Of a DNA stretch of 64,000 nt, positions 1 to 64,000 are shown piece after piece. The notes beneath the pieces are model-generated. The model worked only from the letters and a program-made list of their open reading frames with translations. It made no database searches and was not told the origin of the DNA. The DNA is from Microbulbifer sp. Q7 (GTDB lineage: Bacteria > Pseudomonadota > Gammaproteobacteria > Pseudomonadales > Cellvibrionaceae), in contig NZ_LROY01000002.1 in assembly GCF_001639145.1 (NCBI RefSeq), positions 62,001-126,000 on the forward strand, in the 5' to 3' direction. A program made the position numbers and the translations under genes. How positions within the stretch are numbered: the first letter of the stretch is position 1; every line of letters starts with the position of its first letter.

Positions 1-137
1 GCAAGGCCCAGGCCGATGGCATTGACCACCGAGCCAGTGACCGCCAGCAGCGGACACAGGCCGAGCAGTTGTACCAGCGCGGGGTTGTTGCTCCACAAGC
101 CGTTGCGGGTAATCTCAGAATATTCCGGGGTGGCCAT
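1..137 (-). CDS. rsxE: RsxE, electron transport complex subunit (5' part only)
   Basis: Only the N-terminal 45 codons lie in the window; the gene runs off the left edge. The peptide starts [19 protein letters not shown] and continues into the hydrophobic first membrane segment with the [12 protein letters not shown] motif shared by RsxE and RsxA. RsxE is an integral membrane subunit of the Rsx/Rnf complex, which couples electron transfer between ferredoxin and NADH to ion movement and, in E. coli, keeps SoxR reduced. The ATG overlaps the rsxG stop as TGATG, so translation is probably coupled. Identity is firm from motif and operon position; the C-terminus cannot be seen. Confidence 0.93.
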
Positions 138-835
138 CAGTTTTTGTCCCCTTGCTGCTTGGTGTCGTCGGTGGCCGGCGGTTCTACCTCAACCGCGCGT
201 TGTGACACCGGTGCGCTAAATATTTCCTGCCGATGTTCGGCAACGAAGTCCAGCACCGTGCGCACCTGTTTTACCACCGCGCGCGGTGTGATGGTTGCCC
301 CCGTGAACTGGTCGAAGGCACCGCCGTCTTTCTGCACTTTCCACATATCCCGGCCGGGATCGTCCAGGGAAGTGCCGTCGAATGAGCGTATCCAGTCGCT
401 TTTCTTTACTTCTACTTTATCGCCGAGGCCGGGCGTTTCCGCGTGGTTGGTCACCCGCACACCGGCAATAGTGCCGTCCCGGTTGACGCCCACCAGCATC
501 TCAATGGGGCCCGAGTAGCCGTCTGGCGCTACAGTGGGAATGATGACCGCATCGATGTTGCCGTCGCCCTGGCGCGCCAGGTTGATGTTGCCGCCCTGCT
601 TTAGCCCGAGCATGGCCCAGTACTGTTTGGGGATGGGATAGGTGTCCACCAGCAGGTCATTGCTGTGGCGCTCGATGGGTACGATTTCCAGCAGGGCCTT
701 GGCAGCCGCTTCGCGAATGGCCCGCTCGATGGGTTCGCGGGTGGTGATCTGGGTGATCGCGAGCGTGCCGGCGGTCACCAGGGCGAACAGGGCAAGGATA
801 ACGGCATTGCTGCCGATGGAGCGCCTCAGCATCAC
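137..835 (-). CDS. rsxG: RsxG, FMN-binding electron transport complex subunit
   Basis: A 232-residue protein with one N-terminal membrane anchor (about residues 8-29) and a periplasmic FMN-binding domain. The motif TGATITP near residue 178 is the S/TGAT flavinylation signature, in which the last threonine (T181) carries covalent FMN in characterised RnfG proteins. It relays electrons on the periplasmic side of the Rsx/Rnf complex. The gene overlaps rsxD by 4 bp upstream and shares its stop with the rsxE start, consistent with one tightly coupled operon. Length is a little above that of E. coli RsxG, with a charged, proline-containing C-terminal tail after about residue 205. Confidence 0.95.
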
Positions 836-1884
836 TGCTCCTCCAGGTCGGTTGCCTTGCGCGGGGCTTTGTGGCCGTAAGTGCGGGGCAGGGTGTAGTT
901 ATCGATAAACGGCGCCGCGAAGTTCATCAGCAGTACCGCAAACGCGACGGCGTCCGGGTAGGCGCCCCAGGCGCGGATAACGAACACCAGCAGCCCGACA
1001 CCGGCACCAAAAATCAGCCGGCCCTTGTTGCTGGTACAGCCGCTCACTGGATCGGTGATGATAAAGAAGGCACCGAGCATGGTGGCGCCGGAGAACAGGT
1101 GCAGCAGCGGGGAGCCTTCGCTGAGGGAGCTACCACCGTCATAAAACACCACAGACAGCGCGGCCAGGGTGGCGAGCATGGCCACCGGCGCATGCCAGGT
1201 GATCAGACGTCGGAACAGCAGGAACAAACCACCGAGCAGGAATCCGAAATTGGCCATCTCCCAGCCGACACCGGCGATGGTGCCCTGGCTGAACACTGGT
1301 TCCATCTCGTACAGCTGGGCGAGGACCGTGGACTGGTTGTGGCGCACGATTTCCAGCGGGGTGGCACGGGTAAAACCATCCACGTTCATATTGCCGAAAA
1401 TCAGGGCAAAGGTTTCATCCAGCCCCGGCGCACCCTGGATCAGCTCGGCGGCACCGGCCCAGCGGGTCATTTCCACCGGGAAACTGATCAGCAGAACCAC
1501 ATAGCCCACCATGGCCGGATTGAACGGGTTGTAGCCGATACCGCCGTACAGCTGTTTTGCCAGCAAAATAGCGCTCACACTGCCAATCACCGGAATCCAC
1601 CACGGGCAGTAGGGGGGCAGCGCAATACCCAGCAGTAACGCGGTAACCAGCGCGCTGTAGTCCTTCAGATAAAAGGCCACCGGGCGGCCGCGCAGTTTCA
1701 GCACCGCCGCCTCGGTACCGAGCGCCGCGGCAATACACAGGGCGATATTGATCAGCACGCCGGGGCCGAAGTAAACCACCAGCGCCAGTACCCCCGGGAT
1801 GGTGGCGGCGGCGACCTGCAGCATCACCTTGGAGGTGCTCTGGCCGGAATGGGCGTGGGGGGACGTGACTCGCATCAGGGACAT
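832..1884 (-). CDS. rsxD: RsxD, membrane flavoprotein subunit of Rsx/Rnf complex
   Basis: A 350-residue polytopic membrane protein of the NqrB/RnfD family. The stretch DGFTRATPLE (residues 169-178) matches the site where RnfD carries covalent FMN on a threonine (here T175). Conserved membrane-family motifs include GGIGYNPFNPAMVGY near residue 114 and the SGCTSNKGR loop after DP near residue 280. It moves electrons across the membrane within the complex. The first ATG is used here; a second in-frame ATG three codons later is possible. It follows rsxC after 10 bp and overlaps rsxG by 4 bp. Confidence 0.95.
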   Translation of the reverse strand: MSLMRVTSPHAHSGQSTSKVMLQVAAATIPGVLALVVYFGPGVLINIALCIAAALGTEAAVLKLRGRPVAFYLKDYSALVTALLLGIALPPYCPWWIPVIGSVSAILLAKQLYGGIGYNPFNPAMVGYVVLLISFPVEMTRWAGAAELIQGAPGLDETFALIFGNMNVDGFTRATPLEIVRHNQSTVLAQLYEMEPVFSQGTIAGVGWEMANFGFLLGGLFLLFRRLITWHAPVAMLATLAALSVVFYDGGSSLSEGSPLLHLFSGATMLGAFFIITDPVSGCTSNKGRLIFGAGVGLLVFVIRAWGAYPDAVAFAVLLMNFAAPFIDNYTLPRTYGHKAPRKATDLEEQ

Positions 1885-1894
1885 GGCTTACTCC

Positions 1895-4066
1895 TCAATT
1901 CCCACTGCCGTTGCGGCCCTGCTGGGCCTGCTTTTCCTGCAGCTTGCCCTGCATTTTTTCCAGTGCCGTTGCAAAGGCGCTGGTGTTCGGGTCGTCCTCA
2001 CTGCGGGCCTTGGCCAGCCGTGCCTCCGCCTTCTGCACGCGTTTTTGCAGGGCCTCGATCTCCTGGGCCAGCTTCTCTTGCGGGCTCATGGTGGCGCGGG
2101 CGGCCGCCGCGGCCTTGGCTCTTTCGATGGCATCGCCGGCGGCAGATGAGGAAGCGCTGGCGACGGTGAGCTTGTCTTCGGTGATGGACGGCCCGGACTG
2201 GTTCGTGTGAGGTGTCTGCACCGGTGCCGCCGCTGCCAGTTTTTGCACTTCTGCCAGCTTGTCGCGGGCTTCCTTCAGCTTTAACTCGGCGGTTTTCAGC
2301 TGGGCTTCCAGCTGCGGCTTCTGGGATTCCTCAGCCCCGTGGAGCTTGCCCTGCATGCGCTCTACACGGTGCTCGGCACTGGTCAGGGTGCGCTGGGCAC
2401 GGGCCAGCTGCTGGTCCGGACTGGCCTGTTTGGCCTTGACCCGCGCCAGTGCCGCGGCCACCACATCGGATTCCTGCTTTGCCGCCTGCGCATCCGGGCT
2501 GGAGGCCTGTTGCTCGCGCAGCTTGCGCGCTTCTTCGGCGGCTTTCTTCCGGGCGAGCCGCTTGGCTTCTTTTTGCTGCTCGGCTTTTTCCAGGCGCAGC
2601 TTGCGGTATTCGAAGCGCTCGCGCGCACGGTCGGCCTTTTCTTTTTCCAGGCGCGCTTCGCGAATGTCGCCCTTGGCGGCACGGTAATACTGCACCAGCG
2701 GAATACTGGATGGGCACACATAGGAGCAGGCGCCGCACTCGATACAGTCAAACAGGTTGTAGGCCTGCAGTTTGTCGCGGTCTTCCGCGCGCGCATACCA
2801 GTAGAGCTGCTGGGGCAGCAGGCTCGCCGGGCAGACTTCGGCACAGAGGCCGCAACGGATGCAGGCCTGGGCCGGTGGCGGAGGCGGGAGTTCTTTGTCG
2901 GTAGGCACCAGGATACAGTTGGTGGTTTTGACCACCGGCGCGGACTCGTCCTTGATGGTGTAGCCCATCATTGGGCCGCCGATCACAATGCGCTGCAGCC
3001 GCTTGCGGTCTATCCAGTGGTTTTCCAGGATATGGCGGATCGGGGTGCCCAGTGGTACCTCAATATTGCGCTGGCGGTCGAGGGATTCGCCCACCACGGT
3101 GGTTATGCGGCTGATAAGCGGCTCGCCGAGGGTGACGGCCCGGAACACGGCCCGCGCCGTGCCCACGTTCTGGCAGACCACACCGACGTTGGCCGGCAGC
3201 CCCTCGTTTGGTACCTCGCGCCCGGTGAGAATCTCGATCAGCTGTTTTTCACCGCCGGAGGGGTACTTGGTGGGAAAGGTCACCACGTGGAAGCGGGTGC
3301 CCTCTGCGGCCTGCTGCATGGCCTTGATCGCTTCGGGCTTGTTGTCTTCGATACCGATCAACACCCGCTCTGGCTGCTCCAGCAGGTGTGCGAGCACTTC
3401 CACACCGCCGATGATCTCGTCGGCGTGCTCACGCATCAGCATGTCATCGGCGGTGATATAGGGCTCGCACTCGGTGCCATTGATGATCAGGGTGTCGATG
3501 GCTGCGCCGCCGCGGGGGTTGAGCTTTACCGCCGTGGGAAAGCCCGCACCCCCCATACCGGCGATACCGCAGTCGCGGATTTTTTCCAGCACCGTATCAA
3601 TGTCCAGGCTGGTGTAGTCGTTCAGGGGCGAGAGTGCGCACCATGCGTCGCGGCCGTCGGTACGGATCTGGATACAGTCCGCCGCCATCCCGGAGGGGTG
3701 GGGTACCGACATCGGCTCAATCGCCACCACGGTGCCGGAGGAGGGTGCGTGTACCGGGCAGCTGATCGGCCCGTCCGCTTCCGCGATCTTCTGGCCTTTG
3801 AGTACCTGATCCCCCAGTTTGACCAGCGGGATGGCGGTTTCGCCGATATGCTGGTTGAGCGGGACGATCAGGTCCTCCGCCAAGGGGACCGTGCCGATGG
3901 GTTCGCCAGTGGACTGGTGCTTGTTCTCCGGCGGATGGACACCGCCGTGGAAATCATTGACCTTGAGCTCCCGGGATAGGCCCCGGGCTTTTTCGCTGGC
4001 GATCAGGTGGGCTTCACGGGCTGCGCGGCGCTCGGTGGCGCTTTGTCTGTGGTCTACCTGGCTCAT
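1895..4066 (-). CDS. rsxC: RsxC, iron-sulfur/NADH-binding subunit of Rsx/Rnf complex
   Basis: A 723-residue peripheral subunit. Visible parts are an N-terminal Rnf-specific barrel, an NuoF-like nucleotide and flavin region with [13 protein letters not shown] near residue 170, an SLBB-type segment, and two 4Fe-4S motifs, [12 protein letters not shown] near 400 and [12 protein letters not shown] near 440. From about residue 470 to the end it is a Lys/Glu/Ala/Arg-rich predicted coiled coil (about 250 residues), an extension of variable length typical of gammaproteobacterial RsxC. The subunit is the expected NADH-facing electron entry or exit point. It overlaps the rsxB stop by 4 bp (ATGA), indicating coupled translation. 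Confidence 0.96.
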
Positions 4067-4674
4067 GCTGCACTCCGGTCGTCATCGTGCAGGTCCGGTC
4101 TGTCACTGGCAATCAATTGGATTCCGTCGTTGGGTTTGTTCGGGTGCCATTGCTGCAGGCTGGTTTCCAGCGGAATCATGTCGATGCAGTCCACCGGGCA
4201 GGGCTCCACACACAGGTCGCAGCCGGTGCACTCGTCCACAATCACCGTGTGCATCTGTTTGGCCGCGCCGACAATGGCGTCTACCGGGCAGGCCTGAATG
4301 CATTTGGTACAGCCGATACATTCCGGCTCGCGGATAAACGCCACTTTTTTGACGTCTTCCACCCCGTGCTCCGCGTCCAGGGGCGTCGGCTCCACATCCA
4401 GCAGATTGGCCAGCTCGTTGATGGTGGCCTGGCCTCCCGGCGGACACTTGTTGATCGCCTCGCCGTTGGCAATGGCCTCGGCGTAAGGCCGGCAGCCCGG
4501 ATGGCCGCACTGGCCGCACTGGGTCTGCGGCAACAGCGAATCGATCTGGTCCACAATCGGGTCGCCTTCCACCCGGAAGCGCACCGCGGCAAAGCCCAGC
4601 AGGGCGCCGAACACCAGGGCCATGCCACCGAGAATCAGCAGGGGCGTGGATATTTCAGACAGCCATTCCATCAT
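4063..4674 (-). CDS. rsxB: RsxB, polyferredoxin subunit of Rsx/Rnf complex
   Basis: A 203-residue protein with an N-terminal membrane anchor (about residues 9-31), a 4Fe-4S cluster region starting CGQCGHPGC (C53, C56, C61), and two ferredoxin-type motifs, [12 protein letters not shown] and [12 protein letters not shown]. These match RnfB/RsxB, which receives electrons from ferredoxin and passes them inside the complex. It lies 7 bp after rsxA and overlaps rsxC by 4 bp. Length agrees with the family (about 190-200 residues). Confidence 0.96.
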
Positions 4675-4681
4675 CGCTTCC

Positions 4682-5257
4682 TTATACCAGTCCGCTGAAG
4701 CCCATAAAGGCCAATGACATTAGCCCGGCAGTCATCATGCCGATGGCTGCGCCCTTGAAGGGTTTGGGTACATCGGCCACCGCGAGGCGCTCACGCATCG
4801 CGGAAAACAGGATCAGCACCAGCGAGAAGCCCACCGCGGCGCCGAAGCCGTACAGGGTGGACTGCACAAAGTTGTTGGCTTTCAGGGTGTTCTGCAGTGC
4901 CACACCGAGCACTGCACAGTTGGTGGTAATCAGCGGTAGAAAGACACCCAGCACGCGGTGCAGCAGCGGGCTGGTTTTTTCGATGAACATGCGTGCGAAC
5001 TGCACCACTACCGCGATCACCAGAATGAAGGAAATAGTGCGCAGGTACTCCATCCCGAAGGGTTCGAGTAAGTAGGTATTCACCAGGTAGGAGCAAATGG
5101 CCGCCAGGGTCAGCACAAAGGTGGTGGCGCCCGCCATGCCAATGGCGGTCTCGAGCTTGTTGGAAACCCCCATGAACGGGCACAGGCCAAGGAACTGCAC
5201 CAGCACATAATTGTTCACCAGGATGGTAGAAAGCAGGATGACGGTAAATTCGGTCAT
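4682..5257 (-). CDS. rsxA: RsxA, membrane subunit of Rsx/Rnf complex
   Basis: A 191-residue integral membrane protein (E. coli RsxA has 193) with six hydrophobic segments and the family motifs [19 protein letters not shown] near the start and [10 protein letters not shown] in the second half. The reading frame is open further upstream, but the start was set at the ATG at 5257 because MTEFTVIL aligns with RsxA starts and a GGAA-type ribosome site precedes it. First gene of the rsxABCDGE operon, so the promoter should lie in the upstream intergenic stretch. Confidence 0.95.
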
Positions 5258-5879
5258 AGAGATTCCGTTCTGCCCACTGCGCCGGGCCACGTTTAGCGCA
5301 AGTGTTTCGCGCAGAGATGGAGTCGCGGGGCGCGACTGTGGTAGTACAAAAAGTAGACTATCCGTCGGCAGGCGATTTTGCGGGTGACGCACGACCTGGC
5401 CGACACTGGAGGTCGCATGCACAGCGCTGGCGCAAAGATTGCAGCGGATTGCACTGCACGAGGCGACTTCAGGTCCCCGGGCCTGTGTCACAGGCCAGCA
5501 AGTGCCGCCTGATCCGGGGGCGGTATTATGGGCGAGAGGGTATAGGCGTTCAACTTGCCTTAACTGCCCGGCGGGAGTAACGGCGGGTTTTGATCGCCGG
5601 CTGTACGCGGGCGCGCATCGTGACGGGCGGTTTTTATGGCGCGGCAGCGCTGGGGCGGCTCTTATAAGCGCGGAGATAAGCGCGGAGAATACCTTTATAA
5701 TGGATGATTACCGCGCCAGATCGCGCAGGGCTGCAGCAAGCGGGCTGGCCAACAAACGGGCTGACCAACATGACCAACAAAGAGGTGCGCGACGGCCTGC
5801 ACCGAGCCGAGTGATCGCGGATGTCATACGTTCGTAGCATAGACATGGCAACCGGCAGCGTTTATATCAGGCGGGCCCA
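5258..5879. other. 622-bp intergenic region upstream of rsxA and the transglutaminase-like gene
   Basis: No convincing gene is seen; the open frames here lack family resemblance and ribosome sites. It holds small symmetric elements: AGTCGCG/CGCGACT around GGG at 5321-5337, about 65 bp upstream of rsxA; GGCCTGTG/CACAGGCC around one T at 5480-5496; and a tandem 12-bp duplication ATAAGCGCGGAG at 5664-5687, directly followed by a TATAAT at 5696-5701 on the plus strand. The dyads could be operators for rsxA, and the TATAAT a -10 box for the downstream gene, but no good -35 box accompanies it. Confidence 0.4.
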
Positions 5880-6497
5880 TTGCAGACCTTCCCACACCAA
5901 TTCATGCGAATTCAGGCAAACCACGTGAACATGCAGGCGTATCTACAAGACTCCCCGATTATTGACTGGCAGCACCCGGAAATCGTGGCCGCGGCTGCCG
6001 AGCTCAAATGTCGCTCCGGCGCAAAATTCGGCACCGTGCGCAACACCTTCGAGTTTGTTCGCGACGAGATTCGCCACAGCGGTGATTTTGACGTGAGTCC
6101 GGTCACCTGTCGGGCATCGGAAGTGCTCGCCGCGGGCACCGGTGTGTGTTTTGCTAAAAGCCACCTGCTGGCGGCGTTGCTGCGTGCCAACGACATCCCC
6201 GCGGGCTTCTGTTATCAGCGGCTGCGGCTGGACGAAGCGCACAACCGCTACGGCCTGCATGGCCTCAACGCTGTTCACCTGGATGCCTACGGCTGGATTC
6301 GCATCGATGCCCGCGGCAACAAGCGCGGTATCACCACGGAATTTATTCCGCCCCAGGAACGTCTCGCGTACATCCCGTCCGCCGATGGTGAACGCGACCT
6401 TCCGGACCTTTATGCGGCGCCGTTATCGCAGGTTATTGATCTGCTGAAACGCAGCGACAGCTGCCGGACGGTTCTGGAAAACCTGCCGGACGTTTAA
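5880..6497 (+). CDS. Transglutaminase-like domain protein
   Basis: Encodes up to 205 residues of the transglutaminase-like superfamily (cysteine-protease fold). From the TTG start the catalytic triad reads C90 in TGVCFAKSHL, H133 in LNAVHLDAYG and D143 in RIDARG, the usual Cys-His-Asp order. Relatives are cytosolic with unknown substrates; no signal peptide is seen. The start is uncertain: TTG at 5880 has an AGGCGG sequence upstream, but family members usually begin shortly before the YLxxxxxIDxxHP motif, which favours the ATG at 5931; an ATG at 5904 is also in frame. It stands alone between rsx and yghU. Confidence 0.8.
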   Translation: MQTFPHQFMRIQANHVNMQAYLQDSPIIDWQHPEIVAAAAELKCRSGAKFGTVRNTFEFVRDEIRHSGDFDVSPVTCRASEVLAAGTGVCFAKSHLLAALLRANDIPAGFCYQRLRLDEAHNRYGLHGLNAVHLDAYGWIRIDARGNKRGITTEFIPPQERLAYIPSADGERDLPDLYAAPLSQVIDLLKRSDSCRTVLENLPDV

Positions 6498-6557
6498 AAT
6501 TCATCGCCACAGGATTACCCTAGGTAGCTCATTCAGAAAGTTAACCAGGGAGTCATC

Positions 6558-7436
6558 ATGTCCGACGAGCGTTATACCCCACCCAGAGTCTGGAAGTGGG
6601 ACTCCGAAAGCGGCGGCCAGTTCGCCAACATCAATCGCCCCATTGCCGGCCCCACCCACGACAAAGAGCTGCCGGTGGGCAAGCACCCCATGCAGCTGTA
6701 TTCCCTCGCTACCCCCAACGGGGTCAAAGTTACCCTCATGCTCGAGGAGCTGCTGGCGCTTGGCTTCGAGGGCGCCGAATACGATGCGCATCTGATCCGC
6801 ATTACCGAGGGGGATCAGTTCGGCAGTGGCTTCGTCGATATCAATCCCAACTCAAAAATTCCCGCGCTGGTGGACCACAGTACCAATCCGCCGATTCGCG
6901 TATTTGAGTCCGGTTCTATCCTGCTGTACCTGGCAGAAAAATTCGGGGCGTTTCTACCGCACACCCCAGAACAGCGCACCGAAACACTCAACTGGCTGTT
7001 CTGGCAGATGGGCGCCGCGCCCTATCTCGGTGGCGGGTTCGGCCACTTCTACGCCTACGCGCCGGAAAAATACGAGTACCCCATCAATCGCTTCACCATG
7101 GAGGTAAAGCGTCAGCTGGATGTGCTCGACCGGCAGCTGGCAGAGCATCCGTTTGTTGCGGGCAAGGAATACACCATTGCCGATATGGCGATCTGGCCCT
7201 GGTATGGCGCGGTGGTAAAAAACAAAGCGTATGATGCGGCGGAGTTTCTGGAAGCCCACACCTATAAACACGTAAACCGCTGGGTGGACGAGATTGGCGA
7301 GCGTCCTGCGGTCAAGCGGGGAAGCATGGTGAATCGGACCTGGGGTGACCCAGCCGGGCAGCTACATGAACGGCACGACGCCAGCGATTTTGATCTGCGC
7401 ACACAGGACAAAATCGGCGATGAAAATGGCGAGTAA
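6558..7436 (+). CDS. yghU: YghU-type glutathione S-transferase / disulfide-bond reductase
   Basis: A 292-residue protein matching E. coli YghU nearly end to end, including the N-terminal extension before the thioredoxin fold (VWKWDSESGGQFANINRP), the SLATPNGVKVTLMLEELL segment and the SGSILLYLAEKFG glutathione-binding motif, followed by a helical C-terminal domain with WLFWQMGAAPYLGGGFGHF. YghU binds two glutathiones and has disulfide reductase and organic hydroperoxidase activity in E. coli. The ATG follows a GGGAG ribosome site. No operon partner: 57 bp to the convergent cynS. Confidence 0.95.
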   Translation: MSDERYTPPRVWKWDSESGGQFANINRPIAGPTHDKELPVGKHPMQLYSLATPNGVKVTLMLEELLALGFEGAEYDAHLIRITEGDQFGSGFVDINPNSKIPALVDHSTNPPIRVFESGSILLYLAEKFGAFLPHTPEQRTETLNWLFWQMGAAPYLGGGFGHFYAYAPEKYEYPINRFTMEVKRQLDVLDRQLAEHPFVAGKEYTIADMAIWPWYGAVVKNKAYDAAEFLEAHTYKHVNRWVDEIGERPAVKRGSMVNRTWGDPAGQLHERHDASDFDLRTQDKIGDENGE

Positions 7437-7450
7437 CCTTTGAGGCTCCA

Positions 7451-7486
7451 GGCGTCGAGGGCGGACAGAAGCCCGCCTTCGATGCC
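7451..7486. terminator. Long hairpin between convergent yghU and cynS
   Basis: Arms 7451-7464 (GGCGTCGAGGGCGG) and 7473-7486 (CCGCCTTCGATGCC) can form a 14-bp RNA stem with two G-U pairs and an 8-base loop. It sits between the ends of two convergent genes, where a shared terminator is expected, but neither strand has a U-run after it, so intrinsic termination would be weak. Confidence 0.45.
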
Positions 7487-7492
7487 AGTTAC

Positions 7493-7942
7493 TCAATAGG
7501 TTTTGTAGGGCAGGAACTTGCCAGACATCACCATGTGTACCCGGTCCCCTTTCGGGTCTTCCTCGCGCTGGATATCCATGGAAAAGTCGATGGCGCTCAT
7601 GATGCCATCGCCAAACTCTTCGTGAATCAATTCTTTGATCGTGCTGCCGTACACATTCACCAGTTCATACAGACGGTAGATCAGTGGGTCGGTGGGTACG
7701 GCAGTGGGCAGTGAGCCCTTGTAGGGCGCTATCTGCAGCCAGGCCGTGGCTTCGTCGCTCAGGTCAAACAGCTCCCCGACCACATCGGCCTGGGCTTTGG
7801 TCAGGGTCATCTGCCCGAGACAGGCGGCGGTAGTCCACTCCTTGGATTGGCCGATGGCATCGGCGACCTGACTCCATTTAAGTTCTTTACGCACTTTGGC
7901 GGAGAGAATCATCGCGGTGACTTGTTCGCGGTTACTGATCAT
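7493..7942 (-). CDS. cynS: Cyanate hydratase (cyanase)
   Basis: A 149-residue protein of the CynS family. An N-terminal helix-turn-helix-like domain (about residues 10-70) is followed by the catalytic domain with R90, E93 and S116 in YRLYELVNVYG and GDGIMSAIDF; these correspond to E. coli R96, E99 and S122. Cyanase converts cyanate and bicarbonate to ammonia and CO2, detoxifying cyanate and supplying nitrogen. The start has an AGGAG ribosome site. It is the last gene of a transporter, kinase-phosphatase, cynS series; the placement under nitrogen-type control (see the leader at 10750-10992) fits use as a nitrogen source. Confidence 0.97.
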   Translation of the reverse strand: MISNREQVTAMILSAKVRKELKWSQVADAIGQSKEWTTAACLGQMTLTKAQADVVGELFDLSDEATAWLQIAPYKGSLPTAVPTDPLIYRLYELVNVYGSTIKELIHEEFGDGIMSAIDFSMDIQREEDPKGDRVHMVMSGKFLPYKTY

Positions 7943-7985
7943 GGGTTGCTCCTGTTTAGGGTCGAACGGGTGAGGGAAACTCTGT

Positions 7986-9767
7986 TCAGGTGGTTGTGCC
8001 GATGATGCTCAGCAGGTACACAATAATCAGCAGTAGAATGCCGCTGACCGACTGCCAGAAACGCACCGGATAGCGCTCCATCAACGGCGGGCGAGTGGCA
8101 TGGATGTATTCCGGGTTCGGGTGCCGCAGCTCGCGCACAAATTCCGAAAGGGCTTCGTGGCGTCGCAGCGGGTTTATTTGCAGTGCTTTTTTCAGGGCGG
8201 AATCGATCCAGGCGGGAATTTCCCGGGATTCGCTCAGAACACTGCGGTAGCGCAACTTGTGTTGCGCGGCCTGGGTGGTGCAGCGCGCCACCCGGGTGCC
8301 GTAGGGAAATTCGCCAGATAGCAGGTGATAGGTCAGCACTGCCAGAGAAAAAAGGTCCGAGCGCGGGGTGCCCAGGTCGCCAAGAAAATACTCCGGTGCG
8401 CTGTACAGGGCGGTGCCGAGAATCTGCGGGCTGGTTTCCCCGGCGTTTGCCGCAATACCCTCTGCCGCAATACCTTCCGGAAAATTCATCAGGTAACTTG
8501 CCGCAATACCGCTGACCTGGGCCGAGCCCAGGTCGATCAGCGTGACGGTGCCTGCGCTGCTGATCATGATGTTTTCTGGCCGCACATCCTGGTGCAGGAT
8601 TTCCGCCCGATGCAGCGCCTGCAGGCCTTTGGCCACCTGTTCCACGATGCCGCGCACGGTTTCCAGATCGGGGTTGGGGTTGTCGGTCATCCACTGGCGC
8701 AGGTTCTGACCTTCGGCCAGCTCCATGGCGGTATACAGATAGGTGCGGGGGCGATGGGTGGCTGCTGCATGGATCACGTGCACGCTGTTCACGCGACGGG
8801 CCACCCACTCTTCCATCAACAGCCTTTCCAGATAGGCGGGATCGTCTGACAGGTCGATGGACGGGGTTTTCAGTACCACACGGGTATCGCTCGCCTGGTC
8901 GTACGCCAGGTAGACGTGGCTTCGGCTACTGGCATGTATCTCGCGCTCAATGCGGTAGCCGTCGAAGGCGTCACCGCTTTTTAACAGCGGCGGGAGAGGT
9001 AGCTTCTCTACCTGTTCGGTCAATTGTGGCGTGGCCTCAGGTAGCTCGGCGACACGCACTAATTGCACCGTCAGGTTATCCGTGCTGCCGTTGGCCAGGG
9101 CCTTGTCGACCAGGGTCCTGGCGATATCGCTGAGGTCGCTGTCACGCTGCTCCAGGTGTCCGGCCAACTCGGCCTGCGAGAGGGATTCGTGCACCCCATC
9201 GGTGGTAAGGATATAGACATCGCCCACTTCCAGTGTCAGTCGCCGGTAATCCGCCTCCACCTGTGGTGCAACCCCGAGGGCGCGGCTGAGATAGCTGCGT
9301 TGTTCGCCCACCCACTGGCGATGGTCGTGGGTGAGTTGCTCCAGGGAGCCGCGGCGCAGACGGTAAATGCGCGAGTCACCAATATGGAACAGGTGGGCCT
9401 CCCCACCCTTGAAAATTGCGCTGCTGAACGTACACACATACCCCTTGTCTTTATCGTACCGGTAGGGGCTTTGTCGGGTCTGGTCATAGAGCCAGGCATT
9501 GGTGGCCTTCAATACCTGCGCCACAGCACTTTGTACGCTCCAGCCGTCGGACGTGCAGTAGTAGTCGTCGAGAAAACTTTTTACCGCAGTCTCGCTGGCA
9601 ATGGCGCTGACCGTGCTTGAGCTGATGCCATCGGCGATCGCCAATGCGGCGCCTTTCAGCCCCAGTTGCGGCTCAGGCGGAAAGCGTATGCCACAGCTGT
9701 CCTGATTTTCCGCTTTGAGGCCGGCGCTGCTGTACTGACCGATGTCGAGTTGCAGAGTGTTGTTCAT
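7986..9767 (-). CDS. PP2C phosphatase-protein kinase fusion with C-terminal membrane anchor
   Basis: A 593-residue bifunctional signalling protein. Residues 1-240 form a PP2C-type Ser/Thr phosphatase with metal-binding motifs ADG (45-47), GDS (130-132) and TTDG (188-191). Residues about 270-545 form a protein kinase with the ATP lysine K300, the catalytic loop LHQDVRPENI (D394), DLG at 412-414 and an APE at 457-459; the glycine-rich loop is degenerate. A single hydrophobic segment at 573-590 anchors it, kinase inward. Similar fusions are often found beside nitrate/nitrite transporters. An AGIAA-like repeat (GIAA three times, residues 420-440) sits in the activation segment. Substrates are unknown. 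Starts 43 bp after the transporter stop, behind a terminator-like hairpin. Confidence 0.9.
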   Translation of the reverse strand: MNNTLQLDIGQYSSAGLKAENQDSCGIRFPPEPQLGLKGAALAIADGISSSTVSAIASETAVKSFLDDYYCTSDGWSVQSAVAQVLKATNAWLYDQTRQSPYRYDKDKGYVCTFSSAIFKGGEAHLFHIGDSRIYRLRRGSLEQLTHDHRQWVGEQRSYLSRALGVAPQVEADYRRLTLEVGDVYILTTDGVHESLSQAELAGHLEQRDSDLSDIARTLVDKALANGSTDNLTVQLVRVAELPEATPQLTEQVEKLPLPPLLKSGDAFDGYRIEREIHASSRSHVYLAYDQASDTRVVLKTPSIDLSDDPAYLERLLMEEWVARRVNSVHVIHAAATHRPRTYLYTAMELAEGQNLRQWMTDNPNPDLETVRGIVEQVAKGLQALHRAEILHQDVRPENIMISSAGTVTLIDLGSAQVSGIAASYLMNFPEGIAAEGIAANAGETSPQILGTALYSAPEYFLGDLGTPRSDLFSLAVLTYHLLSGEFPYGTRVARCTTQAAQHKLRYRSVLSESREIPAWIDSALKKALQINPLRRHEALSEFVRELRHPNPEYIHATRPPLMERYPVRFWQSVSGILLLIIVYLLSIIGTTT

Positions 9768-9770
9768 AGA

Positions 9771-9797
9771 ATAAAAGAGCCCCGCAGGTGCGGGGCT
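9771..9797 (-). terminator. Hairpin with U-run between transporter and kinase genes
   Basis: On the minus strand AGCCCCGCA and TGCGGGGCT (9778-9797) form a perfect 9-bp stem with a 2-base spacer, followed by CTTTTAT. It has the form of an intrinsic terminator, yet lies only a few bases before the kinase ATG (9767) and covers the G-rich sequence that would serve as its ribosome site. It may trim the level of kinase and cynS relative to the transporter. Confidence 0.7.
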
Positions 9798-9809
9798 TGT
9801 GGGCTAGGT

Positions 9810-10649
9810 TCAGGCGAGCGCCGGGTTTGCGTCAGCCGCGGTCAGCTGGCGTTTCGGTGCGGTTTTGTAGTGTGTGCTGTACAGGGTCAGGCCGGTAAAC
9901 GCGAGGCCGCCAACGAGGTTGCCCAGTGCGGTGGGGATTTCATTCCAGATCAGATAATCCATCACCGAAAAATCGCCGCCCATCATGATTGCGGTGGGGA
10001 ACAGGAACATGTTCACCACAGAGTGCTCGAAGGCCATAAAGAAGAACAGCATGATCGGCATCCACATGGCGATCACCTTGCCGCTGACGTTGGTCGATAC
10101 CATCGCCCCAACCACGCCCATGGACACCATCCAGTTACACAGCATGCCGCGCACGAAGATGGTGAACCAGCCGGCGGCTCCGTACTCGGCGTAGCCGAGA
10201 GTACGCGCTTCACCGATGGAGGAAAGCTTGGCACCCACCGCACCCGGCTCGGTGTTAAAGCCCATGGTGAAAACAAAAGCCATCATCACCGCTACGGTAA
10301 GCGCACCGGCAAAGTTGCCCACGAAAACCAGCCCCCAGTTGCGCAGAATTCCGCCCCAGGTAACACCCGGTCGTTTGTCGAGCCATGCCAGCGGCGCGAG
10401 TACAAAGACCCCGGTGAGCAGGTCAAAGCCCATCAGGTAAAGCATGCAAAAACCTACCGGGAACAGGATCGAGCCGACAAGATGGGAGCCAGTAGTCACC
10501 GCCACGGTTACCGCGAATACCGCAGCCAGTGCCAGGATGGCACCCGCCATATAGGCGCGTACCAGAGTGTCACGGGTGGACATGTAAATTTTGGACTCCC
10601 CCGCGTCGACCATTTTGGTCACGAATTCGTTGGGAACGAGATAAGCCAT
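9810..10649 (-). CDS. Formate/nitrite transporter family protein
   Basis: A 279-residue FNT (FocA/NirC) family channel with six membrane segments. Features include the AGAILALAAVFAV first helix, the GNFAGAL segment of the re-entrant region and the LVGGLAFTG motif near the C-terminus. The frame is open upstream, but the ATG at 10649 was chosen because of a strong AAGGTG ribosome site and because MAYLVPNEFVTKMVDAG aligns with family N-termini. Nitrite is the likely substrate given the divergent NasR-type regulator and the antitermination leader; formate cannot be excluded from sequence. First gene of the operon with the kinase-phosphatase and cynS. Confidence 0.9.
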   Translation of the reverse strand: MAYLVPNEFVTKMVDAGESKIYMSTRDTLVRAYMAGAILALAAVFAVTVAVTTGSHLVGSILFPVGFCMLYLMGFDLLTGVFVLAPLAWLDKRPGVTWGGILRNWGLVFVGNFAGALTVAVMMAFVFTMGFNTEPGAVGAKLSSIGEARTLGYAEYGAAGWFTIFVRGMLCNWMVSMGVVGAMVSTNVSGKVIAMWMPIMLFFFMAFEHSVVNMFLFPTAIMMGGDFSVMDYLIWNEIPTALGNLVGGLAFTGLTLYSTHYKTAPKRQLTAADANPALA

Positions 10650-10749
10650 AGTTGTCACCTTTGAAAGTTTGAGAACCGGTTGTCCATCTGTGCTGGAAAT
10701 GGGTATCTGCGTAAGAGGCGTACTGTCCAAAGCAGCGTTTGCCGGGCAC

Positions 10750-10797
10750 AAAAAAAGCGCCCACACAGACCAGCCTTAGCCGGAACGTGATGGACGC
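10750..10797 (-). terminator. Intrinsic terminator in the transporter-operon leader (attenuator)
   Basis: In the minus-strand leader RNA, GCGUCC (10797-10792) pairs with GGGCGC (10759-10754), extended by A-U and CAC/GUG pairs around one bulge; an inner CCGGC/GCUGG stem closes a UAAG loop, and seven U residues follow. This is a complete Rho-independent terminator about 100 nt before the transporter ATG. Its 5' arm contains the GUCCA that also forms the 3' side of the upstream hairpin at 10791-10806, so the two structures exclude each other. Confidence 0.85.
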
Positions 10798-10871
10798 CTT
10801 TATCCAGAATATTCGTTATGTCACGGGCGGAAGCCCTGCAGGGTTTGCGCAACCTGTCGCGCCAGAACCCT
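10791..10871 (-). promoter_or_regulatory. Candidate ANTAR-responsive dual-hairpin RNA
   Basis: Two hairpins with six-base loops are visible in the minus-strand leader. Hairpin 1 (10840-10871): GCGCG and UGCGC close the loop ACAGGU (10857-10852), with an outer AGGGUU/AACCCU stem. Hairpin 2 (10791-10806): UGGAU and GUCCA close the loop AAAGGC (10801-10796). Both loops have A in position 1 and G in position 4, the pattern known for RNAs bound by ANTAR-domain antiterminators, and hairpin 2 overlaps the terminator arm as in that mechanism. The linker is about 33 nt, longer than in the published examples I recall. The divergent gene encodes a NIT-ANTAR protein, the expected ligand. Confidence 0.75.
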
Positions 10872-10884
10872 ACGCTTACGCTTG

Positions 10885-10902
10885 AAGCAAGTTCGGTGCC
10901 AA
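10885..10902 (-). promoter_or_regulatory. Sigma-54 promoter of the transporter-kinase-cynS operon
   Basis: Reading the minus strand, TTGGCACCGAACTTGCTT gives the -24 GG and -12 GC with exactly ten bases between, a near-perfect sigma-54 element (consensus TGGCAC-N5-TTGC). The transcription start would fall near 10875, just before the first leader hairpin. It implies activation by an enhancer-binding protein, most simply NtrC. Confidence 0.85.
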
Positions 10903-10975
10903 CGTTTATGGATCGATAAAAAACGGGTGAAAATAATTTCTCACCAAGACATGCATCACCACGCTGCTACCGCGA

Positions 10976-10992
10976 TGCACGATTGTGGTGCA
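10976..10992. promoter_or_regulatory. NtrC-like enhancer site
   Basis: TGCACGATTGTGGTGCA differs at one position from the NtrC dyad consensus TGCAC(C)N4TGGTGCA. It is centred about 110 bp upstream of the start predicted from the sigma-54 element, a usual distance for NtrC. No second strong site was found nearby. Confidence 0.7.
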
Positions 10993-11170
10993 AGCGATCG
11001 TGGCATGGTGTATTTCGGGTCGTGAGATTGGCAGCCAGAGTCCGCGAAACCTGAGTGAAGTCTCAGCAAAACATCGTTCACGAATGGAATATTTATTGCT
11101 GACTAATAAGTGGTTAGACCATCGCTGGCGCCGAGCCCGCGGATTATCACTCTTTGTTAAAAGTGCCTCT

Positions 11171-12529
11171 ATGCCCAATCACAGTGAAGACGCAGAGAAA
11201 TTCCTGCTCGCCGCCAAGCGTTCCGAGATCCAGGCGTTGGAGCGACTGGCGAGTAGTTGTGAACTGGTGACCACCGTATCGGACCTGGTTCACCAGCTGC
11301 AGCGGGAGCGCGGTATCAGCAATATCTACCTGGTGTCCTCCGGGCATCGGTTTGCGGCCCTGCGCAGGGAGCAGATTCGGGAGGGCACCCGCAGTGCGGA
11401 TACCTTCCGCCAGCTGTTGCACGACCAGTACCTGCAGAGTGACCGTTGCAGTAGTCCACGGGACATGCGCCTGTTGAACAGTATCGCTTATTCATTGCAT
11501 GGCCTGGATGAGCTTGAAGAGCTGCGACGTCACATCGATGCATTTGAAGTAAACGCCCTGGGGTCCACGGATGCCTATTGCCGGTTGATTGCCGGATTAC
11601 TTTCGGTGGTGTTTGAGGCCGCCGACGTTGCGGATGATCCGGAGGTGACTCGGCTGCTGGTGGCACTGTTTAACTTCATGCAGGCCAAGGAATTTGCGGG
11701 ACAGGAGCGGGCCTGGGGTGCCATCGGATTTGCCGGTAGCCGGTTCGACGAAAAGCTGCATTTGCGTCTTGAACAGTTACAGGATTGTCAGCGGCGGAGC
11801 CTGGAGGTTTTTCTGGAGTTTGCCGGAGAAACCGAAGAATCCAGCTGGCAGGAAATTGTGGACAGTGAGGCGTCGCGGGATCTGAATCGGCTGCGCCGGG
11901 TGATTGCAGGACTGAAAAACGGCGAGCCCATCTCGCCGGAGGTGAGCGAAGTCTGGTATCAGCTGGCCACAGCGCGTATTGATGCCATGCATGGTGTTGA
12001 AGACGCGATGGCCGCCCGTCTGTTGCAGGTGAGTCGCCAGCGGGTGGCGGATGCGCAATCGGAATTGGGGCATCATCGCGCGCAACTACAGAAAATGAAA
12101 TCTTCTGACTGGGGGCGCGTACCGGCGCTGGCGGTGTTGTTCGACCCCGAAGTGCCCGGGCTCTATGGGCGCGCGGAGACCGCAGCAGTGCCGGCCCTGA
12201 ATGGGCAGAACCTGACGCATTCCCTGTACGACCTGATTCGCTCACAGGTTGCGCATATTCAGAGAGTGAACGAAGAACTGGAGGAAACCCGCCGGGCCCT
12301 GACGGAGCGCAAGTTGATCGAGCGGGCCAAGGGCGTACTGATGCGCAGCCTGCGACTGAGTGAGGACGATGCGTACCGGACTATGCAACAGCGCGCGATG
12401 GAAATGAATCTCAGGCTTGCGGACGTGGCGCAAAAAATTATTGAGATCGGGAGCCAGCGTAGTGCCACGAACCCCGACGGCGGCAGCGCGCGGCCCAGGT
12501 CGACGGCGGGAGACGGCAAACCACTTTGA
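11171..12529 (+). CDS. nasR: NasR-type nitrate-responsive antiterminator (NIT + ANTAR domains)
   Basis: A 452-residue protein. The N-terminal part (about residues 10-300) is the all-helical NIT nitrate/nitrite-sensing domain with the signature KRSEIQALERLASSCELV, then LVHQLQRERGISNIYLVSSG. The C-terminal ANTAR RNA-binding domain is the LTERKLIERAKGVLMR block and the following two helices. NasR of Klebsiella binds leader hairpins when nitrate or nitrite is present and prevents termination of the nas operon. The frame is open from a GTG at 10985, but the ATG at 11171 matches the family N-terminus; no start has a strong ribosome site. Divergent from the transporter operon whose leader carries the candidate target. 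Confidence 0.88.
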   Translation: MPNHSEDAEKFLLAAKRSEIQALERLASSCELVTTVSDLVHQLQRERGISNIYLVSSGHRFAALRREQIREGTRSADTFRQLLHDQYLQSDRCSSPRDMRLLNSIAYSLHGLDELEELRRHIDAFEVNALGSTDAYCRLIAGLLSVVFEAADVADDPEVTRLLVALFNFMQAKEFAGQERAWGAIGFAGSRFDEKLHLRLEQLQDCQRRSLEVFLEFAGETEESSWQEIVDSEASRDLNRLRRVIAGLKNGEPISPEVSEVWYQLATARIDAMHGVEDAMAARLLQVSRQRVADAQSELGHHRAQLQKMKSSDWGRVPALAVLFDPEVPGLYGRAETAAVPALNGQNLTHSLYDLIRSQVAHIQRVNEELEETRRALTERKLIERAKGVLMRSLRLSEDDAYRTMQQRAMEMNLRLADVAQKIIEIGSQRSATNPDGGSARPRSTAGDGKPL

Positions 12530-12566
12530 CCGCATTGCCCATAGGAGCCATCGCCGGTGGCGGCCG

Positions 12567-12812
12567 TCAGAATGCCCGCAGTGTGAGATACCAGTTAATC
12601 AGCGTATGTGGTGCGGGAGTGTTGAAAAAACGCTGCAGAACATAGCCGCCCGCAAATGCAGCGCCCATGGCGACGGGCAGGGGAATTCTTCGGGTTTGCG
12701 TCAGCGCTTGAGCGCGTTGCTGCTGCAGCAGGGATACCGCACTTTGGCGCTGTAATTCCATTTCTTCCCGGCAGTGTTCAATCTGTCTGTTTAAAGAGCG
12801 CAGTGACATCAT
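12567..12812 (-). CDS. YqjK-like small membrane-associated protein
   Basis: An 81-residue protein: an N-terminal charged helix (RQIEHCREEMELQRQ), then a hydrophobic stretch rich in Ala and Gly (about residues 46-62) and an aromatic tail. It overlaps the end of the upstream YqjE-like gene by 35 bp and is the third gene in a DUF883-YqjE-YqjK-type set, which supports the call more than its weak sequence identity does. Two consecutive ATG codons could start it. Function of YqjK proteins is unknown. Confidence 0.65.
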   Translation of the reverse strand: MMSLRSLNRQIEHCREEMELQRQSAVSLLQQQRAQALTQTRRIPLPVAMGAAFAGGYVLQRFFNTPAPHTLINWYLTLRAF

Positions 12813-13335
12813 TCAGTGCCTCACTTGCCTGCTTTTTACTTTCTTCAAAGCCGAGCATCCCGCGCAGGCGGTTGATCGATAGCAGCAATCCGGAAAAAAC
12901 CAGCAACTGGGTCAGGAAGAAAATCCCGAAACCAATATAGATAGACTGGAAAAAGTAATAGCCGAGTAATCCCAGACCTGCGCACAGGCTTACGATCAAC
13001 GCAACGGCGAGAAAAAATAGAAACAGCAGTAAAACGACAATGCGCTTTCCTGCGCTCAGGGTGCGCTGGAACTCCAGCTGTACTAGGCGGGTGAAGTTTT
13101 CCGACCAGGCGGTGGCCAGTGTCATGGTCGCTTCGGCCCGTTGTACCAGGGCATCGATTTCGGATTTAATGGCAGAGAGTGACTCACCGACTTCAGACTC
13201 TTTCTCATGGCGTGCCCGGCTGCTGGTTTCTGCAGCCGGGTCAGGGGATTGCTGAACGCCTTCCGTGCTCGTGGTCGATGCAGCGCCGCTGTTAGCGGCA
13301 TCCTGTCTCTGTTCCGGTTTTTCTGATCCGGCCAT
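12778..13335 (-). CDS. Phage-holin-family (YqjE-like) membrane protein
   Basis: A 185-residue protein with a polar, disordered N-terminus (residues 1-60, Ser/Ala/Glu/Gln rich), a helical segment, and two membrane segments at about 98-122 and 128-153. This is the layout of the actinobacterial phage holin superfamily III/YqjE group; despite the family name these are not lysis genes in this context. It is placed 114 bp after the DUF883 gene and overlaps the YqjK-like gene. In E. coli the yqjD-yqjE-yqjK set is a stress/stationary-phase inner-membrane operon; a similar role is inferred. Confidence 0.8.
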   Translation of the reverse strand: MAGSEKPEQRQDAANSGAASTTSTEGVQQSPDPAAETSSRARHEKESEVGESLSAIKSEIDALVQRAEATMTLATAWSENFTRLVQLEFQRTLSAGKRIVVLLLFLFFLAVALIVSLCAGLGLLGYYFFQSIYIGFGIFFLTQLLVFSGLLLSINRLRGMLGFEESKKQASEALNDVTALFKQTD

Positions 13336-13449
13336 GCAGTGATCCCCAGAATCGCCAGTAAGTTACTGCCAGTAAGTGACTACTAGTGGCCTTTTAAGGC
13401 CCGCGTCCGAACATTCTGGACGTTGTGGTTACCTTGGCTATTTTTTCGG

Positions 13450-13773
13450 TTACTTCAAAATCTTCGCAATCAACCAGCCGGCGGCAAAGGCACAACCTAC
13501 GCTGACGAGCGGATGAGCCTTGATGGAGCTTTCCGCGCGCTCTGCCACATCGTGGGCGCGTTGCTTACCTTGCTCTACGCCGGCCTGGGTGCGCGTTTTC
13601 ACCTGATCGGCGGTCTCCCGAGCGCGTGTTTTGACCTGATCTGCCGTCTCACGGGCGCGGGTTTTTACCTGCTCCGCCGTATCGTGCGCGGCTTCCCCGG
13701 CCAGATTGTAGGCTTGGTGTAATTTGTCACGGGTTGAGTGTGTGCCACTGTTGGGCATTTTTGCAGATGCCAT
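13450..13773 (-). CDS. DUF883 (ElaB/YqjD-type) membrane-anchored protein
   Basis: A 107-residue protein with a long amphipathic helix and a C-terminal membrane anchor ending GCAFAAGWLIAKILK, the DUF883 layout. E. coli relatives YqjD and ElaB bind ribosomes at the inner membrane in stationary phase. The central part is an almost exact 11-residue repeat, TRARETADQVK, giving an LEA-like charge pattern. The ATG has a strong AGAGGAG ribosome site. First gene of a three-gene set on the minus strand. Confidence 0.85.
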   Translation of the reverse strand: MASAKMPNSGTHSTRDKLHQAYNLAGEAAHDTAEQVKTRARETADQVKTRARETADQVKTRTQAGVEQGKQRAHDVAERAESSIKAHPLVSVGCAFAAGWLIAKILK

Positions 13774-14009
13774 GACGCTCTCCTCTGATAGTCAGGTTGA
13801 GCGCGAAGGATAGGCTTGTGGTGGGGGAGTTGGCAGAGAAAAAACACCGATAAAAATAATCGGTCTTAGCGAGTGACGCGATAGATCGAACAGGCGTGAA
13901 CCGGGCGGGCTTTAGGTTTATCAAGCCCCAGACTACCCGGTCCCGCATGCACAGTCCTGCTCCGCGCACGACAGTTTCACACGTTGTACCAGGGGCCGTC
14001 CGGGGCTCT

Positions 14010-14942
14010 TTATGCAGGAAACTGTTGGGTGATATTGTCGACCACACCGTCGAGCAGTCTCTGCCGGCTCTCGCGGCTGATCCAGGCGTTGTGGGGGGTA
14101 ATGATCAGGTTGGGGATGTCGTCGGCCAGCAGCGGGTGGTCGGCGGGCGGTGGTTCCACGCTCAACACATCCAGGGCTGCGCCGGCAATATCGCCGTTGT
14201 GGAGCGCGGCAAGCAGCGCTTTCTCATCCACCAGCCCGCCGCGGGCCGTGTTGATCAGAAAGGCGGAGGGTTTCATGGCCGCGAGAAAGGCTGCGTCCAC
14301 CATCTGGTCGGTGGCTGGTGTCAGCGGGCAGTGCAGGCTGATGACATCCGACTCTGCCAGCAGTTGGCTGAGGGGTACCCGCCCTGCTTTTTGCGCCCCG
14401 CTGAAGGACTCGGCAACCAGCACGTCCATGCCTAGCGCTTGTCCCAGCTGCGCGACCTTCTGCCCGAGATCGCCGTAGCCGATGATGCCCAGTTTCTTTC
14501 CCGCGAGTTCAATCACCGGGTAATCGAGGCGGCAGAACACCGGCGATGTGGCCCAGCTGCCGTTGCGCACGTCCGCGTGATACTGGTGCCAGCGGGTGGC
14601 GAGGGCGAGGATCAGGGCGAGGGTGTGTTGCGCGAGGGATGCGCCGGTATAGCCGGTGACATTTTTAACCGGGATATTTTTTTCCGCGGCGGCGTCCAGG
14701 TCGATGTTGTTGGTGCCGGTGGCGCACACGCAGATCAGTTTCAGGTTTGGGGCACTTTCAATCAACTGCCGGTCGAGCACCACCTTGTTGGTGATCACCA
14801 CGTCCGCGTTGGCAATACGCTCTGCGGCCTGTTCGGGCGAGGTGGTTTCAAAAAAATCCCACTGATCGAGCGCGTTTTTCAGAGCGGCCGTATCCAGCTC
14901 CTCCAGTTTCATCGTCAGCGTATCGAGAAAAACCCCACGCAT
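14010..14942 (-). CDS. hprA: D-2-hydroxyacid dehydrogenase, glycerate/hydroxypyruvate reductase type
   Basis: A 310-residue NAD(P)-dependent D-isomer 2-hydroxyacid dehydrogenase. The Rossmann motif GIIGYGDLGQKVAQLGQALGM lies in the middle, and the catalytic Arg, Glu and His sit in NTARGGLVDE, VLSVEPPPADHPLL and ITPHNAW. The VCATGTNNIDL segment and the AQHTLALILAL helix resemble glycerate dehydrogenase HprA of Pseudomonas, which reduces hydroxypyruvate. The ATG at 14942 with AAGGAT upstream is preferred over a TTG two codons earlier. It follows metG on the same strand after a large inverted repeat. Exact substrate is inferred. Confidence 0.85.
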   Translation of the reverse strand: MRGVFLDTLTMKLEELDTAALKNALDQWDFFETTSPEQAAERIANADVVITNKVVLDRQLIESAPNLKLICVCATGTNNIDLDAAAEKNIPVKNVTGYTGASLAQHTLALILALATRWHQYHADVRNGSWATSPVFCRLDYPVIELAGKKLGIIGYGDLGQKVAQLGQALGMDVLVAESFSGAQKAGRVPLSQLLAESDVISLHCPLTPATDQMVDAAFLAAMKPSAFLINTARGGLVDEKALLAALHNGDIAGAALDVLSVEPPPADHPLLADDIPNLIITPHNAWISRESRQRLLDGVVDNITQQFPA

Positions 14943-14981
14943 TTCCAATATCCTTTTTAATCCAATGAAGTTGCAGCTAAG

Positions 14982-15051
14982 GCCCTCAGGGGTCGCCTTC
15001 TGCAGAACGATTGCCGATGAGGTTGTGGAGCAGAAGGCGACCCCTGAGGGC
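14982..15051. repeat. Perfect 22-bp inverted repeat between metG and hprA
   Basis: Arms 14982-15003 (beginning GCCCTCAGGGGTCGCC) and 15030-15051 are exact reverse complements over 22 bp, separated by 26 bp. As RNA it would form a very stable stem in either direction, so it may terminate metG. No U-run follows, and the perfect arms also suggest a dispersed palindromic element of the REP kind. Confidence 0.9.
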
Positions 15052-15091
15052 AGCCCGGAACTTCAAACAAAGCCCCGGGCGCGAGCCGGAT

Positions 15092-17131
15092 TTACATCAC
15101 CCGCATACCCGGCTGCGCACCGGCGTGTGGCTCCAGAATCCAGAGGTCTTTGCCCCCCGGGCCCGCCGCCAGCACCATGCCTTCACTCACACCAAAACGC
15201 ATCTTGCGCGGCGCCAGGTTGGCCACCATCACCGTGTGCTTGCCAATCAGGTCTTCCGGGCTGTAGGCGCTCTTGATGCCGGCAAATACATTGCGGGTCT
15301 CGCCACCCAGGTCCAGGGTCAGGCGCAGCAGCTTGCCGGCACCTTCCACATGCTCCGCATTGGCAATGAGCGCAATGCGCAGGTCGACCTTGGCAAAATC
15401 GTCGAACTGGATCTGCTCTGCCAGTGGATCGTCCGCAAGCGGGCCGCTCGCTGCCTTCGCTTCTGCCTGCAGCTGTGCAAGGGATTCCTTCGCCGCTTCC
15501 TGCATCGCTTCCACCTGGGTTTTTTCCACACGCTGCATCAGTGGCTTGAACTTGTTGATGGTGTGGCCGGCCAGCGGTGTCACGGCGGCGTTCCAGTCCA
15601 GTGCCACACCGAGGAATTCCTCGGCTTTGTTCGCGGTTTCCGGCAGTACCGGTGCCAGCCAGGTCATCAGTGCGCGGAACATGTTCACGCCCTGGGAGCA
15701 GATCGCCAGCACTTCCGCTTCCTTGCCTTCTTCCTTCGCCAGCGACCAGGGCGCCTTGTCGGCGATCCAGGCGTTGGCGGCATCGGCCAGCGCCATGATT
15801 TCACGGGTTGCGCGGCTGTATTCGCGCGCTTCAAAGAATTCGGTGATGCGCGGCGCGGCTTCCACAAACTGGTTCCACAACGCGGCGTCGGCCAGTTCGC
15901 TGGCCAGGACACCGCCGGATTTGCTCACAAACTTGGCGGTGCGCGAGGCGATATTGACCACTTTGCCCACCAGGTCCGAATTCACCTTGGCGATGAAGTC
16001 GTCCAGGTTCAGGTCCAGGTCGTCGACACCGGCGGTGAGTTTGGCGGCAAAGTAGTAGCGCAGGTATTCCGGGTTCAGGTGGTCGAGATAGTTGCGCGCA
16101 TTGATAAAGGTGCCGCGGGACTTGGACATCTTCTTGCCATTCACGGTCAGGAAGCCGTGCACGCACACCTTGCTGGGGGTGCGGAAGTCGGCGGAATCGA
16201 GCATCGCCGGCCAAAACAGGGCGTGGAAGTTGACGATGTCCTTGCCGATAAAGTGATACACCTCGGCGCTGCTGTCCTTTTTCCAGTATTCCTGCCAGTC
16301 GAGGCCTTTCTCATCACAGTAATTTTTCAGGCTCGCCATGTAGCCGATCGGTGCGTCCAGCCACACGTAAAAATACTTGCCCGGGGCGTCGGGGATTTCG
16401 AAGCCGAAGTAGGGGGCATCGCGGGAAATGTCCCACTCCTGCAGCCCCTCATCCAGCCACTCGGCGAGCTTGTTCGCCACTTCGTTCTGCAGGTGGCCTG
16501 CCCGGGTCCACTGCTTCAGGAAGTCGGTGAAGGCCGGCAGGGTAAAGAAGAAGTGCTCGGACTCCTTCTCCACCGGTGTGGCGCCGGAGATGACGGAGAC
16601 CGGGTTGATCAGCTCGGTGGGACTGTAGGTTGCGCCGCAGGCTTCGCAGTTGTCGCCGTACTGGTCTTCGGTCTTGCACTTCGGGCAGGTGCCCTTGATG
16701 TAGCGGTCGGCGAGGAACAGTTCCTTCTCAGGGTCGAACGCCTGGGTAATGGTGCGCGAGGCAATGTGCCCGTTGTCGCGCAGGCGCTTGTAGATCATCG
16801 CCGACAGTTCGCGGTTTTCTTCCGAGTGGGTGGAGTGATAGTTATCCACACCGATCAGGAAGTCACTGAAGTCCCGCTGGTGCTCGGCCTGCATATTGGC
16901 AATGTGTTGCTCGGCGGTCAGGCCCAGTTGCTCGGCTTTCAGCATGATGGCGGTGCCGTGGGCATCGTCGGCGCACATATACAAACACTGGTTACCCTGT
17001 GCGCGCTGGAAGCGGGCCCAGATATCCGTCTGGATATATTCGAGGATATGGCCCAGGTGCAGGGAGCCATTGGCGTAGGGCAGGGCGCTGGTGACGAGGA
17101 TGTTTCTGGGCTGGGTGCGAGTCTGAGACAT
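15092..17131 (-). CDS. metG: Methionyl-tRNA synthetase
   Basis: A 679-residue enzyme that charges tRNA-Met and initiator tRNA. Motifs in order: HLGH (residues 25-28, the HIGH box), a zinc-binding pair CPKC and CEAC in the connective insert, KMSKS at about 334-338, an anticodon-binding helical domain, and the C-terminal tRNA-binding OB fold ([24 protein letters not shown]). The frame is open upstream, but the ATG at 17131 fits the family N-terminus, with GGAA upstream. Divergent from apbC, an arrangement seen in many gammaproteobacteria. Confidence 0.98.
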
Positions 17132-17356
17132 CGTTGATTCCAAAAGCTGCGAGACTGGATTGTCCAAGTAGTTCAGGGGCGCTTGCCGGTGGACCGGAGC
17201 CACCGGAAAAGAGCGCGGAATATAGCAGAAATGGGCCCTGCAAGGCACCCGCGATGGGCCCCGTCACCCTTGTGTTGGCAGCAGACCTTGCCCACAATGC
17301 TGCCGCAAACCCACGCGGGAAATCCAGTCCCGTCAGCTAGCAGCGAGGATCGCAGT

Positions 17357-18517
17357 GTGACCGACCATCAGCATGAACATGACCACGAGGATATTCCCGC
17401 AGACGTCCAGGCCCAGCTCGAGCGCGTAGCCGAGGTGATCGGCGCGCTTGAAGATCCCGCCACCGGGCTACCGCTGGATCAGCTGGAGGCCGATATTGAG
17501 GTGGGCTTTGATGACGGCACGTTATTCACCGGCGTGACCCTGGGCTATCCCTGCGCAAGCCAGCAGGACGCCTGGGCCCAGCGTATTCAAACCGCCTGTG
17601 AACCGCTGCTCGCCGACGGCCCGCTCGAGGGCGCGTCGGTCCAGAGTGATCTGTATTTCGATATCGGCCGTACAGGTTCCAGTGAGGGTGTCGAGGCCCT
17701 GCGCGCGGTGAAGAACATTATCGCCGTTGCTTCCGGTAAAGGAGGTGTGGGCAAGTCCACCACGGCGGTGAATCTGGCACTGGCGCTGGCGGCCGAGGGC
17801 GCTTCCGTGGGCCTGCTGGACGCGGACATTTATGGCCCCAGCCTGCCCACCATGCTGGGCACGGAAGGGCTTCGGCCGGAGGTGCAGGGCGGCAAGTTTT
17901 TTGTGCCGGTTCCGGCGCAGGGATTGCAGACCATGTCGCTTGGCTATCTGCTCACCGAGAGCACCCCAGCGGTGTGGCGCGGGCCCATGGCCAGTGGCGC
18001 GCTGAACCAGATGCTGACCCAGACATTGTGGGGGCAGGGCAGTGAAGACGGCGAGCTGGATTATCTCGTGGTGGACATGCCTCCGGGCACCGGCGACATT
18101 CAGCTGACGCTGGCACAGAAGGTGACCCTGTCCGGTGCGGTGATCGTGACCACGCCCCAGGACCTGGCGCTGGTGGATGCGATCAAGGGCGTGGAGATGT
18201 TCCGCAAGGTATCGGTGCCCGTGCTGGGCATTGTGGAAAACATGGCGCTGCACACCTGTTCGCAGTGCGGTCACCGGGAGCCGATTTTTGGCACCGGTGG
18301 CGGTGAAAAGATTGCGCGGGATTACCAGACCCGGGTGCTGGGGCAGTTACCCCTGGCGATGTCCATTCGCGAACAGGTAGACAGTGGCCGTCCGACGGTG
18401 AAGCAAGACCCGCAGGGCGAGGTCGCCGGTCTGTACAAAGCGATTGCACGAAAAGCCGCGGCACAAGTCTGGCTGTTCGGCGAAGAAGACGGGGTGCCAG
18501 ACATCGAGAATGTCTGA
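17357..18517 (+). CDS. apbC: Iron-sulfur cluster carrier protein ApbC/Mrp
   Basis: A 386-residue P-loop ATPase of the Mrp/NBP35 family. An N-terminal MIP18/DUF59-like domain (about residues 20-90) precedes the deviant Walker A GKGGVGKST at 127-135, DADIYGPS, the VVDMPPGTGD switch and the CSQC cluster-binding cysteines C301 and C304. It carries and transfers 4Fe-4S clusters to target enzymes. The GTG start at 17357 is preceded by GAGGAT at good spacing; the longer frame upstream has no family match. A His-rich N-terminus (HQHEHDHED) may bind metal, which is inference. Confidence 0.96.
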   Translation: MTDHQHEHDHEDIPADVQAQLERVAEVIGALEDPATGLPLDQLEADIEVGFDDGTLFTGVTLGYPCASQQDAWAQRIQTACEPLLADGPLEGASVQSDLYFDIGRTGSSEGVEALRAVKNIIAVASGKGGVGKSTTAVNLALALAAEGASVGLLDADIYGPSLPTMLGTEGLRPEVQGGKFFVPVPAQGLQTMSLGYLLTESTPAVWRGPMASGALNQMLTQTLWGQGSEDGELDYLVVDMPPGTGDIQLTLAQKVTLSGAVIVTTPQDLALVDAIKGVEMFRKVSVPVLGIVENMALHTCSQCGHREPIFGTGGGEKIARDYQTRVLGQLPLAMSIREQVDSGRPTVKQDPQGEVAGLYKAIARKAAAQVWLFGEEDGVPDIENV

Positions 18518-18623
18518 AACTGGCGCCCTCAAGCACATGTCTGTTCTAATCGGGGCATGTTTACAGTCAGTTTATAGGTAGGCATGCCAGGGCGAGATCA
18601 TTGGCTGCTCAGGGGATAGACAG

Positions 18624-18995
18624 TTGAGCTTTCAAATTCGATACGATGCGCCAAACCGCGTAGTGCGGGCGATATTTTTCGACGAGGTCACCATCGAGGA
18701 GAAGATGGCCTCGGCGCGGCAGATAGCGGAGAAGTATGGCCACCTGCATCCCCTATTGTTGGTGGTGGATGTGCGTGAGGCCAAGGTACTGCTGGATATG
18801 CAGCAGAGGCAGGAGTTTGGCGTCTACGCCGCGACCCTGCCGGGCCTCAGCCATGCGCACATCGCCGTGTTGCATGCACCGGACCACAATGCCAACGTCG
18901 GTATCGATCAGGCGGCGACTGCCAAAGGCCTCAGGGTGGTGGAGTTCCTTACCGAGCACGCCGCGCTGGAGTGGCTTGCCAGCAGGGAGTCCTGA
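18624..18995 (+). CDS. Small STAS-like hypothetical protein
   Basis: A 123-residue soluble protein without signal peptide or membrane segment. The alternating hydrophobic pattern (LLLVVDVREAKVLLDMQQ in the middle, then HIAVLHAPDHNANVGI) resembles SpoIIAA/STAS-like folds found in many small proteobacterial proteins, but no specific family is certain. The TTG start is supported by AGGGGAT six bases upstream. It is convergent with trhO (29 bp gap). Function unknown. Confidence 0.7.
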   Translation: MSFQIRYDAPNRVVRAIFFDEVTIEEKMASARQIAEKYGHLHPLLLVVDVREAKVLLDMQQRQEFGVYAATLPGLSHAHIAVLHAPDHNANVGIDQAATAKGLRVVEFLTEHAALEWLASRES

Positions 18996-19024
18996 GTGCA
19001 GGGCTCTCTTTTTACCGCCAGCGC

Positions 19025-20038
19025 TTAACCTGTTACCGACGAATTCCCTTTCGCCTGCTCGGCCTGTTGGCGGCGCAGCTCGCGCTTTTGCTCCCGGCGC
19101 GCCAGGGTAGTGGCCTTGGCGTCGTGACCGAGATGGTCTTCGCCCCGCGCCTTCGCCAGCTGTATCTGCTTTTCACGCTCGCGGAAGCGGGCCTTGTCGG
19201 CCTCTGATACAGAATCAAAGCAGTGCGGGCAGCTGACGCCCTGTTCAAACTGCGCGGACTGCATCTCTTCATCCGTGACTGGCATCCGACAGGCGTTGCA
19301 CTGTTGGTAGCTGCCGCGCTCCAGGTCATGATTCACGGTGACCCGGTCGTCGAACACAAAGCATTCCCCTTTCCACAGGGTGTCTTCCTTGGGCACATCC
19401 TCCAGGTATTTGAGGATGCCGCCCTGCAGGTGATAGACCTCGTCGAACCCCTGTTCTTTCAAATAGGCGGTGGACTTCTCACAGCGGATGCCGCCAGTGC
19501 AGAACATCGCCACCTTCTTGTGCTTTTGCGGATCCAGGTGCTCTTTTACGAACTGGGGAAATTCGCGGAAGCTGGTGGTATTCGGGTTGACCGCACGCTC
19601 AAAGGTGCCCACCTGGAATTCGTAATCGTTGCGGGTATCGATCAGCAGGACTTCCGGGTCTGAAATCAGCGCGTTCCAGTTGTCCGGTTTGACATAGGTG
19701 CCCACCGTGCGTCGCGGGTCGATGCCCTCGACGCCCATGGTGACGATTTCCCGCTTGAGTTTCACCTTGCTGCGCAGGAACGGCATCTCTGCGGTGTAGG
19801 ATTCCTTGTAATCCAACTCCGCCAGGCGCGGGTCAGACTTGAGGTAGGCGAGCAGGTTATCAATTCCGCTGCGGCTACCGGCGACGGTGCCGTTTAGCCC
19901 CTCGCGAGCCAGCAGCAGGGTGCCGCGTACCTCGTTGTCGAGCAGGGTCTGGAGCAGGGGTTGGCGCAGGGATTCGTAGTCTTCGAGGCTGACAAATTTG
20001 TACAGCGCGCAGACCACAACGTCGGTCGCGTGGGTCAT
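19025..20038 (-). CDS. trhO: tRNA uridine(34) hydroxylase / rhodanese-related protein TrhO
   Basis: A 337-residue YceA/TrhO protein. An N-terminal ferredoxin-like domain (residues 1-100) precedes a rhodanese domain with the active loop CTGGIRCEK (C180, C186), and a C-terminal region with two CxxC pairs (QQCNACRMP and CPHC) and a Lys/Arg/Gln-rich tail. TrhO hydroxylates U34 of certain tRNAs using oxygen on the way to cmo5U/mo5U. The start has an AAGGA ribosome site. The two CxxC pairs look like a zinc site, as in longer family members. Confidence 0.94.
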
Positions 20039-20228
20039 GGTGTTGTCCTTTTGCTGGCCGGAGCGTAAATCCGGGGCAGTGGGTAAAAATCGCCGCGCAT
20101 TCTAACGAAAAATCCCTGTGCTGTCGTACACTTTTTCGACAGCGGAGGGCGCCCCGTGACCCGTGATTCATTGGGCGCGGAAAACTCCGCATTTTTCTTG
20201 TCGCCCGGTTGCCAACGAGGTTGTTCCC

Positions 20229-20501
20229 ATGGCCGATGATACTACCCCCCAAGAATCCCCACTCAGCCGCGTCTACAGCGATGGCGATCACACGGTCAAC
20301 ATCGATATATATGCCGATGGCGAGGGTGGCTGGTTACTGGAGATTGTTGACGAGCACAACAACACGACCGTATGGGAGGACGCCTTCGATACCGACGAAG
20401 CGGCGTTGCAGGAAGCCCTGGACGCTTTGAAAGAGGAAGGCGTTGGTGCATTCATTGGGCCGGTGGATACCGAGGCAAGTGGCAGCTGGGAAGCGCCCTA
20501 G
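20229..20501 (+). CDS. Conserved small acidic hypothetical protein
   Basis: A 90-residue acidic protein (many Asp/Glu) with a compact pattern: VNIDIYADGEGGWLLEIVDE, then TVWEDAFDTDEAALQEALDAL. Similar short proteins occur in Pseudomonas relatives, without known function. The ATG at 20229 was chosen over an upstream in-frame ATG because of the CGAGG sequence before it and the typical length. It is divergent from trhO. No signal peptide or metal motif is seen. Confidence 0.7.
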   Translation: MADDTTPQESPLSRVYSDGDHTVNIDIYADGEGGWLLEIVDEHNNTTVWEDAFDTDEAALQEALDALKEEGVGAFIGPVDTEASGSWEAP

Positions 20502-20758
20502 GCTGGTGGAGGGGCTGTGGTGCGCACTAGCGTCGATGACTCGATGCGGCAAGCTCGTTTGCAAATAAAACCCTCGGTGTACTGCAGCTTTTCAGGGGCC
20601 TGCTAAGGTTATACATAGAAGGGAATCGCGACAGTGTAACAGCACTACCCAATCGCGGCGCCGCCAACGGGCATCAAGGAATGTTGCCCTGGCGGTGCCA
20701 ACTGATCGCGGTCACCGGGCCGCCACAGTTGCAGATGTATAAAGTGTGGTTGCTCTGC

Positions 20759-21439
20759 ATGAAAAATTTCCTTCCCATTCTTGCTATTCCCCTTTTGTGT
20801 TTTTCTCCCGCCATGCCGGCGCAGTCGGGTATTGCCCTGACACTCTCGGATGATCGGGTGATCGATGTGGATCTCGCCGAGGCCAAGCTGATCTCGGAGT
20901 TGAATGGCTATGCGATCATTGCCGGTCGAACGTGTATCGACTGCGATGAAAATACCGCAATTTTCCTTGAGCGTATTGACGACCGGGACGGCCAGCCAGA
21001 GCGCGCGCGGCCGGAGGGTGAGGAACCGCCGGAACCCGAGGAGTTCGCGCGGCTTGAGCAGGGCAATGTTGCGGGCAGCACCGCAGCGCAACGGGATCAA
21101 TCCCAGGCAGAGCTGGAGGGCAGCGAAGACGGTGTGACAGACGTCGACCTTTCCGGCGAGCGCTTTACCTATCCGGGCACCTATCGGGATTACCTCACCA
21201 AAGAGCTGGTGGAAAAGACCCGCATGTTTTATGGCAATTGCCATGAAAGTTCACCGGCGCTGTTGTGGCTGAGTGAATACCGCACGAATAAGGGTTGGGT
21301 AAAGGAAGAGTACCTGTTGGTGTTTCGCGATGAGGGGATTGAGCACCGCTACAATCAGGCGCGTCAGCCCAGCATGTTAAATATCGACAACGAGGATTGT
21401 CGCGAGCTTGTGGGGGTGGAAACCACCACGGAGCCGTAA
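20759..21439 (+). CDS. Exported hypothetical protein
   Basis: A 226-residue protein with a signal peptide (MKNFLPILAIPLLCFSPAMPAQ) and no recognised domain. The mature part has a CIDCDENT motif, a low-complexity acidic linker with RPEGEEPPEPEEFARLEQ, and a C-terminal part with FYGNCHESSPALLWLSEYR; the cysteines may form disulfides in the periplasm. The start could also be an ATG eight codons upstream (20735). A good terminator follows. Function unknown; expression supported by signal peptide and terminator only. Confidence 0.65.
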   Translation: MKNFLPILAIPLLCFSPAMPAQSGIALTLSDDRVIDVDLAEAKLISELNGYAIIAGRTCIDCDENTAIFLERIDDRDGQPERARPEGEEPPEPEEFARLEQGNVAGSTAAQRDQSQAELEGSEDGVTDVDLSGERFTYPGTYRDYLTKELVEKTRMFYGNCHESSPALLWLSEYRTNKGWVKEEYLLVFRDEGIEHRYNQARQPSMLNIDNEDCRELVGVETTTEP

Positions 21440-21462
21440 ATAGTGTGCTTTTCCTGCAAGCA

Positions 21463-21494
21463 ACAAAAAACCCCGCACAAGCGGGGTTTTTTGT
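21463..21494. terminator. Bidirectional intrinsic terminator
   Basis: CCCCGC (21471-21476) and GCGGGG (21481-21486) form a stem flanked by a run of A on the left and T on the right, so it can end transcription from both the exported hypothetical gene and the convergent 3D-domain gene. Confidence 0.9.
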
Positions 21495-21549
21495 ATTCAT
21501 ACAGCCTGGGTCTGCCCGCGTGCGCAGGGCGTCCCCGGGCAGCGGCGAC

Positions 21550-21975
21550 CTATTTCTTGTCGTGGTTCCAGATGATTTTCAGCTTCTTCTTGCCCCACTT
21601 GCGGGCCTTCTTGATATCTTCTTCCATCCACACGTCAATGCGATTGGTGTAGCGTTTGTTCATCCGGTCGCGCACGGTGTAGGTGCCCGGCAAGCCTTCG
21701 ATTTTCACTTTGGCGCCGTTGGTCAGGCCGTGCTTTTCCAGGTCGCGGGAGACCGCGATGATCTTGTCACCGGGGCGCAGGCGGTTGTTCCAGGCGGCTG
21801 TCCAGGGGTCGTCATCGGTCTGGCCTTCAACGGAGTTGTAGGCGGTCGCGGTGACGGTCATGGACTTCTTTTTCTTCGCAGGCTCCTTTTTGATCGCGGC
21901 AAAGGCGTCGCCACCGGCCAGTGCCGAGAGGGAGGCTGCGAGTACAATCACGTACTTTTTAAGACTCTGTCGCAT
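21550..21975 (-). CDS. 3D-domain (RlpA/MltA-like double-psi barrel) exported protein
   Basis: A 141-residue protein: a signal peptide ending GGDAFA, a lysine-rich spacer (PAKKKKS), then a 3D domain, named for three conserved aspartates, with TATAYNSVEGQTDDDPW, LRPGDKIIAVSRDL, YTVRDRMNKRYTNRIDVWM. Such domains form double-psi beta barrels related to lytic transglycosylase MltA and RlpA and act on, or bind, cell wall in the periplasm. A missing large catalytic region means enzymatic activity is not assured. It has a long upstream noncoding region. Confidence 0.82.
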   Translation of the reverse strand: MRQSLKKYVIVLAASLSALAGGDAFAAIKKEPAKKKKSMTVTATAYNSVEGQTDDDPWTAAWNNRLRPGDKIIAVSRDLEKHGLTNGAKVKIEGLPGTYTVRDRMNKRYTNRIDVWMEEDIKKARKWGKKKLKIIWNHDKK

Positions 21976-22652
21976 AGTGTTCAGTACCTCCGAAGGCGCT
22001 TGGTCGCAGATGGGTTACATCTGCTGGGCCTCCAAGTTGATTTCTTCATAAGTGATCAATGTTTGATCAGGGTTGGCCATATTAAAGATCCACGGCGGGT
22101 AATCAATCTTTGCGGCGCAGACCGGTGAATCCCGCATAGCGTTTTCGTTTAGTTTTGCTTTGGGGGCTATTTGGGCTCAGATTGTCAGGAAATAAGGAAA
22201 AACACCTAGTTGGGGCACCGTCGCAATCCTAAATAGCCCCTCAGTGGGTTTCTTTCGGGTACGGGGTTGCCAATCCCGGGGCGTCGATGACAGCGATGCC
22301 TTCTGCGGCTGGTGGAATTTTGTACGATTGGGGCGCGGCGACTCGCTATCCTGTGGAACAAAATTTTTTTCGATTTATTTACGACCGATAGTTCAGAGTC
22401 ACCCCGGTTTTTGATGACAGCGTTGTAGGCGGAACGCTCATCACAAAAAATACGATAAGTCGAAAGGTTCAGCCTGGATTTGTCTCGTGGGGAAGCAGCC
22501 AGACGGAGTTTTTCCCCATTCTGGCGAAAACGGCAAGCGGAAGACTTTTCCCGCTCGTTTGTGGGGTTAGGGTGCTAGGAGGATGGTCCTGGGGGGCTAA
22601 GGGTGGAGTACCGGAGGCGGCGGCGGAATATTCGGCCCCCGGCCCCCGGAGC
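21976..22652. other. 677-bp noncoding region
   Basis: No gene supported. It is less GC-rich than its surroundings around 22340-22480. It contains an inverted pair GGGGCTATTT (22163-22172) and AAATAGCCCC (22231-22240) and two copies of GATGACAGCG (near 22285 and 22413). It presumably includes the promoter of the 3D-domain gene (minus strand) and the end of the TPR gene transcript. Confidence 0.4.
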
Positions 22653-23372
22653 TCAGATGGCGGTATTCCCCACCGGACGCGAGGGGTTGACCAGTTCCCG
22701 CAGTGCCGTCAGGTACGCCTGGTCTTCTTCCAGATCGGCAAACCCATGGCGCTGGTCCAGCGCCACCGCCCGCTCCAGCCACTCAATGGCCTCCTCCAGA
22801 TTGCCCTGCCACTCGCACACCTGACCAATGTTGAAGGCGGTAATGGCGAGGTTCTGCCAGTCTTCTTCGCGGCGCAAGGCGTCGATGGCACTGCGGTAGA
22901 GCAGGTAGGCATTGCGCAGCATGGCGGCGCGTTTGGTGGGGTTGTCCTGCAGGGCCGAGTGCTGGTGGTAGGTGTGGGCAATGGCCGAGCGCACCCGCGC
23001 GGCGGAGTGTTCGAAGGGCAGCCCGGGGGACGATTCAATGTAGCCGAGCACCGCCTCAAACTGGCTGCGGGCCAGGGGGTAGAGATCTGGCTGCTGCCCG
23101 CCGAGGGCATTCAGGATGATGCCGTAGCGGTAGCGCAGCTGGTTCTGGCGGTGGGGCTCAGAGGCGAGGCCGGCGATGGCCCGCTCGTACAGGGGCAGCG
23201 CCTCGTCGTAGCTACCCTCAAGGGCCAGCTCTTCCGCTTGCAGGATAAGCGGTGAGGCGTCGATGTCGGCGCCTGCCGCCTGGGCGTGCGTGACAACGGG
23301 GGATGCAAGGCAGATTGCCAGCCCCAGCGGGGCGAGCAGGCGGCCTCGGCAGAGGGGTCGCAGGCGCAACAT
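22653..23372 (-). CDS. Exported TPR-repeat protein
   Basis: A 239-residue protein with an N-terminal signal (hydrophobic stretch to about VVTHAQA) and helical repeats of tetratricopeptide type: LEGSYDEALPLYERAIAGL and AFNIGQVCEWQGNLEEAIEW are clear units. TPRs mediate protein contacts, here in the periplasm or as an outer-membrane-associated protein. It starts 50 bp after ydiJ on the same strand and may be co-transcribed. No specific partner can be named. Confidence 0.75.
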   Translation of the reverse strand: MLRLRPLCRGRLLAPLGLAICLASPVVTHAQAAGADIDASPLILQAEELALEGSYDEALPLYERAIAGLASEPHRQNQLRYRYGIILNALGGQQPDLYPLARSQFEAVLGYIESSPGLPFEHSAARVRSAIAHTYHQHSALQDNPTKRAAMLRNAYLLYRSAIDALRREEDWQNLAITAFNIGQVCEWQGNLEEAIEWLERAVALDQRHGFADLEEDQAYLTALRELVNPSRPVGNTAI

Positions 23373-23422
23373 GGTCAGTCCATCTCAGGGTTCGCCGCGG
23401 CCTGAAGACCGCGACGAACAGG

Positions 23423-26400
23423 TTAGTGATTACTGACAGTAAACCCCGAATCTTCGATCTGCGCCAGTAGTGCCTGCAACGGATGGCGCAAATTGACCTC
23501 TGCAAAGCGCTTGCTCTGGCAGCGACAGGAGTAGCCGGTGGCCAGTGTGGCGCTGGTATCGCCCTGCAGCTTGGGGGCCCAGGACTGCTGGAAGATCACC
23601 CGCGAGGTTTCCTTGTTGGCGGTTTCATGGCCGTAGGTGCCCGCCATACCGCAGCAGCCCGCCGCCTGGGTCTCCAGCTCCATCCCCAGTGCGCGGAATA
23701 CCGCCTGCCACTGGCGCGCCGCGCCGGCGGCATTGGATTGCTCGGTGCAGTGGGGCAGCAGGGTAAAGCGCCGACTCTGGAGGCGGTTGCGGTTGCTGGC
23801 CAGGTGCTCGGTGTGCTGCGCCAGCCACTCCTGCAACAGTTGTACCTGGGGGGCCTTGTCCCCCAGCAGCTTCTGGTATTCCCCGCGGTAGGTCATGGTC
23901 ATGGAGGGATCGATACCCACCAGCGGCACCCCGCACTCCGCCAGGCTGTTGAGCATGGCGCTGTTGCTGACGGCGGCTTGGGAAAACTGGCGCAGGAAGC
24001 CGTGCACATGCAGCGGCTTGCCGTTGGCGCGATAGGGCGCTACCAGGGGGTTGAAATCGAGCAGCTTGAGCAGGCGCAGGGTGTCGGCCACCACGTCGGC
24101 ATCGAAGTAGCTGGTGAAGGCATCCTGCACGATCACCACCGCCTTGGCGCGCTGTGCCGGCCCCATGGCGCGCAGGGATTCCCGGCTGGCGTAGGGAACC
24201 CCCAGCTCCTGCATGGCCTGGTCGAGGCGCGTGGCAGACAGCTTGGGCGAATCCGTCAGTCCCAGCCCGCGCTCCATCAGCCAGCGCACGGGCTTGAGCC
24301 CCAGCGGCCAGTTGTATAGCTGCGGTACCCGTGCCAGGTGCGGCATCATGAATTCCAGTCCGCCCACAAAGTAGTCCTTGAGCGGGCGCAGATAACGGCT
24401 GTAATAGAGTTCGAGGAACTTGGCGCGGAACGTGGGTACATCCACCTTGATCGGGCACTGGCCTGCGCAGGATTTGCACGCCAGGCACGCCTGCATGGAC
24501 GCATTCACCTCGTGGCTGAAGTCGTATTCACCGCGGGCGCGGGCCAGGGAGTTCTTGATCCGCCCCGGCAGCCCGATCAGGAACGACTGTTCGCGACTTT
24601 TGCGCGCCACCGCCTCCGGGTCCACCGAGCGCTCGGCCAGCAGGCGCAACCATTCGCGAATCAGCGAGGCGCGCCCTTTCGGCGAGTGGATGCGGTCGCG
24701 GGTGCCCTTGTAGGAGGGGCACATGGCGTCGTCCGGATTCCAGTTGAAACAGGCACCATTGCCGTTGCAGTAGACCCCTTCCGAGTATCCCTCCCACACC
24801 TGTACCGGAATCTGCCGGTCGTGTTCGCCGCGGGTGGGGACCTCATCAATCTTGAGCAGGCCGGAGGCGGCGCTGGGGGTGGCAATCTTGCCCGGGTTCA
24901 GCTGGTTGCGGGGGTCGAAAGCCGCTTTGATTTTCTGCAGCTCCGGATACAGCTCGCCGAAAAAGGCCGGTGCAAACTCCGAGCGCACACCTTTGCCGTG
25001 CTCACCCCACAGCAGGCCGTTGTACTTCTGTGCCAGGGCGACCACTTTCTCGGTGATGACCCGCACCTGCCTGGCCTGCTCGGGGTCTTTCATGTCGATG
25101 GCCGGGCGCACATGCAGTACGCCGGCGTCCACATGGCCAAACATGCCGTAGTCGAACCCGGCCGCATCCAGTGCCGCGCGAAACTCGCGGATGAACTCGG
25201 CGAGGTTTTCCGGGGGAACCGCGCAGTCTTCCACAAAGGGAATGGGGCGCTGCTCACCCGCGACATTGCCCAATAGCCCCACGGCGCGCTTGCGCATGCC
25301 CCAGATTTTATTGACCTCACTGTGACCGCGGGCAATGGTGTAGCCGAAGCTCTTGCCCGGCTGGCCGATGCGGCCATCCACATGGTCGGTGAATCGTTTC
25401 AGCGCTTGTTCCAGCGCCTCTTCGGAATCCGCGGTGTACTCCACCAGGTTGATGCCCTTGACCGCGCGTTCGTCCTGCGGGAAGAACTCGCTGACGCTGT
25501 CCCATACGATGTCGCCCATGGCCAGCTGCAGCACCTTGCTGTCCACGGTTTCGATGGAAGTCGGCCCCGCCTTCATCAGATCGGTGGCGTCCTTGAGCGC
25601 ATCCTGGAAATGGTCGTAGTTCAGGTTCACCAGTGCGGCGCAGCTGGGGATTTTCAGCACGTTGAGCTTGGCCTCGGCGATAAACCCCAGGGTGCCCTCT
25701 GAGCCACACAGAATATTGTTGAGGTTGAAGCGGCCATCCTTGCCCGGGTCCCGGTCGCGGATGTGCGCCAGGTCGTAGCCGGTAAGACAGCGGTTCAGTT
25801 TGGGAAACTTGGCTTCGATCAGTGCGCGCTTGCCGCGCTCGACGCTGTCCACCAGCTGGTGGATTCGGCCAGCGCGACTGTCCCGATGTGCGATGTCTTC
25901 CACCTCGCCGTCGTCAATGGCGTGGGAGTGCCACAGTTCCCCCCCCATCAGCACGGTTTTCAGCTCCAGCACATGGTCGCGGGTTTTGCCGTACAGGCAG
26001 GAGCCCTGGCCGGAGGCGTCGGTGTTGATCATGCCGCCAATGGTGGCGCGGTTACTGGTGGACAGCTCCGGGGCAAAAAACAGTCCGTGAGGCTTGAGCG
26101 CCGCGTTCAACTGATCCTTGACCACCCCGGTTTGCACGCGCACCCATCCCTCTTCGGCGTTGATTTCGAGGATGCGGTTCATGTGGCGGGAGATATCCAC
26201 CACGATGCCATCGGTCAGCGACTGGCCGTTGGTGCCGGTGCCGCCGCCGCGGGGCGACAGCACCACCTTGTGGAACTCCTCGCGGTCTGCCAAAGACAGC
26301 AGCAGCTGGAGGTCGTGAATATCCCGCGGGTACACCACCGCCTGCGGCAGTACCTGGTAGATGGAGTTGTCGGTGGAGAGCACCGTGCGGCTCGCATAGC

Positions 26401-26500
26401 TTGGGCTCGCATCCCCATGGAAGCCTGCCTGCTTGAGCGCATGCAGGAACTGCAGGTAAAGCGCCTGTACATCGTTGATTTCGCGCAGTGCTGGAATCAT
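23423..26500 (-). CDS. ydiJ: YdiJ-type FAD/Fe-S D-2-hydroxyglutarate dehydrogenase
   Basis: A 1025-residue protein matching E. coli YdiJ (1018) along its length. It has an FAD-binding PCMH domain with SPRGGGTGTNGQSLTDG, a C-terminal FAD-oxidase domain with YGMFGHVDAGVLHVRP and LLWGEHGKG, a 4Fe-4S motif CLACKSCAGQCPIKVD, and a heterodisulfide-reductase-like CCG domain with CCGMAGTYGHE. E. coli YdiJ oxidises D-2-hydroxyglutarate, a by-product of serine synthesis and other pathways. Divergent from the DUF523/DUF1722 gene; a minisatellite lies in the shared upstream region. Followed by a TPR gene. Confidence 0.94.
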   Translation of the reverse strand: MIPALREINDVQALYLQFLHALKQAGFHGDASPSYASRTVLSTDNSIYQVLPQAVVYPRDIHDLQLLLSLADREEFHKVVLSPRGGGTGTNGQSLTDGIVVDISRHMNRILEINAEEGWVRVQTGVVKDQLNAALKPHGLFFAPELSTSNRATIGGMINTDASGQGSCLYGKTRDHVLELKTVLMGGELWHSHAIDDGEVEDIAHRDSRAGRIHQLVDSVERGKRALIEAKFPKLNRCLTGYDLAHIRDRDPGKDGRFNLNNILCGSEGTLGFIAEAKLNVLKIPSCAALVNLNYDHFQDALKDATDLMKAGPTSIETVDSKVLQLAMGDIVWDSVSEFFPQDERAVKGINLVEYTADSEEALEQALKRFTDHVDGRIGQPGKSFGYTIARGHSEVNKIWGMRKRAVGLLGNVAGEQRPIPFVEDCAVPPENLAEFIREFRAALDAAGFDYGMFGHVDAGVLHVRPAIDMKDPEQARQVRVITEKVVALAQKYNGLLWGEHGKGVRSEFAPAFFGELYPELQKIKAAFDPRNQLNPGKIATPSAASGLLKIDEVPTRGEHDRQIPVQVWEGYSEGVYCNGNGACFNWNPDDAMCPSYKGTRDRIHSPKGRASLIREWLRLLAERSVDPEAVARKSREQSFLIGLPGRIKNSLARARGEYDFSHEVNASMQACLACKSCAGQCPIKVDVPTFRAKFLELYYSRYLRPLKDYFVGGLEFMMPHLARVPQLYNWPLGLKPVRWLMERGLGLTDSPKLSATRLDQAMQELGVPYASRESLRAMGPAQRAKAVVIVQDAFTSYFDADVVADTLRLLKLLDFNPLVAPYRANGKPLHVHGFLRQFSQAAVSNSAMLNSLAECGVPLVGIDPSMTMTYRGEYQKLLGDKAPQVQLLQEWLAQHTEHLASNRNRLQSRRFTLLPHCTEQSNAAGAARQWQAVFRALGMELETQAAGCCGMAGTYGHETANKETSRVIFQQSWAPKLQGDTSATLATGYSCRCQSKRFAEVNLRHPLQALLAQIEDSGFTVSNH

Positions 26501-26627
26501 TCCGGGCCCCGGGATCTGGTAAGACTTGGTGCGTATCCAAGGGGTACTTGGGCAACGCGGACTGGCATTTTAGCGGCGGTGGCGTGCCGCGCAACAATTA
26601 CCGGAAAAGAGGCCTCCCTGCGGGGGA

Positions 26628-26670
26628 TTGTTGCGGGGTTGTTGCGGGGTTGTTGCGGGGTTGTTGCGGG
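26628..26670. repeat. Four tandem copies of an 11-bp unit
   Basis: Units TTGTTGCGGGG at 26628-26638, 26639-26649 and 26650-26660 are identical; the fourth (26661-26671) differs only at its last base. They lie between the divergent ydiJ start (26500) and the ATG at 26767. Copy number changes could alter promoter spacing. Confidence 0.95.
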
Positions 26671-26766
26671 ATGGTCGCCCGGTCTTTTCGGGTCATCCGC
26701 GGTGTCGCCTGTGTCGTAGAGTACACTGTGGAAAGTAAACGCATACCTGCCCGAGATAGAGTATTG

Positions 26767-27810
26767 ATGAAGACAGAACGGTTGCCGCGAAAAATCCCGG
26801 TAGGCATCAGCCAGTGTGCCATGGGCGATCCGGTCCGCTTTAATGGTGGACACAAACACAGCAAGGTCTGTACCGGACTGCTGGCGCAGTGTTTCGAGTA
26901 TGTGCCCCTGTGTCCGGAGGTGGCCATTGGCATGGGTGTGCCGCGCAAACCCATTCACTTGCTGGTAGAGAAGGCCAGTGCCCCGGTGGACGCGGTGCGT
27001 GTCATCGGCGTGGACAATCCGGAGGTGGATGTGACCGCCCCGCTGCGTGACTACGCAGACTCGGTGGTGCCCGAGCTGGAGCGGGTGCGCGGCTATATCT
27101 TTATGCAGAACTCTCCCAGCTGCGGTCTGTACGGGGTGCGCCGCTACCTGGACAACGGGCACGGCATCGACAGTGAAGGTGTCGGTGTTTTTGCCCGGCG
27201 CCTGCAGCAGCAGTTCCCGCACCTGCCGATGGAGGAAGTGGGGCGCCTGAACAACAGTGAACTGCGCGAGAACTTCCTGACCCGGGTGTTCACCTATGAT
27301 GCCTGGTTCCGCTGTGTCGAAGGGCAGGATGACCAGCCGCCGGAGCGCATGCTGAACGACGGCAATGAGGCCGATGCTGACAAGCCGCGTTCCGTGATTG
27401 CGCGCGTCATCGAGTTTTACACCGCCTATAAATACCTGCTATTGGCCCACAGCCAGGACAAAACCCGCGCCCTGGGGCGCTACCTGGCGGACGCCAAAAC
27501 CATACCGGAAGACGAGCTGCGCTTTGAAGTGCGCGGGCGGATCATGGACATTCTTTCCCGTCCGGCCTCGCGCAAAGATAAAACCAACGCCCTGATGCAC
27601 AGCGCGGGGCATCTGAGCGAGTTTCTCGACAAACGCGAGAAGGCCGAACTCAAGGAGTTGATCGAGGAGTACCGTCTCGGGCACAAGCCCATGTCTGCGG
27701 TGTTGACCCTGCTGCGCCACTTTTTACCGCGCAGCCCCCACAGCTTTATTCACAGCCAGGTGCTGCTGGCCGCAGAGCCCGCAGAGCTGGGCCTGTGTGA
27801 CTTTCACTGA
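26767..27810 (+). CDS. DUF523-DUF1722 protein (TudS/YbgA-like)
   Basis: A 347-residue fusion. The N-terminal DUF523 domain has three conserved cysteines, C17 (GISQC), C49 (PLCPE) and C119 (SPSCG), that in TudS thiouracil desulfurases hold a 4Fe-4S cluster. The C-terminal DUF1722/YbgA domain spans about 190-340 (FYTAYKYLLLAHSQ onward). It is 8 bp upstream of the photolyase gene, the common ybgA-phr arrangement. A desulfurase role on thiolated bases or nucleosides is inferred from TudS; the DUF1722 role is unknown. The ATG at 26767 matches the family start although the reading frame is open upstream. Confidence 0.88.
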   Translation: MKTERLPRKIPVGISQCAMGDPVRFNGGHKHSKVCTGLLAQCFEYVPLCPEVAIGMGVPRKPIHLLVEKASAPVDAVRVIGVDNPEVDVTAPLRDYADSVVPELERVRGYIFMQNSPSCGLYGVRRYLDNGHGIDSEGVGVFARRLQQQFPHLPMEEVGRLNNSELRENFLTRVFTYDAWFRCVEGQDDQPPERMLNDGNEADADKPRSVIARVIEFYTAYKYLLLAHSQDKTRALGRYLADAKTIPEDELRFEVRGRIMDILSRPASRKDKTNALMHSAGHLSEFLDKREKAELKELIEEYRLGHKPMSAVLTLLRHFLPRSPHSFIHSQVLLAAEPAELGLCDFH

Positions 27811-27818
27811 ATTGATAT

Positions 27819-29306
27819 ATGTCTGAAAAAGCGTATGAACGCGGGCTGGTGTGGCTACGCAACGACCTGCGCATGGCAGATAACACAGCCCTGTATCGCG
27901 CCGGCAAGGGTTGCAAAGCCCTGGCGGCACTCTTTATTGCCTGCCCGGAAACCTGGCGCAGCCATGGCGATGGTGACAATGTGGTCGCCATGCGTCTGCG
28001 CAGTCTCTGCCAGTTGCAGGCGGCGCTGGCGAAAAAGCAGATCCCCCTGTATTTCATTGAACTTGCGCAGTTTGCCGATGTGCCGGCGGCACTGGCGCAG
28101 ATTGTAGAAAAACTGCAGGTGGATGCGCTGTTCGCCAATGCCGAGTATCCGGTGAATGAGCTGGCGCGCGACCAGGCGGTGCGGCAACAGCTGAAAGCGC
28201 AGGGGGTGCCGGTGGAATATTCCACTGACCGTACCCTGGTGCCGCCTGGCAGCCTCACCACCGGCAGTGGCGATGGCTTCAAGGTGTTCACCCCATTCAA
28301 GCGCGCGTTTATAGCCCAGCATGACAATAGCGGGGAGGCCTTCTCGCCCCTGCCGACACCCCGTGCTCCGGGTGCCGACCACGGCGCGCAGTGGCCCGAG
28401 TGGATTGCGGTGGACGGCCCGAACAATCTGGTGCGTACGATACCGGATACCGTCGGTGACTATGGCGTGGCCCCCGGTGATGAAAAACGGGTGCTGGACT
28501 GGCCTGCAGGGGAGGCCGCGGGCGCGCGTGCGCTGGACGTCTTCGCTGAAAAAGTGGATGACTACGACCGCCTGCGGGATTTTCCCGCGCGGGAGAACAC
28601 CTCGCGGCTGTCCCCTTATCTGAACTGCGGTGCGGTGTCCGTGCGGCAGTGTGTGAAGATGGCGCTGGAGGCAAACGGCGGGTGCTGGGTGGGCGCCAGT
28701 GAGGGCGCGAACACCTGGTTGAGCGAGCTGCTGTGGCGGGAGTTCTACCAGCATCTGGTGGTTAACTTTCCGCGGGTGTGTCGCAACAAGCCTTTCAAGC
28801 CGGAAACCGAGAACGTCCCTTGGTCGAACCGGAATGAAGACTTCAAGCACTGGTGCGAAGGGCGGACCGGGGTGCCCATCGTCGATGCCGCCATGCGCCA
28901 GCTCAATCAGACTGGCTGGATGCACAATCGCCTGCGCATGGTGGTGGCCTCTTTTCTTACCAAGAATCTACTCACCGACTGGCGCAAGGGCGAGCGCTAT
29001 TTCATGCAGCAACTGGTAGATGCGGATTTCGCCGCCAATAACGGCGGCTGGCAGTGGGCGGCCTCCACCGGCACCGATGCGGCTCCGTACTTCCGGGTAT
29101 TCAATCCTTACAGCCAGTCCAAGCGCTACGATCCGGATGGAGCGTTTATTCGCCAGTACGTGCCAGAGCTGGCTTCGTTATCGGACCGGGACATTCACTG
29201 CCCGCCGCAGGACCTGTTCTCCGAGGAAAACTACCCGCCGCCCATCTGCGATGTGACCGACTCCCGCAAACGGGCAATCGAGGTATTTGCTAACTTGAAG
29301 TCTTAG
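27819..29306 (+). CDS. phrB: Deoxyribodipyrimidine photolyase
   Basis: A 495-residue class I CPD photolyase. The N-terminal alpha/beta antenna domain starts GLVWLRNDLRMADNTAL; the C-terminal FAD domain has SRLSPYLNCGAVS, WLSELLWREFYQHL, TGVPIVDAAMRQLNQTGWMHN and the DADFAANNGGWQWAASTG motif typical of active enzymes. It repairs cyclobutane pyrimidine dimers with blue light. Translationally close to the DUF523/DUF1722 gene and followed by DUF2878, matching known phr neighbourhoods. Confidence 0.97.
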   Translation: MSEKAYERGLVWLRNDLRMADNTALYRAGKGCKALAALFIACPETWRSHGDGDNVVAMRLRSLCQLQAALAKKQIPLYFIELAQFADVPAALAQIVEKLQVDALFANAEYPVNELARDQAVRQQLKAQGVPVEYSTDRTLVPPGSLTTGSGDGFKVFTPFKRAFIAQHDNSGEAFSPLPTPRAPGADHGAQWPEWIAVDGPNNLVRTIPDTVGDYGVAPGDEKRVLDWPAGEAAGARALDVFAEKVDDYDRLRDFPARENTSRLSPYLNCGAVSVRQCVKMALEANGGCWVGASEGANTWLSELLWREFYQHLVVNFPRVCRNKPFKPETENVPWSNRNEDFKHWCEGRTGVPIVDAAMRQLNQTGWMHNRLRMVVASFLTKNLLTDWRKGERYFMQQLVDADFAANNGGWQWAASTGTDAAPYFRVFNPYSQSKRYDPDGAFIRQYVPELASLSDRDIHCPPQDLFSEENYPPPICDVTDSRKRAIEVFANLKS

Positions 29307-29390
29307 GATTCCTCTGATCTATTCAGTATCCGGGGATTGCCCGGAGTGACGCGCTCGCGGTACAGAGTCTTTCTGATAATTGAGTCGCCC

Positions 29391-29906
29391 ATGAATTATA
29401 AAAAGTTGGTCAATTTCACCCTGTTCGTCGCCGGATGGTGGACCGCCCTGCTGTATGGCAATGCGCTGGCGTTAATTGCGCTGTTTGTGGTGGTGATGCT
29501 CCACTTTGTGATCTGGCGGGATATCCGGGATATGTTCGTGATACTCGGCTTTATCTTCTGCGGCTTTGCGGTGGAGTGGGCGTTTATGGCGAGCGGCGTG
29601 CAGGAATACCACTCAAGCCTGCCCCCGGCCTGGGCGATCTGCATCTGGGCCATGCTCGCCACCACTATGCGGCACTCCCTCGTCTGGCTGGCCAATAAAC
29701 CCGTGTGGGCGGCGCTGGTGGGTTTTCTCGTGGCGCCCGCGTTTTACTTCAACAGTGTTCAGTTTGGCCCCGTTGCCTGGGGGCGACCGGTGTGGGAGTG
29801 TCTGCTGGCCATTGCACTGGTGTGGAGTCTGCTGGCGGCGTTTCTAAGCGGTGTACTTATCCCCTTGATCGAACAGGCGGATGCGGCCGAGAGCCGCGCG
29901 TCCTGA
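29391..29906 (+). CDS. DUF2878 membrane protein
   Basis: A 171-residue protein with about five membrane helices and the DUF2878 pattern LVNFTLFVAGWWTALLYG, then GFAVEWAFMASGV and PVWAALVGFLVAPAFYF. DUF2878 genes commonly sit in photolyase-linked clusters; function unknown. The ATG at 29391 gives the family length. It starts 84 bp after phrB and may belong to the same transcript. Confidence 0.85.
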   Translation: MNYKKLVNFTLFVAGWWTALLYGNALALIALFVVVMLHFVIWRDIRDMFVILGFIFCGFAVEWAFMASGVQEYHSSLPPAWAICIWAMLATTMRHSLVWLANKPVWAALVGFLVAPAFYFNSVQFGPVAWGRPVWECLLAIALVWSLLAAFLSGVLIPLIEQADAAESRAS

Positions 29907-29957
29907 CTGCCAAACAATCCGTCTTATCCAGAAATTCCGTTCAGCCATTGACCTATA

Positions 29958-29988
29958 CTTGCCACGAAATTCTGCCGTGGCAAGGAGG
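29958..29988 (+). promoter_or_regulatory. Hairpin overlapping the ribosome site of the autotransporter gene
   Basis: CTTGCCACG (29958-29966) and CGTGGCAAG (29976-29984) are perfect arms with a 9-base loop. The right arm runs into the very strong AAGGAGG ribosome site (29982-29988) of the GTG at 29994, so folding would partly hide it. It may be an RNA switch or simply an operator dyad. Confidence 0.6.
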
Positions 29989-29993
29989 CCGCC

Positions 29994-32198
29994 GTGCGCT
30001 CGAAGCAATATGTTCACTCTGCACCTGTTCCCCGCAGGTACTGCCTGCCGGGTGTTTTGGCGTTGGCGATCAGCGCTGTGACGAGTGCGCCCCCTGCCCT
30101 GGCGGAAGAGCCCATATTCCGCTCGCTGGTGGTTTTTGGTGACAGCCTTGCCGACAACGGCAACGCGGGCGTGTTTACCAACGCCGACCCGCAGGGAATC
30201 TATCCGCGTCAGCCCGCGGTTTCCTTTCTTGCCGACCATCTGGGGGTGCCCACACAGAATTCCTGCTTTGGCCTGGGCGCCGACTTCGGCGGGCTGATTC
30301 CCTGCGCGCCTGCGCCGGGCAGCCCGGACGCGCAGCTTGCCCAGATCCTTGATTCCCTGCGGGTAAATGGCCCCAACTGGGCGGTAGGGGGCAACCGTAC
30401 CGCCGACGTGCTGCTCGACCTGGTGGGGCCGCAGCGTTTTCGTGCGCTGTTCCCCAATACCACCGTGGCCGATCACAATGTGCTTTCGACCATCTTGCCG
30501 GATTCAAGCCGCTGCGGCGCCGATGGGGTGTGCGGCCCGGCCGCGGGCGAGAGCCCTTATTTGAGCACTCCGGAGGTGCTTGCCGCCACCGCGGCGTTCA
30601 ATAATCCGGCCGCGCTGCAGGCGCTGGTAGATGACCCGAACAACAACATCACCCTTACCGGTGTGCCGTTTGCCACCGGCCAGGGGTACCTGTCGCAGAA
30701 CATGCCCTCGCGCAGTGATCTCTTTTTTCTCAACGGGGGCGGTAACAATATTCTCGACGGCGTGCGCGCGGGCAACCTGAGCCTCATGTCGATGGAGCGC
30801 GCGGCTACGTTTCTCTCCACCGCGGCCAGCGAGCTCAAGGGCGCTGGAGCCAAGTACATCGTGATGACGAATGCGCCGAGAATCGGGCGCACCCCCGCCA
30901 TCGTCGCCCAGGGGCAGGCCGCCATCGAGTACGCCAACTGGGGTACCGAGTTATTCAATAATGCCCTGCGGCGGCAGCTGAACTATGACGTGGGGAATAT
31001 CCTGTTACTGGATATGGAAGGGATACTGGAGCTGGTGCTGCAGGACCCGGTGGCGTTCGGCCTCGCCGACATCAACCAGAGCGCTACCTGTTATATCAAT
31101 TGCGCCAACCCGGACCCGGTCTACGGTGCCAACGGCACTGATCCCAATCCGGACCTGCTGGTTTTTTATGACGGGATTCATCCCACCCTGGTGGGGCAGC
31201 GTGTGCTGGCCGACTACTACTACGAGACACTCACCGCGGCGGTGGGTTTTGGCGTGTTGCCGGACCTCGGGTATCAGAATCTGCGCCAGCATCGCGTTAA
31301 TATCGATCACCACCTGATGTCCCAGCGCTACCGCGACCCTTTTACCACGGTATTTTTCGGCGCCAGTGTGGGCTACGCAGAACCGGGCGCCGGCCCGGCG
31401 ATCAGTGACGAGCAGCCCGTATGGGATGGCTTTTTAGGTATGAGCTTTGCGGGTTTTGAAGACTTCGAATGGGGGCTCGGCCTGTCCTACGGCGGCAGTG
31501 AGTACGAGCCCGACAAGCTGTTTCTCCGCTCCCGCAACGTAAACTTCAGCGCCTTTGCACGCTGGGACGATGGCTTCTGGTTTGTGGATGGCGGTCTCGG
31601 CTTCTCCGACATTCAGTACGATGACATCGAGCGCAGCATCCAGCTCGGATATAGCTTCCGTCACCGGCTGGACGGAGACACCGATGGCGAAGGTTACAAC
31701 GCGTTTATTCGCGCTGGTTATGATGCAAGCCGCAATCTCGCCAGCCAGATGGGCCCGTTTGTCGCGGTCGACTGGACCGAAATTGACGTGAACGGGTTTG
31801 TCGAGCGCACCCGCCCCATGCTCACCTATACAGACCGTGCGGGTCAGCCCCGCGACCCCCTGGGGCTATGGGTACACGGGCAGGACCGGGAGTATCTGCG
31901 CTACCGCGCCGGCTTCTTTTACAACAGCCCGGATGCCGCGGAACACCAGTGGTTCGGCGAGCTGTGGCTGGAAAACACCAGCGGCGACGACTTTGCCGAC
32001 CTTGGTATCGGGGTCAAATCCATCTATAACAACTGGGCGCGCTTGCCGTCCTATCGCAGTGACAACACCGGCTTCTTCCAGAGTGGCGTTGGGGCCATGG
32101 TGGGGGTGAGTATCAATGAGAAGCTGCGCGTGGCGGCTGATGTATTGGTGCGACCAGATGACAGTGTGGGAGGCCTGAGCCTGAACTATCGATTCTGA
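29994..32198 (+). CDS. GDSL-family autotransporter esterase
   Basis: A 734-residue secreted outer-membrane esterase of the EstA type. A signal peptide (cleavage likely after PALA, residue 37) is followed by an SGNH/GDSL passenger with the nucleophile Ser in VVFGDSLADN (S51), block III GGGNN and block V DGIHPT (Asp/His). From about residue 455 a beta-barrel autotransporter domain with repeated aromatic strands ends ...LSLNYRF, with the usual terminal Phe. It hydrolyses esters at the cell surface. The GTG start is supported by a strong AAGGAGG site. Confidence 0.92.
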   Translation: MRSKQYVHSAPVPRRYCLPGVLALAISAVTSAPPALAEEPIFRSLVVFGDSLADNGNAGVFTNADPQGIYPRQPAVSFLADHLGVPTQNSCFGLGADFGGLIPCAPAPGSPDAQLAQILDSLRVNGPNWAVGGNRTADVLLDLVGPQRFRALFPNTTVADHNVLSTILPDSSRCGADGVCGPAAGESPYLSTPEVLAATAAFNNPAALQALVDDPNNNITLTGVPFATGQGYLSQNMPSRSDLFFLNGGGNNILDGVRAGNLSLMSMERAATFLSTAASELKGAGAKYIVMTNAPRIGRTPAIVAQGQAAIEYANWGTELFNNALRRQLNYDVGNILLLDMEGILELVLQDPVAFGLADINQSATCYINCANPDPVYGANGTDPNPDLLVFYDGIHPTLVGQRVLADYYYETLTAAVGFGVLPDLGYQNLRQHRVNIDHHLMSQRYRDPFTTVFFGASVGYAEPGAGPAISDEQPVWDGFLGMSFAGFEDFEWGLGLSYGGSEYEPDKLFLRSRNVNFSAFARWDDGFWFVDGGLGFSDIQYDDIERSIQLGYSFRHRLDGDTDGEGYNAFIRAGYDASRNLASQMGPFVAVDWTEIDVNGFVERTRPMLTYTDRAGQPRDPLGLWVHGQDREYLRYRAGFFYNSPDAAEHQWFGELWLENTSGDDFADLGIGVKSIYNNWARLPSYRSDNTGFFQSGVGAMVGVSINEKLRVAADVLVRPDDSVGGLSLNYRF

Positions 32199-32255
32199 CG
32201 CCGAATTTTCTGCGGCAAACCGGGTAAATAAATCGGCATGCTGCGAAAACCTCGG

Positions 32256-32313
32256 GGGTTAATCGGCATCGATTAACCCGCCGGTTGTTATTGTGAACAG
32301 ATCGATAACAACC
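32256..32313. promoter_or_regulatory. Two adjacent perfect dyads upstream of the aminotransferase
   Basis: Dyad 1: GGGTTAATCG (32256-32265) and CGATTAACCC (32270-32279), spacer 4. Dyad 2: GGTTGTTAT (32283-32291) and ATAACAACC (32305-32313), spacer 13. Both lie in the 132 bp before the aminotransferase ATG, with no U-run after them. They look like operators, possibly for the Lrp-family regulator encoded just downstream. Confidence 0.6.
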
Positions 32314-32330
32314 CGAATAGATGGACGCCA

Positions 32331-33527
32331 ATGATGTACAGCCCCCGATTCAGCAAACAGAGCCAGGCCCTGCACTCCGCGGACGCCGATGTCTGGGCGG
32401 TCAGCGATCGTGCCCACGACCTTGCGGATAAGGGGGAAGATGTCATTTTCCTGTGCGTGGGTGACCCCAACTTCGATACCCCGGAGCCCATTCTCGACTT
32501 CGCCCGCGCCCGTCTGGGTGTGGGCCGCACCCACTATTCGCCGGCGGCTGGCGAAGCCGTGCTGCGCCGTGCCATTGCCGATATCGAAAGCAAGGTTTCA
32601 CCGCACCCCTGCAGCCCCGACGACGTGGTGGTGTTCCCCGGTGGCACCAATGCCATTTTTGCGGTGCTCTCCTGCCTGTTGAATCCGGGCGAGCAGATCG
32701 TCATCCCTGAGCCCATGTACATCGGCTATGTGCCGATTACCGATGCCCTGCAACTGGATGTCCGGAAAGTCGCCTGCCCGGCCCAGCAGGGGTTTGCTTT
32801 TGATATCGAAACCATCAAGCAGGCGATCACCGACGATACCCGCGCGGTCATGATCAACACCCCGGTCAACCCCACTGGAGCCATGGCAACCCCGGAGCAG
32901 TTGCGAGAACTCGCCGCCTATTGCCGGGCGCGCAACGTGTGGCTGATCTCCGATGAGATGTACTCCATGATCACCTTCGCGCGCCGCCATACTTCCCTGC
33001 GCGCGGCGGCCGAGCAGCTGGACAATGTGATTGTGATTGACGGCCTGTCCAAGTCCCACGCGATGAGCGGTTGGCGCCTGGGCTGGGCGGTGGCGCAGGG
33101 CGAGATGGTTGAACGCCTGATCGAATTTGCCGGCGCGACCATTTTTGGGGTGCCACAGTTTATTCAGGAAGCCGCCGCGTTCGCGCTGGAGTTCGATACC
33201 TATTTTGTTAGCCAGATGCGCGAAGCCTACGAGAAACGCCGCGATCTGATTGTGGAGCGGGTAGGGCGTATTCCGGGCCTCAGCTGCTACTCCCCGGATG
33301 CGGGCATGTTTGTGATGGTGGATGTGTCGGAAGTGGCGGAAAGCGGGGAAGCGTTCGCCGATGCGCTACTCAATGCCGAGCTGGTTTCGGTACTACCGGG
33401 AAAACCGTTTGGCCCCAGTGCGGTGAACCACGTGCGACTGACACTGGCGGCGGAGGAGAGCGAACTCTCCCGGGCGCTGGATCGCATTGAGCGGTTCGTG
33501 ACGGGTGGTTGCCTGAAAGCAGGCTAA
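32331..33527 (+). CDS. AruH-like pyridoxal-phosphate aminotransferase
   Basis: A 398-residue fold-type I aminotransferase. PLP contacts: SDEMY (Asp208 and Tyr211), the Schiff-base lysine K241 in GLSKSHAMSGWRLGW, and the substrate carboxylate arginine in VNHVRLTLA near the C-terminus. EPMYIGY, MREAYEKRRDLIVER and PDAGMFVMVDV resemble arginine-pyruvate transaminase AruH of Pseudomonas, though aspartate or other amino acids cannot be excluded. It is followed by an Lrp-family regulator, so substrate-responsive control is likely. Confidence 0.85.
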   Translation: MMYSPRFSKQSQALHSADADVWAVSDRAHDLADKGEDVIFLCVGDPNFDTPEPILDFARARLGVGRTHYSPAAGEAVLRRAIADIESKVSPHPCSPDDVVVFPGGTNAIFAVLSCLLNPGEQIVIPEPMYIGYVPITDALQLDVRKVACPAQQGFAFDIETIKQAITDDTRAVMINTPVNPTGAMATPEQLRELAAYCRARNVWLISDEMYSMITFARRHTSLRAAAEQLDNVIVIDGLSKSHAMSGWRLGWAVAQGEMVERLIEFAGATIFGVPQFIQEAAAFALEFDTYFVSQMREAYEKRRDLIVERVGRIPGLSCYSPDAGMFVMVDVSEVAESGEAFADALLNAELVSVLPGKPFGPSAVNHVRLTLAAEESELSRALDRIERFVTGGCLKAG

Positions 33528-33549
33528 AACTCGCTGCTTATAGCCCTGG

Positions 33550-33583
33550 GAACACGTGAGGACCGCGAGTGGCTCACGTGTTC
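33550..33583. repeat. 11-bp inverted repeat with CACGTG in each arm
   Basis: GAACACGTGAG (33550-33560) and CTCACGTGTTC (33573-33583) are exact reverse complements with a 12-bp spacer. Each arm holds the self-complementary CACGTG. It lies just after the aminotransferase and 87 bp before the Lrp-family gene, so it may end the former or regulate the latter. Confidence 0.7.
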
Positions 33584-33669
33584 GCAACGGCGAATTGCGT
33601 TATCCTTCGGGCACCTTGCCCCGCCTCCGGGCTCAGCCGAGTTACCGGCAGAATGAAAAGTAGATTACC

Positions 33670-34146
33670 GTGAAAGTAGACCGCCACAACCTGAAAATTC
33701 TTGAAGTGCTGCAGACCAATGCCCGGATCAGCAATCTCAACCTGGCCGACCAGATTGGCCTTTCCGAGAGCGCCTGCCTGGCCCGGGTGAAGAAGCTCAC
33801 CAGTGAAAAGTTTATCCGCGAGTTCCAGGCCGAAATCAACCTGGAGAAAGTGCGCCACGCAGAGTTTTACGTCAACGTCGCGCTGAAGCGTCAGGACTCG
33901 AAAACCAGTGAGAGCTTTCGCCGAGCCATCAACAAGATCGAGCAGATCGTTTCCTGTGTGAAAATGTCCGGTGAGTTTGATTACATGCTGCGGTTTGTAT
34001 GCCCGGATGCCGCGGACTTCAATCGCGTGTCGGAACAGTTGCTGGCGGATGAGGATGCGGCGATTACCCGTATGACGTCGCACCTGGTGATTGAGAAAAC
34101 CAAGCCGTTTACCGGCTACCCCCTGGAGCTTCTGTTCCAGGATTGA
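33670..34146 (+). CDS. Lrp/AsnC family transcriptional regulator
   Basis: A 158-residue regulator: an N-terminal winged helix (HNLKILEVLQTNARISNL, then LADQIGLSESACLARVKKL) and a C-terminal RAM/ligand domain (EQIVSCVKMSGEFDYMLRFVC). These proteins sense amino acids and control their metabolism. The start is GTG. It lies downstream of the AruH-like aminotransferase in the same direction and is its probable regulator; the dyads at 32256-32313 and 33550-33583 are candidate sites. Which amino acid it senses is unknown. Confidence 0.93.
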   Translation: MKVDRHNLKILEVLQTNARISNLNLADQIGLSESACLARVKKLTSEKFIREFQAEINLEKVRHAEFYVNVALKRQDSKTSESFRRAINKIEQIVSCVKMSGEFDYMLRFVCPDAADFNRVSEQLLADEDAAITRMTSHLVIEKTKPFTGYPLELLFQD

Positions 34147-34150
34147 GCAC

Positions 34151-34195
34151 CGGGCACTTGTTGCCCGTTAGGCCCGACCTGATTGGGCTGGTCGG
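34151..34195. terminator. Two hairpins between convergent genes
   Basis: CGGGCA/TGCCCG (34151-34167) and CCGACC/GGTCGG (34174-34195) form two small stems between the ends of the Lrp-family gene and the HupE gene. No U-run follows, so they are weak candidates for shared termination. Confidence 0.35.
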
Positions 34196-34218
34196 ACTGG
34201 TCCCGGCGCCCGCGGGGA

Positions 34219-35253
34219 TTAAACCACCAGCGCGATGGTGCGGTCGATCAGCCACCAGGCGGAAAGCCCGCCCACCAGATAAGCGACCGGCAGCGCAGAG
34301 GCCGCCGTGATCGAGGTGCCGGTACGTACCTCCCACAATTGCACCGGTTTTACCCGCCGCAGCAGGTGCATCAGTGCCGCAACGCCGGCAATAAACGCCA
34401 GTTGACCCGCTTCCACGCCGATATTGAACAGCCCCAGAGACAGGGGGATGGCATGCTCCGGAACCCCGATTTCAGACAGGGCGCCGGCAAAGCCGAGTCC
34501 ATGCAGTAGACCAAATCCAAACGCCACCACCCACGGCTTGCGTATGGCGAGTGTCTTACGCCCTTCCAGCTTGTGCAGAATTTCTGTGGCAATAAACACG
34601 ATACTTAATGCTATGACGGCCTCGACCGGTGCCTGGGGCACGGTGACCACTCCCAGTACCGCAAGCGCCAGAGTGATACTGTGCGCCAGTGTAAAGGCGG
34701 TAATCGTGGCGACCAGTTGCCCGCCGCCACTCACCAGAACCACCAGGGCCAGCACAAACAGCAGGTGGTCGATGCCCAGCAGGATATGCTCGATACCCAG
34801 CACAAAATAGGTTCCCGCAACCTGCAGCATGCCCGCCCGGTTTTCGACCTGCAGCTGGGTTTGGTCTGGCATAAGGCGCCTGATCTGTTCCCGCCCATCC
34901 AGCCAGCTGATACGCACCAGCGCGTCGGTCATGGTATTGGCGAGCCCTTCGATGGAAAGTGTGCTGCCGACCAGTGCCTGCGGATGGGAAATTGCCCAGC
35001 GCTCAACGTAGTAGCCTCCGACCATCTGGGCGCTGGGCAAGCTGCGCTCGAGGGTCTGGTCATCAAACTGTACATAGAGTGAAAGACGCATCTCGCCACG
35101 GGCGGGGACTCGCCAGGTTACATCGAACTGTTCCGCTGCGGTCTGCACGATACTTAGGGCGGCCGGGCGCAGTTCATGGCCGAAGCTGATACTGGGGAGG
35201 CTGGCCGAGAGGGCGGTGCAGAGCAGGGCGATCCACAGTAGCAGGCGTCTCAT
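34219..35253 (-). CDS. HupE/UreJ family membrane protein
   Basis: A 344-residue protein with a signal peptide, a periplasmic beta-rich N-terminal half (residues 25-165) and a C-terminal membrane domain of the HupE/UreJ_2 kind, with the metal-suggestive motif GIEHILLGIDHLLF and HSITLALA, FGLLHGLGFAG. HupE proteins are linked to nickel uptake in some bacteria, but members of this type are widespread without nickel enzymes nearby, as here. Its ATG overlaps the upstream PpiC-like gene stop by 4 bp, so the two are co-translated. Confidence 0.88.
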   Translation of the reverse strand: MRRLLLWIALLCTALSASLPSISFGHELRPAALSIVQTAAEQFDVTWRVPARGEMRLSLYVQFDDQTLERSLPSAQMVGGYYVERWAISHPQALVGSTLSIEGLANTMTDALVRISWLDGREQIRRLMPDQTQLQVENRAGMLQVAGTYFVLGIEHILLGIDHLLFVLALVVLVSGGGQLVATITAFTLAHSITLALAVLGVVTVPQAPVEAVIALSIVFIATEILHKLEGRKTLAIRKPWVVAFGFGLLHGLGFAGALSEIGVPEHAIPLSLGLFNIGVEAGQLAFIAGVAALMHLLRRVKPVQLWEVRTGTSITAASALPVAYLVGGLSAWWLIDRTIALVV

Positions 35254-36101
35254 TGTGCGCCCTCCGCGTCCCCTGCGGTCGGTGCCGCAACACGAATTCG
35301 GTAGTTTGCGCGCAGGGTTTCATACTGGGCCTGCAGAATATTTTTCTGCTCTGCCTGCTGCCAGTCGCGCAGTACATCCGCTTTAATTTCGGTGAAGTCG
35401 GCCTGATGCCGGGGCTCGTAGGATGAAATTCGGACCAGGTGCTCGCCATAGGCGGAGGTGAGCGGCCCCGCCCACTGGCCGGTTTCCAGCTCGAGAAACT
35501 GTTGGGAAAAATCACTGCCAAACAACCGGTCAATGCGCTCGCTGCTCACGTTGTCATAGCTAAATTCCAGAAGATTGCTGTCGCTGAGCGTCTGCGGATC
35601 GGTGCCGGCGGTGAGCTTGGTAAGTACGAGTCGCGCATCCTCAGCGACTTCTGTGCGTTTGCCGCTGTCGAGAAACACCTGCTCAAAAGAGTAGTGGGAG
35701 GGCACGGTGTACTTTTCGATGTTGCTGGAGTAGTACGCTTCCAGTACCTGATCCGTTGGCTCAATGGCGTCCACCAGATCTTTCGCGAGAAACTCCATCT
35801 TCATCCGCAACCGGCGGCGTATCACGGTATCGTTTTCGTCCAGCCCCATTTTGACCGCTTCCCGGTACAGCACTTCTTCGCGGATATATTCGTCGATCAA
35901 GCCCTGCAGCTCGTCGGGCCCCGGGGGACGTTGCCAGCCGCGCTCGAAGACATTGGACAGGTGCTGGATACGGTTCTGGGTGATGACAATTTCCTGTCCC
36001 TCTCCGGGGGAGACGGTCTGGAATAGTCCATGGAGGGCGAAGAGTGCGGCGCCAACCGCGGCGAATTGAAAGCTGGGATCCTTGATCCAACGCAAGTCCA
36101 T
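35250..36101 (-). CDS. PpiC-like (parvulin-type) membrane-anchored peptidyl-prolyl isomerase
   Basis: A 283-residue protein with one N-terminal membrane helix (about residues 12-28), a helical SurA_N-like chaperone segment (ELQGLIDEYIREEVLYREAVKMGLD) and a parvulin-type domain (YSFEQVFLDSGKR to GPLTSAYGEHLVRI). The parvulin core is divergent, so isomerase activity is uncertain. Upstream of and coupled to the HupE gene, a pairing found in many proteobacteria that suggests a shared role in folding or maturing the HupE protein or its partner (inference). Confidence 0.85.
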   Translation of the reverse strand: MDLRWIKDPSFQFAAVGAALFALHGLFQTVSPGEGQEIVITQNRIQHLSNVFERGWQRPPGPDELQGLIDEYIREEVLYREAVKMGLDENDTVIRRRLRMKMEFLAKDLVDAIEPTDQVLEAYYSSNIEKYTVPSHYSFEQVFLDSGKRTEVAEDARLVLTKLTAGTDPQTLSDSNLLEFSYDNVSSERIDRLFGSDFSQQFLELETGQWAGPLTSAYGEHLVRISSYEPRHQADFTEIKADVLRDWQQAEQKNILQAQYETLRANYRIRVAAPTAGDAEGAQ

Positions 36102-36387
36102 TCACGAACTCCGAATTATGCTCTTTTTTTGACGACGGCTCGTTGCACACGTATTCCTGTGCCCATTGAGGATAGTTCAAGATTAGGAATTTGCTGCGGA
36201 GGCCCTTGAAGCCAACACCGCGCTTGGCAGGTATTTCATTTTTGAACTGGAATCCCTAAGGAGATTTGGATACCGCCGGTGCCGTGTATATAGTTGTCCG
36301 TCATTAACGGGCCAGTTTGGGCAGGCGCGTTAGCGTGGGCTGCCAGACTTACACTTGATAGTGATTACCAATGGAGTAGGCGAATTT

Positions 36388-36705
36388 ATGAAATCAATGA
36401 TTCATACCGCGGTGTGCGGCATCTTGACGGCGTGTGTGGCGGGCTTTTCTGCCATTGCCGTGTCGGAGACCATTGAGGAAAAGTATCAGCGTGCCTGTCA
36501 TGTTTGCCACGCAAGTGGCGTTGCCAATGCACCCAAGGTACATGACCCGGAGGCCTGGAAGCCGCGTCTCGACAAGGGTATGGATGCGCTGGTGAGTTCC
36601 ATTAAAAATGGGATGAATGCCATGCCTCCCGGCGGCCTGTGTGCAGACTGCACGGACGAGGAGTACAAGGCGCTGATCAAGTTTATGTCCGAGCCCAAAC
36701 AGTAA
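36388..36705 (+). CDS. Cytochrome c5 family protein
   Basis: A 105-residue exported monohaem cytochrome. A signal peptide (to about residue 26) is followed by the haem c motif CHVCH (37-41), the probable axial Met79 in NAMPPGG, and a CADC pair (C85, C88), a disulfide typical of cytochrome c5. It carries electrons in the periplasm between respiratory complexes. The ATG at 36388 has GGAGTAGG upstream. Alone in its transcription unit. Confidence 0.93.
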   Translation: MKSMIHTAVCGILTACVAGFSAIAVSETIEEKYQRACHVCHASGVANAPKVHDPEAWKPRLDKGMDALVSSIKNGMNAMPPGGLCADCTDEEYKALIKFMSEPKQ

Positions 36706-37016
36706 GTGGGCACAGGCGGCCGCACTGGGCCTTCAGTCGTTCTGTTGCGCGGGTGGGGACGGGTATTTGAGAAGTTTGCAGGAACCTGTCCGCAGACAAG
36801 GTGGTGACTGGGCTATTCGCCTGCGGAACAGATCCTGCAAGTTTCAGTGTGGCCCAAGTGGCAGCGTTTGGCTTGGTAAGCCAAAAAAATCTGACGGATT
36901 TTTACACTCCTTATTTTCCCTTTCTTTTCATCCATCTCTTTGTCAACCTCGTCACTCACGCAGGGTTTGCCCCGCTTTTGTATTCGATGTGGGGGGGCGC
37001 CGGCGCGATGGCTGGT
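36706..37016. other. 311-bp intergenic region with an imperfect inverted repeat
   Basis: No gene supported. An imperfect inverted repeat pairs 36776-36795 with 36821-36840 (outer 7-8 bases of each end exact, mismatches in the middle), and a hairpin TTGGCTT/AAGCCAA lies at 36868-36884. A stretch rich in T and C follows at 36900-36960. The region probably holds terminators for the cytochrome gene and, from the other side, the AraC-type gene. Confidence 0.4.
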
Positions 37017-38075
37017 TCACTCGGGCAAATGCGCTCGCCGAAACTCGGTGGGCGTCTGGTTATGACGGCGCTTGAAGGCCGCATTGAACGGGCTCAGCGA
37101 GCGATAACCGATATCCAGTGCAATCGAGAGTACCGGCAGGTGCGCTTCATTGGGGTCGCATAAGCGGCGGCTGGCTTCATCGATGCGGAATTGATTCAGG
37201 TACTCGTTGAAGTTACGGAACCCCAGGTGCTGGTTGATCAGTGCACGCAACGCGTGCTCGCGGGTTGCCAGTTGATCCGCCAGCTCACGGATAGTCAGGC
37301 CGGTATGGCGATATCCGCCCGCTTGCATGTGCTGTTGTAATTTTGTCAGCAAAACGTGCTGGTTTGCGTCCAATGGTTCTGGCTGTGCGGGTGACGCCGC
37401 CGGGGCCGTGTGACGCTGTGTGGTTGGTTCCGGCTCATCCGCAATGCTGGGAAGTGATTCTTCCAGGGCTCTGGGAGACAGGGCGAGCAACCACAGGCAG
37501 GCGGCGAAGGCGAGAGCGCTGGCCATGATAGCGTGCAGGGTGGCAACACCCGATGGAATGGGAAAATAGGAAAATACAAATTCCGCGCACACCACAATCA
37601 CCATGTAACTGCCGATCGCGATCAGCAGGCCAATGCGCAATTGCCGGCGCTCGTTCACCAGGTCGGACTGCAGCTGTTGCAGCAGGGTCGCAAGGCCCGC
37701 ACCGATCAGTCCCAGTTTGCAGGGTTGTGCCAGCAGATAAAAAAATGCATGCAGATGCAGTTGGCTGGCAAGGTCGATCGCAATTTCCGTCCCGATCAAG
37801 ACCCAGCCCCAGCGGGGAAATGATTCTTTGTCGTTGCACAGCTGGTGGGTGAACACCCAGAACGCACCGGGAATCAGGAGTGTGGGTAGATCGATCAGCA
37901 GGTCTGTCAGCCCGTTGTGGTCATTCAGTAACGGGCGCAGCAGATACAAAAATGCACCGAGCATCAGAATCAGAAGCCAGTGGCTGCCAACCCGGTGACG
38001 GTGTCCGATGGCGATGCGTGCCGCGGCGAGCAGCAGCAGGGCGCAGGCGGCGCCGGTAAAAAAGCGATAATCCAT
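37017..38075 (-). CDS. Membrane-anchored AraC family transcriptional regulator
   Basis: A 352-residue protein: seven or so N-terminal hydrophobic segments (residues 1-205), a polar linker rich in Pro/Glu/Thr/Ala, and a C-terminal AraC/XylS double helix-turn-helix (LTIRELADQLATREHALRAL, then VLSIALDIGYRSLSPFNAAF and KRRHNQTPTEFRR). Such sensors sit in the membrane and bind DNA from there. Target and signal unknown; no co-transcribed gene. Confidence 0.9.
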   Translation of the reverse strand: MDYRFFTGAACALLLLAAARIAIGHRHRVGSHWLLILMLGAFLYLLRPLLNDHNGLTDLLIDLPTLLIPGAFWVFTHQLCNDKESFPRWGWVLIGTEIAIDLASQLHLHAFFYLLAQPCKLGLIGAGLATLLQQLQSDLVNERRQLRIGLLIAIGSYMVIVVCAEFVFSYFPIPSGVATLHAIMASALAFAACLWLLALSPRALEESLPSIADEPEPTTQRHTAPAASPAQPEPLDANQHVLLTKLQQHMQAGGYRHTGLTIRELADQLATREHALRALINQHLGFRNFNEYLNQFRIDEASRRLCDPNEAHLPVLSIALDIGYRSLSPFNAAFKRRHNQTPTEFRRAHLPE

Positions 38076-38139
38076 CGGCTACCTCGGGTTTATCTCTTAT
38101 TACGTTTCCACGCCTTCCACACGCTACCGGTCTGCACAC

Positions 38140-38700
38140 TCAACGCCAGCGATCGACCCAGGCATCGAGCACCTTGCGGCTGTAGGTATGACGGCCGTAG
38201 CTGCCGTTGTAGTAGGCCAGGGCGTTGGGCATATTGCCTTTCGCTTTCTTGATGTAGTGCTTGAGGATGGTGCACCCGTAGCGGAGATTGGTGTCCATGT
38301 CGATCAGGTTGTCTTCCGGGCGACCGATTTCATTCTTCCAGAAGGGCATCACCTGCATCATGCCCTGGGCACCCACGCGGGACACCGCGTAGGGGTTAAA
38401 TGCGCTTTCGATCTGTATCACGGCCAGCACGATTTCCGGTTGCAGCCCCGCGCGTGTGGCCTCCCGGTGTATGGCCTTGAGTACCCGCATGCGCTCTTCC
38501 GGTTCCTTGATGTAGCGGGCCAGGGGTTGGGACTTTGACATCAGCCACACTTCGGCATCGAAGCGGTCGACGAAGGAGTCGGCTTCGGTCACGGCACCTT
38601 TGAGCGCGGCCAGTAGCTGGGGGTCCACCTGCTTGACCTGGGCGTAGCCCGCGGTGCTGAGCAGGCACAGCAGCAATGTGGAGAGAACTTTTCTTATCAT
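38140..38700 (-). CDS. Lytic transglycosylase (SLT domain)
   Basis: A 186-residue exported protein. A signal peptide ending TAGYAQ precedes an SLT domain with the catalytic glutamate E98 in IQIESAFNPYAVS, the GAQGMMQVMPF motif and AYYNGSYGR. It cleaves peptidoglycan glycan strands in the periplasm, forming anhydromuramic ends. At 186 residues it is among the short family-1 SLT proteins. It lies downstream of proS on the same strand, separated by a palindromic element. Confidence 0.92.
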   Translation of the reverse strand: MIRKVLSTLLLCLLSTAGYAQVKQVDPQLLAALKGAVTEADSFVDRFDAEVWLMSKSQPLARYIKEPEERMRVLKAIHREATRAGLQPEIVLAVIQIESAFNPYAVSRVGAQGMMQVMPFWKNEIGRPEDNLIDMDTNLRYGCTILKHYIKKAKGNMPNALAYYNGSYGRHTYSRKVLDAWVDRWR

Positions 38701-38741
38701 GGGGTGAGATTTTACGGGAATGGGCTGGGGAAGGGCAGGGG

Positions 38742-38905
38742 CTTCGCATCAAGTCTTAGGGCTCTAGCGAGTCCGCCGTAGCTCTCGGTGAGATGCGAAG
38801 GACGAGCGCTGGGGGAAGGGTTTCAGGATCGTCGCAAACAGGATGTTTGCGCCGAAGCGCCCAGGGATGGGTTCACAGTGGTCCTGAAACCCTTCCCCCA
38901 GTGCT
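38742..38905. repeat. Complex palindromic intergenic element
   Basis: Main arms 38805-38828 and 38882-38905 pair over 24 bp with one G-T mismatch (core CTGGGGGAAGGGTTTCAGGA). Between them an inner hairpin GCAAAC/GTTTGC (38834-38850) occurs. A second outer pair, CTTCGCATC (38742-38750) and GATGCGAAG (38792-38800), precedes it. The nested design lies between proS and the transglycosylase gene and resembles a dispersed, non-coding mobile or structural repeat. Confidence 0.8.
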
Positions 38906-38958
38906 TGGCCGCCACCGGACTTGCTTACGAAGTCCCAAAGAACCTCGAAGCCGGCAGC

Positions 38959-40689
38959 TTAGTGGGCAATCTTCTCCAGCAGGATATCCAGAATCTGATC
39001 CGCAGAAAACTCTTGGTTCTCAGAATCGCGACGGCCTTTGTACTCAATATTGCCTTTCTCCAGTCCGCGGTCGCCGACGACGATGCGGTGGGGGATGCCC
39101 ATCAGCTCGGTATCCGCCAGCATGCCGCCGAGACGGGCTTTCGGCTCGTCCATCAGCAGTACATCAATGCCTTTCGCCGAGAGCGCTTCATAGATGTGCT
39201 CACACTTCTGCTGCACCGCCTCGCTCTTATGCATGTTGATCGGCACAATCGCCAGCTGGAACGGCGCGATGGCTTCCGGCCAGATGATGCCCGCATCGTC
39301 GTGGTTCTGCTCGATGGCTGCGGCCACCACGCGGGAAACGCCGATGCCGTAACAGCCCATGGCCATCACCTGCTCCTTGCCGTTCTCGTCCAGTACCGTG
39401 GCATTCATCGCTTCACTGTACTTGGTGCCCAGCTGGAAAATATGGCCAACCTCGATGCCGCGCTTGATCTCCAAAGTGCCTTTGCCATCCGGGCTGGCAT
39501 CGCCCGGTACCACGTTGCGCAGGTCTTCGACCCGGCCCAGCGCTACATCGCGCTCCCAGTTCACACCGGTCAGGTGGTAGTCGTCTTTGTTGGCGCCACA
39601 CACGAAGTCCGCCAGGTGGGCGGCGGCACGGTCGACCACCACATCAATGTTCATGCCCACCGGGCCCAGGGAGCCGATACCACAGCCCAGCTCCGAGGCA
39701 ATGCGCGCTTCCGGGGCAAACTGCAGCGGGCTGGCAATACCGGGCAGTTTCTCTGCCTTCAGTTCATTCAGGTCGTGGTCACCGCGCAGCACCAGCGCCA
39801 CCAGTGGCGCCTCGTCGCCTTCTTCCGCGGTTTCACCCAACACAATCAGGGTTTTGACCGAGGTATTGGCGGCGATACCGAATGCTTCCTCGAGCGCCGC
39901 AATGGTTTTGTGCCCCGGGGTGTGCAGCTCCTGCATGTCTTTGCTTGGCGCCGGGCGCTCGCCTGCGGGGGCCACGGCTTCGGCCAGTTCCACGTTAGCG
40001 GCGTAGCGGCTTTCAGAGGAAAACGCGATATCGTCCTCACCGCTCTGGGCCAGCACATGAAACTCGTGTGAGTGGGAGCCGCCGATGGAACCGGTATCCG
40101 CCAGCACCGGGCGGTAGTCGAGGCCGATGCGGTCAAAGATACGGCAGTAGGCATCGTGCATGACGTCGTAGGTTTCCTGCAGGGAGTCCGCGTTTACATG
40201 GAAGGAGTAGGCGTCCTTCATGGTGAACTCGCGGGCGCGCATAACGCCGAAGCGGGGGCGGATCTCGTCGCGGAACTTGGTCTGGATCTGGTAGAAATTG
40301 GCCGGCAGCTGCTTGTAGCTGTTGACTTCGTTGCGAATCAGGTCGGTGATTACTTCTTCGTGGGTGGGACCCAAGCAGAAGGGGTTGTTGTGGCGGTCCT
40401 GGATACGCAGCAGCTCCGGGCCGTATTGCTGCCAGCGGCCGGATTCTTCCCACAGCTCGGCCGGCTGTACCACCGGCATCAGTACTTCCAGTGCACCGGC
40501 GTTGTTCATTTCCTCGCGCACAATGTTCTCGACCTTGCGCAGTACCCGCAGACCCGTGGGCAGCCACGTATAGAGTCCGGAGGACAGGCGGCGGATCATG
40601 CCGGCGCGCAGCATCAGCTGGTGGCTGATGACCACTGCGTCATTGGGGGTTTCTTTCTGGGTGGCGATCAGATAGCGGGATGCGCGCAT
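38959..40689 (-). CDS. proS: Prolyl-tRNA synthetase
   Basis: A 576-residue bacterial-type ProRS that charges tRNA-Pro. Class II motif regions are visible ([25 protein letters not shown] motif 1 with [11 protein letters not shown]; motif 2 [21 protein letters not shown]; motif 3 [14 protein letters not shown]). Between motifs 2 and 3 lies the YbaK-like editing insertion domain (about residues 230-400), which removes mischarged Ala. C-terminal anticodon-binding domain follows. It is monocistronic or leads into the transglycosylase gene. Confidence 0.97.
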
Positions 40690-40847
40690 AGTGCTTTCTT
40701 TTTCTGTCGGTGGAATTTAGGGGAAAGTTAGAGGGCGGCCATTTTACGCCGGTGGGGGCGGGTTTTGGTAGGGGCCACCGAACTCGATGCGAAGGTGCAG
40801 GTGCCGCCAAGGAGCGCAATTCGCACAAAGCTCGTGTTCCAAAAACA

Positions 40848-40873
40848 GAAAACCCCGCAAAAGCGGGGTTTTC
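40848..40873 (-). terminator. Intrinsic terminator of the HU gene
   Basis: On the minus strand GAAAACCCCGC and GCGGGGTTTTC form a stem around a TTTT loop, followed by a T-rich tract, 20 bp past the HU stop codon. Confidence 0.9.
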
Positions 40874-40893
40874 GGGGCTGAACGCAGCGGGGA

Positions 40894-41322
40894 TCAGGAC
40901 TCGGCCATTTCCTTGAGCTTCTTCAGCGGGCGAATTTTTACCTGGATGCTCGCAGGCTTGGCCTTGAACACGGTCTCTTCACCGGTGAACGGGTTGATAC
41001 CCTTGCGCGCCTTTTTGGCCGGCTTTTTCACGGTGGTGATCTTCATCAGGCCGGGCAGGGCGAACTCGCCTACTGCGCGCTTCTTCACGTGGCCTTCGAT
41101 CACGTCGGTCAGTTCGTCGAGTACCGACTGCACCTGCTTGCGGGACAGCTCGGTTTTCTCGGCGATCTGATTCAGAATCTGGGTTTTGGTGTACTTCTCT
41201 TTGATCGCAGTCACTTTCTTGGCCGGAGCGGCCTTGGCTGCGGCTTTCTTGGCTGGAGCCTTTTTGGCTGCAGTCTTCTTGGCGGGGGCTTTCTTAGCTG
41301 CGGCTTTCTTCTTTGCGGCCAT
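40894..41322 (-). CDS. HU-family DNA-binding protein with H1-like Lys/Ala tail
   Basis: A 142-residue protein. Residues 1-40 are an Ala/Lys/Pro tail of repeated AAKKAPAKK units like eukaryotic histone H1; residues 45-140 are an HU/IHF-type domain (TQILNQIAEKTELSRKQVQSVLDEL and the DNA-binding arm GEFALPGLMKI ... KARKGINPFTGEE). Typical HU has about 90 residues, so this is a two-part form known from several Pseudomonas-like and other bacteria. It would bind and compact DNA. A good ribosome site and its own terminator are present. Confidence 0.93.
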   Translation of the reverse strand: MAAKKKAAAKKAPAKKTAAKKAPAKKAAAKAAPAKKVTAIKEKYTKTQILNQIAEKTELSRKQVQSVLDELTDVIEGHVKKRAVGEFALPGLMKITTVKKPAKKARKGINPFTGEETVFKAKPASIQVKIRPLKKLKEMAES

Positions 41323-41633
41323 CGTTAGCTTCCTTCTTTATATACGTGTTTTTCCAGTGAAAGTGTGTGTACAACAAGGCTTACCGGGCTGTGGGGCCTA
41401 GGCTTACCCAAGTACTGAGCTGAAGTATATCCAGTTTTTGTCCGCGCGCACGGGGTAAAAACAGAAAAAAAGTGCTTTTTTACAGGGTTTTGCTCGAAAA
41501 ATGGCCCTCAAATCCCGCCGCACGCACAGCGTCTGGGTGGCGGGTGCCCTCAAATTAAAGGCTTCTTCTTCCCTCGCAGGTGCTCATGTATAATCTGCGC
41601 CCCTTTATATTCAGTGAGATCCGGGTAATCACG
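41323..41633. other. 311-bp divergent intergenic region between HU and FmdB genes
   Basis: It contains the HU promoter on the minus strand, not located precisely, and the FmdB/aspS promoter at 41566-41594. A 10-bp direct repeat GCCCTCAAAT occurs at 41504-41513 and 41546-41555, and T/A-rich tracts at 41455-41485. Nothing else is supported. Confidence 0.5.
41566..41594 (+). promoter_or_regulatory. Probable sigma-70 promoter for fmdB-aspS
   Basis: A TATAAT -10 box at 41589-41594 is preceded by TTCTTC at 41566-41571 with a 17-bp spacer. The -10 is perfect, the -35 poor. The transcript would start about 30 bp before the FmdB gene. Confidence 0.5.
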
Positions 41634-41888
41634 ATGCCTATCTATGAATACCAGTGCAAGGCCTGTGGCCACCATCTGGAAGCCCTGCAGCGTATGAGCG
41701 ATGCTCCGCTGAAAGACTGCCCCGCCTGCAACAAGGCGGAGCTGAGCAAACAGATCAGTGCGGCCGGCTTTCGCCTGAAGGGCGGCGGCTGGTACGAAAC
41801 CGACTTCAAAACCGGCAGCAAGAAGAACCTTGCCGGTGATGCCGCCAAATCCAGCAGCGGAAGTGGCACCGAATCCAAAGCCAGCTGA
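41634..41888 (+). CDS. FmdB-family zinc ribbon protein
   Basis: An 84-residue protein starting MPIYEYQCKACGHHLEALQ, the FmdB/CxxC zinc-ribbon signature, with a second pair CPAC. A Ser/Gly/Lys-rich C-terminal tail follows. Short FmdB proteins are regulatory or ribosome-linked in annotation only; function is unknown. It precedes aspS by 78 bp in the same direction, the arrangement seen in Pseudomonas, so it may share a promoter with aspS. Confidence 0.92.
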   Translation: MPIYEYQCKACGHHLEALQRMSDAPLKDCPACNKAELSKQISAAGFRLKGGGWYETDFKTGSKKNLAGDAAKSSSGSGTESKAS

Positions 41889-41966
41889 CACATCTGGGCC
41901 AAGCTAAGACAGGCGGCATCCAGAACAACCAGCAGAATCGAAACATTACTAAGGGAATAAGACTCC

Positions 41967-43745
41967 ATGCGCACCGACTACTGTGGCGCCCTGCGATCCG
42001 CCGATATTGACCGCGAAGTAACCCTGTGTGGCTGGGTAGACCGCCGCCGCGATCACGGTGGAGTCATCTTCATCGACCTGCGCGACCGCGATGGCATCGC
42101 CCAGGTGGTATTCGATCCGGATGCCGCAGAGCATTTTGAGCTTGCCGACCGAGTGCGCAGCGAGTATGTCCTCAAAGTAACCGGCCGCGTGCGCGCCCGT
42201 GCACCGGAGGCGGTGAACCCCAACATGGTCACCGGCGAAATCGAGGTGTACGGCCTGCAGCTGGAAATCCTCAACAGTGCGGAAACCCCGCCCTTCCAGC
42301 TGGACGAGCACACCGCGGTGGGCGAAGACGTGCGCCTCAAGTACCGCTACCTGGACCTGCGTCGCAATGAGATGCAGCACAACCTGCGCTTCCGCTCGCA
42401 GCTCACCACCGCTATCCGCAACTACCTCGATGGTGAAGGTTTCCTCGACATCGAGACCCCGATCCTTACCCGGGCCACCCCGGAAGGCGCGCGCGATTAC
42501 CTGGTGCCGAGCCGCACCCACGGTGGCAAGTTCTTTGCCCTGCCGCAGTCGCCCCAGCTGTTCAAGCAGCTGCTGATGGTGTCTGGCTTTGATCGCTACT
42601 ACCAGATCGCCAAGTGTTTCCGCGACGAAGACCTGCGTGCCGACCGCCAGCCGGAATTTACCCAGATCGATATCGAGACCGCATTCCTCGATGAAAACGC
42701 CATCATGTCCATCACCGAGAACATGATTCGCAAGCTGTTCAAAGAGCTGAAAGGGGTGGAGCTGGGTGAATTCCCGCGTATGCCATTCTCCGAAGCCATG
42801 GCCAAGTTTGGCTCCGACAAGCCGGACCTGCGTATTCCTCTGGAGCTGGTGGACATCAAGGATCTGATGACGGAAGTGGACTTCAAGGTCTTCTCCGGCC
42901 CGGCCAACGACCCGAAAGGCCGCGTCACCGCCCTCAAAGTGCCCGGCGGCAACGACAAGCTGACCCGCAAGCAGATCGACGATTACACCAAGTATGTGTC
43001 TATCTACGGCGCCAAGGGGTTGGCCTATATCAAGGTGAACGACAAGGCGGACCTTGAAGGTGGACTGCAGTCGCCAATCGTCAAATTCCTGCCGAACGAG
43101 GTGCGCGGGGCGATTCTCGATCGCCTGCAGGCGGAGAACGGCGACCTGATCTTCTTCGGCGCTGATAAAGGCAAGGTTGTGTCCGAAGCGCTGGGCGCGC
43201 TGCGCTGCAAGCTGGGTGAAGACCTCAACCTGTATGTGGCAGAGTGGGCGCCGCTGTGGGTGGTGGACTTCCCGATGTTCGAAGAGAACGACGACGGCAG
43301 CATCACCGCACTGCACCATCCGTTTACCGCCCCCTCCTGCGCGGCGGAAGAGCTGGAGAAAAACCCACTGGAAGCCCTGTCCCGTGCCTACGACATGGTG
43401 CTAAACGGCACCGAGCTGGGTGGCGGCTCCATCCGTATTCACAACCAGGATATGCAGCAGACCGTATTCCGTGCGCTGGGCATCAGCGCGGAGGAGCAGC
43501 GTGAGAAATTTGGCTTCCTGCTGGATGCGCTGAAATACGGTGCGCCACCCCACGGTGGTCTGGCCTTCGGTCTCGACCGCCTGGTGATGCTGATGACTGG
43601 CAGCGATTCCATTCGCGACGTCATCGCCTTCCCGAAAACCCAGAGCGCGGCCTGTGTAATGACCGACGCACCGGGCGCCGTGGACGCCAAGCAGTTGCGT
43701 GAACTGAGCATCCGCCTGCGTCAGAAAGAAGAGCAAGTGGGCTAA
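41967..43745 (+). CDS. aspS: Aspartyl-tRNA synthetase
   Basis: A 592-residue bacterial-type AspRS. An N-terminal OB-fold anticodon-binding domain ([24 protein letters not shown]) is followed by the class II core with motif 2 [18 protein letters not shown], a GAD insertion domain (about residues 290-420), and motif 3 [12 protein letters not shown]. It charges tRNA-Asp and possibly tRNA-Asn; discrimination cannot be read from sequence without knowing whether GatCAB is present. First of the conserved aspS-yebC-ruvCAB block. Confidence 0.97.
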
Positions 43746-43841
43746 AGTTTCTGAACGTACACCCCCGGTGTGCGCCGGGGGCGCGAAGCAAAGTAAGCCA
43801 CCTTTAAGCCACCTTATTGGAGAAAGACCGGAGATTCATCG

Positions 43842-44585
43842 ATGGCGGGACACAGTAAATGGGCCAACATCAAGCACCGCAAGGCGGCTCAGGACGCCAA
43901 GCGGGGTAAGATTTTTACCAAGATCATTCGCGAGCTGACCGTGGCCGCGAAGTCTGGCCCCAACCCGGAAGACAATCCGACCCTGCGCGCCACGATCGAC
44001 AAGGCCCTGGGCGCGAACATGAAGCGCGACACCATCGACAAGGCCATCGCCCGCGGCGCTGGCAATGCGGATGGTGATAACTACGAAGCGGTGACCTACG
44101 AGGGTTACGGTGTGGGTGGCGTGGCGGTACTGGTGGAGTGCCTGACCGACAACCGCAACCGTACCGTGGCCGAGGTGCGCCACGCGTTCACCAAGCGCGG
44201 TGGCAATCTGGGCACCGATGGGTCCGTTGCTTATCTGTTTGCGCGCAAGGGTCAGATGTACTTTGAGCCGGGTACCGATGAAGACGTGCTGATGGAAGCC
44301 GCTCTGGAAGCCGGCGCCGAGGACATCGAAACCAACGACGATGGCAGCATCGAAGTCACCACCGAGTTTACCGACTACATGCCGGTGAAAGACGCGCTTA
44401 CCGAAGCCGGTTTCAAGCCGGACAATGCGGAAATCGCCATGATTCCGGCCACCACCATCCCGCTGGACAAAGACGGCGCGGAGAAGGTAATGGCACTGGT
44501 GGATATGCTGGAAGACCTGGATGATGTGCAGAATGTGTACACCAATGCTGACATTCCGGAAGAGGTGATGGCGGAGCTCGCGTAG
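43842..44585 (+). CDS. yebC: YebC/PmpR family regulator
   Basis: A 247-residue YebC/TACO1 family protein: [23 protein letters not shown] start, three domains as in E. coli YebC. Members act as transcription regulators (PmpR) or help ribosomes translate polyproline stretches. It follows aspS after 96 bp and precedes ruvC; a terminator after it separates the units. Position upstream of ruvCAB is conserved across gammaproteobacteria. Confidence 0.97.
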
Positions 44586-44607
44586 ATTCGCCAGATGCCA
44601 CCACCCA

Positions 44608-44635
44608 ATGCCCCGAATTTCGGGGCATTTTTGTA
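44608..44635 (+). terminator. Intrinsic terminator after yebC
   Basis: ATGCCCCGAA and TTCGGGGCAT form a perfect stem (44608-44628), followed by TTTTT. It ends the aspS-yebC transcript before the ruvC promoter region. Confidence 0.9.
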
Positions 44636-44702
44636 TCTGCCGCCGATATACCCGGCGGTCAGCCTTGACGCCCCGGCGTCGCCTTGGGACACTTCCGCAA
44701 AC

Positions 44703-44722
44703 AATTGTATAAATGTACAGGG
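44703..44722. promoter_or_regulatory. Candidate LexA (SOS) box upstream of ruvCAB
   Basis: TTGTATAAATGTACAG (44705-44720) matches CTGT-N8-ACAG with one change in the first base. It lies 14 bp before the ruvC GTG. ruvAB is a LexA target in E. coli; here the site would control the whole ruvCAB operon. Confidence 0.65.
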
Positions 44723-44733
44723 GGTGGCCCGCC

Positions 44734-45264
44734 GTGACCCGAATTCTGGGAATCGATCCCGGCTCGCGCAAAACCGGTTACGGCCTCATCGACGTCGAGC
44801 GCTCCAGCGCCCGCTATGTGGCGAGTGGGGTGATCAAGCTCCCCGATGGCCCACTCCCGGAGCGCCTGAAGCTCATATTTGATGCCGTAAGCCAGATTGC
44901 CCAGCAGTATCAGCCGCAGCAGATGGCGATCGAGAATGTGTTTATGTCCAAGAGTGCCGGTTCGGCGCTTAAGCTGGGGCAGGCGAGGGGGGCGGCGATC
45001 GTTGCTGCCACCCATGCGGATCTGGCTGTCTCGGAGTACGAAGCACGCAAAGTGAAACAGGCAGTGGTGGGAAACGGTGGTGCGGACAAGCTGCAGGTGC
45101 AGCATATGGTCAAAACCCTGCTCAAGCTGCCGGCCTCACCGCAGGAAGATGCCGCGGATGCCCTCGCGGTGGCGCTGTGTCATATGCATACGATGCAGAC
45201 TTTGATTCAGACCTCGGCTGGATCTCGTACCCGGTTCCGGCGCGGACGCTTGAGCATCGGTTAA
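44734..45264 (+). CDS. ruvC: Crossover junction endodeoxyribonuclease RuvC
   Basis: A 176-residue Holliday junction resolvase. Catalytic acids D8 (GIDPG), E67 (AIENVF), D139 and D142 (EDAADAL) fit the E. coli set D7, E66, D138, D141 shifted by one. The GTG at 44734 with GGGGGTGG upstream is preferred over the ATG at 44713, which overlaps the candidate LexA box. It resolves recombination intermediates with RuvAB, encoded next. Confidence 0.97.
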
Positions 45265-45307
45265 TGGAAGTGGCTATTTCCACGGAAAATAACAACTTGG
45301 AACACCT

Positions 45308-45919
45308 ATGATCGGAAGACTCACCGGCAAACTGGCCGCCGTACAGCCCCCGCAATTACTGGTAGACGTACAGGGTGTGGGCTACGAAGTGCTGGCCCCC
45401 ATGACCACCATCTTTGAATTGCCGCAATTGGGCGGTAGCGTGCAGCTGCATACCCATCTGGCGGTATCGGAAACCTCCCAGCAGTTGTTTGGATTTATTC
45501 GTGAATCCGACCGGCAGCTGTTCCGTACCCTGATCAAGGTCAACGGTGTCGGTCCGAAAATGGCTCTGGCCATCCTGTCCGGCCTCGACGGCGCCGCACT
45601 GGCGCGCTGTGTGGCAGACGACAATGTTGGCGCGCTGGTGAAAGTACCCGGTGTGGGCAAGAAGACCGCCGAACGACTGATCATCGAGCTGCGTGGCAAG
45701 CTGACCCCGCAGAGCGGTGACCTGGGTGACATCCCGCTGATGGCTGCCAGCGCCGAGCCACAGGTCGACCATGCCGGTGAAGCGGAGAGCGCGCTGGCCG
45801 CGCTGGGTTACAAGCCCACCGACGCCAGCAAGATGGTCGCCCGCGCCGCCAAGGAGCAGCCCGAAGCCGATAGCGCGACCCTGATCCGCCTCGCCCTGAA
45901 AAGCATGGCCCCTGCATAA
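45308..45919 (+). CDS. ruvA: Holliday junction branch migration protein RuvA
   Basis: A 203-residue protein with an N-terminal OB fold (MIGRLTGKLAAVQPPQLLVD), two helix-hairpin-helix motifs (NGVGPKMALAILSG and PGVGKKTAERLI) and a C-terminal domain (AESALAALGYKP) that contacts RuvB. It binds Holliday junctions as a tetramer and loads RuvB. It starts 43 bp after ruvC. Confidence 0.98.
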   Translation: MIGRLTGKLAAVQPPQLLVDVQGVGYEVLAPMTTIFELPQLGGSVQLHTHLAVSETSQQLFGFIRESDRQLFRTLIKVNGVGPKMALAILSGLDGAALARCVADDNVGALVKVPGVGKKTAERLIIELRGKLTPQSGDLGDIPLMAASAEPQVDHAGEAESALAALGYKPTDASKMVARAAKEQPEADSATLIRLALKSMAPA

Positions 45920-45936
45920 CGTATTGAGATGACCCT

Positions 45937-46956
45937 GTGATTGAAGCCGACCGCCTGATCGCCCCCGAACCCATCGGCCCTTCCGGGCAAGAGGAACAGT
46001 ACGACCGCGCCGTGCGCCCGAAAACCCTGGCCGATTATGTGGGCCAGCCGGTGGTGCGCGAGCAGATGGAAATTTTTATCCAGGCCGCCAAGCTGCGGAA
46101 GGAAGCGCTGGACCACACGCTAGTATTTGGTCCGCCCGGGCTCGGTAAAACGACCCTGGCCAACATCATTGCGGCAGAGATGGGCGTGGCGATCAAGACC
46201 ACGTCCGGGCCGGTGCTGGAAAAGGCCGGCGACCTCGCCGCCATTATGACCAACCTCGAGCCTGGCGATGTGTTGTTCATCGATGAGATTCACCGCCTCA
46301 GTCCCCATGTGGAAGAAGTGCTGTATCCGGCGATGGAAGACTACCAGCTGGATATCATGATCGGTGAGGGGCCTGCGGCGCGCTCCATCAAGCTGGATTT
46401 GCCGCCGTTTACCCTCGTAGGAGCCACCACCAGGGCGGGACTGCTCACATCACCGCTGCGGGATCGCTTCGGTATCGTGCAGCGTCTGGAGTTCTACTCG
46501 GTAGAAGATCTCACCAGCATCGTCGCCCGCTCTGCCGGGTTGATGGGGGTGGCCATGGACCAGGGCGGGGCCCACGAGGTGGCGCGCCGCGCCCGCGGCA
46601 CCCCGCGTATTGCCAACCGCCTGCTGCGTCGTGTGCGGGATTACGCGGAAGTGAAGGGCAACGGCCACGTGTGCACCGAGACCGCTGACCGGGCACTGAA
46701 CATGCTCAATGTGGATGCCAGTGGCTTCGATCAGCTCGACCGGCGCGTATTGCTGACCATGATCGAGAAATTCGATGGCGGTCCGGTGGGCGTGGACAGC
46801 CTGGCGGCGGCGGTTAGTGAAGAGCGGGATACCATTGAAGATGTGCTGGAGCCCTATCTGATCCAGCAGGGGTACCTGGCGCGCACTCCCCGTGGGCGTG
46901 TGGTGACGGCGCTGGCCTATGCGCACTTCGGTATTCCCGCCCCGGACCGTACCTGA
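45937..46956 (+). CDS. ruvB: Holliday junction branch migration helicase RuvB
   Basis: A 339-residue AAA+ motor: Walker [13 protein letters not shown], Walker [11 protein letters not shown], sensor 1 [18 protein letters not shown], an arginine finger region and a C-terminal winged helix ([11 protein letters not shown]). It drives branch migration with RuvA. GTG start 17 bp after ruvA; the start codon was chosen because it is in frame with [12 protein letters not shown] of homologues. Confidence 0.98.
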
Positions 46957-47083
46957 CGAACCGGTCGCGATCCTGTAGCATGTCCTGTTGTCGCCGCTGA
47001 GTGCCCTTGAAATCGCACCGGCGGCCCCCAAACCGCTATCAACAACAAAAACGCGTCTGCGGTCGGTCAATTAAGGACGGTGT

Positions 47084-47488
47084 GTGTCAGAACCTTTCTC
47101 TATTCCCATTCGCGTCTATATCGAGGATACGGACGCTGGCGGAATCGTGTATTACGTCAATTATTTAAAGTATATGGAGCGCGCGCGCACAGAATTGGTT
47201 CGCGCCCTCGGCTATGATAAGCCCGCCATGCCGCAGCAGGGGTTGCTGCTGGTGGTGCATTCCGCTGAGGTCCAGTACCGCCGGTCTGCAATACTGGACG
47301 ATGCGCTGCGAGCCTCGGCCCGTATTGGCAAGCTCGGGCGTGCCGCGATTACCTTCGAACAGAAAATCTGGCGCGGCGATGAAATTATTTGCGAGGGCGT
47401 GGTCAAAGTGGCTTGTGTGGACGATGCCAGCCGCAAACCCTGCGCACTACCTGAAACCATCTATCAAGCATTGAAGGCAGCGAGTTAA
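47084..47488 (+). CDS. ybgC: Tol-Pal associated acyl-CoA thioesterase YbgC
   Basis: A 134-residue hotdog-fold thioesterase. The catalytic aspartate is in YIEDTDAGGIVYYVNYLKYMERAR. YbgC hydrolyses acyl-CoA or acyl-ACP thioesters and is tied to phospholipid metabolism near Tol-Pal. GTG start with AAGGA upstream. First gene of the ybgC-tolQRAB-pal-cpoB operon; tolQ follows after 3 bp. Confidence 0.96.
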   Translation: MSEPFSIPIRVYIEDTDAGGIVYYVNYLKYMERARTELVRALGYDKPAMPQQGLLLVVHSAEVQYRRSAILDDALRASARIGKLGRAAITFEQKIWRGDEIICEGVVKVACVDDASRKPCALPETIYQALKAAS

Positions 47489-47491
47489 AAC

Positions 47492-48181
47492 ATGAATGCC
47501 GGTGAACAACTTTCTCTTTGGGGCCTGATTTCCAGCGCCAGCCTGCTGGTGCAACTGGTGATGCTGATGCTGTTGCTGGCCTCGGTCATCTCCTGGGTGA
47601 TGATCATCCAGCGTGGCAGCTATCTGTCGCGGGCGCGCAAGTCCATGATCAACTTCGAGCGCAAATTCTGGTCGGGTGCAGACCTGAACCAGCTGTTTCG
47701 CGATGGCAATGCCGCCGCGGAGAAGGGCGGCATCGACGGGGTGGAGTCCCTGTTCCGCGCCGGTTTCACCGAATTCACACGTCTGCGCCAGCAGGGTAAA
47801 AGCAGCCCTGCGGCCGTGATGGAGGGTACCGAGCGGGCGATGCGGGTCGCCATGTCACGCGAGCAGGAAAAGGTGGAGATGAACCTGCCGTTCCTCGCCA
47901 CAGTGGGTTCCGTCAGTCCTTATATCGGCCTGTTTGGCACCGTGTGGGGCATCATGAACTCCTTTCGTGGTCTCGCCACCATGCATCAGGCCACCATTGC
48001 CACTGTCGCGCCGGGTATCTCCGAGGCACTGGTGGCAACCGCCATGGGCCTGTTTGCCGCCATCCCTGCGGTCATGGCGTACAACCGTTATTCCGCCAGG
48101 GCGGAGTGGCTGCTGTCCAGCTATGAGACCTTCGCCGAGGAGTTTTCCTCCATCCTTCATCGCAAAGTGCACGCTAGCTGA
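47492..48181 (+). CDS. tolQ: TolQ, Tol-Pal motor subunit
   Basis: A 229-residue MotA/TolQ/ExbB family membrane protein with three transmembrane segments (about 15-37, 135-157 and 170-195), the last two containing GTVWGIMNSF and EALVATAMGLFAAIPAVMAYN that line the proton path. With TolR it uses the proton gradient to energise TolA and constrict the outer membrane during division. Confidence 0.98.
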   Translation: MNAGEQLSLWGLISSASLLVQLVMLMLLLASVISWVMIIQRGSYLSRARKSMINFERKFWSGADLNQLFRDGNAAAEKGGIDGVESLFRAGFTEFTRLRQQGKSSPAAVMEGTERAMRVAMSREQEKVEMNLPFLATVGSVSPYIGLFGTVWGIMNSFRGLATMHQATIATVAPGISEALVATAMGLFAAIPAVMAYNRYSARAEWLLSSYETFAEEFSSILHRKVHAS

Positions 48182-48201
48182 GGCGCGAGGACAGCGAAAC
48201 C

Positions 48202-48633
48202 ATGAGCAATTTTCGCAAGGCTCCGAAGCGCAAGCTGGTCTCCGAGATCAATGTGGTGCCGTACATCGACGTCATGCTGGTGCTGCTGATCGTCTTTATG
48301 GTGACCGCGCCCCTGCTGATGCAGGGTGTGAAGGTGGACCTGCCGGATGCCCCCTCCGCACCGATTGAAGACACCGATGACGAGCCATTGATCGTGTCGG
48401 TGAAGGCGGATGGGACCTATTACCTGAATCTCGGTGAAGATGAAAAAGTCGCCAAGCCGTTGAAGGAGATCAAGGACACCGTGGCCAAGGTGCTGCGCCA
48501 GAAGCCGAAAACGCCGGTTCTGGTGTGGGGCGATACGGACGCCAAGTACGGCTTGATCGTGGGTGCCATGACCCATCTCCAGCAGGCCGGGGCGCCAAGC
48601 GTCGGACTGGTTACCGAACCGCCGTCAGAGTGA
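48202..48633 (+). CDS. tolR: TolR, Tol-Pal motor subunit
   Basis: A 143-residue ExbD/TolR protein: short cytoplasmic N-terminus, one membrane helix with the key proton-carrying aspartate (NVVPYIDVMLVLLIVFM) and a periplasmic domain ending before PPSE. It partners with TolQ and contacts peptidoglycan. It lies 20 bp after tolQ. Confidence 0.97.
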   Translation: MSNFRKAPKRKLVSEINVVPYIDVMLVLLIVFMVTAPLLMQGVKVDLPDAPSAPIEDTDDEPLIVSVKADGTYYLNLGEDEKVAKPLKEIKDTVAKVLRQKPKTPVLVWGDTDAKYGLIVGAMTHLQQAGAPSVGLVTEPPSE

Positions 48634-48652
48634 TCCGGGGCAAGAGGCAAGT

Positions 48653-49414
48653 ATGAAAGGCTCCTACGGCCCGGCTATCGTTATCAGTGTGGCTTTGCAT
48701 GCGCTTTTGATCGCAGTGCTTACGTTTGGCTGGGAGGCGGAGCACAAGCGTGAGCTCAAGCCCATGCCAAAGTTCGTACAGGCCAAGCTGGTGCAGCTGG
48801 AATCCAAATCGGACAAGCCCAAAGCGCCTCCCAAGGTAGATCTGCGGGAGAAGCGTCGTCAGCAGGAGCTGGAGCGCCAGCGCAGAGACGAGGCTGAGAA
48901 GAAGCGCAAGGCCGCGGCTGAGCGCAAAAAGAAGCTCGAGGCAGAGAAAAAACGCAAGGCCGAAGCCGCCCGCAAGAAGCGCGAGGCGGAGGAGAAGGCC
49001 CGCAAGGAAAAAGAACGCAAGGAACGGCTGGAGCAGGAGCGCAAGAGTGCGTTTGAGGACGCGCTGGAAGATGAGGAGTTTCTGCAGGAAGCCAGTGATG
49101 ATTCCGCGGCGGTGATGTCGGTCGCCCAGGCCATTCAGCAGCGCATCGAGGCGGTCTGGAGCCGGCCGCCCAGCGCCCGCAATGGCATGGTGGTAGAAGT
49201 GCAGATCAATTTCGTACCCACCGGTAGGGTGATTGCCTCAACCATTACCAAAGGCAGTGGCAATGCGGCCGTGGACAGATCGGTGCTCACCGCGGTCAAG
49301 AAGGTTGAGGTATTCCCCGAGGTGGCTGAGGTCGCCCGTGAGGAACCATCGCTGTTTGAGCGCCAGATACGAACCACCAAACTGATATTCAGAGTCGAAG
49401 GCCTGCGCCAATGA
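48653..49414 (+). CDS. tolA: TolA, cell envelope integrity protein
   Basis: A 253-residue inner-membrane protein: an N-terminal anchor (residues 5-25), a Lys/Glu/Arg/Ala-rich helix (about 60-140) that spans the periplasm, and a compact C-terminal domain ([16 protein letters not shown] onward) that binds Pal or TolB. The helix is shorter than in E. coli TolA (421 residues). Overlaps tolB by 4 bp, so the two are translationally coupled. Confidence 0.93.
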
Positions 49415-50709
49415 TGAAAAAAACAGTCTCACTTCTTCTCACCACGTTACTCGGCTGTGTGCTGGCGGTTTCCGCCCACGCCCAGCTGGTGGTTGAAATT
49501 GTCGACGGTAACGATAATCCCACCCCGGTCGCGGTCGTGCCGTTTGACTGGTCCGGCAGCGGCGTCCTGGCCGAGGATGTATCGGCGATCATTGCCGCCG
49601 ACCTGCGCCGCAGCGGGCTGATCGCGCCGGTGCCGCGGGAGGATATGTTGTCTTTCCCCAAGACCCCAGAGCAGGTGAGCTTTCGCGACTGGCGCATGCT
49701 GGGCACCGAGTATGTGGTCACCGGCCGTATGCAGCCCCAGGCCAATGGCTACCTGTTGAGCTTTGACCTGGTCAATATCTTCGGGCAGCGCAAGGTGTTT
49801 ACCAAACAGGTCACCGGCGGCGCACAGCAGCTGCGGGATATTGCCCACCGGGCAGCGGATGAGGTGTTCGAGGCGATTACCGGTATTCGCGGGGCCTTTG
49901 GCACCCAGATGGTCTACGTGCAGGAGACCCAGCGCGGCGGGCAACCCAGCTATGCGCTGATGCTGTCGGACATCGACGGCGCGCGCGCACGTCAGATCCG
50001 TCGCTTTAGTGCACCGGTGATGTCACCGAGCTGGTCACCCAATGGTCAGGAAGTGGCTTACGTGTCTTTCGAGACAGGTCGTCCGGCGATTTTCCGCGAA
50101 AACCTGCGTACCGGCGCGCGTCAGCAGCTCACCAACTTCAAGGGGCTAAACAGCTCGCCCACCTGGTCGCCGGATGGCTCCAAGTTGGCGATGGTGCTCT
50201 CTAAAGACGGCAATCCCGAGATTTACGTGTTGGATCTGGCCAGTGGTCGCTTTACCCGATTGACCCGCCACTTCTCCATCGACACCGAACCAAACTGGAT
50301 GCCCGATGGAAAATCGCTGGTTTTTACCTCGGATAGGGGAGGTAAACCACAAATTTATCAATTGACTCTTGCCACGGGTCAAGTAGACCGCTTAACCTTC
50401 GACGGCGACTACAACGCGCGTCCGCGGGTATCCCCCGATGGCAAAACACTGGTTATGGTGCATCGTAGCAGGGGGGTTTTTACGATCGCTACGATGGACA
50501 TCGTATCCGGACAAATGCGTGTCCTTACGGAGACGCGCCTGGACGAATCCCCGAGTATTGCGCCCAATGGCGCGATGCTGATGTACGCCACCAAGCGGGG
50601 GAGCAAGGGTATTCTAGCTGCGGTGTCGCTGGATGCCGGGGTTAAGTACAGCCTGCCTTCTCAGCAGGGAAATGTCCGCGAGCCGGCGTGGTCGCCTTAC
50701 TTTGATTGA
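49411..50709 (+). CDS. tolB: TolB, Tol-Pal beta-propeller protein
   Basis: A 432-residue periplasmic protein: a signal peptide (to AHAQ), a mixed N-terminal domain, and a six-bladed beta propeller of WD-like repeats with the recurrent [30 protein letters not shown] and [17 protein letters not shown] blades. It binds Pal and TolA. Start overlaps tolA stop; pal begins 134 bp later with its own probable promoter. Confidence 0.97.
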
Positions 50710-50733
50710 TGCAGTACCTGTCGTATATATTAT
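50706..50733 (+). promoter_or_regulatory. Possible internal promoter for pal-cpoB
   Basis: TTGATG (50706-50711) and TATTAT (50728-50733), 16 bp apart, span the tolB stop codon region; pal is usually more highly expressed than the rest of the operon. Support is from consensus fit only. Confidence 0.35.
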
Positions 50734-50843
50734 CTTTTTGCGGCAAGTGTGAGATCAAACAAATAAGAAGAAGCGAAACCCTGATTTAATACCGGGTTTT
50801 ACCCCTTACAGGATTTCTCGATAACACTAAAGCGGAGTTGTTT

Positions 50844-51323
50844 ATGTTCAAATCAGTTAAAACCGGCTTGGGTCTGGCTTGCGTACTGGCAGTAATGGCC
50901 GGTTGTTCCAGCACCGACACCGACGACAGCGCCAACCAGATGGTTGAGCAAACCCCTCCTCCGGTAGTGGAAGATACCACTGCTACCGAAACTGTAGTGC
51001 CGCTGGACAACGTCGTTTACTTCGACTTCGACCAGAGCCTGCTGAAGCCTTCTACGCGTGAGCTGCTGATCAAGCACGCTGACCGTATGCGCGGCGCCAC
51101 TGCTGGCACCGTACGTCTGGAAGGCCACGCCGACGAGCTGGGCACCCGCGAATACAACCTGGCCCTGGGTGAGCGTCGTGCTAACGCCGTACGCGACTTC
51201 CTGGTGCTTCAGGGCGTAAACGCCGCTAACCTGGAAGTGATCAGCTACGGCGAAGAGCGTCCGGCTGTTGAAGGTTCCAGCGAAAGCGCCCGCGCCATGA
51301 ACCGTCGCGTGGTAATCAACTAA
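50844..51323 (+). CDS. pal: Peptidoglycan-associated lipoprotein Pal
   Basis: A 159-residue outer-membrane lipoprotein. The signal peptide ends in the lipobox VMAGC; the C-terminal OmpA-like domain (VVYFDFDQSLLKPSTRELL ... GHADELGTREYNLALGERRANAV) binds peptidoglycan through D and R residues in that motif. It tethers outer membrane to cell wall and works with TolB. The ATG at 50844 has GCGGAG upstream. It lies in the same operon as cpoB, 9 bp away. Confidence 0.98.
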   Translation: MFKSVKTGLGLACVLAVMAGCSSTDTDDSANQMVEQTPPPVVEDTTATETVVPLDNVVYFDFDQSLLKPSTRELLIKHADRMRGATAGTVRLEGHADELGTREYNLALGERRANAVRDFLVLQGVNAANLEVISYGEERPAVEGSSESARAMNRRVVIN

Positions 51324-51332
51324 TCTGGAAGC

Positions 51333-52166
51333 ATGCAATTGTCTTTTCTGATTAGAAGAATCGCGGTAGCCGCAGCCTTTATGGCTGCGGTTCCGTGCGT
51401 ATATTCGCAGGCCCCGATTGTCGACCTGTCCAGTGACAGCGGCCGCAATCGTGGCGTTGCAACACCTCCTCCCCCCAGTTATCCGCAGCTGGCTAGCCGG
51501 ACCGATACCTCGGCCGGTAACCTGCAGGCAAATCCTCAGGCTGACGCCTACTACCAGATGCAGGTTCTGCAGCAGGAAGTCCAGGAATTGCGCGGCGCGG
51601 TGGAGGAACTTCGGCACGAGGTCAAGCGGCTGCGTCAACAGCGCACCGAAGACTACATGGACCTCGACCGCCGTCTATCCAAGTTGACCGGCGATGCTCC
51701 CGCAACCGATGCCCCGGCTTCCGGTGGTGCTGGCGCGGCCAGTCCCGCTGCCCAGGCCCAGGCCCCGGCGAGTGGTGGCGCTGCCGCCGCCAGCGAAAAT
51801 GAGCGCGATCGTTACCAATCCAGCTTTGGTTTGGCCCGAAACGGCGATTACGACGGTGCCAGCAAGGCCTTCAAGAGCCTGCTCGACGACTACCCCAATG
51901 GCCAGTACGCACCCAATGCCAACTATTGGCTAGGTGAGATCGCACTGGTGCAGGGGAACATTGAAGAGGCCCGCACCTGGTTTGTGGCGCTGCTGGACGG
52001 TTACCCCAATTCCAGCAAGGTGTGGGACGGTCGTTACAAGCTGGGTACCGTGTACTACCAGTTGGGCGACAAGGCCAAGGCTAAAGAACTGTTGGAGCAG
52101 GTGGCGGCCAGCGATGCCCGCGCCTCGGGGCTGGCGAAACAGTACTTGAAGGAAAACTTCCAGTAA
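51333..52166 (+). CDS. cpoB: CpoB/YbgF, cell division coordinator
   Basis: A 277-residue periplasmic protein. A signal peptide (to VYSQA) is followed by a coiled-coil trimerisation segment (LQQEVQELRGAVEELRHEVKRLRQQ), an Ala/Pro/Ser-rich linker, and TPR repeats in the C-terminal half (DRYQSSFGLARNGDYDGASKAF ...). CpoB coordinates PBP1B activity with Tol energy at division. A terminator follows, ending the tol operon. Confidence 0.95.
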   Translation: MQLSFLIRRIAVAAAFMAAVPCVYSQAPIVDLSSDSGRNRGVATPPPPSYPQLASRTDTSAGNLQANPQADAYYQMQVLQQEVQELRGAVEELRHEVKRLRQQRTEDYMDLDRRLSKLTGDAPATDAPASGGAGAASPAAQAQAPASGGAAAASENERDRYQSSFGLARNGDYDGASKAFKSLLDDYPNGQYAPNANYWLGEIALVQGNIEEARTWFVALLDGYPNSSKVWDGRYKLGTVYYQLGDKAKAKELLEQVAASDARASGLAKQYLKENFQ

Positions 52167-52224
52167 GCCGGCCGCAGCACCGGTGAGGTGCTGGTTTTGT
52201 GATCAAAAAAACTCTATGATCCCG

Positions 52225-52257
52225 CGCCCGGGTGGCATTGGCCTCCCGGGCGTTTTT
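52225..52257 (+). terminator. Intrinsic terminator after cpoB
   Basis: CGCCCGGG (52225-52232) and CCCGGGCG (52245-52252) form an 8-bp stem with a short loop, followed by TTTTT. It ends the Tol-Pal operon before queE. Confidence 0.9.
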
Positions 52258-52314
52258 ATATGTGGTGTCCGGCTTTTGGCGCCGGGGTGACCTCGAGACT
52301 GTTGCAACGAACAT

Positions 52315-53016
52315 ATGGGCGAGATGACAAGCGTGCAAACCGGCACAGTGCAGCCTTCGGGTGATATGACTATTGAGTCGCTAAGAATCAGCGAGCTTTT
52401 TTACTCCCTGCAGGGAGAGGCGCGTGATTCCGGGCTGCCCACGGTGTTCGTCCGCCTCACTGGCTGCCCGCTGCGCTGTACCTACTGCGACTCCGAATAC
52501 GCCTTTTACGGCGGCGAGCGCATGACGCTGGCGGAAATCTTGCAGAAGATCGAGAGCTACCCCGCTCGCCATGTGTGTGTGACCGGGGGTGAACCCCTGG
52601 CTCAACCCAACTGCCTACCGCTTTTAACGCTGCTGTGTGACGCGGGCTATCGGGTCTCCCTGGAGACCAGCGGCGCCATGCCGGTGGATGGGGTCGATGG
52701 GCGAGTGTCCCGTGTTGTGGACCTGAAAACACCGGCTTCCGGTGAGCAAGCGCGCAATCGCATGGAAAATATCCCGCTGCTTGGCCGCCATGATCAAATC
52801 AAGTTCGTAATCTGTGATCGAGGGGATTACGACTGGGCCCGATTTACCCTGGACCAGTACGGACTGGTCGATCGGGTCGGTGAGGTACTTTTCTCCCCCA
52901 GCTACGAGCAGCTGGCGCCCCGGCAGTTGGCCGAGTGGATACTGGAAGATGGGTTACCCGTACGCATGCAGATGCAATTGCACAAATTGCTGTGGGGTGA
53001 TGTGCCCGGCGTGTGA
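52315..53016 (+). CDS. queE: 7-carboxy-7-deazaguanine synthase QueE
   Basis: A 233-residue radical SAM enzyme making 7-carboxy-7-deazaguanine, a queuosine precursor. The CxxxCxxC cluster motif is CPLRCTYC near residue 45 (SQG-ring closing family). Substrate and Fe-S contacts VTGGEPLAQ and ETSGAM fit QueE. Several in-frame ATGs precede the conserved ISELFYSLQGE: 52315, 52324 and 52366; none has a strong ribosome site, so the exact start is open. It is directly followed by queC. Confidence 0.93.
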   Translation: MGEMTSVQTGTVQPSGDMTIESLRISELFYSLQGEARDSGLPTVFVRLTGCPLRCTYCDSEYAFYGGERMTLAEILQKIESYPARHVCVTGGEPLAQPNCLPLLTLLCDAGYRVSLETSGAMPVDGVDGRVSRVVDLKTPASGEQARNRMENIPLLGRHDQIKFVICDRGDYDWARFTLDQYGLVDRVGEVLFSPSYEQLAPRQLAEWILEDGLPVRMQMQLHKLLWGDVPGV

Positions 53017-53046
53017 TGGTTCGGGTGGCAGCCACCGAGACTGACT

Positions 53047-53733
53047 ATGGATTGTGTTATGAGTGACAAAAAAGCCGTCGTTTTGCTATCTGGGGGCCTG
53101 GATTCTGCCACCGTCCTCGCCATGGCGCGGGCCGAGGGCTACCAGTGTTTTGCATTGGGCTTCGATTATGGACAGCGGCACAGTGCGGAGTTGATGGCCG
53201 CGCAGCGCGTAGCGGCAGACCTGGAAGCGCTCGAGCACAAGGTAGTGAAGCTGGACTTACGGGTCATTGGCGGCTCCGCGCTCACCGACGACAGTATCGA
53301 CGTACCGGAAGTAGAGACCTCTGGTATACCGGTCACTTATGTGCCGGCCCGCAATACTGTATTTCTGTCGATCGCCCTTGGCTGGGCCGAGGTGCTGGGC
53401 GCGCAGGATATTTTTGTGGGTGTGAATGCCGTTGACTACTCTGGTTACCCGGACTGCCGGCCCGAATACATTGATGCTTTCGAGAAAATGGCGAATCTGG
53501 CCACCCGCGCTGGTGTCGAAGGTCACAAGCTGCGCATTCGCGCGCCGCTGATGCGCATGAGCAAGTCGGATATCGTCAAACGCGGCACGGAGCTGGGGGT
53601 TGACTATAGCCTTACCGTGAGCTGCTATCAGGCGCAGGCCGACGGCGCGGCCTGTGGCCGTTGCGACAGCTGTCGCCTGCGCGCTGCGGGCTTTGCCGAG
53701 GCAGGGCTGGTCGATCCAACAGTGTATGTGTGA
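53047..53733 (+). CDS. queC: 7-cyano-7-deazaguanine synthase QueC
   Basis: A 228-residue PP-loop ATPase converting 7-carboxy-7-deazaguanine to preQ0. The PP-loop motif is [14 protein letters not shown] at the N-terminus; near the C-terminus four cysteines in CYQA...CGRCDSCRL bind zinc. An ATG at 53059 is an alternative start. It is co-directional with queE, 30 bp after it; the two make preQ0 together. Confidence 0.96.
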
Positions 53734-53838
53734 AGGGTATGTATGAAGGCTTTCCTGTCTCCGGGGAAGGCCCGGTGCGCCGGGATTGAGAGCCTCTAAG
53801 CCCTTATATTTTCAGGTAATTTTTTTTGTGATCGGGTC

Positions 53839-53866
53839 TTGTGTTTTCGGATTAGATCCGTAAGAT
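53839..53866 (+). promoter_or_regulatory. Probable promoter of the tRNA-Lys genes
   Basis: TTGTGT (53839-53844) and TAAGAT (53861-53866) are 16 bp apart and followed by a GC-rich ACGCAGCTC, the discriminator type of stable RNA promoters; the first tRNA starts 28 bp downstream. Confidence 0.55.
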
Positions 53867-53893
53867 ACGCAGCTCCTCAGGTTGAGGGGTCAA

Positions 53894-53969
53894 GGGTCGT
53901 TAGCTCAGTTGGTAGAGCAGTTGGCTTTTAACCAATTGGTCGCTGGTTCGAATCCAGCACGACCCACCA
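53894..53969 (+). tRNA. tRNA-Lys (anticodon TTT)
   Basis: A 76-nt gene that includes an encoded CCA end. Acceptor GGGTCGT pairs with ACGACCC; the D-arm (AGCTCAGTTGGTAGAGC), anticodon stem TTGGC with the loop around TTT and its partner strand, and T-loop GGTTCGAATCC are all present. It reads Lys codons AAA/AAG. Confidence 0.98.
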
Positions 53970-54099
53970 TCTTCCCTCCTGTTACTGGCTTTCCGAAGCG
54001 CTTCTTCGAGCCAGTAGCCATAAAAAATCCGCCGCAAGTCGGGTTATACAAGCAGTTAGCCAAGCATCCGCTCAGCGAGTTGATGTCCGGCAATCTTAA

Positions 54100-54175
54100 G
54101 GGTCGTTAGCTCAGTTGGTAGAGCAGTTGGCTTTTAACCAATTGGTCGCTGGTTCGAATCCAGCACGACCCACCA
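54100..54175 (+). tRNA. tRNA-Lys (anticodon TTT), second copy
   Basis: Identical in sequence to the copy at 53894-53969, with a 130-bp spacer that contains no gene. The two are probably made from one precursor. Confidence 0.98.
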
Positions 54176-54380
54176 TTTCCTCAAGATTCCCTTCAAGTTT
54201 CCCTGGCCGCGTGTTTGCAGCCTTTTCTCGGCGGCTCTACGTCTAGACGCTAGAATATTGGTGTCGTTTGATCATCTTCTGTGGTCAACAGCAGTGGGCG
54301 CTGGTCGCTTCTATGCGTAGCGCGGCGAAATTTTTCCGGATCGGTATAATGCGGTCTTTTCCCGGCAGTATCAGAGACTC

Positions 54381-55457
54381 ATGACAGACAGCAGCGAAAA
54401 AATTGCCACCACTTCGGCACCCAATGCGATTGATGCGCGGGACTTTATTCAGGACCACCTGGCGCACCCGACGTTGCACCAATATAGCGAAGAGGAGTTG
54501 AACCTCTGGCGCGAGCGCATTAAACGCTTGTTGAAAGAGCAGAACGCCGTATTGGTCGCGCATTACTATACCGACCCGTTGATTCAGCAGCTGGCGGAAG
54601 AGACTGGTGGCTGTGTTTCTGACTCCCTGGAAATGGCGCGGTTTGGCGCGCAGCACCAGGCCGACACCCTGATCGTTGCCGGGGTGAAGTTTATGGGCGA
54701 AACGGCGAAAATCCTGACGCCCAACAAGCGCGTGTTGATGCCGACCCTGGAAGCGACCTGCTCCCTTGATCTGGGTTGCCCCATTGAAGAATTCTCCGCA
54801 TTCTGCGATCAGCATCCCGATCGCACAGTGGTGGTCTATGCCAACACGTCCGCGGCGGTAAAGGCGCGTGCAGATTGGGTGGTGACATCGAGCATTGCGT
54901 TGGACGTGGTGGATTATCTGGATTCCCAGGGTGAAAAAATTCTGTGGGCACCGGACAAGCACCTCGGTGGCTACGTGCAGAAACAGACCGGTGCGGATGT
55001 GTTGTTGTGGGATGGTGCCTGCATCGTGCACGAAGAGTTTAAGGCCAAGGGGGTTGCCGACCTGAAGGCGCTTTATCCCGAGGCGCTCGTGCTGGTGCAC
55101 CCGGAGTCGCCGGCGGCGGTGGTAGAGTTGGCAGATGTTGTGGGGTCTACCTCGCAGATCATCAACGCCGCGAAGACCCGCCCGAACAAGCAATTTATTG
55201 TGGCCACGGATCAGGGCATCTTTTACAAGATGCAACAGCAGTGCCCGGACAAGGAGCTGATTGTTGCTCCCACCGCTGGCTCCGGCGCTACCTGCCGCAG
55301 TTGTGCCAACTGCCCCTGGATGGCGATGAACTCTCTGGAGAATCTTTGCGGAGTTCTGGAACGAGGCGACAACGAAATCCTTGTCGACCCGGAGCTGGGC
55401 AAGCGGGCCATGATGCCCTTGCAGCGGATGCTGGACTTCCGCAAACCTCTGGACTGA
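54381..55457 (+). CDS. nadA: Quinolinate synthase NadA
   Basis: A 358-residue 4Fe-4S enzyme condensing iminoaspartate and dihydroxyacetone phosphate to quinolinate in NAD synthesis. Conserved segments [29 protein letters not shown] and the cluster cysteines in [13 protein letters not shown] and [13 protein letters not shown] are present. A bidirectional terminator follows. NadB is not in the window. Confidence 0.97.
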
Positions 55458-55461
55458 ACAT

Positions 55462-55494
55462 AAAAAAAGAGCGGCAATTGCCGCTCTTTTTTTT
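55462..55494. terminator. Bidirectional intrinsic terminator between nadA and bepA
   Basis: A perfect palindrome AAAAGAGCGGCAATTGCC (and its mirror) at about 55466-55489 is flanked by A on the left and T on the right, so it can end both convergent transcripts. Confidence 0.93.
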
Positions 55495-55566
55495 GGGGCG
55501 GGCCAGGCCGCCCAGGTTCTCTGGAAAGAATTCTCTGGTAAGAGTTCTGTGGTCAGGCCTCTGTGG

Positions 55567-57072
55567 TCAGAGCTCTCTGGCCTTCTCCTGCATCTTGATC
55601 ACATCCTTCATGCGCTGCTGCAGAATCGCGTGGATCTGGTAGTCGTTCTTGGCCAGGCGTACACCGTGGCGCAGATGCTGCAGTGCCTTGTCGAACACGC
55701 CATTCAGGATGTAATACTCCGCACGCGCTTCATGCACACCGACAATATCACCGGCCAGCCCGTGGGTCTCAGCCAGCAGGTACCAAACCGCGGGATCCGT
55801 GCGGCGCACACGGCTGTGTTTTTTCAGAATGCGTTCCGCCGCGAGATAGTTTCCGGCTTTAAAGTGCGCGTTTGCCAAACCCATGATCAGCGCATGGTTT
55901 TTCGGGTTTTTGTTTACGGCATTCTGCAGGCGGCGGGTGGCACTGTTGTAGTCCTGCCGCACCAAGTCTACATCGGCCCGGGCGAGGATAAAGGCATCCT
56001 TGTCGGGCTCCTTGTCCAGTAGTGGCTGCAGGGTCTCCAGTGCGGTGTCCGGTTTGCCCGCAGCGGTTTGCGCCAGTGCCAGGCCGTAGCGGGCGGCGTC
56101 CTCGTTGTCGTTAATGCCGCGCAGTTCCGCCTGGAAGCGCTTTACCGCCTGTTGTGGGGTGGCCTCGGCGTTGACGCGGATACGGGCGCGCATCAAGTGG
56201 TATTCGCGGCTGTCGCGCAGGGGGATCTTTTCCATGCGGTTCGCGCGCAGCTTGGCATCTGCTATGCGCTTTTCGGTCACCGGGTGCGTGAGCAGGAACT
56301 CCGGCGGGCGGCGATAATAGCGGGTTGCCTTGAGCATCTGTTCGAACATTTCGCCGGCCGCCTGAGGGCTCAAGCCCGCCTTGGCCAGGGTCTCGATACC
56401 GACCCGATCCGCCTCCTGTTCATTCTGGCGGGAGAAGCGCAGTTGGTTGTCCAATGCTGCCGCCTGGGTTGCCGTCATTGCCGCGAGCCCCGCATCGCCA
56501 CCGGCGGTGGCGGCCAGCACCAGGGCGCCGAGCATGCCCGCGAGGGTGGGGATGGTACTGTTGCGCTGGGCTTCGAGGGAGCGGGCATAGTGGCGCTGGC
56601 TGAGGTGCGCCAGTTCGTGCGCAAGTACCGAGGCGAACTGGTCTTCATTCTCTGCGAACAGGAACAGGCCTGTGTGTACGCCGACCACGCCACCGGGCAC
56701 GGCGAAGGCGTTCATGGTGTCGTTATTCACCACCACGACGTCGAGGGCCTTGTCTTCCAGGGGACTGTATTCGGCGAGGGCCTTGAGGGAGTTTTCCACA
56801 TACTGCTGCAGCAGTGCGTCGCTGGAGGTGCGGACCTGGCTGCGGAACATGCGCAGCCACATTTCACCCAGTTCTTTCTCCCGCGCTCGCGACACGAGTC
56901 CGCTGCTGGTATCACCCAGCTGCGGTAGTTGGATATGGTGGCCATCCTGAGCGGTGGCGGCGATCGGCGTGGTGCCCAGTAGCAGGCCGGCGGTGAGGCC
57001 CGCCGCGCCCCGGCGGAGCCGCTGCCAGCAGCGCTTCCAGGAAGGGCTGAATGATGTAAGGATCTCGGTCAT
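55567..57072 (-). CDS. bepA: BepA-type M48 metalloprotease with TPR domain
   Basis: A 501-residue periplasmic protease. A signal peptide (to ATAQ) precedes the M48 domain with the zinc motif HELAH at 152-156 and a C-terminal TPR region (LDVLRQDYNSATRRLQNAV ... ALQHLRHGVRLAKND). BepA/YfgC assists or degrades outer-membrane proteins such as LptD during assembly. The start at 57072 fits the family; the frame is open 13 codons further. Gene order nadA-bepA-tusA-like is as in Pseudomonas (PA1004-PA1006). Confidence 0.95.
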   Translation of the reverse strand: MTEILTSFSPSWKRCWQRLRRGAAGLTAGLLLGTTPIAATAQDGHHIQLPQLGDTSSGLVSRAREKELGEMWLRMFRSQVRTSSDALLQQYVENSLKALAEYSPLEDKALDVVVVNNDTMNAFAVPGGVVGVHTGLFLFAENEDQFASVLAHELAHLSQRHYARSLEAQRNSTIPTLAGMLGALVLAATAGGDAGLAAMTATQAAALDNQLRFSRQNEQEADRVGIETLAKAGLSPQAAGEMFEQMLKATRYYRRPPEFLLTHPVTEKRIADAKLRANRMEKIPLRDSREYHLMRARIRVNAEATPQQAVKRFQAELRGINDNEDAARYGLALAQTAAGKPDTALETLQPLLDKEPDKDAFILARADVDLVRQDYNSATRRLQNAVNKNPKNHALIMGLANAHFKAGNYLAAERILKKHSRVRRTDPAVWYLLAETHGLAGDIVGVHEARAEYYILNGVFDKALQHLRHGVRLAKNDYQIHAILQQRMKDVIKMQEKAREL

Positions 57073-57148
57073 ATTCTCTACTGCGCCTGCCGGGTTGCCT
57101 ACCGCTAACACTATACGTAACCCTGTGAGAGTGTCGAGGTTTTGATCA

Positions 57149-57236
57149 GTTCAGCGGTAAAAGGTTCGATGTGGTGACCCATTGACCCGGTAGCGCCGTT
57201 ATAATTCGCGGCATTTACGGTTCTTTACCGCTGAAC
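57149..57236. repeat. 13-bp inverted repeat flanking the tusA-like promoter
   Basis: GTTCAGCGGTAAA (57149-57161) and TTTACCGCTGAAC (57224-57236) are exact reverse complements 62 bp apart. The right arm ends one base before the ATG at 57238. A TATAAT at 57200-57205 lies between the arms. It may be a paired operator or a double-stranded loop site serving the divergent bepA and tusA-like promoters. Confidence 0.7.
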
Positions 57237-57237
57237 T

Positions 57238-57522
57238 ATGACTGACTCGTCCTTCAACGCCACACCGTCCCCGGAATTTGATTGGGAGTCTGCTTACAGG
57301 GTAGATGCCCGCGGGCTTCCCTGCCCGCAGCCTTTGCTGGCCATGCGGCGAGCCATGAAGCAGGTGGCGCCGGGGACACTTGTGCACCTGATCGCCACAG
57401 ATCCCGCTTCCGAACGGGATATTCGCAGCTTTTGTACCCTCGCTGGTGTACCGTTACGGCGGGTCGAAATCCGCGGCAGCGAGTTTCACTATTGGCTGCA
57501 GCCAGCGGACGACGCGCGGTGA
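57238..57522 (+). CDS. TusA-family sulfurtransferase-like protein (PA1006-like)
   Basis: A 94-residue TusA/SirA fold protein. The active CPxP motif is LPCPQPLLAMRRAM with C29, and the C-terminal segment is typical. It stands at the place of Pseudomonas PA1006, a TusA-like protein tied to molybdenum cofactor sulfur handling and nitrate use; orthology is inferred from synteny and length. No clear ribosome site exists; an inverted-repeat arm abuts the ATG. It overlaps the next frame only in noncoding readings. Confidence 0.9.
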   Translation: MTDSSFNATPSPEFDWESAYRVDARGLPCPQPLLAMRRAMKQVAPGTLVHLIATDPASERDIRSFCTLAGVPLRRVEIRGSEFHYWLQPADDAR

Positions 57523-57586
57523 CCACAGGCGTGCCTGTGGCGTTGAACTGCCAATAACCATTCAGAGTATTGAGAGAACAGGATTT

Positions 57587-58693
57587 ATGCTTGCGATTAT
57601 TAGGGGTTGGATAAATCGCTATTTCAGCCAGGAAGAGGTGGTACTGCTGGTGCTGCTGTTGCTGGCCGCGATTATCGTGCTGGCAACGCTGGGCCCGGTT
57701 CTGGCGCCCGTGCTGGCGGCCCTGGTGATTGCCTTCCTGATGCAGGGCATGGTGCAGCGGCTGCAGACCTGGAAGGCGCCGCACTGGCTGGCGGTCAGCA
57801 TTGCCTGCCTGGTTCTGGTGGGCACCATTGTTGGCTTGCTGTTCGTGGTGATGCCGATCATCTCCCGCCAGACTGTGCGCTTGTTCTCCGAACTGCCGAA
57901 CATGATGGACCGTGGCCAGGAGCTGCTGCTGTTGCTGCCGGAGCAGTACCCGCGCCTGGTGACGGCACAGCAGATTGATGAAATTGTGGATACCCTGGGC
58001 AGTGAACTGGGAAGCTTGGGGCAGACGGTGCTGACATTTTCCCTGGCCAATCTACCGGTGCTGGCGGGAGTGCTGATTTACCTGGTGGTGGTTCCGATCC
58101 TGGTATTTTTCTTTCTCAAGGATTCCGGCAAGTTGTTGGGCTGGTGCGCATCCTTCCTGCCGAACAAGCGGCCCATGCTGCGCCAGATCTGGTATGAAAT
58201 GAATGATCAGGTCGCCAACTATGTGCGTGGCAAGGTCATCGAGATCGCTATCGTGGCGGTCACCAGTTACGCCGCCTTCCTGCTGCTTGGGGTTAATTAT
58301 GCGTTGCTGCTGGCGGTGGCGGTTGGCCTGTCGGTACTGATTCCATACATTGGCGCGGCGGTGGTGACGATCCCGGTGGCGGCCATTGGCCTGTTTCAGT
58401 GGGGCTGGAGCAGCGAGTTCTTCTGGCTGATGTTTGCTTACGGCATGATTCAGCTGCTCGACGGCAACGTACTGGTGCCTATTCTTTTTTCAGAAGCGGT
58501 GAATCTGCACCCGGTGGCCATCATTCTGGCGGTGCTGGTGTTCGGCGGGATCTGGGGGTTCTGGGGGGTGTTTTTTGCGATCCCGCTGGCAACCCTGGCC
58601 AAGGCGATCCTGAATGCCTGGCCCACCTCGGAACATCAGGCTGCCTGGCAGGCCCGTGAGGTGGAGGATCTGCCGCAGGAAACCGCGGAATAA
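57587..58693 (+). CDS. AI-2E family (PerM-like) membrane transporter
   Basis: A 368-residue protein with about seven or eight membrane segments and the AI-2E transporter/UPF0118 signature ([15 protein letters not shown], then [25 protein letters not shown] and [23 protein letters not shown]). Despite the family name, substrates vary: the founding members export AI-2 or act as Na+/H+ antiporters. The ATG at 57587 has AGGAT upstream. It follows the tusA-like gene after 64 bp in the known order. Confidence 0.92.
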
Positions 58694-58769
58694 CCCTGTC
58701 TCGCTTACCGGGGATTTGCTAGAGTTCGCCGCCTGTTTCCGGCCCCCGGTTAACCAACTAGGACAATCC

Positions 58770-59873
58770 ATGAGCCATGCCGATACCGTACTGGCAGTCA
58801 ATAACGACCTGCCAATTCGCACTGACAAGCCCGTCCACAGCGGTAAAGTCCGTTCCGTCTACTGGTTGACCGAAGCGGACAGTCGTCGCCTGATCCAGGA
58901 AAAAGGCTACCCGGTGGCACTTGATGCGCCATTGGCGGTGATGGTGATCTCCGACCGGATTTCCGCGTTTGATTGTATCTGGCATGGGGAAGGCGGCCTG
59001 CGCGGTGTGCCGGGAAAAGGTGCGGCGCTTAACGCCATCGCCAATCACTGGTTCAAACGATTCAAGGAACAGGGGCTGGCGGATAGCCACATCCTGGATA
59101 TCCCCCATCCGGCGGTGTGGATTGTGCAGAAGGCGCGCCCGGTCATGATCGAGGCGATTGCCAGACAGTACATTACCGGTTCCATGTGGCGAGCCTACAG
59201 CAAGGGCGAGCGCGAATTTTGCGGTATCCAACTCCCGGATGGACTGAGCAAAGACCAGAAACTTCCCGAGCTGCTGATCACCCCGTCTACCAAGGGTATT
59301 CTCAAGGGCGTTCCCGGCGTCCCCGAAGCCGACGATGTGAACATCACCCGCCAGAATATCGAAGGCAATTTTGCCGCGTTCAACTTCCGCTGTGCAGAAG
59401 ACATTGACCGCTACGAGCAGTTGCTGAAAGAAGGCTTCGATGTGATTTCTGCGGAACTGGCCCAGCTGGATCAGGTATTTGTCGACACCAAATTTGAATT
59501 TGGCTACGTAACGGATGCGCAGGGCAAGCAAAAACTGATTTACATGGACGAAGTGGGTACGCCTGACTCATCGCGTATTTGGGATGGTGAGCGTTACCGC
59601 AACGGCGAAATTGTGGAAAACTCCAAGGAGGGCTTCCGCCAGGCGCTGCTGAACCATTTTCCAGACCCGGATATCCTGCTAAACAAGGACCGTATGGATG
59701 AGCGCGAGGCCCTGGCCCGCGACAACGCGCTGCCGGAGGCCATGCTGATGCAGGTGTCGGCCACCTACGTGGGTATCGCGGAAAAGATTATTGGCGAGAA
59801 GCTGACCCTGTCGGACAACCCCAAGGCGGAAATTGTCCAGGTACTGCGGGATGACTATGGTCTGATCGACTGA
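58770..59873 (+). CDS. purC: Phosphoribosylaminoimidazole-succinocarboxamide synthase PurC (long form)
   Basis: A 367-residue SAICAR synthetase of the long bacterial type. Conserved features: [44 protein letters not shown] and [15 protein letters not shown]. It joins aspartate to CAIR in purine synthesis. The ATG at 58770 with AGGA upstream was preferred to an earlier open frame. In Pseudomonas bcp and dapA lie between the AI-2E transporter and purC; they are absent here. A terminator follows. Confidence 0.97.
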
Positions 59874-59902
59874 ACCCATCGACGGCAAGTGCCGCAGGAA
59901 TA

Positions 59903-59934
59903 CAAAAAACCCGGCTAGATTGCCGGGTTTTTTG
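59903..59934. terminator. Intrinsic terminator after purC
   Basis: ACCCGGC (59909-59915) and GCCGGGT (59922-59928) form a stem flanked by A on the left and T on the right. It serves purC and, from the other side, the convergent aminotransferase gene. Confidence 0.92.
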
Positions 59935-59963
59935 TGCGCCTTGCGTGTGTCTTTGCCGAGAGA

Positions 59964-61238
59964 TCAGGCCGCTTGCAGCGCCTTGCGCACGCTGGCCAGT
60001 TTCACACACAGCACAAACACCGACATCGCGGTATCCAGCTCCTCCAGTGGCGGGAAGCTGGGGGCGATACGGATGTTGGTGTTTTCCGGATCTTTACCGT
60101 AGGGGAAGGTGGCGCCGGCAGGGGTGAGCTTTACCCCCGCTTCCGCGGACAGGCGAATTACTTCAGAGGCAACCCCCGGGCGTGTGTTGAACGACACAAA
60201 GTAACCGCCCTTCGGTGTCTCCCACTCGCCCAGGTCAGAGTCGGCAAAGTTCTTGTCCAGGTGATCCAGCACACAGGCAAACTTCGGGCGCAGGATTTCC
60301 GCGTGCTTGTGCATGTGTTCTTTCAGCTGGCTCAGTTCCGGGAACAGCCGGGCGTGGCGCAACTGGTTCACCTTGTCCGGGCCGATGGTCATCGCCGACA
60401 TTTGCTGTTTCAGCGACGCCAGGTTATCGGGGCTGGCACTGACGAAAGCCACACCAGAACCGGCATGCGTCACCTTGGAGGTGGAGGCAAACTGCAATAC
60501 GGAATCCGCCGTTTCATTGCCAAGGGTGGCCTCACGAATATTCGGCAGGGCTACCTGGTGATCCAGATCGTGAATCGCATAGGCGTTGTCCCAGAAAATA
60601 CGAAAACCCGGGTTGGCAAACTTGCCCAGCTGCGCGAGGCGATCCACGGTATCTGCATCGTAGGTGACGCCGGTGGGGTTGGAGAATTTCGGCACACACC
60701 AGAGGCCGATGATCTGATCGTCTTCGCGGATTTTTTGCTCGAGCACATCCATGTCCGGGCCGGTGGCGGTCATGGGCACCGTGTCCATGGCAATCCCCAG
60801 TTGTTCGCAAATGGCGAAATGGCGGTCGTAGCCCGGCACCGGGCACAGGAACTTGGGCGCACGCATCTCCTTCCAGGGCTGATTGCCGGCAAAGCCGAAC
60901 AGGTAGCCGGTGAGCACCGCGTGATACATCAGCGTCAGAGAGCTGTTGCCGCCGGCGAGCACTTCCTCAAACGGCACCTGCAAAATGTCGGCGCCCAGCT
61001 CACGTGCCGCGGCGATACCTTCCAGACCGCCATAGTTGCGGGTGTCAGTACCATCCGGCGCGCGGTAGTCGCCATTGAGAATCCCGTCGAGACCGTCAGC
61101 AAGGCTCAGCTGATCTGCGGCCGGTTTACCTCGGGTAATATCCAGGCTCAGGTTATGCTGGCAAATGCGCTGGTACTGCTGCTCCAGCTCTGCTTCCCAC
61201 TGTTGCAGTTGTTCGCGTTGGGCGGTCTCGATACGCAC
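59964..61238 (-). CDS. Aspartate-type aminotransferase (MocR-like class I, PF12897 type)
   Basis: A 424-residue PLP enzyme of the group of aspartate aminotransferases first seen in Corynebacterium AspT. The Schiff-base lysine is in FASTSKVTHAGSGVAF; DNAYAIHDLD holds the ring-binding aspartate; a substrate arginine is in TNIRIAPSFPP near the end. LDITRGKPAADQLSLADGLD near the N-terminus is the family hallmark. It likely interconverts aspartate and oxaloacetate. It begins MRIETAQREQ after a GAGAGGATT-type site. Confidence 0.9.
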   Translation of the reverse strand: MRIETAQREQLQQWEAELEQQYQRICQHNLSLDITRGKPAADQLSLADGLDGILNGDYRAPDGTDTRNYGGLEGIAAARELGADILQVPFEEVLAGGNSSLTLMYHAVLTGYLFGFAGNQPWKEMRAPKFLCPVPGYDRHFAICEQLGIAMDTVPMTATGPDMDVLEQKIREDDQIIGLWCVPKFSNPTGVTYDADTVDRLAQLGKFANPGFRIFWDNAYAIHDLDHQVALPNIREATLGNETADSVLQFASTSKVTHAGSGVAFVSASPDNLASLKQQMSAMTIGPDKVNQLRHARLFPELSQLKEHMHKHAEILRPKFACVLDHLDKNFADSDLGEWETPKGGYFVSFNTRPGVASEVIRLSAEAGVKLTPAGATFPYGKDPENTNIRIAPSFPPLEELDTAMSVFVLCVKLASVRKALQAA

Positions 61239-61414
61239 GGAAATCCTCTCCTGTTGAAGGGTAATGGGCGGTTTTACTTGCGGGGCAGGAGCTTATCAGT
61301 CGCGGGCGGATTACGTCATGCTTTCTGGCATTTTTTTGCGGTAATTCCCGGCGAAAGCGGGGGTTTTCGGCAGAAAATTTGTTTCGTCTGAAACGGTCTG
61401 ATGGAGCTTGCCCG

Positions 61415-62287
61415 CTAGTGTTCCTGGGCGGCGAGGATGCGAAAGTCAGAGGCGTATTGCAGTAGGCTCGATTTGAGGTGCGCGCGCTGTTCGGGTGTGG
61501 TGCTTGCCAGTATATCGGCAGTCAGGGTGCGTGCCTGCTGGCGCAGTTGATCCTGCATTTGCTGATAGTCTGGCGACCACAGAGACTGGGGGTCTACCAG
61601 CAGGTCCCGCAATTTCTTTTCATAGCCCGGTGGCTTGTTGCTTAGGGTGTTGATGAACGTTTTGCTCCATAGCTGGCGCTGGGCATCACGCCGCTTCGGG
61701 TCGAAGGTAGTGCTAGCTACCTGGTGGTCGATCATCGCATCCTGCTCCGGAGTGAGGTCGCCTAGCCACCGCTCCGCCTGCTTGCGCATTTCTTTTTCCC
61801 GTTTGCGTTTGGACTTCTCCCATTTCTCCAGTGACTTCTCGCGCTCTTCCCGCACATTTTCTGCCAGTCGGTCAATTTGCTGGTCGTCCAGCTGAATCAC
61901 AATGGGGAGTATCAGATCGCTGAGCATGGTGGCGGAGGCGTGCCAAAAGGTATCGACCTGTTGTTCTATTTCAGCGAGCTTTTTCGCGCTGACGTCTGGC
62001 GCGTCCACATCGGCGGCCAGTGATTCCAGGTAACTTGCGTAGCGGGGGAGCTGGGTCTGGCGGTGCCAGCGGTGGAACTCGTCGACACGCTGGGAGAGGA
62101 GGTCTTCCTCGGCGCCCTCCAGGTCCAGATATTTATTCAGGTTGCGGTCCATCCACCAGTCCAGGTGACCGTATACCAGGCGCACACTGGAACATCCGGA
62201 GCCGAATATAAACAGCAGCAGGATAAACGCGCCAAGCAGCCGGGGAAGCGGTGCAGCAGAGAGCGAAAACGGGTTCGAGGCATTCAT
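61415..62287 (-). CDS. DUF6279-type lipoprotein
   Basis: A 290-residue lipoprotein. The signal ends in a lipobox before C32 (FIFGSGCSS). The rest is mostly helical with a highly charged middle part (EREKSLEKWEKSKRKREKEM) and the VYGHLDWWMDRNLNKYLDL start typical of this family. Function unknown. Its start lies 47 bp after the end of the phosphate-binding/OmpA-like gene on the same strand. The upstream ATG frame is open but the ATG at 62287 gives the signal peptide. Confidence 0.85.
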   Translation of the reverse strand: MNASNPFSLSAAPLPRLLGAFILLLFIFGSGCSSVRLVYGHLDWWMDRNLNKYLDLEGAEEDLLSQRVDEFHRWHRQTQLPRYASYLESLAADVDAPDVSAKKLAEIEQQVDTFWHASATMLSDLILPIVIQLDDQQIDRLAENVREEREKSLEKWEKSKRKREKEMRKQAERWLGDLTPEQDAMIDHQVASTTFDPKRRDAQRQLWSKTFINTLSNKPPGYEKKLRDLLVDPQSLWSPDYQQMQDQLRQQARTLTADILASTTPEQRAHLKSSLLQYASDFRILAAQEH

Positions 62288-62334
62288 GGCGTTAAATATA
62301 GATCCTGCCAGATGCCCCCGCGACCCGCTTGCGG

Positions 62335-63675
62335 TCAATTGATCCAGACTTCCACACGACTGTTTTTTATCGGACTCTGTTCGCTGTCTCCGGTGAGCGG
62401 CGCAAAGGCACCCACGGACATGATCCGGCTGTCGCCCATCTGGTGCTCCCGCAGTAGTGCACCCTGTACTTTCAGCGCGCGGAAGCGGGAAATCAGGTCG
62501 GAAATATTGCGGTTCGCTTTGTAGTCAGAGAAGCCCACCAGTGTCAGCGACAGGTCGTGATTTTCCTCTTGTGCCATAAAGTCCTGCAACCGGTGCAGGT
62601 CCCGCAGGGCCCGGTTATCCAGCTCGGTACTGCCGTCGGCAAAGCGGAACGAAATGCTCAAGCGCGATCCGGTTTCCATTAGCTCGCGGTAGTTGTCCGG
62701 TGCATTGGCATAGGCTGGTACCTGCAAAGCCACCGGTGTCAGGTTGATAAACCCGACATCGGCCACGATCTGCTGACCGGCGTGGGATTCGACAAAGTGG
62801 ATAAAGGCATCCACATGCGCGTTGTAGCGCCCTGGGTTGCGATACAGGTATAGGCGGCGGGTGAGCGGGAAATCCTCGGTGGCGATGATGCCGCGGTCGG
62901 GCACAATGGCCGCCAGCTCACCGGCCTTGACCGCCACTTTCCGAAGGCCCTCGGCGTCCGCGTAGGGCAGGTAGCCAATGGCGGCCGGATCCCGTTGCAC
63001 CAGTGCGCGGGTCTCGTGGTTGCCGGAAACTTCATACGCAAACGCCTCTGTAGGTCGGCTGGCGTCGAACACTTCGCTGTCAAAGGTGGCGCGGGTGCCG
63101 GATTCGATATCTCGGTGCAGTGGCCGAATCGGTAGGTCTGGGCCACCCAGTTGTGCCCAGTTGCGAATGTCACCACGATAAATTCGCGCCAGCTGGTCCA
63201 GGCTCAGCTGGGATACCGGGTTGTGCGCGTGCACCGCCACGACCAGTGCATCAAGCCCGATCACGTGCTCCGCCTGGGGGCCGGTAAAGTCGCCAAAGCG
63301 CTTGAGCATGGCGATTTCCGCTGGCTTGATCCGCCGTGATGCCATACCGATGTCGGCACTGTTTTCGTTGAGGGCTTTAAAACCCGTGCTGGAACCCAGC
63401 GCAATGATAGGGACGACCACCGGCTTGCCCTGAAGCGTGGCGGTGATCCAGTGCTGTTCGCCCTCGCTGCGTTGAGCGATTTTTGTTGCGCCAATTGAGC
63501 GCAGGTAGCTTTTTACCTGCGCCGGGGCGAGATCGGCACCGATGGTGTTGGAGCCGGTAAGGCGGAAGAGCGTGGTGTCGCCTGGCTCAGACGCCATGCC
63601 GCTGGAACCCAGCAGGTAAAGTGCTGCGGCCACCAACGTGCGTGATACATACTTAAAGGCTCGGCAGCGTCCCAT
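62335..63675 (-). CDS. PstS-like phosphate-binding protein fused to an OmpA domain
   Basis: A 446-residue exported protein: a signal peptide (to GMASE), a periplasmic binding-protein domain of PBP-like/PstS type (RLTGSNTIGADLAP, DIGMASRRIKPAE, VVAVHAHNPVSQLSLDQL, YRGDIRNWAQLGG) over about residues 30-305, and a C-terminal OmpA-like peptidoglycan-binding domain (RFADGSTELDNRALRDLHRL ... LVGFSDYKANRN) over about 325-446. It may bind phosphate or another anion while held at the cell wall. No pst transporter genes are next to it. Confidence 0.9.
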   Translation of the reverse strand: MGRCRAFKYVSRTLVAAALYLLGSSGMASEPGDTTLFRLTGSNTIGADLAPAQVKSYLRSIGATKIAQRSEGEQHWITATLQGKPVVVPIIALGSSTGFKALNENSADIGMASRRIKPAEIAMLKRFGDFTGPQAEHVIGLDALVVAVHAHNPVSQLSLDQLARIYRGDIRNWAQLGGPDLPIRPLHRDIESGTRATFDSEVFDASRPTEAFAYEVSGNHETRALVQRDPAAIGYLPYADAEGLRKVAVKAGELAAIVPDRGIIATEDFPLTRRLYLYRNPGRYNAHVDAFIHFVESHAGQQIVADVGFINLTPVALQVPAYANAPDNYRELMETGSRLSISFRFADGSTELDNRALRDLHRLQDFMAQEENHDLSLTLVGFSDYKANRNISDLISRFRALKVQGALLREHQMGDSRIMSVGAFAPLTGDSEQSPIKNSRVEVWIN

Positions 63676-64000
63676 CCCTATCTCCTGTTGCTTCTGATTC
63701 CTTGGGTTGCCTGGTGCAGGCAGTGCGTCGGGCTGTGCCCGGGCACTTCTTTATCAGACTGAGATGTCTGGTTGCCCTGCGCTGGGCGCGCGCTTTATCG
63801 CAGAAAAATGTGACAGATTTGTTTCAGTCGCGCCTGAGCTGGCTGGCGGCATGCCGGAGGCCGCGCCAGTCGGGCGTTGTCCGTGTCTATTGCTGATTTG
63901 CCAGGGGCGCTCAAAGCCCCCTCAGCGGCGGCTGATTCGGCTCTATTGCCTTCAGGTAGGGCAGAGAGGGGGCCTATAATTCGGTGCTTGAGGGATTTTT
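63676..64000. other. 325-bp right-edge region
   Basis: No gene supported. A TATAAT at 63975-63980 with TTCAGG 18 bp upstream (63951-63956) points to a plus-strand promoter for a gene beyond the edge. It also carries a GGGGC/GCCCC hairpin at about 63904-63920. No Pho box was seen near the start of the phosphate-binding-like gene. Confidence 0.35.

What the first reader, a model, noticed from the sequence alone, without database searches (positions are those of the whole stretch)
10750..10902. Two-hairpin ANTAR leader whose second hairpin excludes a terminator
Seen in sequence on the minus strand: two hairpins with six-base loops, ACAGGU and AAAGGC, both A at position 1 and G at position 4. The second hairpin shares GUCCA with the 5' arm of a full intrinsic terminator (7 U), so RNA folding chooses one or the other. 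Established: ANTAR proteins (NasR, EutV) bind such paired hairpins and prevent termination. Inference: the NIT-ANTAR protein encoded divergently binds here when nitrate or nitrite is present and lets RNA polymerase read into the transporter, kinase and cynS. The linker between the hairpins (about 33 nt) is longer than in described cases, which is the unusual part.
Basis: partly seen in the sequence, partly recalled or inferred. Interest (0 to 1): 0.82.

Follow-up and report, generated by a model that had tools for sequence, protein, structure and literature searches.

The report
Nitrate-sensing RNA switch with odd spacing
Upstream of a nitrite-transporter and cyanase operon in the marine bacterium Microbulbifer lies an RNA on/off switch of the kind read by nitrate-sensing proteins; its second hairpin is well supported and conserved, while its first hairpin and the spacing differ from the textbook version in a way that can be tested.

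Summary
The leader is real. P2 and terminator occur in all 22 Microbulbifer leaders examined, with compensatory changes, and in other gammaproteobacteria; the 14-nt P2 core is identical in Klebsiella beside nasR. Of 50 FNT genomes of the order, 15 of 40 with an ANTAR protein have the element and 0 of 10 without; it follows NIT-ANTAR. So: NasR-type antitermination of an fnt-kinase-cynS operon.

Its stem covaries, but an A1/G4 hexaloop is in only 8 of the 22 leaders (about 1 expected), its closing pair is G-U, and the linker is 40 nt, not 33, holding an invariant hairpin. About 19 nt stay unpaired, near the 17-21 nt of some other genera, longer than EutV or nasF. Five species lack NIT-ANTAR yet keep the leader, so NasT may read it too. 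New variant of a known kind.

The parts
10976..10992 (-). NtrC-like site TGCACC-N5-CGTGCA (1 mismatch to the recalled consensus TGCACC-N5-GGTGCA)
   Evidence: best site has at most 2 mismatches in 14 of 22 Microbulbifer upstream regions; for this one 0 of 200 mononucleotide shuffles are as good
10886..10902 (-). sigma-54-type promoter TTGGCACCGAACTTGCT (-24/-12); start predicted about 10875 (not measured)
   Evidence: sequence; TGGCA[CT]-N4-6-TTGC upstream in 22 of 22 orthologous leaders
10838..10873 (-). P1 complete: lower stem 10873-10866 with 10845-10838, upper stem-loop inside
   Evidence: fold: 4 of 17 pairs of P1+Pm changed on both sides in the 8 alignable of 17 group-1 leaders (17 of 500 shuffles reach 4)
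10847..10862 (-).
   Evidence: some A1/G4 hexaloop hairpin upstream of P2 in 8 of 22 leaders, this one included
   Evidence: 4 of 4 pairs invariant in 8 leaders (so no covariation evidence there); differing stems in further group-1 leaders seen by eye
10807..10824 (-). unpaired 18-nt spacer before P2 (ACAA-type sequence in many relatives)
   Evidence: last hairpin to P2 gap of 16-21 nt in 13 of 22 Microbulbifer and 10 of 38 other FNT leaders, 3.5% and 4.9% in shuffles; 2 of 18 nas leaders (3.9%)
10791..10806 (-). P2, antiterminator hairpin UGGAU-AAAGGC-GUCCA
   Evidence: 95.5% of cells paired, 2 of 5 pairs changed on both sides; GGATAAAGGCGTCC is the one exact match to the searched pattern in the genome and is in the Klebsiella nasR-nasF leader
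10750..10801 (-). intrinsic terminator, 5' arm overlapping the P2 loop and 3' arm, 7 U
   Evidence: 92.7% of cells paired, 6 of 15 pairs changed on both sides, 0 of 500 shuffles reach the covariation score; switch
9810..10649 (-). formate/nitrite transporter family (FNT) gene, ATG at 10649
   Evidence: PF01226 1.1e-64; start by sequence
7986..9767 (-). PP2C phosphatase / Ser-Thr kinase fusion
   Evidence: PF13672, PF00069
7493..7942 (-). cynS, cyanase
   Evidence: PF02560, PF21291; NCBIfam cynS over cut-off
11171..12529 (+). NIT-ANTAR regulator (NasR-like); open frame from 10985, likely start 11171
   Evidence: PF08376 8e-54, PF03861 1.2e-18; NasR structure 4akk E 7.4e-41, match from residue 63 of the frame

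Best explanation
A sigma-54 (probably NtrC-activated) promoter starts a leader RNA that folds P1, Pm and P2 as it emerges. Without signal the terminator's 3' arm displaces P2 and RNA polymerase stops at the 7-U run. With nitrate or nitrite bound, an ANTAR protein (in this species most likely the divergently encoded NIT-ANTAR, NasR-like protein) holds the P2 hexaloop, with an upstream hairpin at an unpaired distance of about 18-19 nt, and polymerase reads on into the nitrite transporter, kinase and cyanase genes. Shown by computation and comparison: the parts, the switch in folding, the conservation of P2 and terminator, and the co-occurrence with ANTAR/NIT-ANTAR. Inferred: binding, ligand, NtrC control, operon transcription, transcript start, and the role of P1.
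For: Switch in folding from P2 to terminator. P2 and terminator in 22 of 22 Microbulbifer orthologous leaders with compensatory changes. P2+terminator in 44 of 107 further FNT loci (6 of the 44 repeat Microbulbifer species). Of 50 FNT genomes of the order, P2+terminator in 15 of 40 with an ANTAR protein and 0 of 10 without (p 0.018), and in 11 of 15 with NIT-ANTAR against 4 of 25 with only other ANTAR proteins (p 4.6e-4) (related genomes, so p values are optimistic). P2 core identical in the Klebsiella nasR-nasF region, which also has a sigma-54-type site and a terminator. NIT-ANTAR adjacent in 17 of 22. NasR RNA-contact positions R340, K341, K347, N373 kept; K345 is R, W362 is Y (numbering fitted by hand).
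Against: No expression or binding data. Five Microbulbifer species keep the leader but have no detected NIT domain protein. NasR R366, needed for RNA binding in Klebsiella NasR (PMC7496416 passage), is Q here. The P1 loop signature is not kept in most relatives, and the linker exceeds lengths that abolish EutV antitermination. 63 of 107 further FNT loci gave no P2+terminator; 25 of 40 ANTAR-bearing genomes, 4 of the 15 with NIT-ANTAR among them, have none before FNT.
Confidence: 0.82

Rival explanations
1. P2-only reading: in Microbulbifer the ANTAR protein recognises just the P2 hexaloop. The upstream hairpins (P1, Pm) are generic structured spacers, and the A1/G4 hexaloop of P1 in the window is largely coincidence.
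For: A1/G4 hexaloop in only 8 of 22 leaders, one of them (L007) overlapping a better hairpin and one (L015) in an extra upstream hairpin; 3 of 22 with C:G closing. In the eight alignable leaders the P1 loop has 7-9 nt between the C:G pairs (by eye). In the genus' other ANTAR target, the nas leader beside nasT-nasS, 0 of 18 have one (1 of 18 with the relaxed 3-pair rule) and L184 has about 25 nt before P2. In Alteromonas and others the hairpin nearest P2 has a non-ANTAR loop.
Against: A/G is the commonest combination at loop positions 1 and 4 in FNT leaders (8 of 22, next 3; 12 of 38, next 5) and above shuffles (expected 0.98 and 1.20), so P1 looks selected in part of the set. Deleting P1 abolishes EutV induction in E. 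faecalis (PMC3369931 section 7).
Confidence: 0.35
2. The regulator is NasT (encoded with NasS near C2:2291 kb), not or not only the NIT-ANTAR protein.
For: A NasT-sized protein is the only ANTAR protein in G018, G024, G035, G046, G047, which keep P2+terminator. Neighbourhoods of ANTAR genes without a NIT domain elsewhere have the same kind of P2.
Against: G005 keeps the leader with NIT-ANTAR as its only ANTAR protein; P2+terminator before FNT tracks NIT-ANTAR. P2 has a U-G closing pair in 23 of 28 leaders from NIT-ANTAR genomes and 0 of 9 from genomes without (counted; test).
Confidence: 0.25
3. An ordinary attenuator or plain terminator unrelated to ANTAR proteins.
For: The P2 loop letters are also used by the terminator stem, so their conservation is partly forced; no Rfam match over a cut-off.
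Against: The P2 5' arm is not part of the terminator, yet pairs and co-varies; none found in 10 of 10 ANTAR-less FNT genomes; identity with the Klebsiella nasF P2 core.
Confidence: 0.05

Closest known systems
Klebsiella nasF leader read by NasR (NIT-ANTAR)
   Same: sigma-54-type site, P2 core GGAU-AAAGGC-GUCC identical including the U-G closing pair, overlapping terminator with 7 U, NIT-ANTAR gene next door (K. pneumoniae record, the studied strain is K. oxytoca)
   Different: P1 there is CGAACC-AAUGGC-GGUUCG with a 9-nt linker, before a nitrate ABC transporter operon; here P1 ACAGGU with G-U closing, 40-nt linker with an inserted hairpin, operon fnt-kinase-cynS, regulator divergent
EutV dual-hairpin antiterminators of Enterococcus faecalis eut genes (PMC3369931, PMC8934654)
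   Same: hexaloops with A1 and G4, P2 excluded by the terminator
   Different: EutV linkers 5-12 nt; lengthening to 14 nt or by 20 nt abolishes function; signal by phosphorylation of a response regulator
Leaders beside NasT/NasS-type ANTAR genes
   Same: P2+terminator before nas genes, also in this genome (L140 about 9447-9496)
   Different: regulator class; in other genera a canonical P1 ends within 8 nt of P2 in 8 of the 12 neighbourhoods that gave a P2+terminator, 20 examined (these ANTAR genes lack a NIT domain, NasT and AmiR types not told apart)

Membership tests
ANTAR dual-hairpin target RNA | P2 hairpin with hexaloop A1/G4 | tested here: met
   A1 in 21 of 22 leaders (G in L023), G4 in 22 of 22
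ANTAR dual-hairpin target RNA | P2 overlaps and excludes an intrinsic terminator | tested here: met
   (computed folding)
ANTAR dual-hairpin target RNA | P1 hairpin with hexaloop A1/G4 | tested here: inconclusive
   present in the window, but an A1/G4 hexaloop in 8 of 22 orthologous leaders only; enriched over shuffles and over other loop combinations
ANTAR dual-hairpin target RNA | C:G pair closing the loops (NasR SELEX, PMC7496416 section 2.1) | tested here: not met
   P1 closed by G-U, P2 by U-G; U-G at P2 is shared with Klebsiella nasF
ANTAR dual-hairpin target RNA | short linker between the hairpins (5-12 nt in eut; 2-25 nt allowed in the actinobacterial survey PMC8164766) | tested here: not met
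   40 nt from hexaloop hairpin to P2, 31 from the P1 base, about 19 unpaired
ANTAR dual-hairpin target RNA | ANTAR protein encoded in the genome | tested here: met
   two in this genome; at least one in each of the 22 Microbulbifer genomes with the leader
NasR (NIT-ANTAR) proteins | NIT domain followed by ANTAR domain | tested here: met
   one search aligns both domains to 4akk
NasR (NIT-ANTAR) proteins | RNA-binding residues R340, K341, K345, K347, R366, N373 | tested here: inconclusive
   R340, K341, K347, N373 kept; K345 to R; R366 to Q (numbering fitted by hand)
NasR (NIT-ANTAR) proteins | nitrate/nitrite-dependent RNA binding and antitermination | not testable with these tools
   needs purified protein or a reporter strain

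The most novel reading that the evidence does not exclude
Natural ANTAR switches can work from one recognised hexaloop: in Microbulbifer both ANTAR targets (fnt and nas leaders) keep P2 and its terminator while the ANTAR loop of P1 decays or is absent, and in fnt leaders an arbitrary hairpin is kept at a fixed unpaired distance of about 16-20 nt from P2. The two-hairpin rule would then be a special case, and the upstream hairpin a spacing or recruitment element rather than a sequence-specific site.
Probability: 0.35. Interest if true: 0.68.

Novelty: new variant of a known kind. Interest (0 to 1): 0.5.

Why it matters
It extends NasR-type antitermination to a nitrite-transporter / kinase / cyanase operon, tying cyanate breakdown to nitrate or nitrite sensing. 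It also gives a natural series: 22 congeneric leaders in two regulator settings, with P1 loops from canonical to absent, plus relatives whose linkers run from 9 nt (Klebsiella) to 43 nt (L229). That makes an open question of ANTAR biology directly testable: whether both hexaloops and a short linker are needed outside EutV.

Tried and rejected
Rfam: no family reached its gathering score in the leader, and one sub-threshold ctRNA match (20.4 bits against 50, E 0.061) was judged chance. The simple terminator scan listed another site (10945-10926) and not this one. A genome-wide search for further P2 sites with up to two mismatches was uninformative (229 matches, 398 for the reversed-pattern control); only the exact match at this locus counts. 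Two one-mismatch sites in this window (55986 and 62799) lie inside reading frames on the other strand and were dropped. The middle hairpin as the true P1 was considered: it sits at the distance where some other genera have P1, but its loop is A1/G4 with a clean hairpin only in L017. The first leader alignment was useless because half the loci were in the wrong orientation, and the orientation rule was wrong for six; redone. A search for any hairpin ending 12-24 nt before P2 gave 22 of 22 (Microbulbifer fnt), 23 of 38 and 12 of 18 (nas) at -4 kcal/mol against 58%, 35% and 41% in shuffles, too weak to use alone. The orphan NIT-ANTAR loci (L201-L203) gave no P2+terminator within the 16 kb taken. 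Azospirillum L241 gave none either. Eight of 20 neighbourhoods of non-NIT ANTAR genes gave none, and some of the hits in the other twelve may be chance.

Rows dropped before counts: one search set B leaves out 6 loci that repeat Microbulbifer species (38 of 44); set C leaves out L189 (its leader repeats that of the window's genome) and L196, L199 (no leader anchored by the promoter pattern), 18 of 21; the P1/Pm pair count used the 8 alignable of 17 group-1 leaders; G230 (partial match at a contig end) and the three Microbulbifer genomes were left out of the 50 order genomes. The P2 detectors differ slightly (L114 passes only the second). Sets contain close relatives, so shuffle and Fisher values are optimistic.

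Full report
What is there. The window lies in a Microbulbifer genome: the genomes of its genus that hold the FNT gene include contigs named Microbulbifer. On the minus strand the order is NtrC-like site (10992-10976), sigma-54-type promoter TTGGCACCGAACTTGCT (10902-10886), P1 (10873-10838, with the hexaloop hairpin at 10862-10847), a middle hairpin Pm GGGC-UUCC-GCCC (10836-10825), an 18-nt spacer (10824-10807), P2 (10806-10791), the terminator (10801-10750), then FNT, PP2C-kinase and cynS. The promoter and NtrC consensus sequences are recalled. Gaps between the three genes are 42 and 43 nt, so an operon is likely (inference). The divergent gene is a NIT-ANTAR protein whose nearest solved structure is NasR, 4akk.

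Does the switch exist? Partition-function folding of growing transcripts gives P2 at 0.77-0.99 until position 116 of the assumed transcript and terminator at 0.99-1.00 from 120 on. P1 stays at 0.94 and Pm at 0.79-0.98. Minimum free energies are -3.6 (P2) and -27.9 (terminator) kcal/mol, so without a bound protein the terminator wins.

Is it conserved? Of 48 genomes of the genus, 33 have some match to the FNT protein and 22, this one included, an ortholog at 80-100% identity. All 22 orthologous leaders carry a sigma-54-type element and P2 plus terminator. On the alignment of all 22, P2 pairs in 95.5% of cells with 2 of 5 pairs changed on both sides and no shuffle of 500 reaching the covariation score; the terminator pairs in 92.7% with 6 of 15 pairs changed on both sides and again no shuffle reaching the score. 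Against: the outer P2 pair fails in 5 of 22 and the innermost terminator pair counted in 12 of 22; shuffles reach two double-changed P2 pairs in 56 of 500. The P2 5' arm is outside the terminator, so its pairing is independent evidence.

How wide is it? P2 plus terminator was found in 66 of 129 FNT loci examined (22 Microbulbifer and 44 of 107 further loci), among them Alteromonas, Pseudoalteromonas, Rheinheimera, Marinobacterium, Marinobacter and Pseudomonas; 63 of the 107 gave none. The detection asks for a paired P2, so outside Microbulbifer it is biased towards pairing. Of 50 FNT-bearing genomes of the order, 15 of 40 with an ANTAR protein have the element and 0 of 10 without one (Fisher 0.018). 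Among the 40, it is in 11 of 15 with a NIT-ANTAR protein and 4 of 25 with only other ANTAR proteins (p 4.6e-4). These genomes are related, so the p values are optimistic.

The yardstick. The Klebsiella nasR-nasF intergenic region has a sigma-54-type site, P1 CGAACC-AAUGGC-GGUUCG, a 9-nt linker, P2 GGAU-AAAGGC-GUCC and a terminator. The 14-nt P2 core is identical to the window's, wobble closing pair included. In this genome the only exact match to the searched pattern is at this locus. Pantoea and Erwinia nasR neighbourhoods have the same P2 with 3 and 1 nt after P1.

What is wrong with P1. In the eight leaders that align through P1 the stem is kept with compensatory changes: 91.8% of cells paired for P1 and Pm together (83.9% in the lower P1 stem), 4 of 17 pairs changed on both sides, all in P1; 17 of 500 shuffles and one slid version reach 4 such pairs, none of 500 the covariation score. 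Pm never varies in these eight. The loop differs: between the conserved C:G pairs it has 7 to 9 nt. An A1/G4 hexaloop hairpin with at least 4 pairs lies upstream of P2 in 8 of 22 Microbulbifer leaders against 0.98 expected from shuffles, and in 12 of 38 leaders of other genera against 1.20. A/G is the commonest combination at positions 1 and 4 (8 against at most 3; 12 against at most 5). So the signature looks selected in part of the set but is absent from most members. With the C:G closing pair seen in NasR SELEX and at least 3 pairs it is in 3 of 22 and 13 of 38. In the window the closing pair is G-U, and A1 can pair with U6. In the nas leader of the same genus, beside nasT-nasS, no such P1 is found in 18 leaders, with 0.77 expected (1 of 18, L181, under the relaxed rule), and L184 has about 25 nt between the predicted start and P2. 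In other genera, neighbourhoods of ANTAR genes without a NIT domain do have a canonical P1 within 8 nt of P2: 8 of the 12 with a P2 plus terminator, 20 examined.

The linker. It is 40 nt from the P1 hexaloop hairpin to P2, or 31 from the base of P1, with Pm inside, leaving 19 unpaired. Elsewhere canonical P1 hairpins without an inserted hairpin end 17-21 nt before P2 in L056, L066, L069, L074, L088, L125 and L127, and canonical P1 plus an inserted hairpin occurs in Pseudomonas (L067, L082), in Microbulbifer L010 and L011, and in L229 beside a NIT-ANTAR gene (43 nt; inserted hairpins read by eye). The last upstream hairpin ends 16-21 nt before P2 in 13 of 22 Microbulbifer and 10 of 38 other fnt leaders, against 3.5% and 4.9% of shuffles; in the nas leaders it is 2 of 18 against 3.9%. 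The longer spacing is therefore a trait of part of this group of fnt leaders, not an oddity of the window. EutV linkers are 5-12 nt, and lengthening to 14 nt or by 20 nt abolishes function (PMC3369931 section 7 and passages; PMC8934654 passages). The actinobacterial survey allowed 2-25 nt (PMC8164766 passages).

Which regulator? NIT-ANTAR is adjacent in 17 of 22. In the other five (G018, G024, G035, G046, G047) the only ANTAR protein is NasT-sized and no NIT domain protein was found, yet the leader is kept, with a C:G instead of a U-G closing pair on P2. One species, G005, has NIT-ANTAR as its only ANTAR protein. Both proteins can therefore probably serve the element; in the window's genome, which has both, NIT-ANTAR is the better guess. 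The U-G closing pair occurs in 23 of 28 leaders from genomes with NIT-ANTAR and 0 of 9 from genomes without (my count, test), a possible specificity mark.

Known or new. The mechanism and both protein classes are known. Ramesh and colleagues already list nitrate and nitrite transporters and nitrite reductase among predicted ANTAR targets (PMC3369931, passage; of this paper I read sections 7, 11, 20, the first part of 10, and passages). Of PMC7496416 I read sections 1 and 2.1 and passages. No paper holding both 'ANTAR domain' and 'cyanase' was found in the held library, and a search with ANTAR, antitermination and Microbulbifer listed no paper on ANTAR regulation in that genus among the 15 shown of 216 ('antar' also matches Antarctica). 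I therefore call it a new variant of a known kind: same switch, an operon I found no report for, interrupted linker and relaxed P1. It does not meet every feature of the strict dual-hairpin definition (linker length and closing pair tested and not met), so I say it works like a NasR-type ANTAR attenuator rather than that it is a standard member.

Noticed in passing
L140 (G000:C2:2284000-2302000), nasT 7364-7981 to nirB: A second ANTAR system in the same genome: nasT, nasS, a leader with P2 GGAC-AGCGAA-GUCC plus terminator and no A1/G4 P1, then a nitrate transporter, a second PP2C-kinase fusion and nirB (names by resemblance, no family scan run on them apart from the ANTAR match).
   Followed up: partly
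P2 closing pair, window 10802/10795 and relatives: U-G closing pair on P2 in 23 of 28 leaders from genomes with NIT-ANTAR (also in the Klebsiella, Pantoea and Erwinia nasR leaders) and 0 of 9 from genomes without; may mark which ANTAR protein reads the site.
   Followed up: partly
L201, L202, L203 (G001, G002, G003): Three Microbulbifer species keep the NIT-ANTAR gene in the same gene neighbourhood although no FNT ortholog was found in them; the divergent neighbour is a sirtuin-like gene (P0001, by eye), and no P2+terminator was found in the 16 kb taken.
   Followed up: partly
window 10992-10976 and -75 to -152 upstream of the -24 element in relatives: NtrC-like palindromes (at most 2 mismatches in 14 of 22) upstream of the sigma-54 element, suggesting a nitrogen-limitation AND nitrate gate.
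   Followed up: partly
Alteromonas-type loci L041, L043, L051, L059: At the position of P1 a weak AAACC-(5 nt)-GGUUU hairpin, loop without the ANTAR signature, 18 nt before P2 in all four.
   Followed up: no
L184 (G003) versus L185 (G002): The nas leader of G003 lacks about 80 nt present in G002 between promoter and P2: nearly everything upstream of P2 is gone.
   Followed up: no
window 53894-53969 and 54100-54175: Two tRNA-Lys(TTT) genes with equal Rfam scores in tandem, 130 nt apart.
   Followed up: no
NIT-ANTAR, residue aligned to NasR R366: R366, needed for RNA binding in NasR, is Q here; whether this goes with the relaxed P1 was not tested.
   Followed up: no
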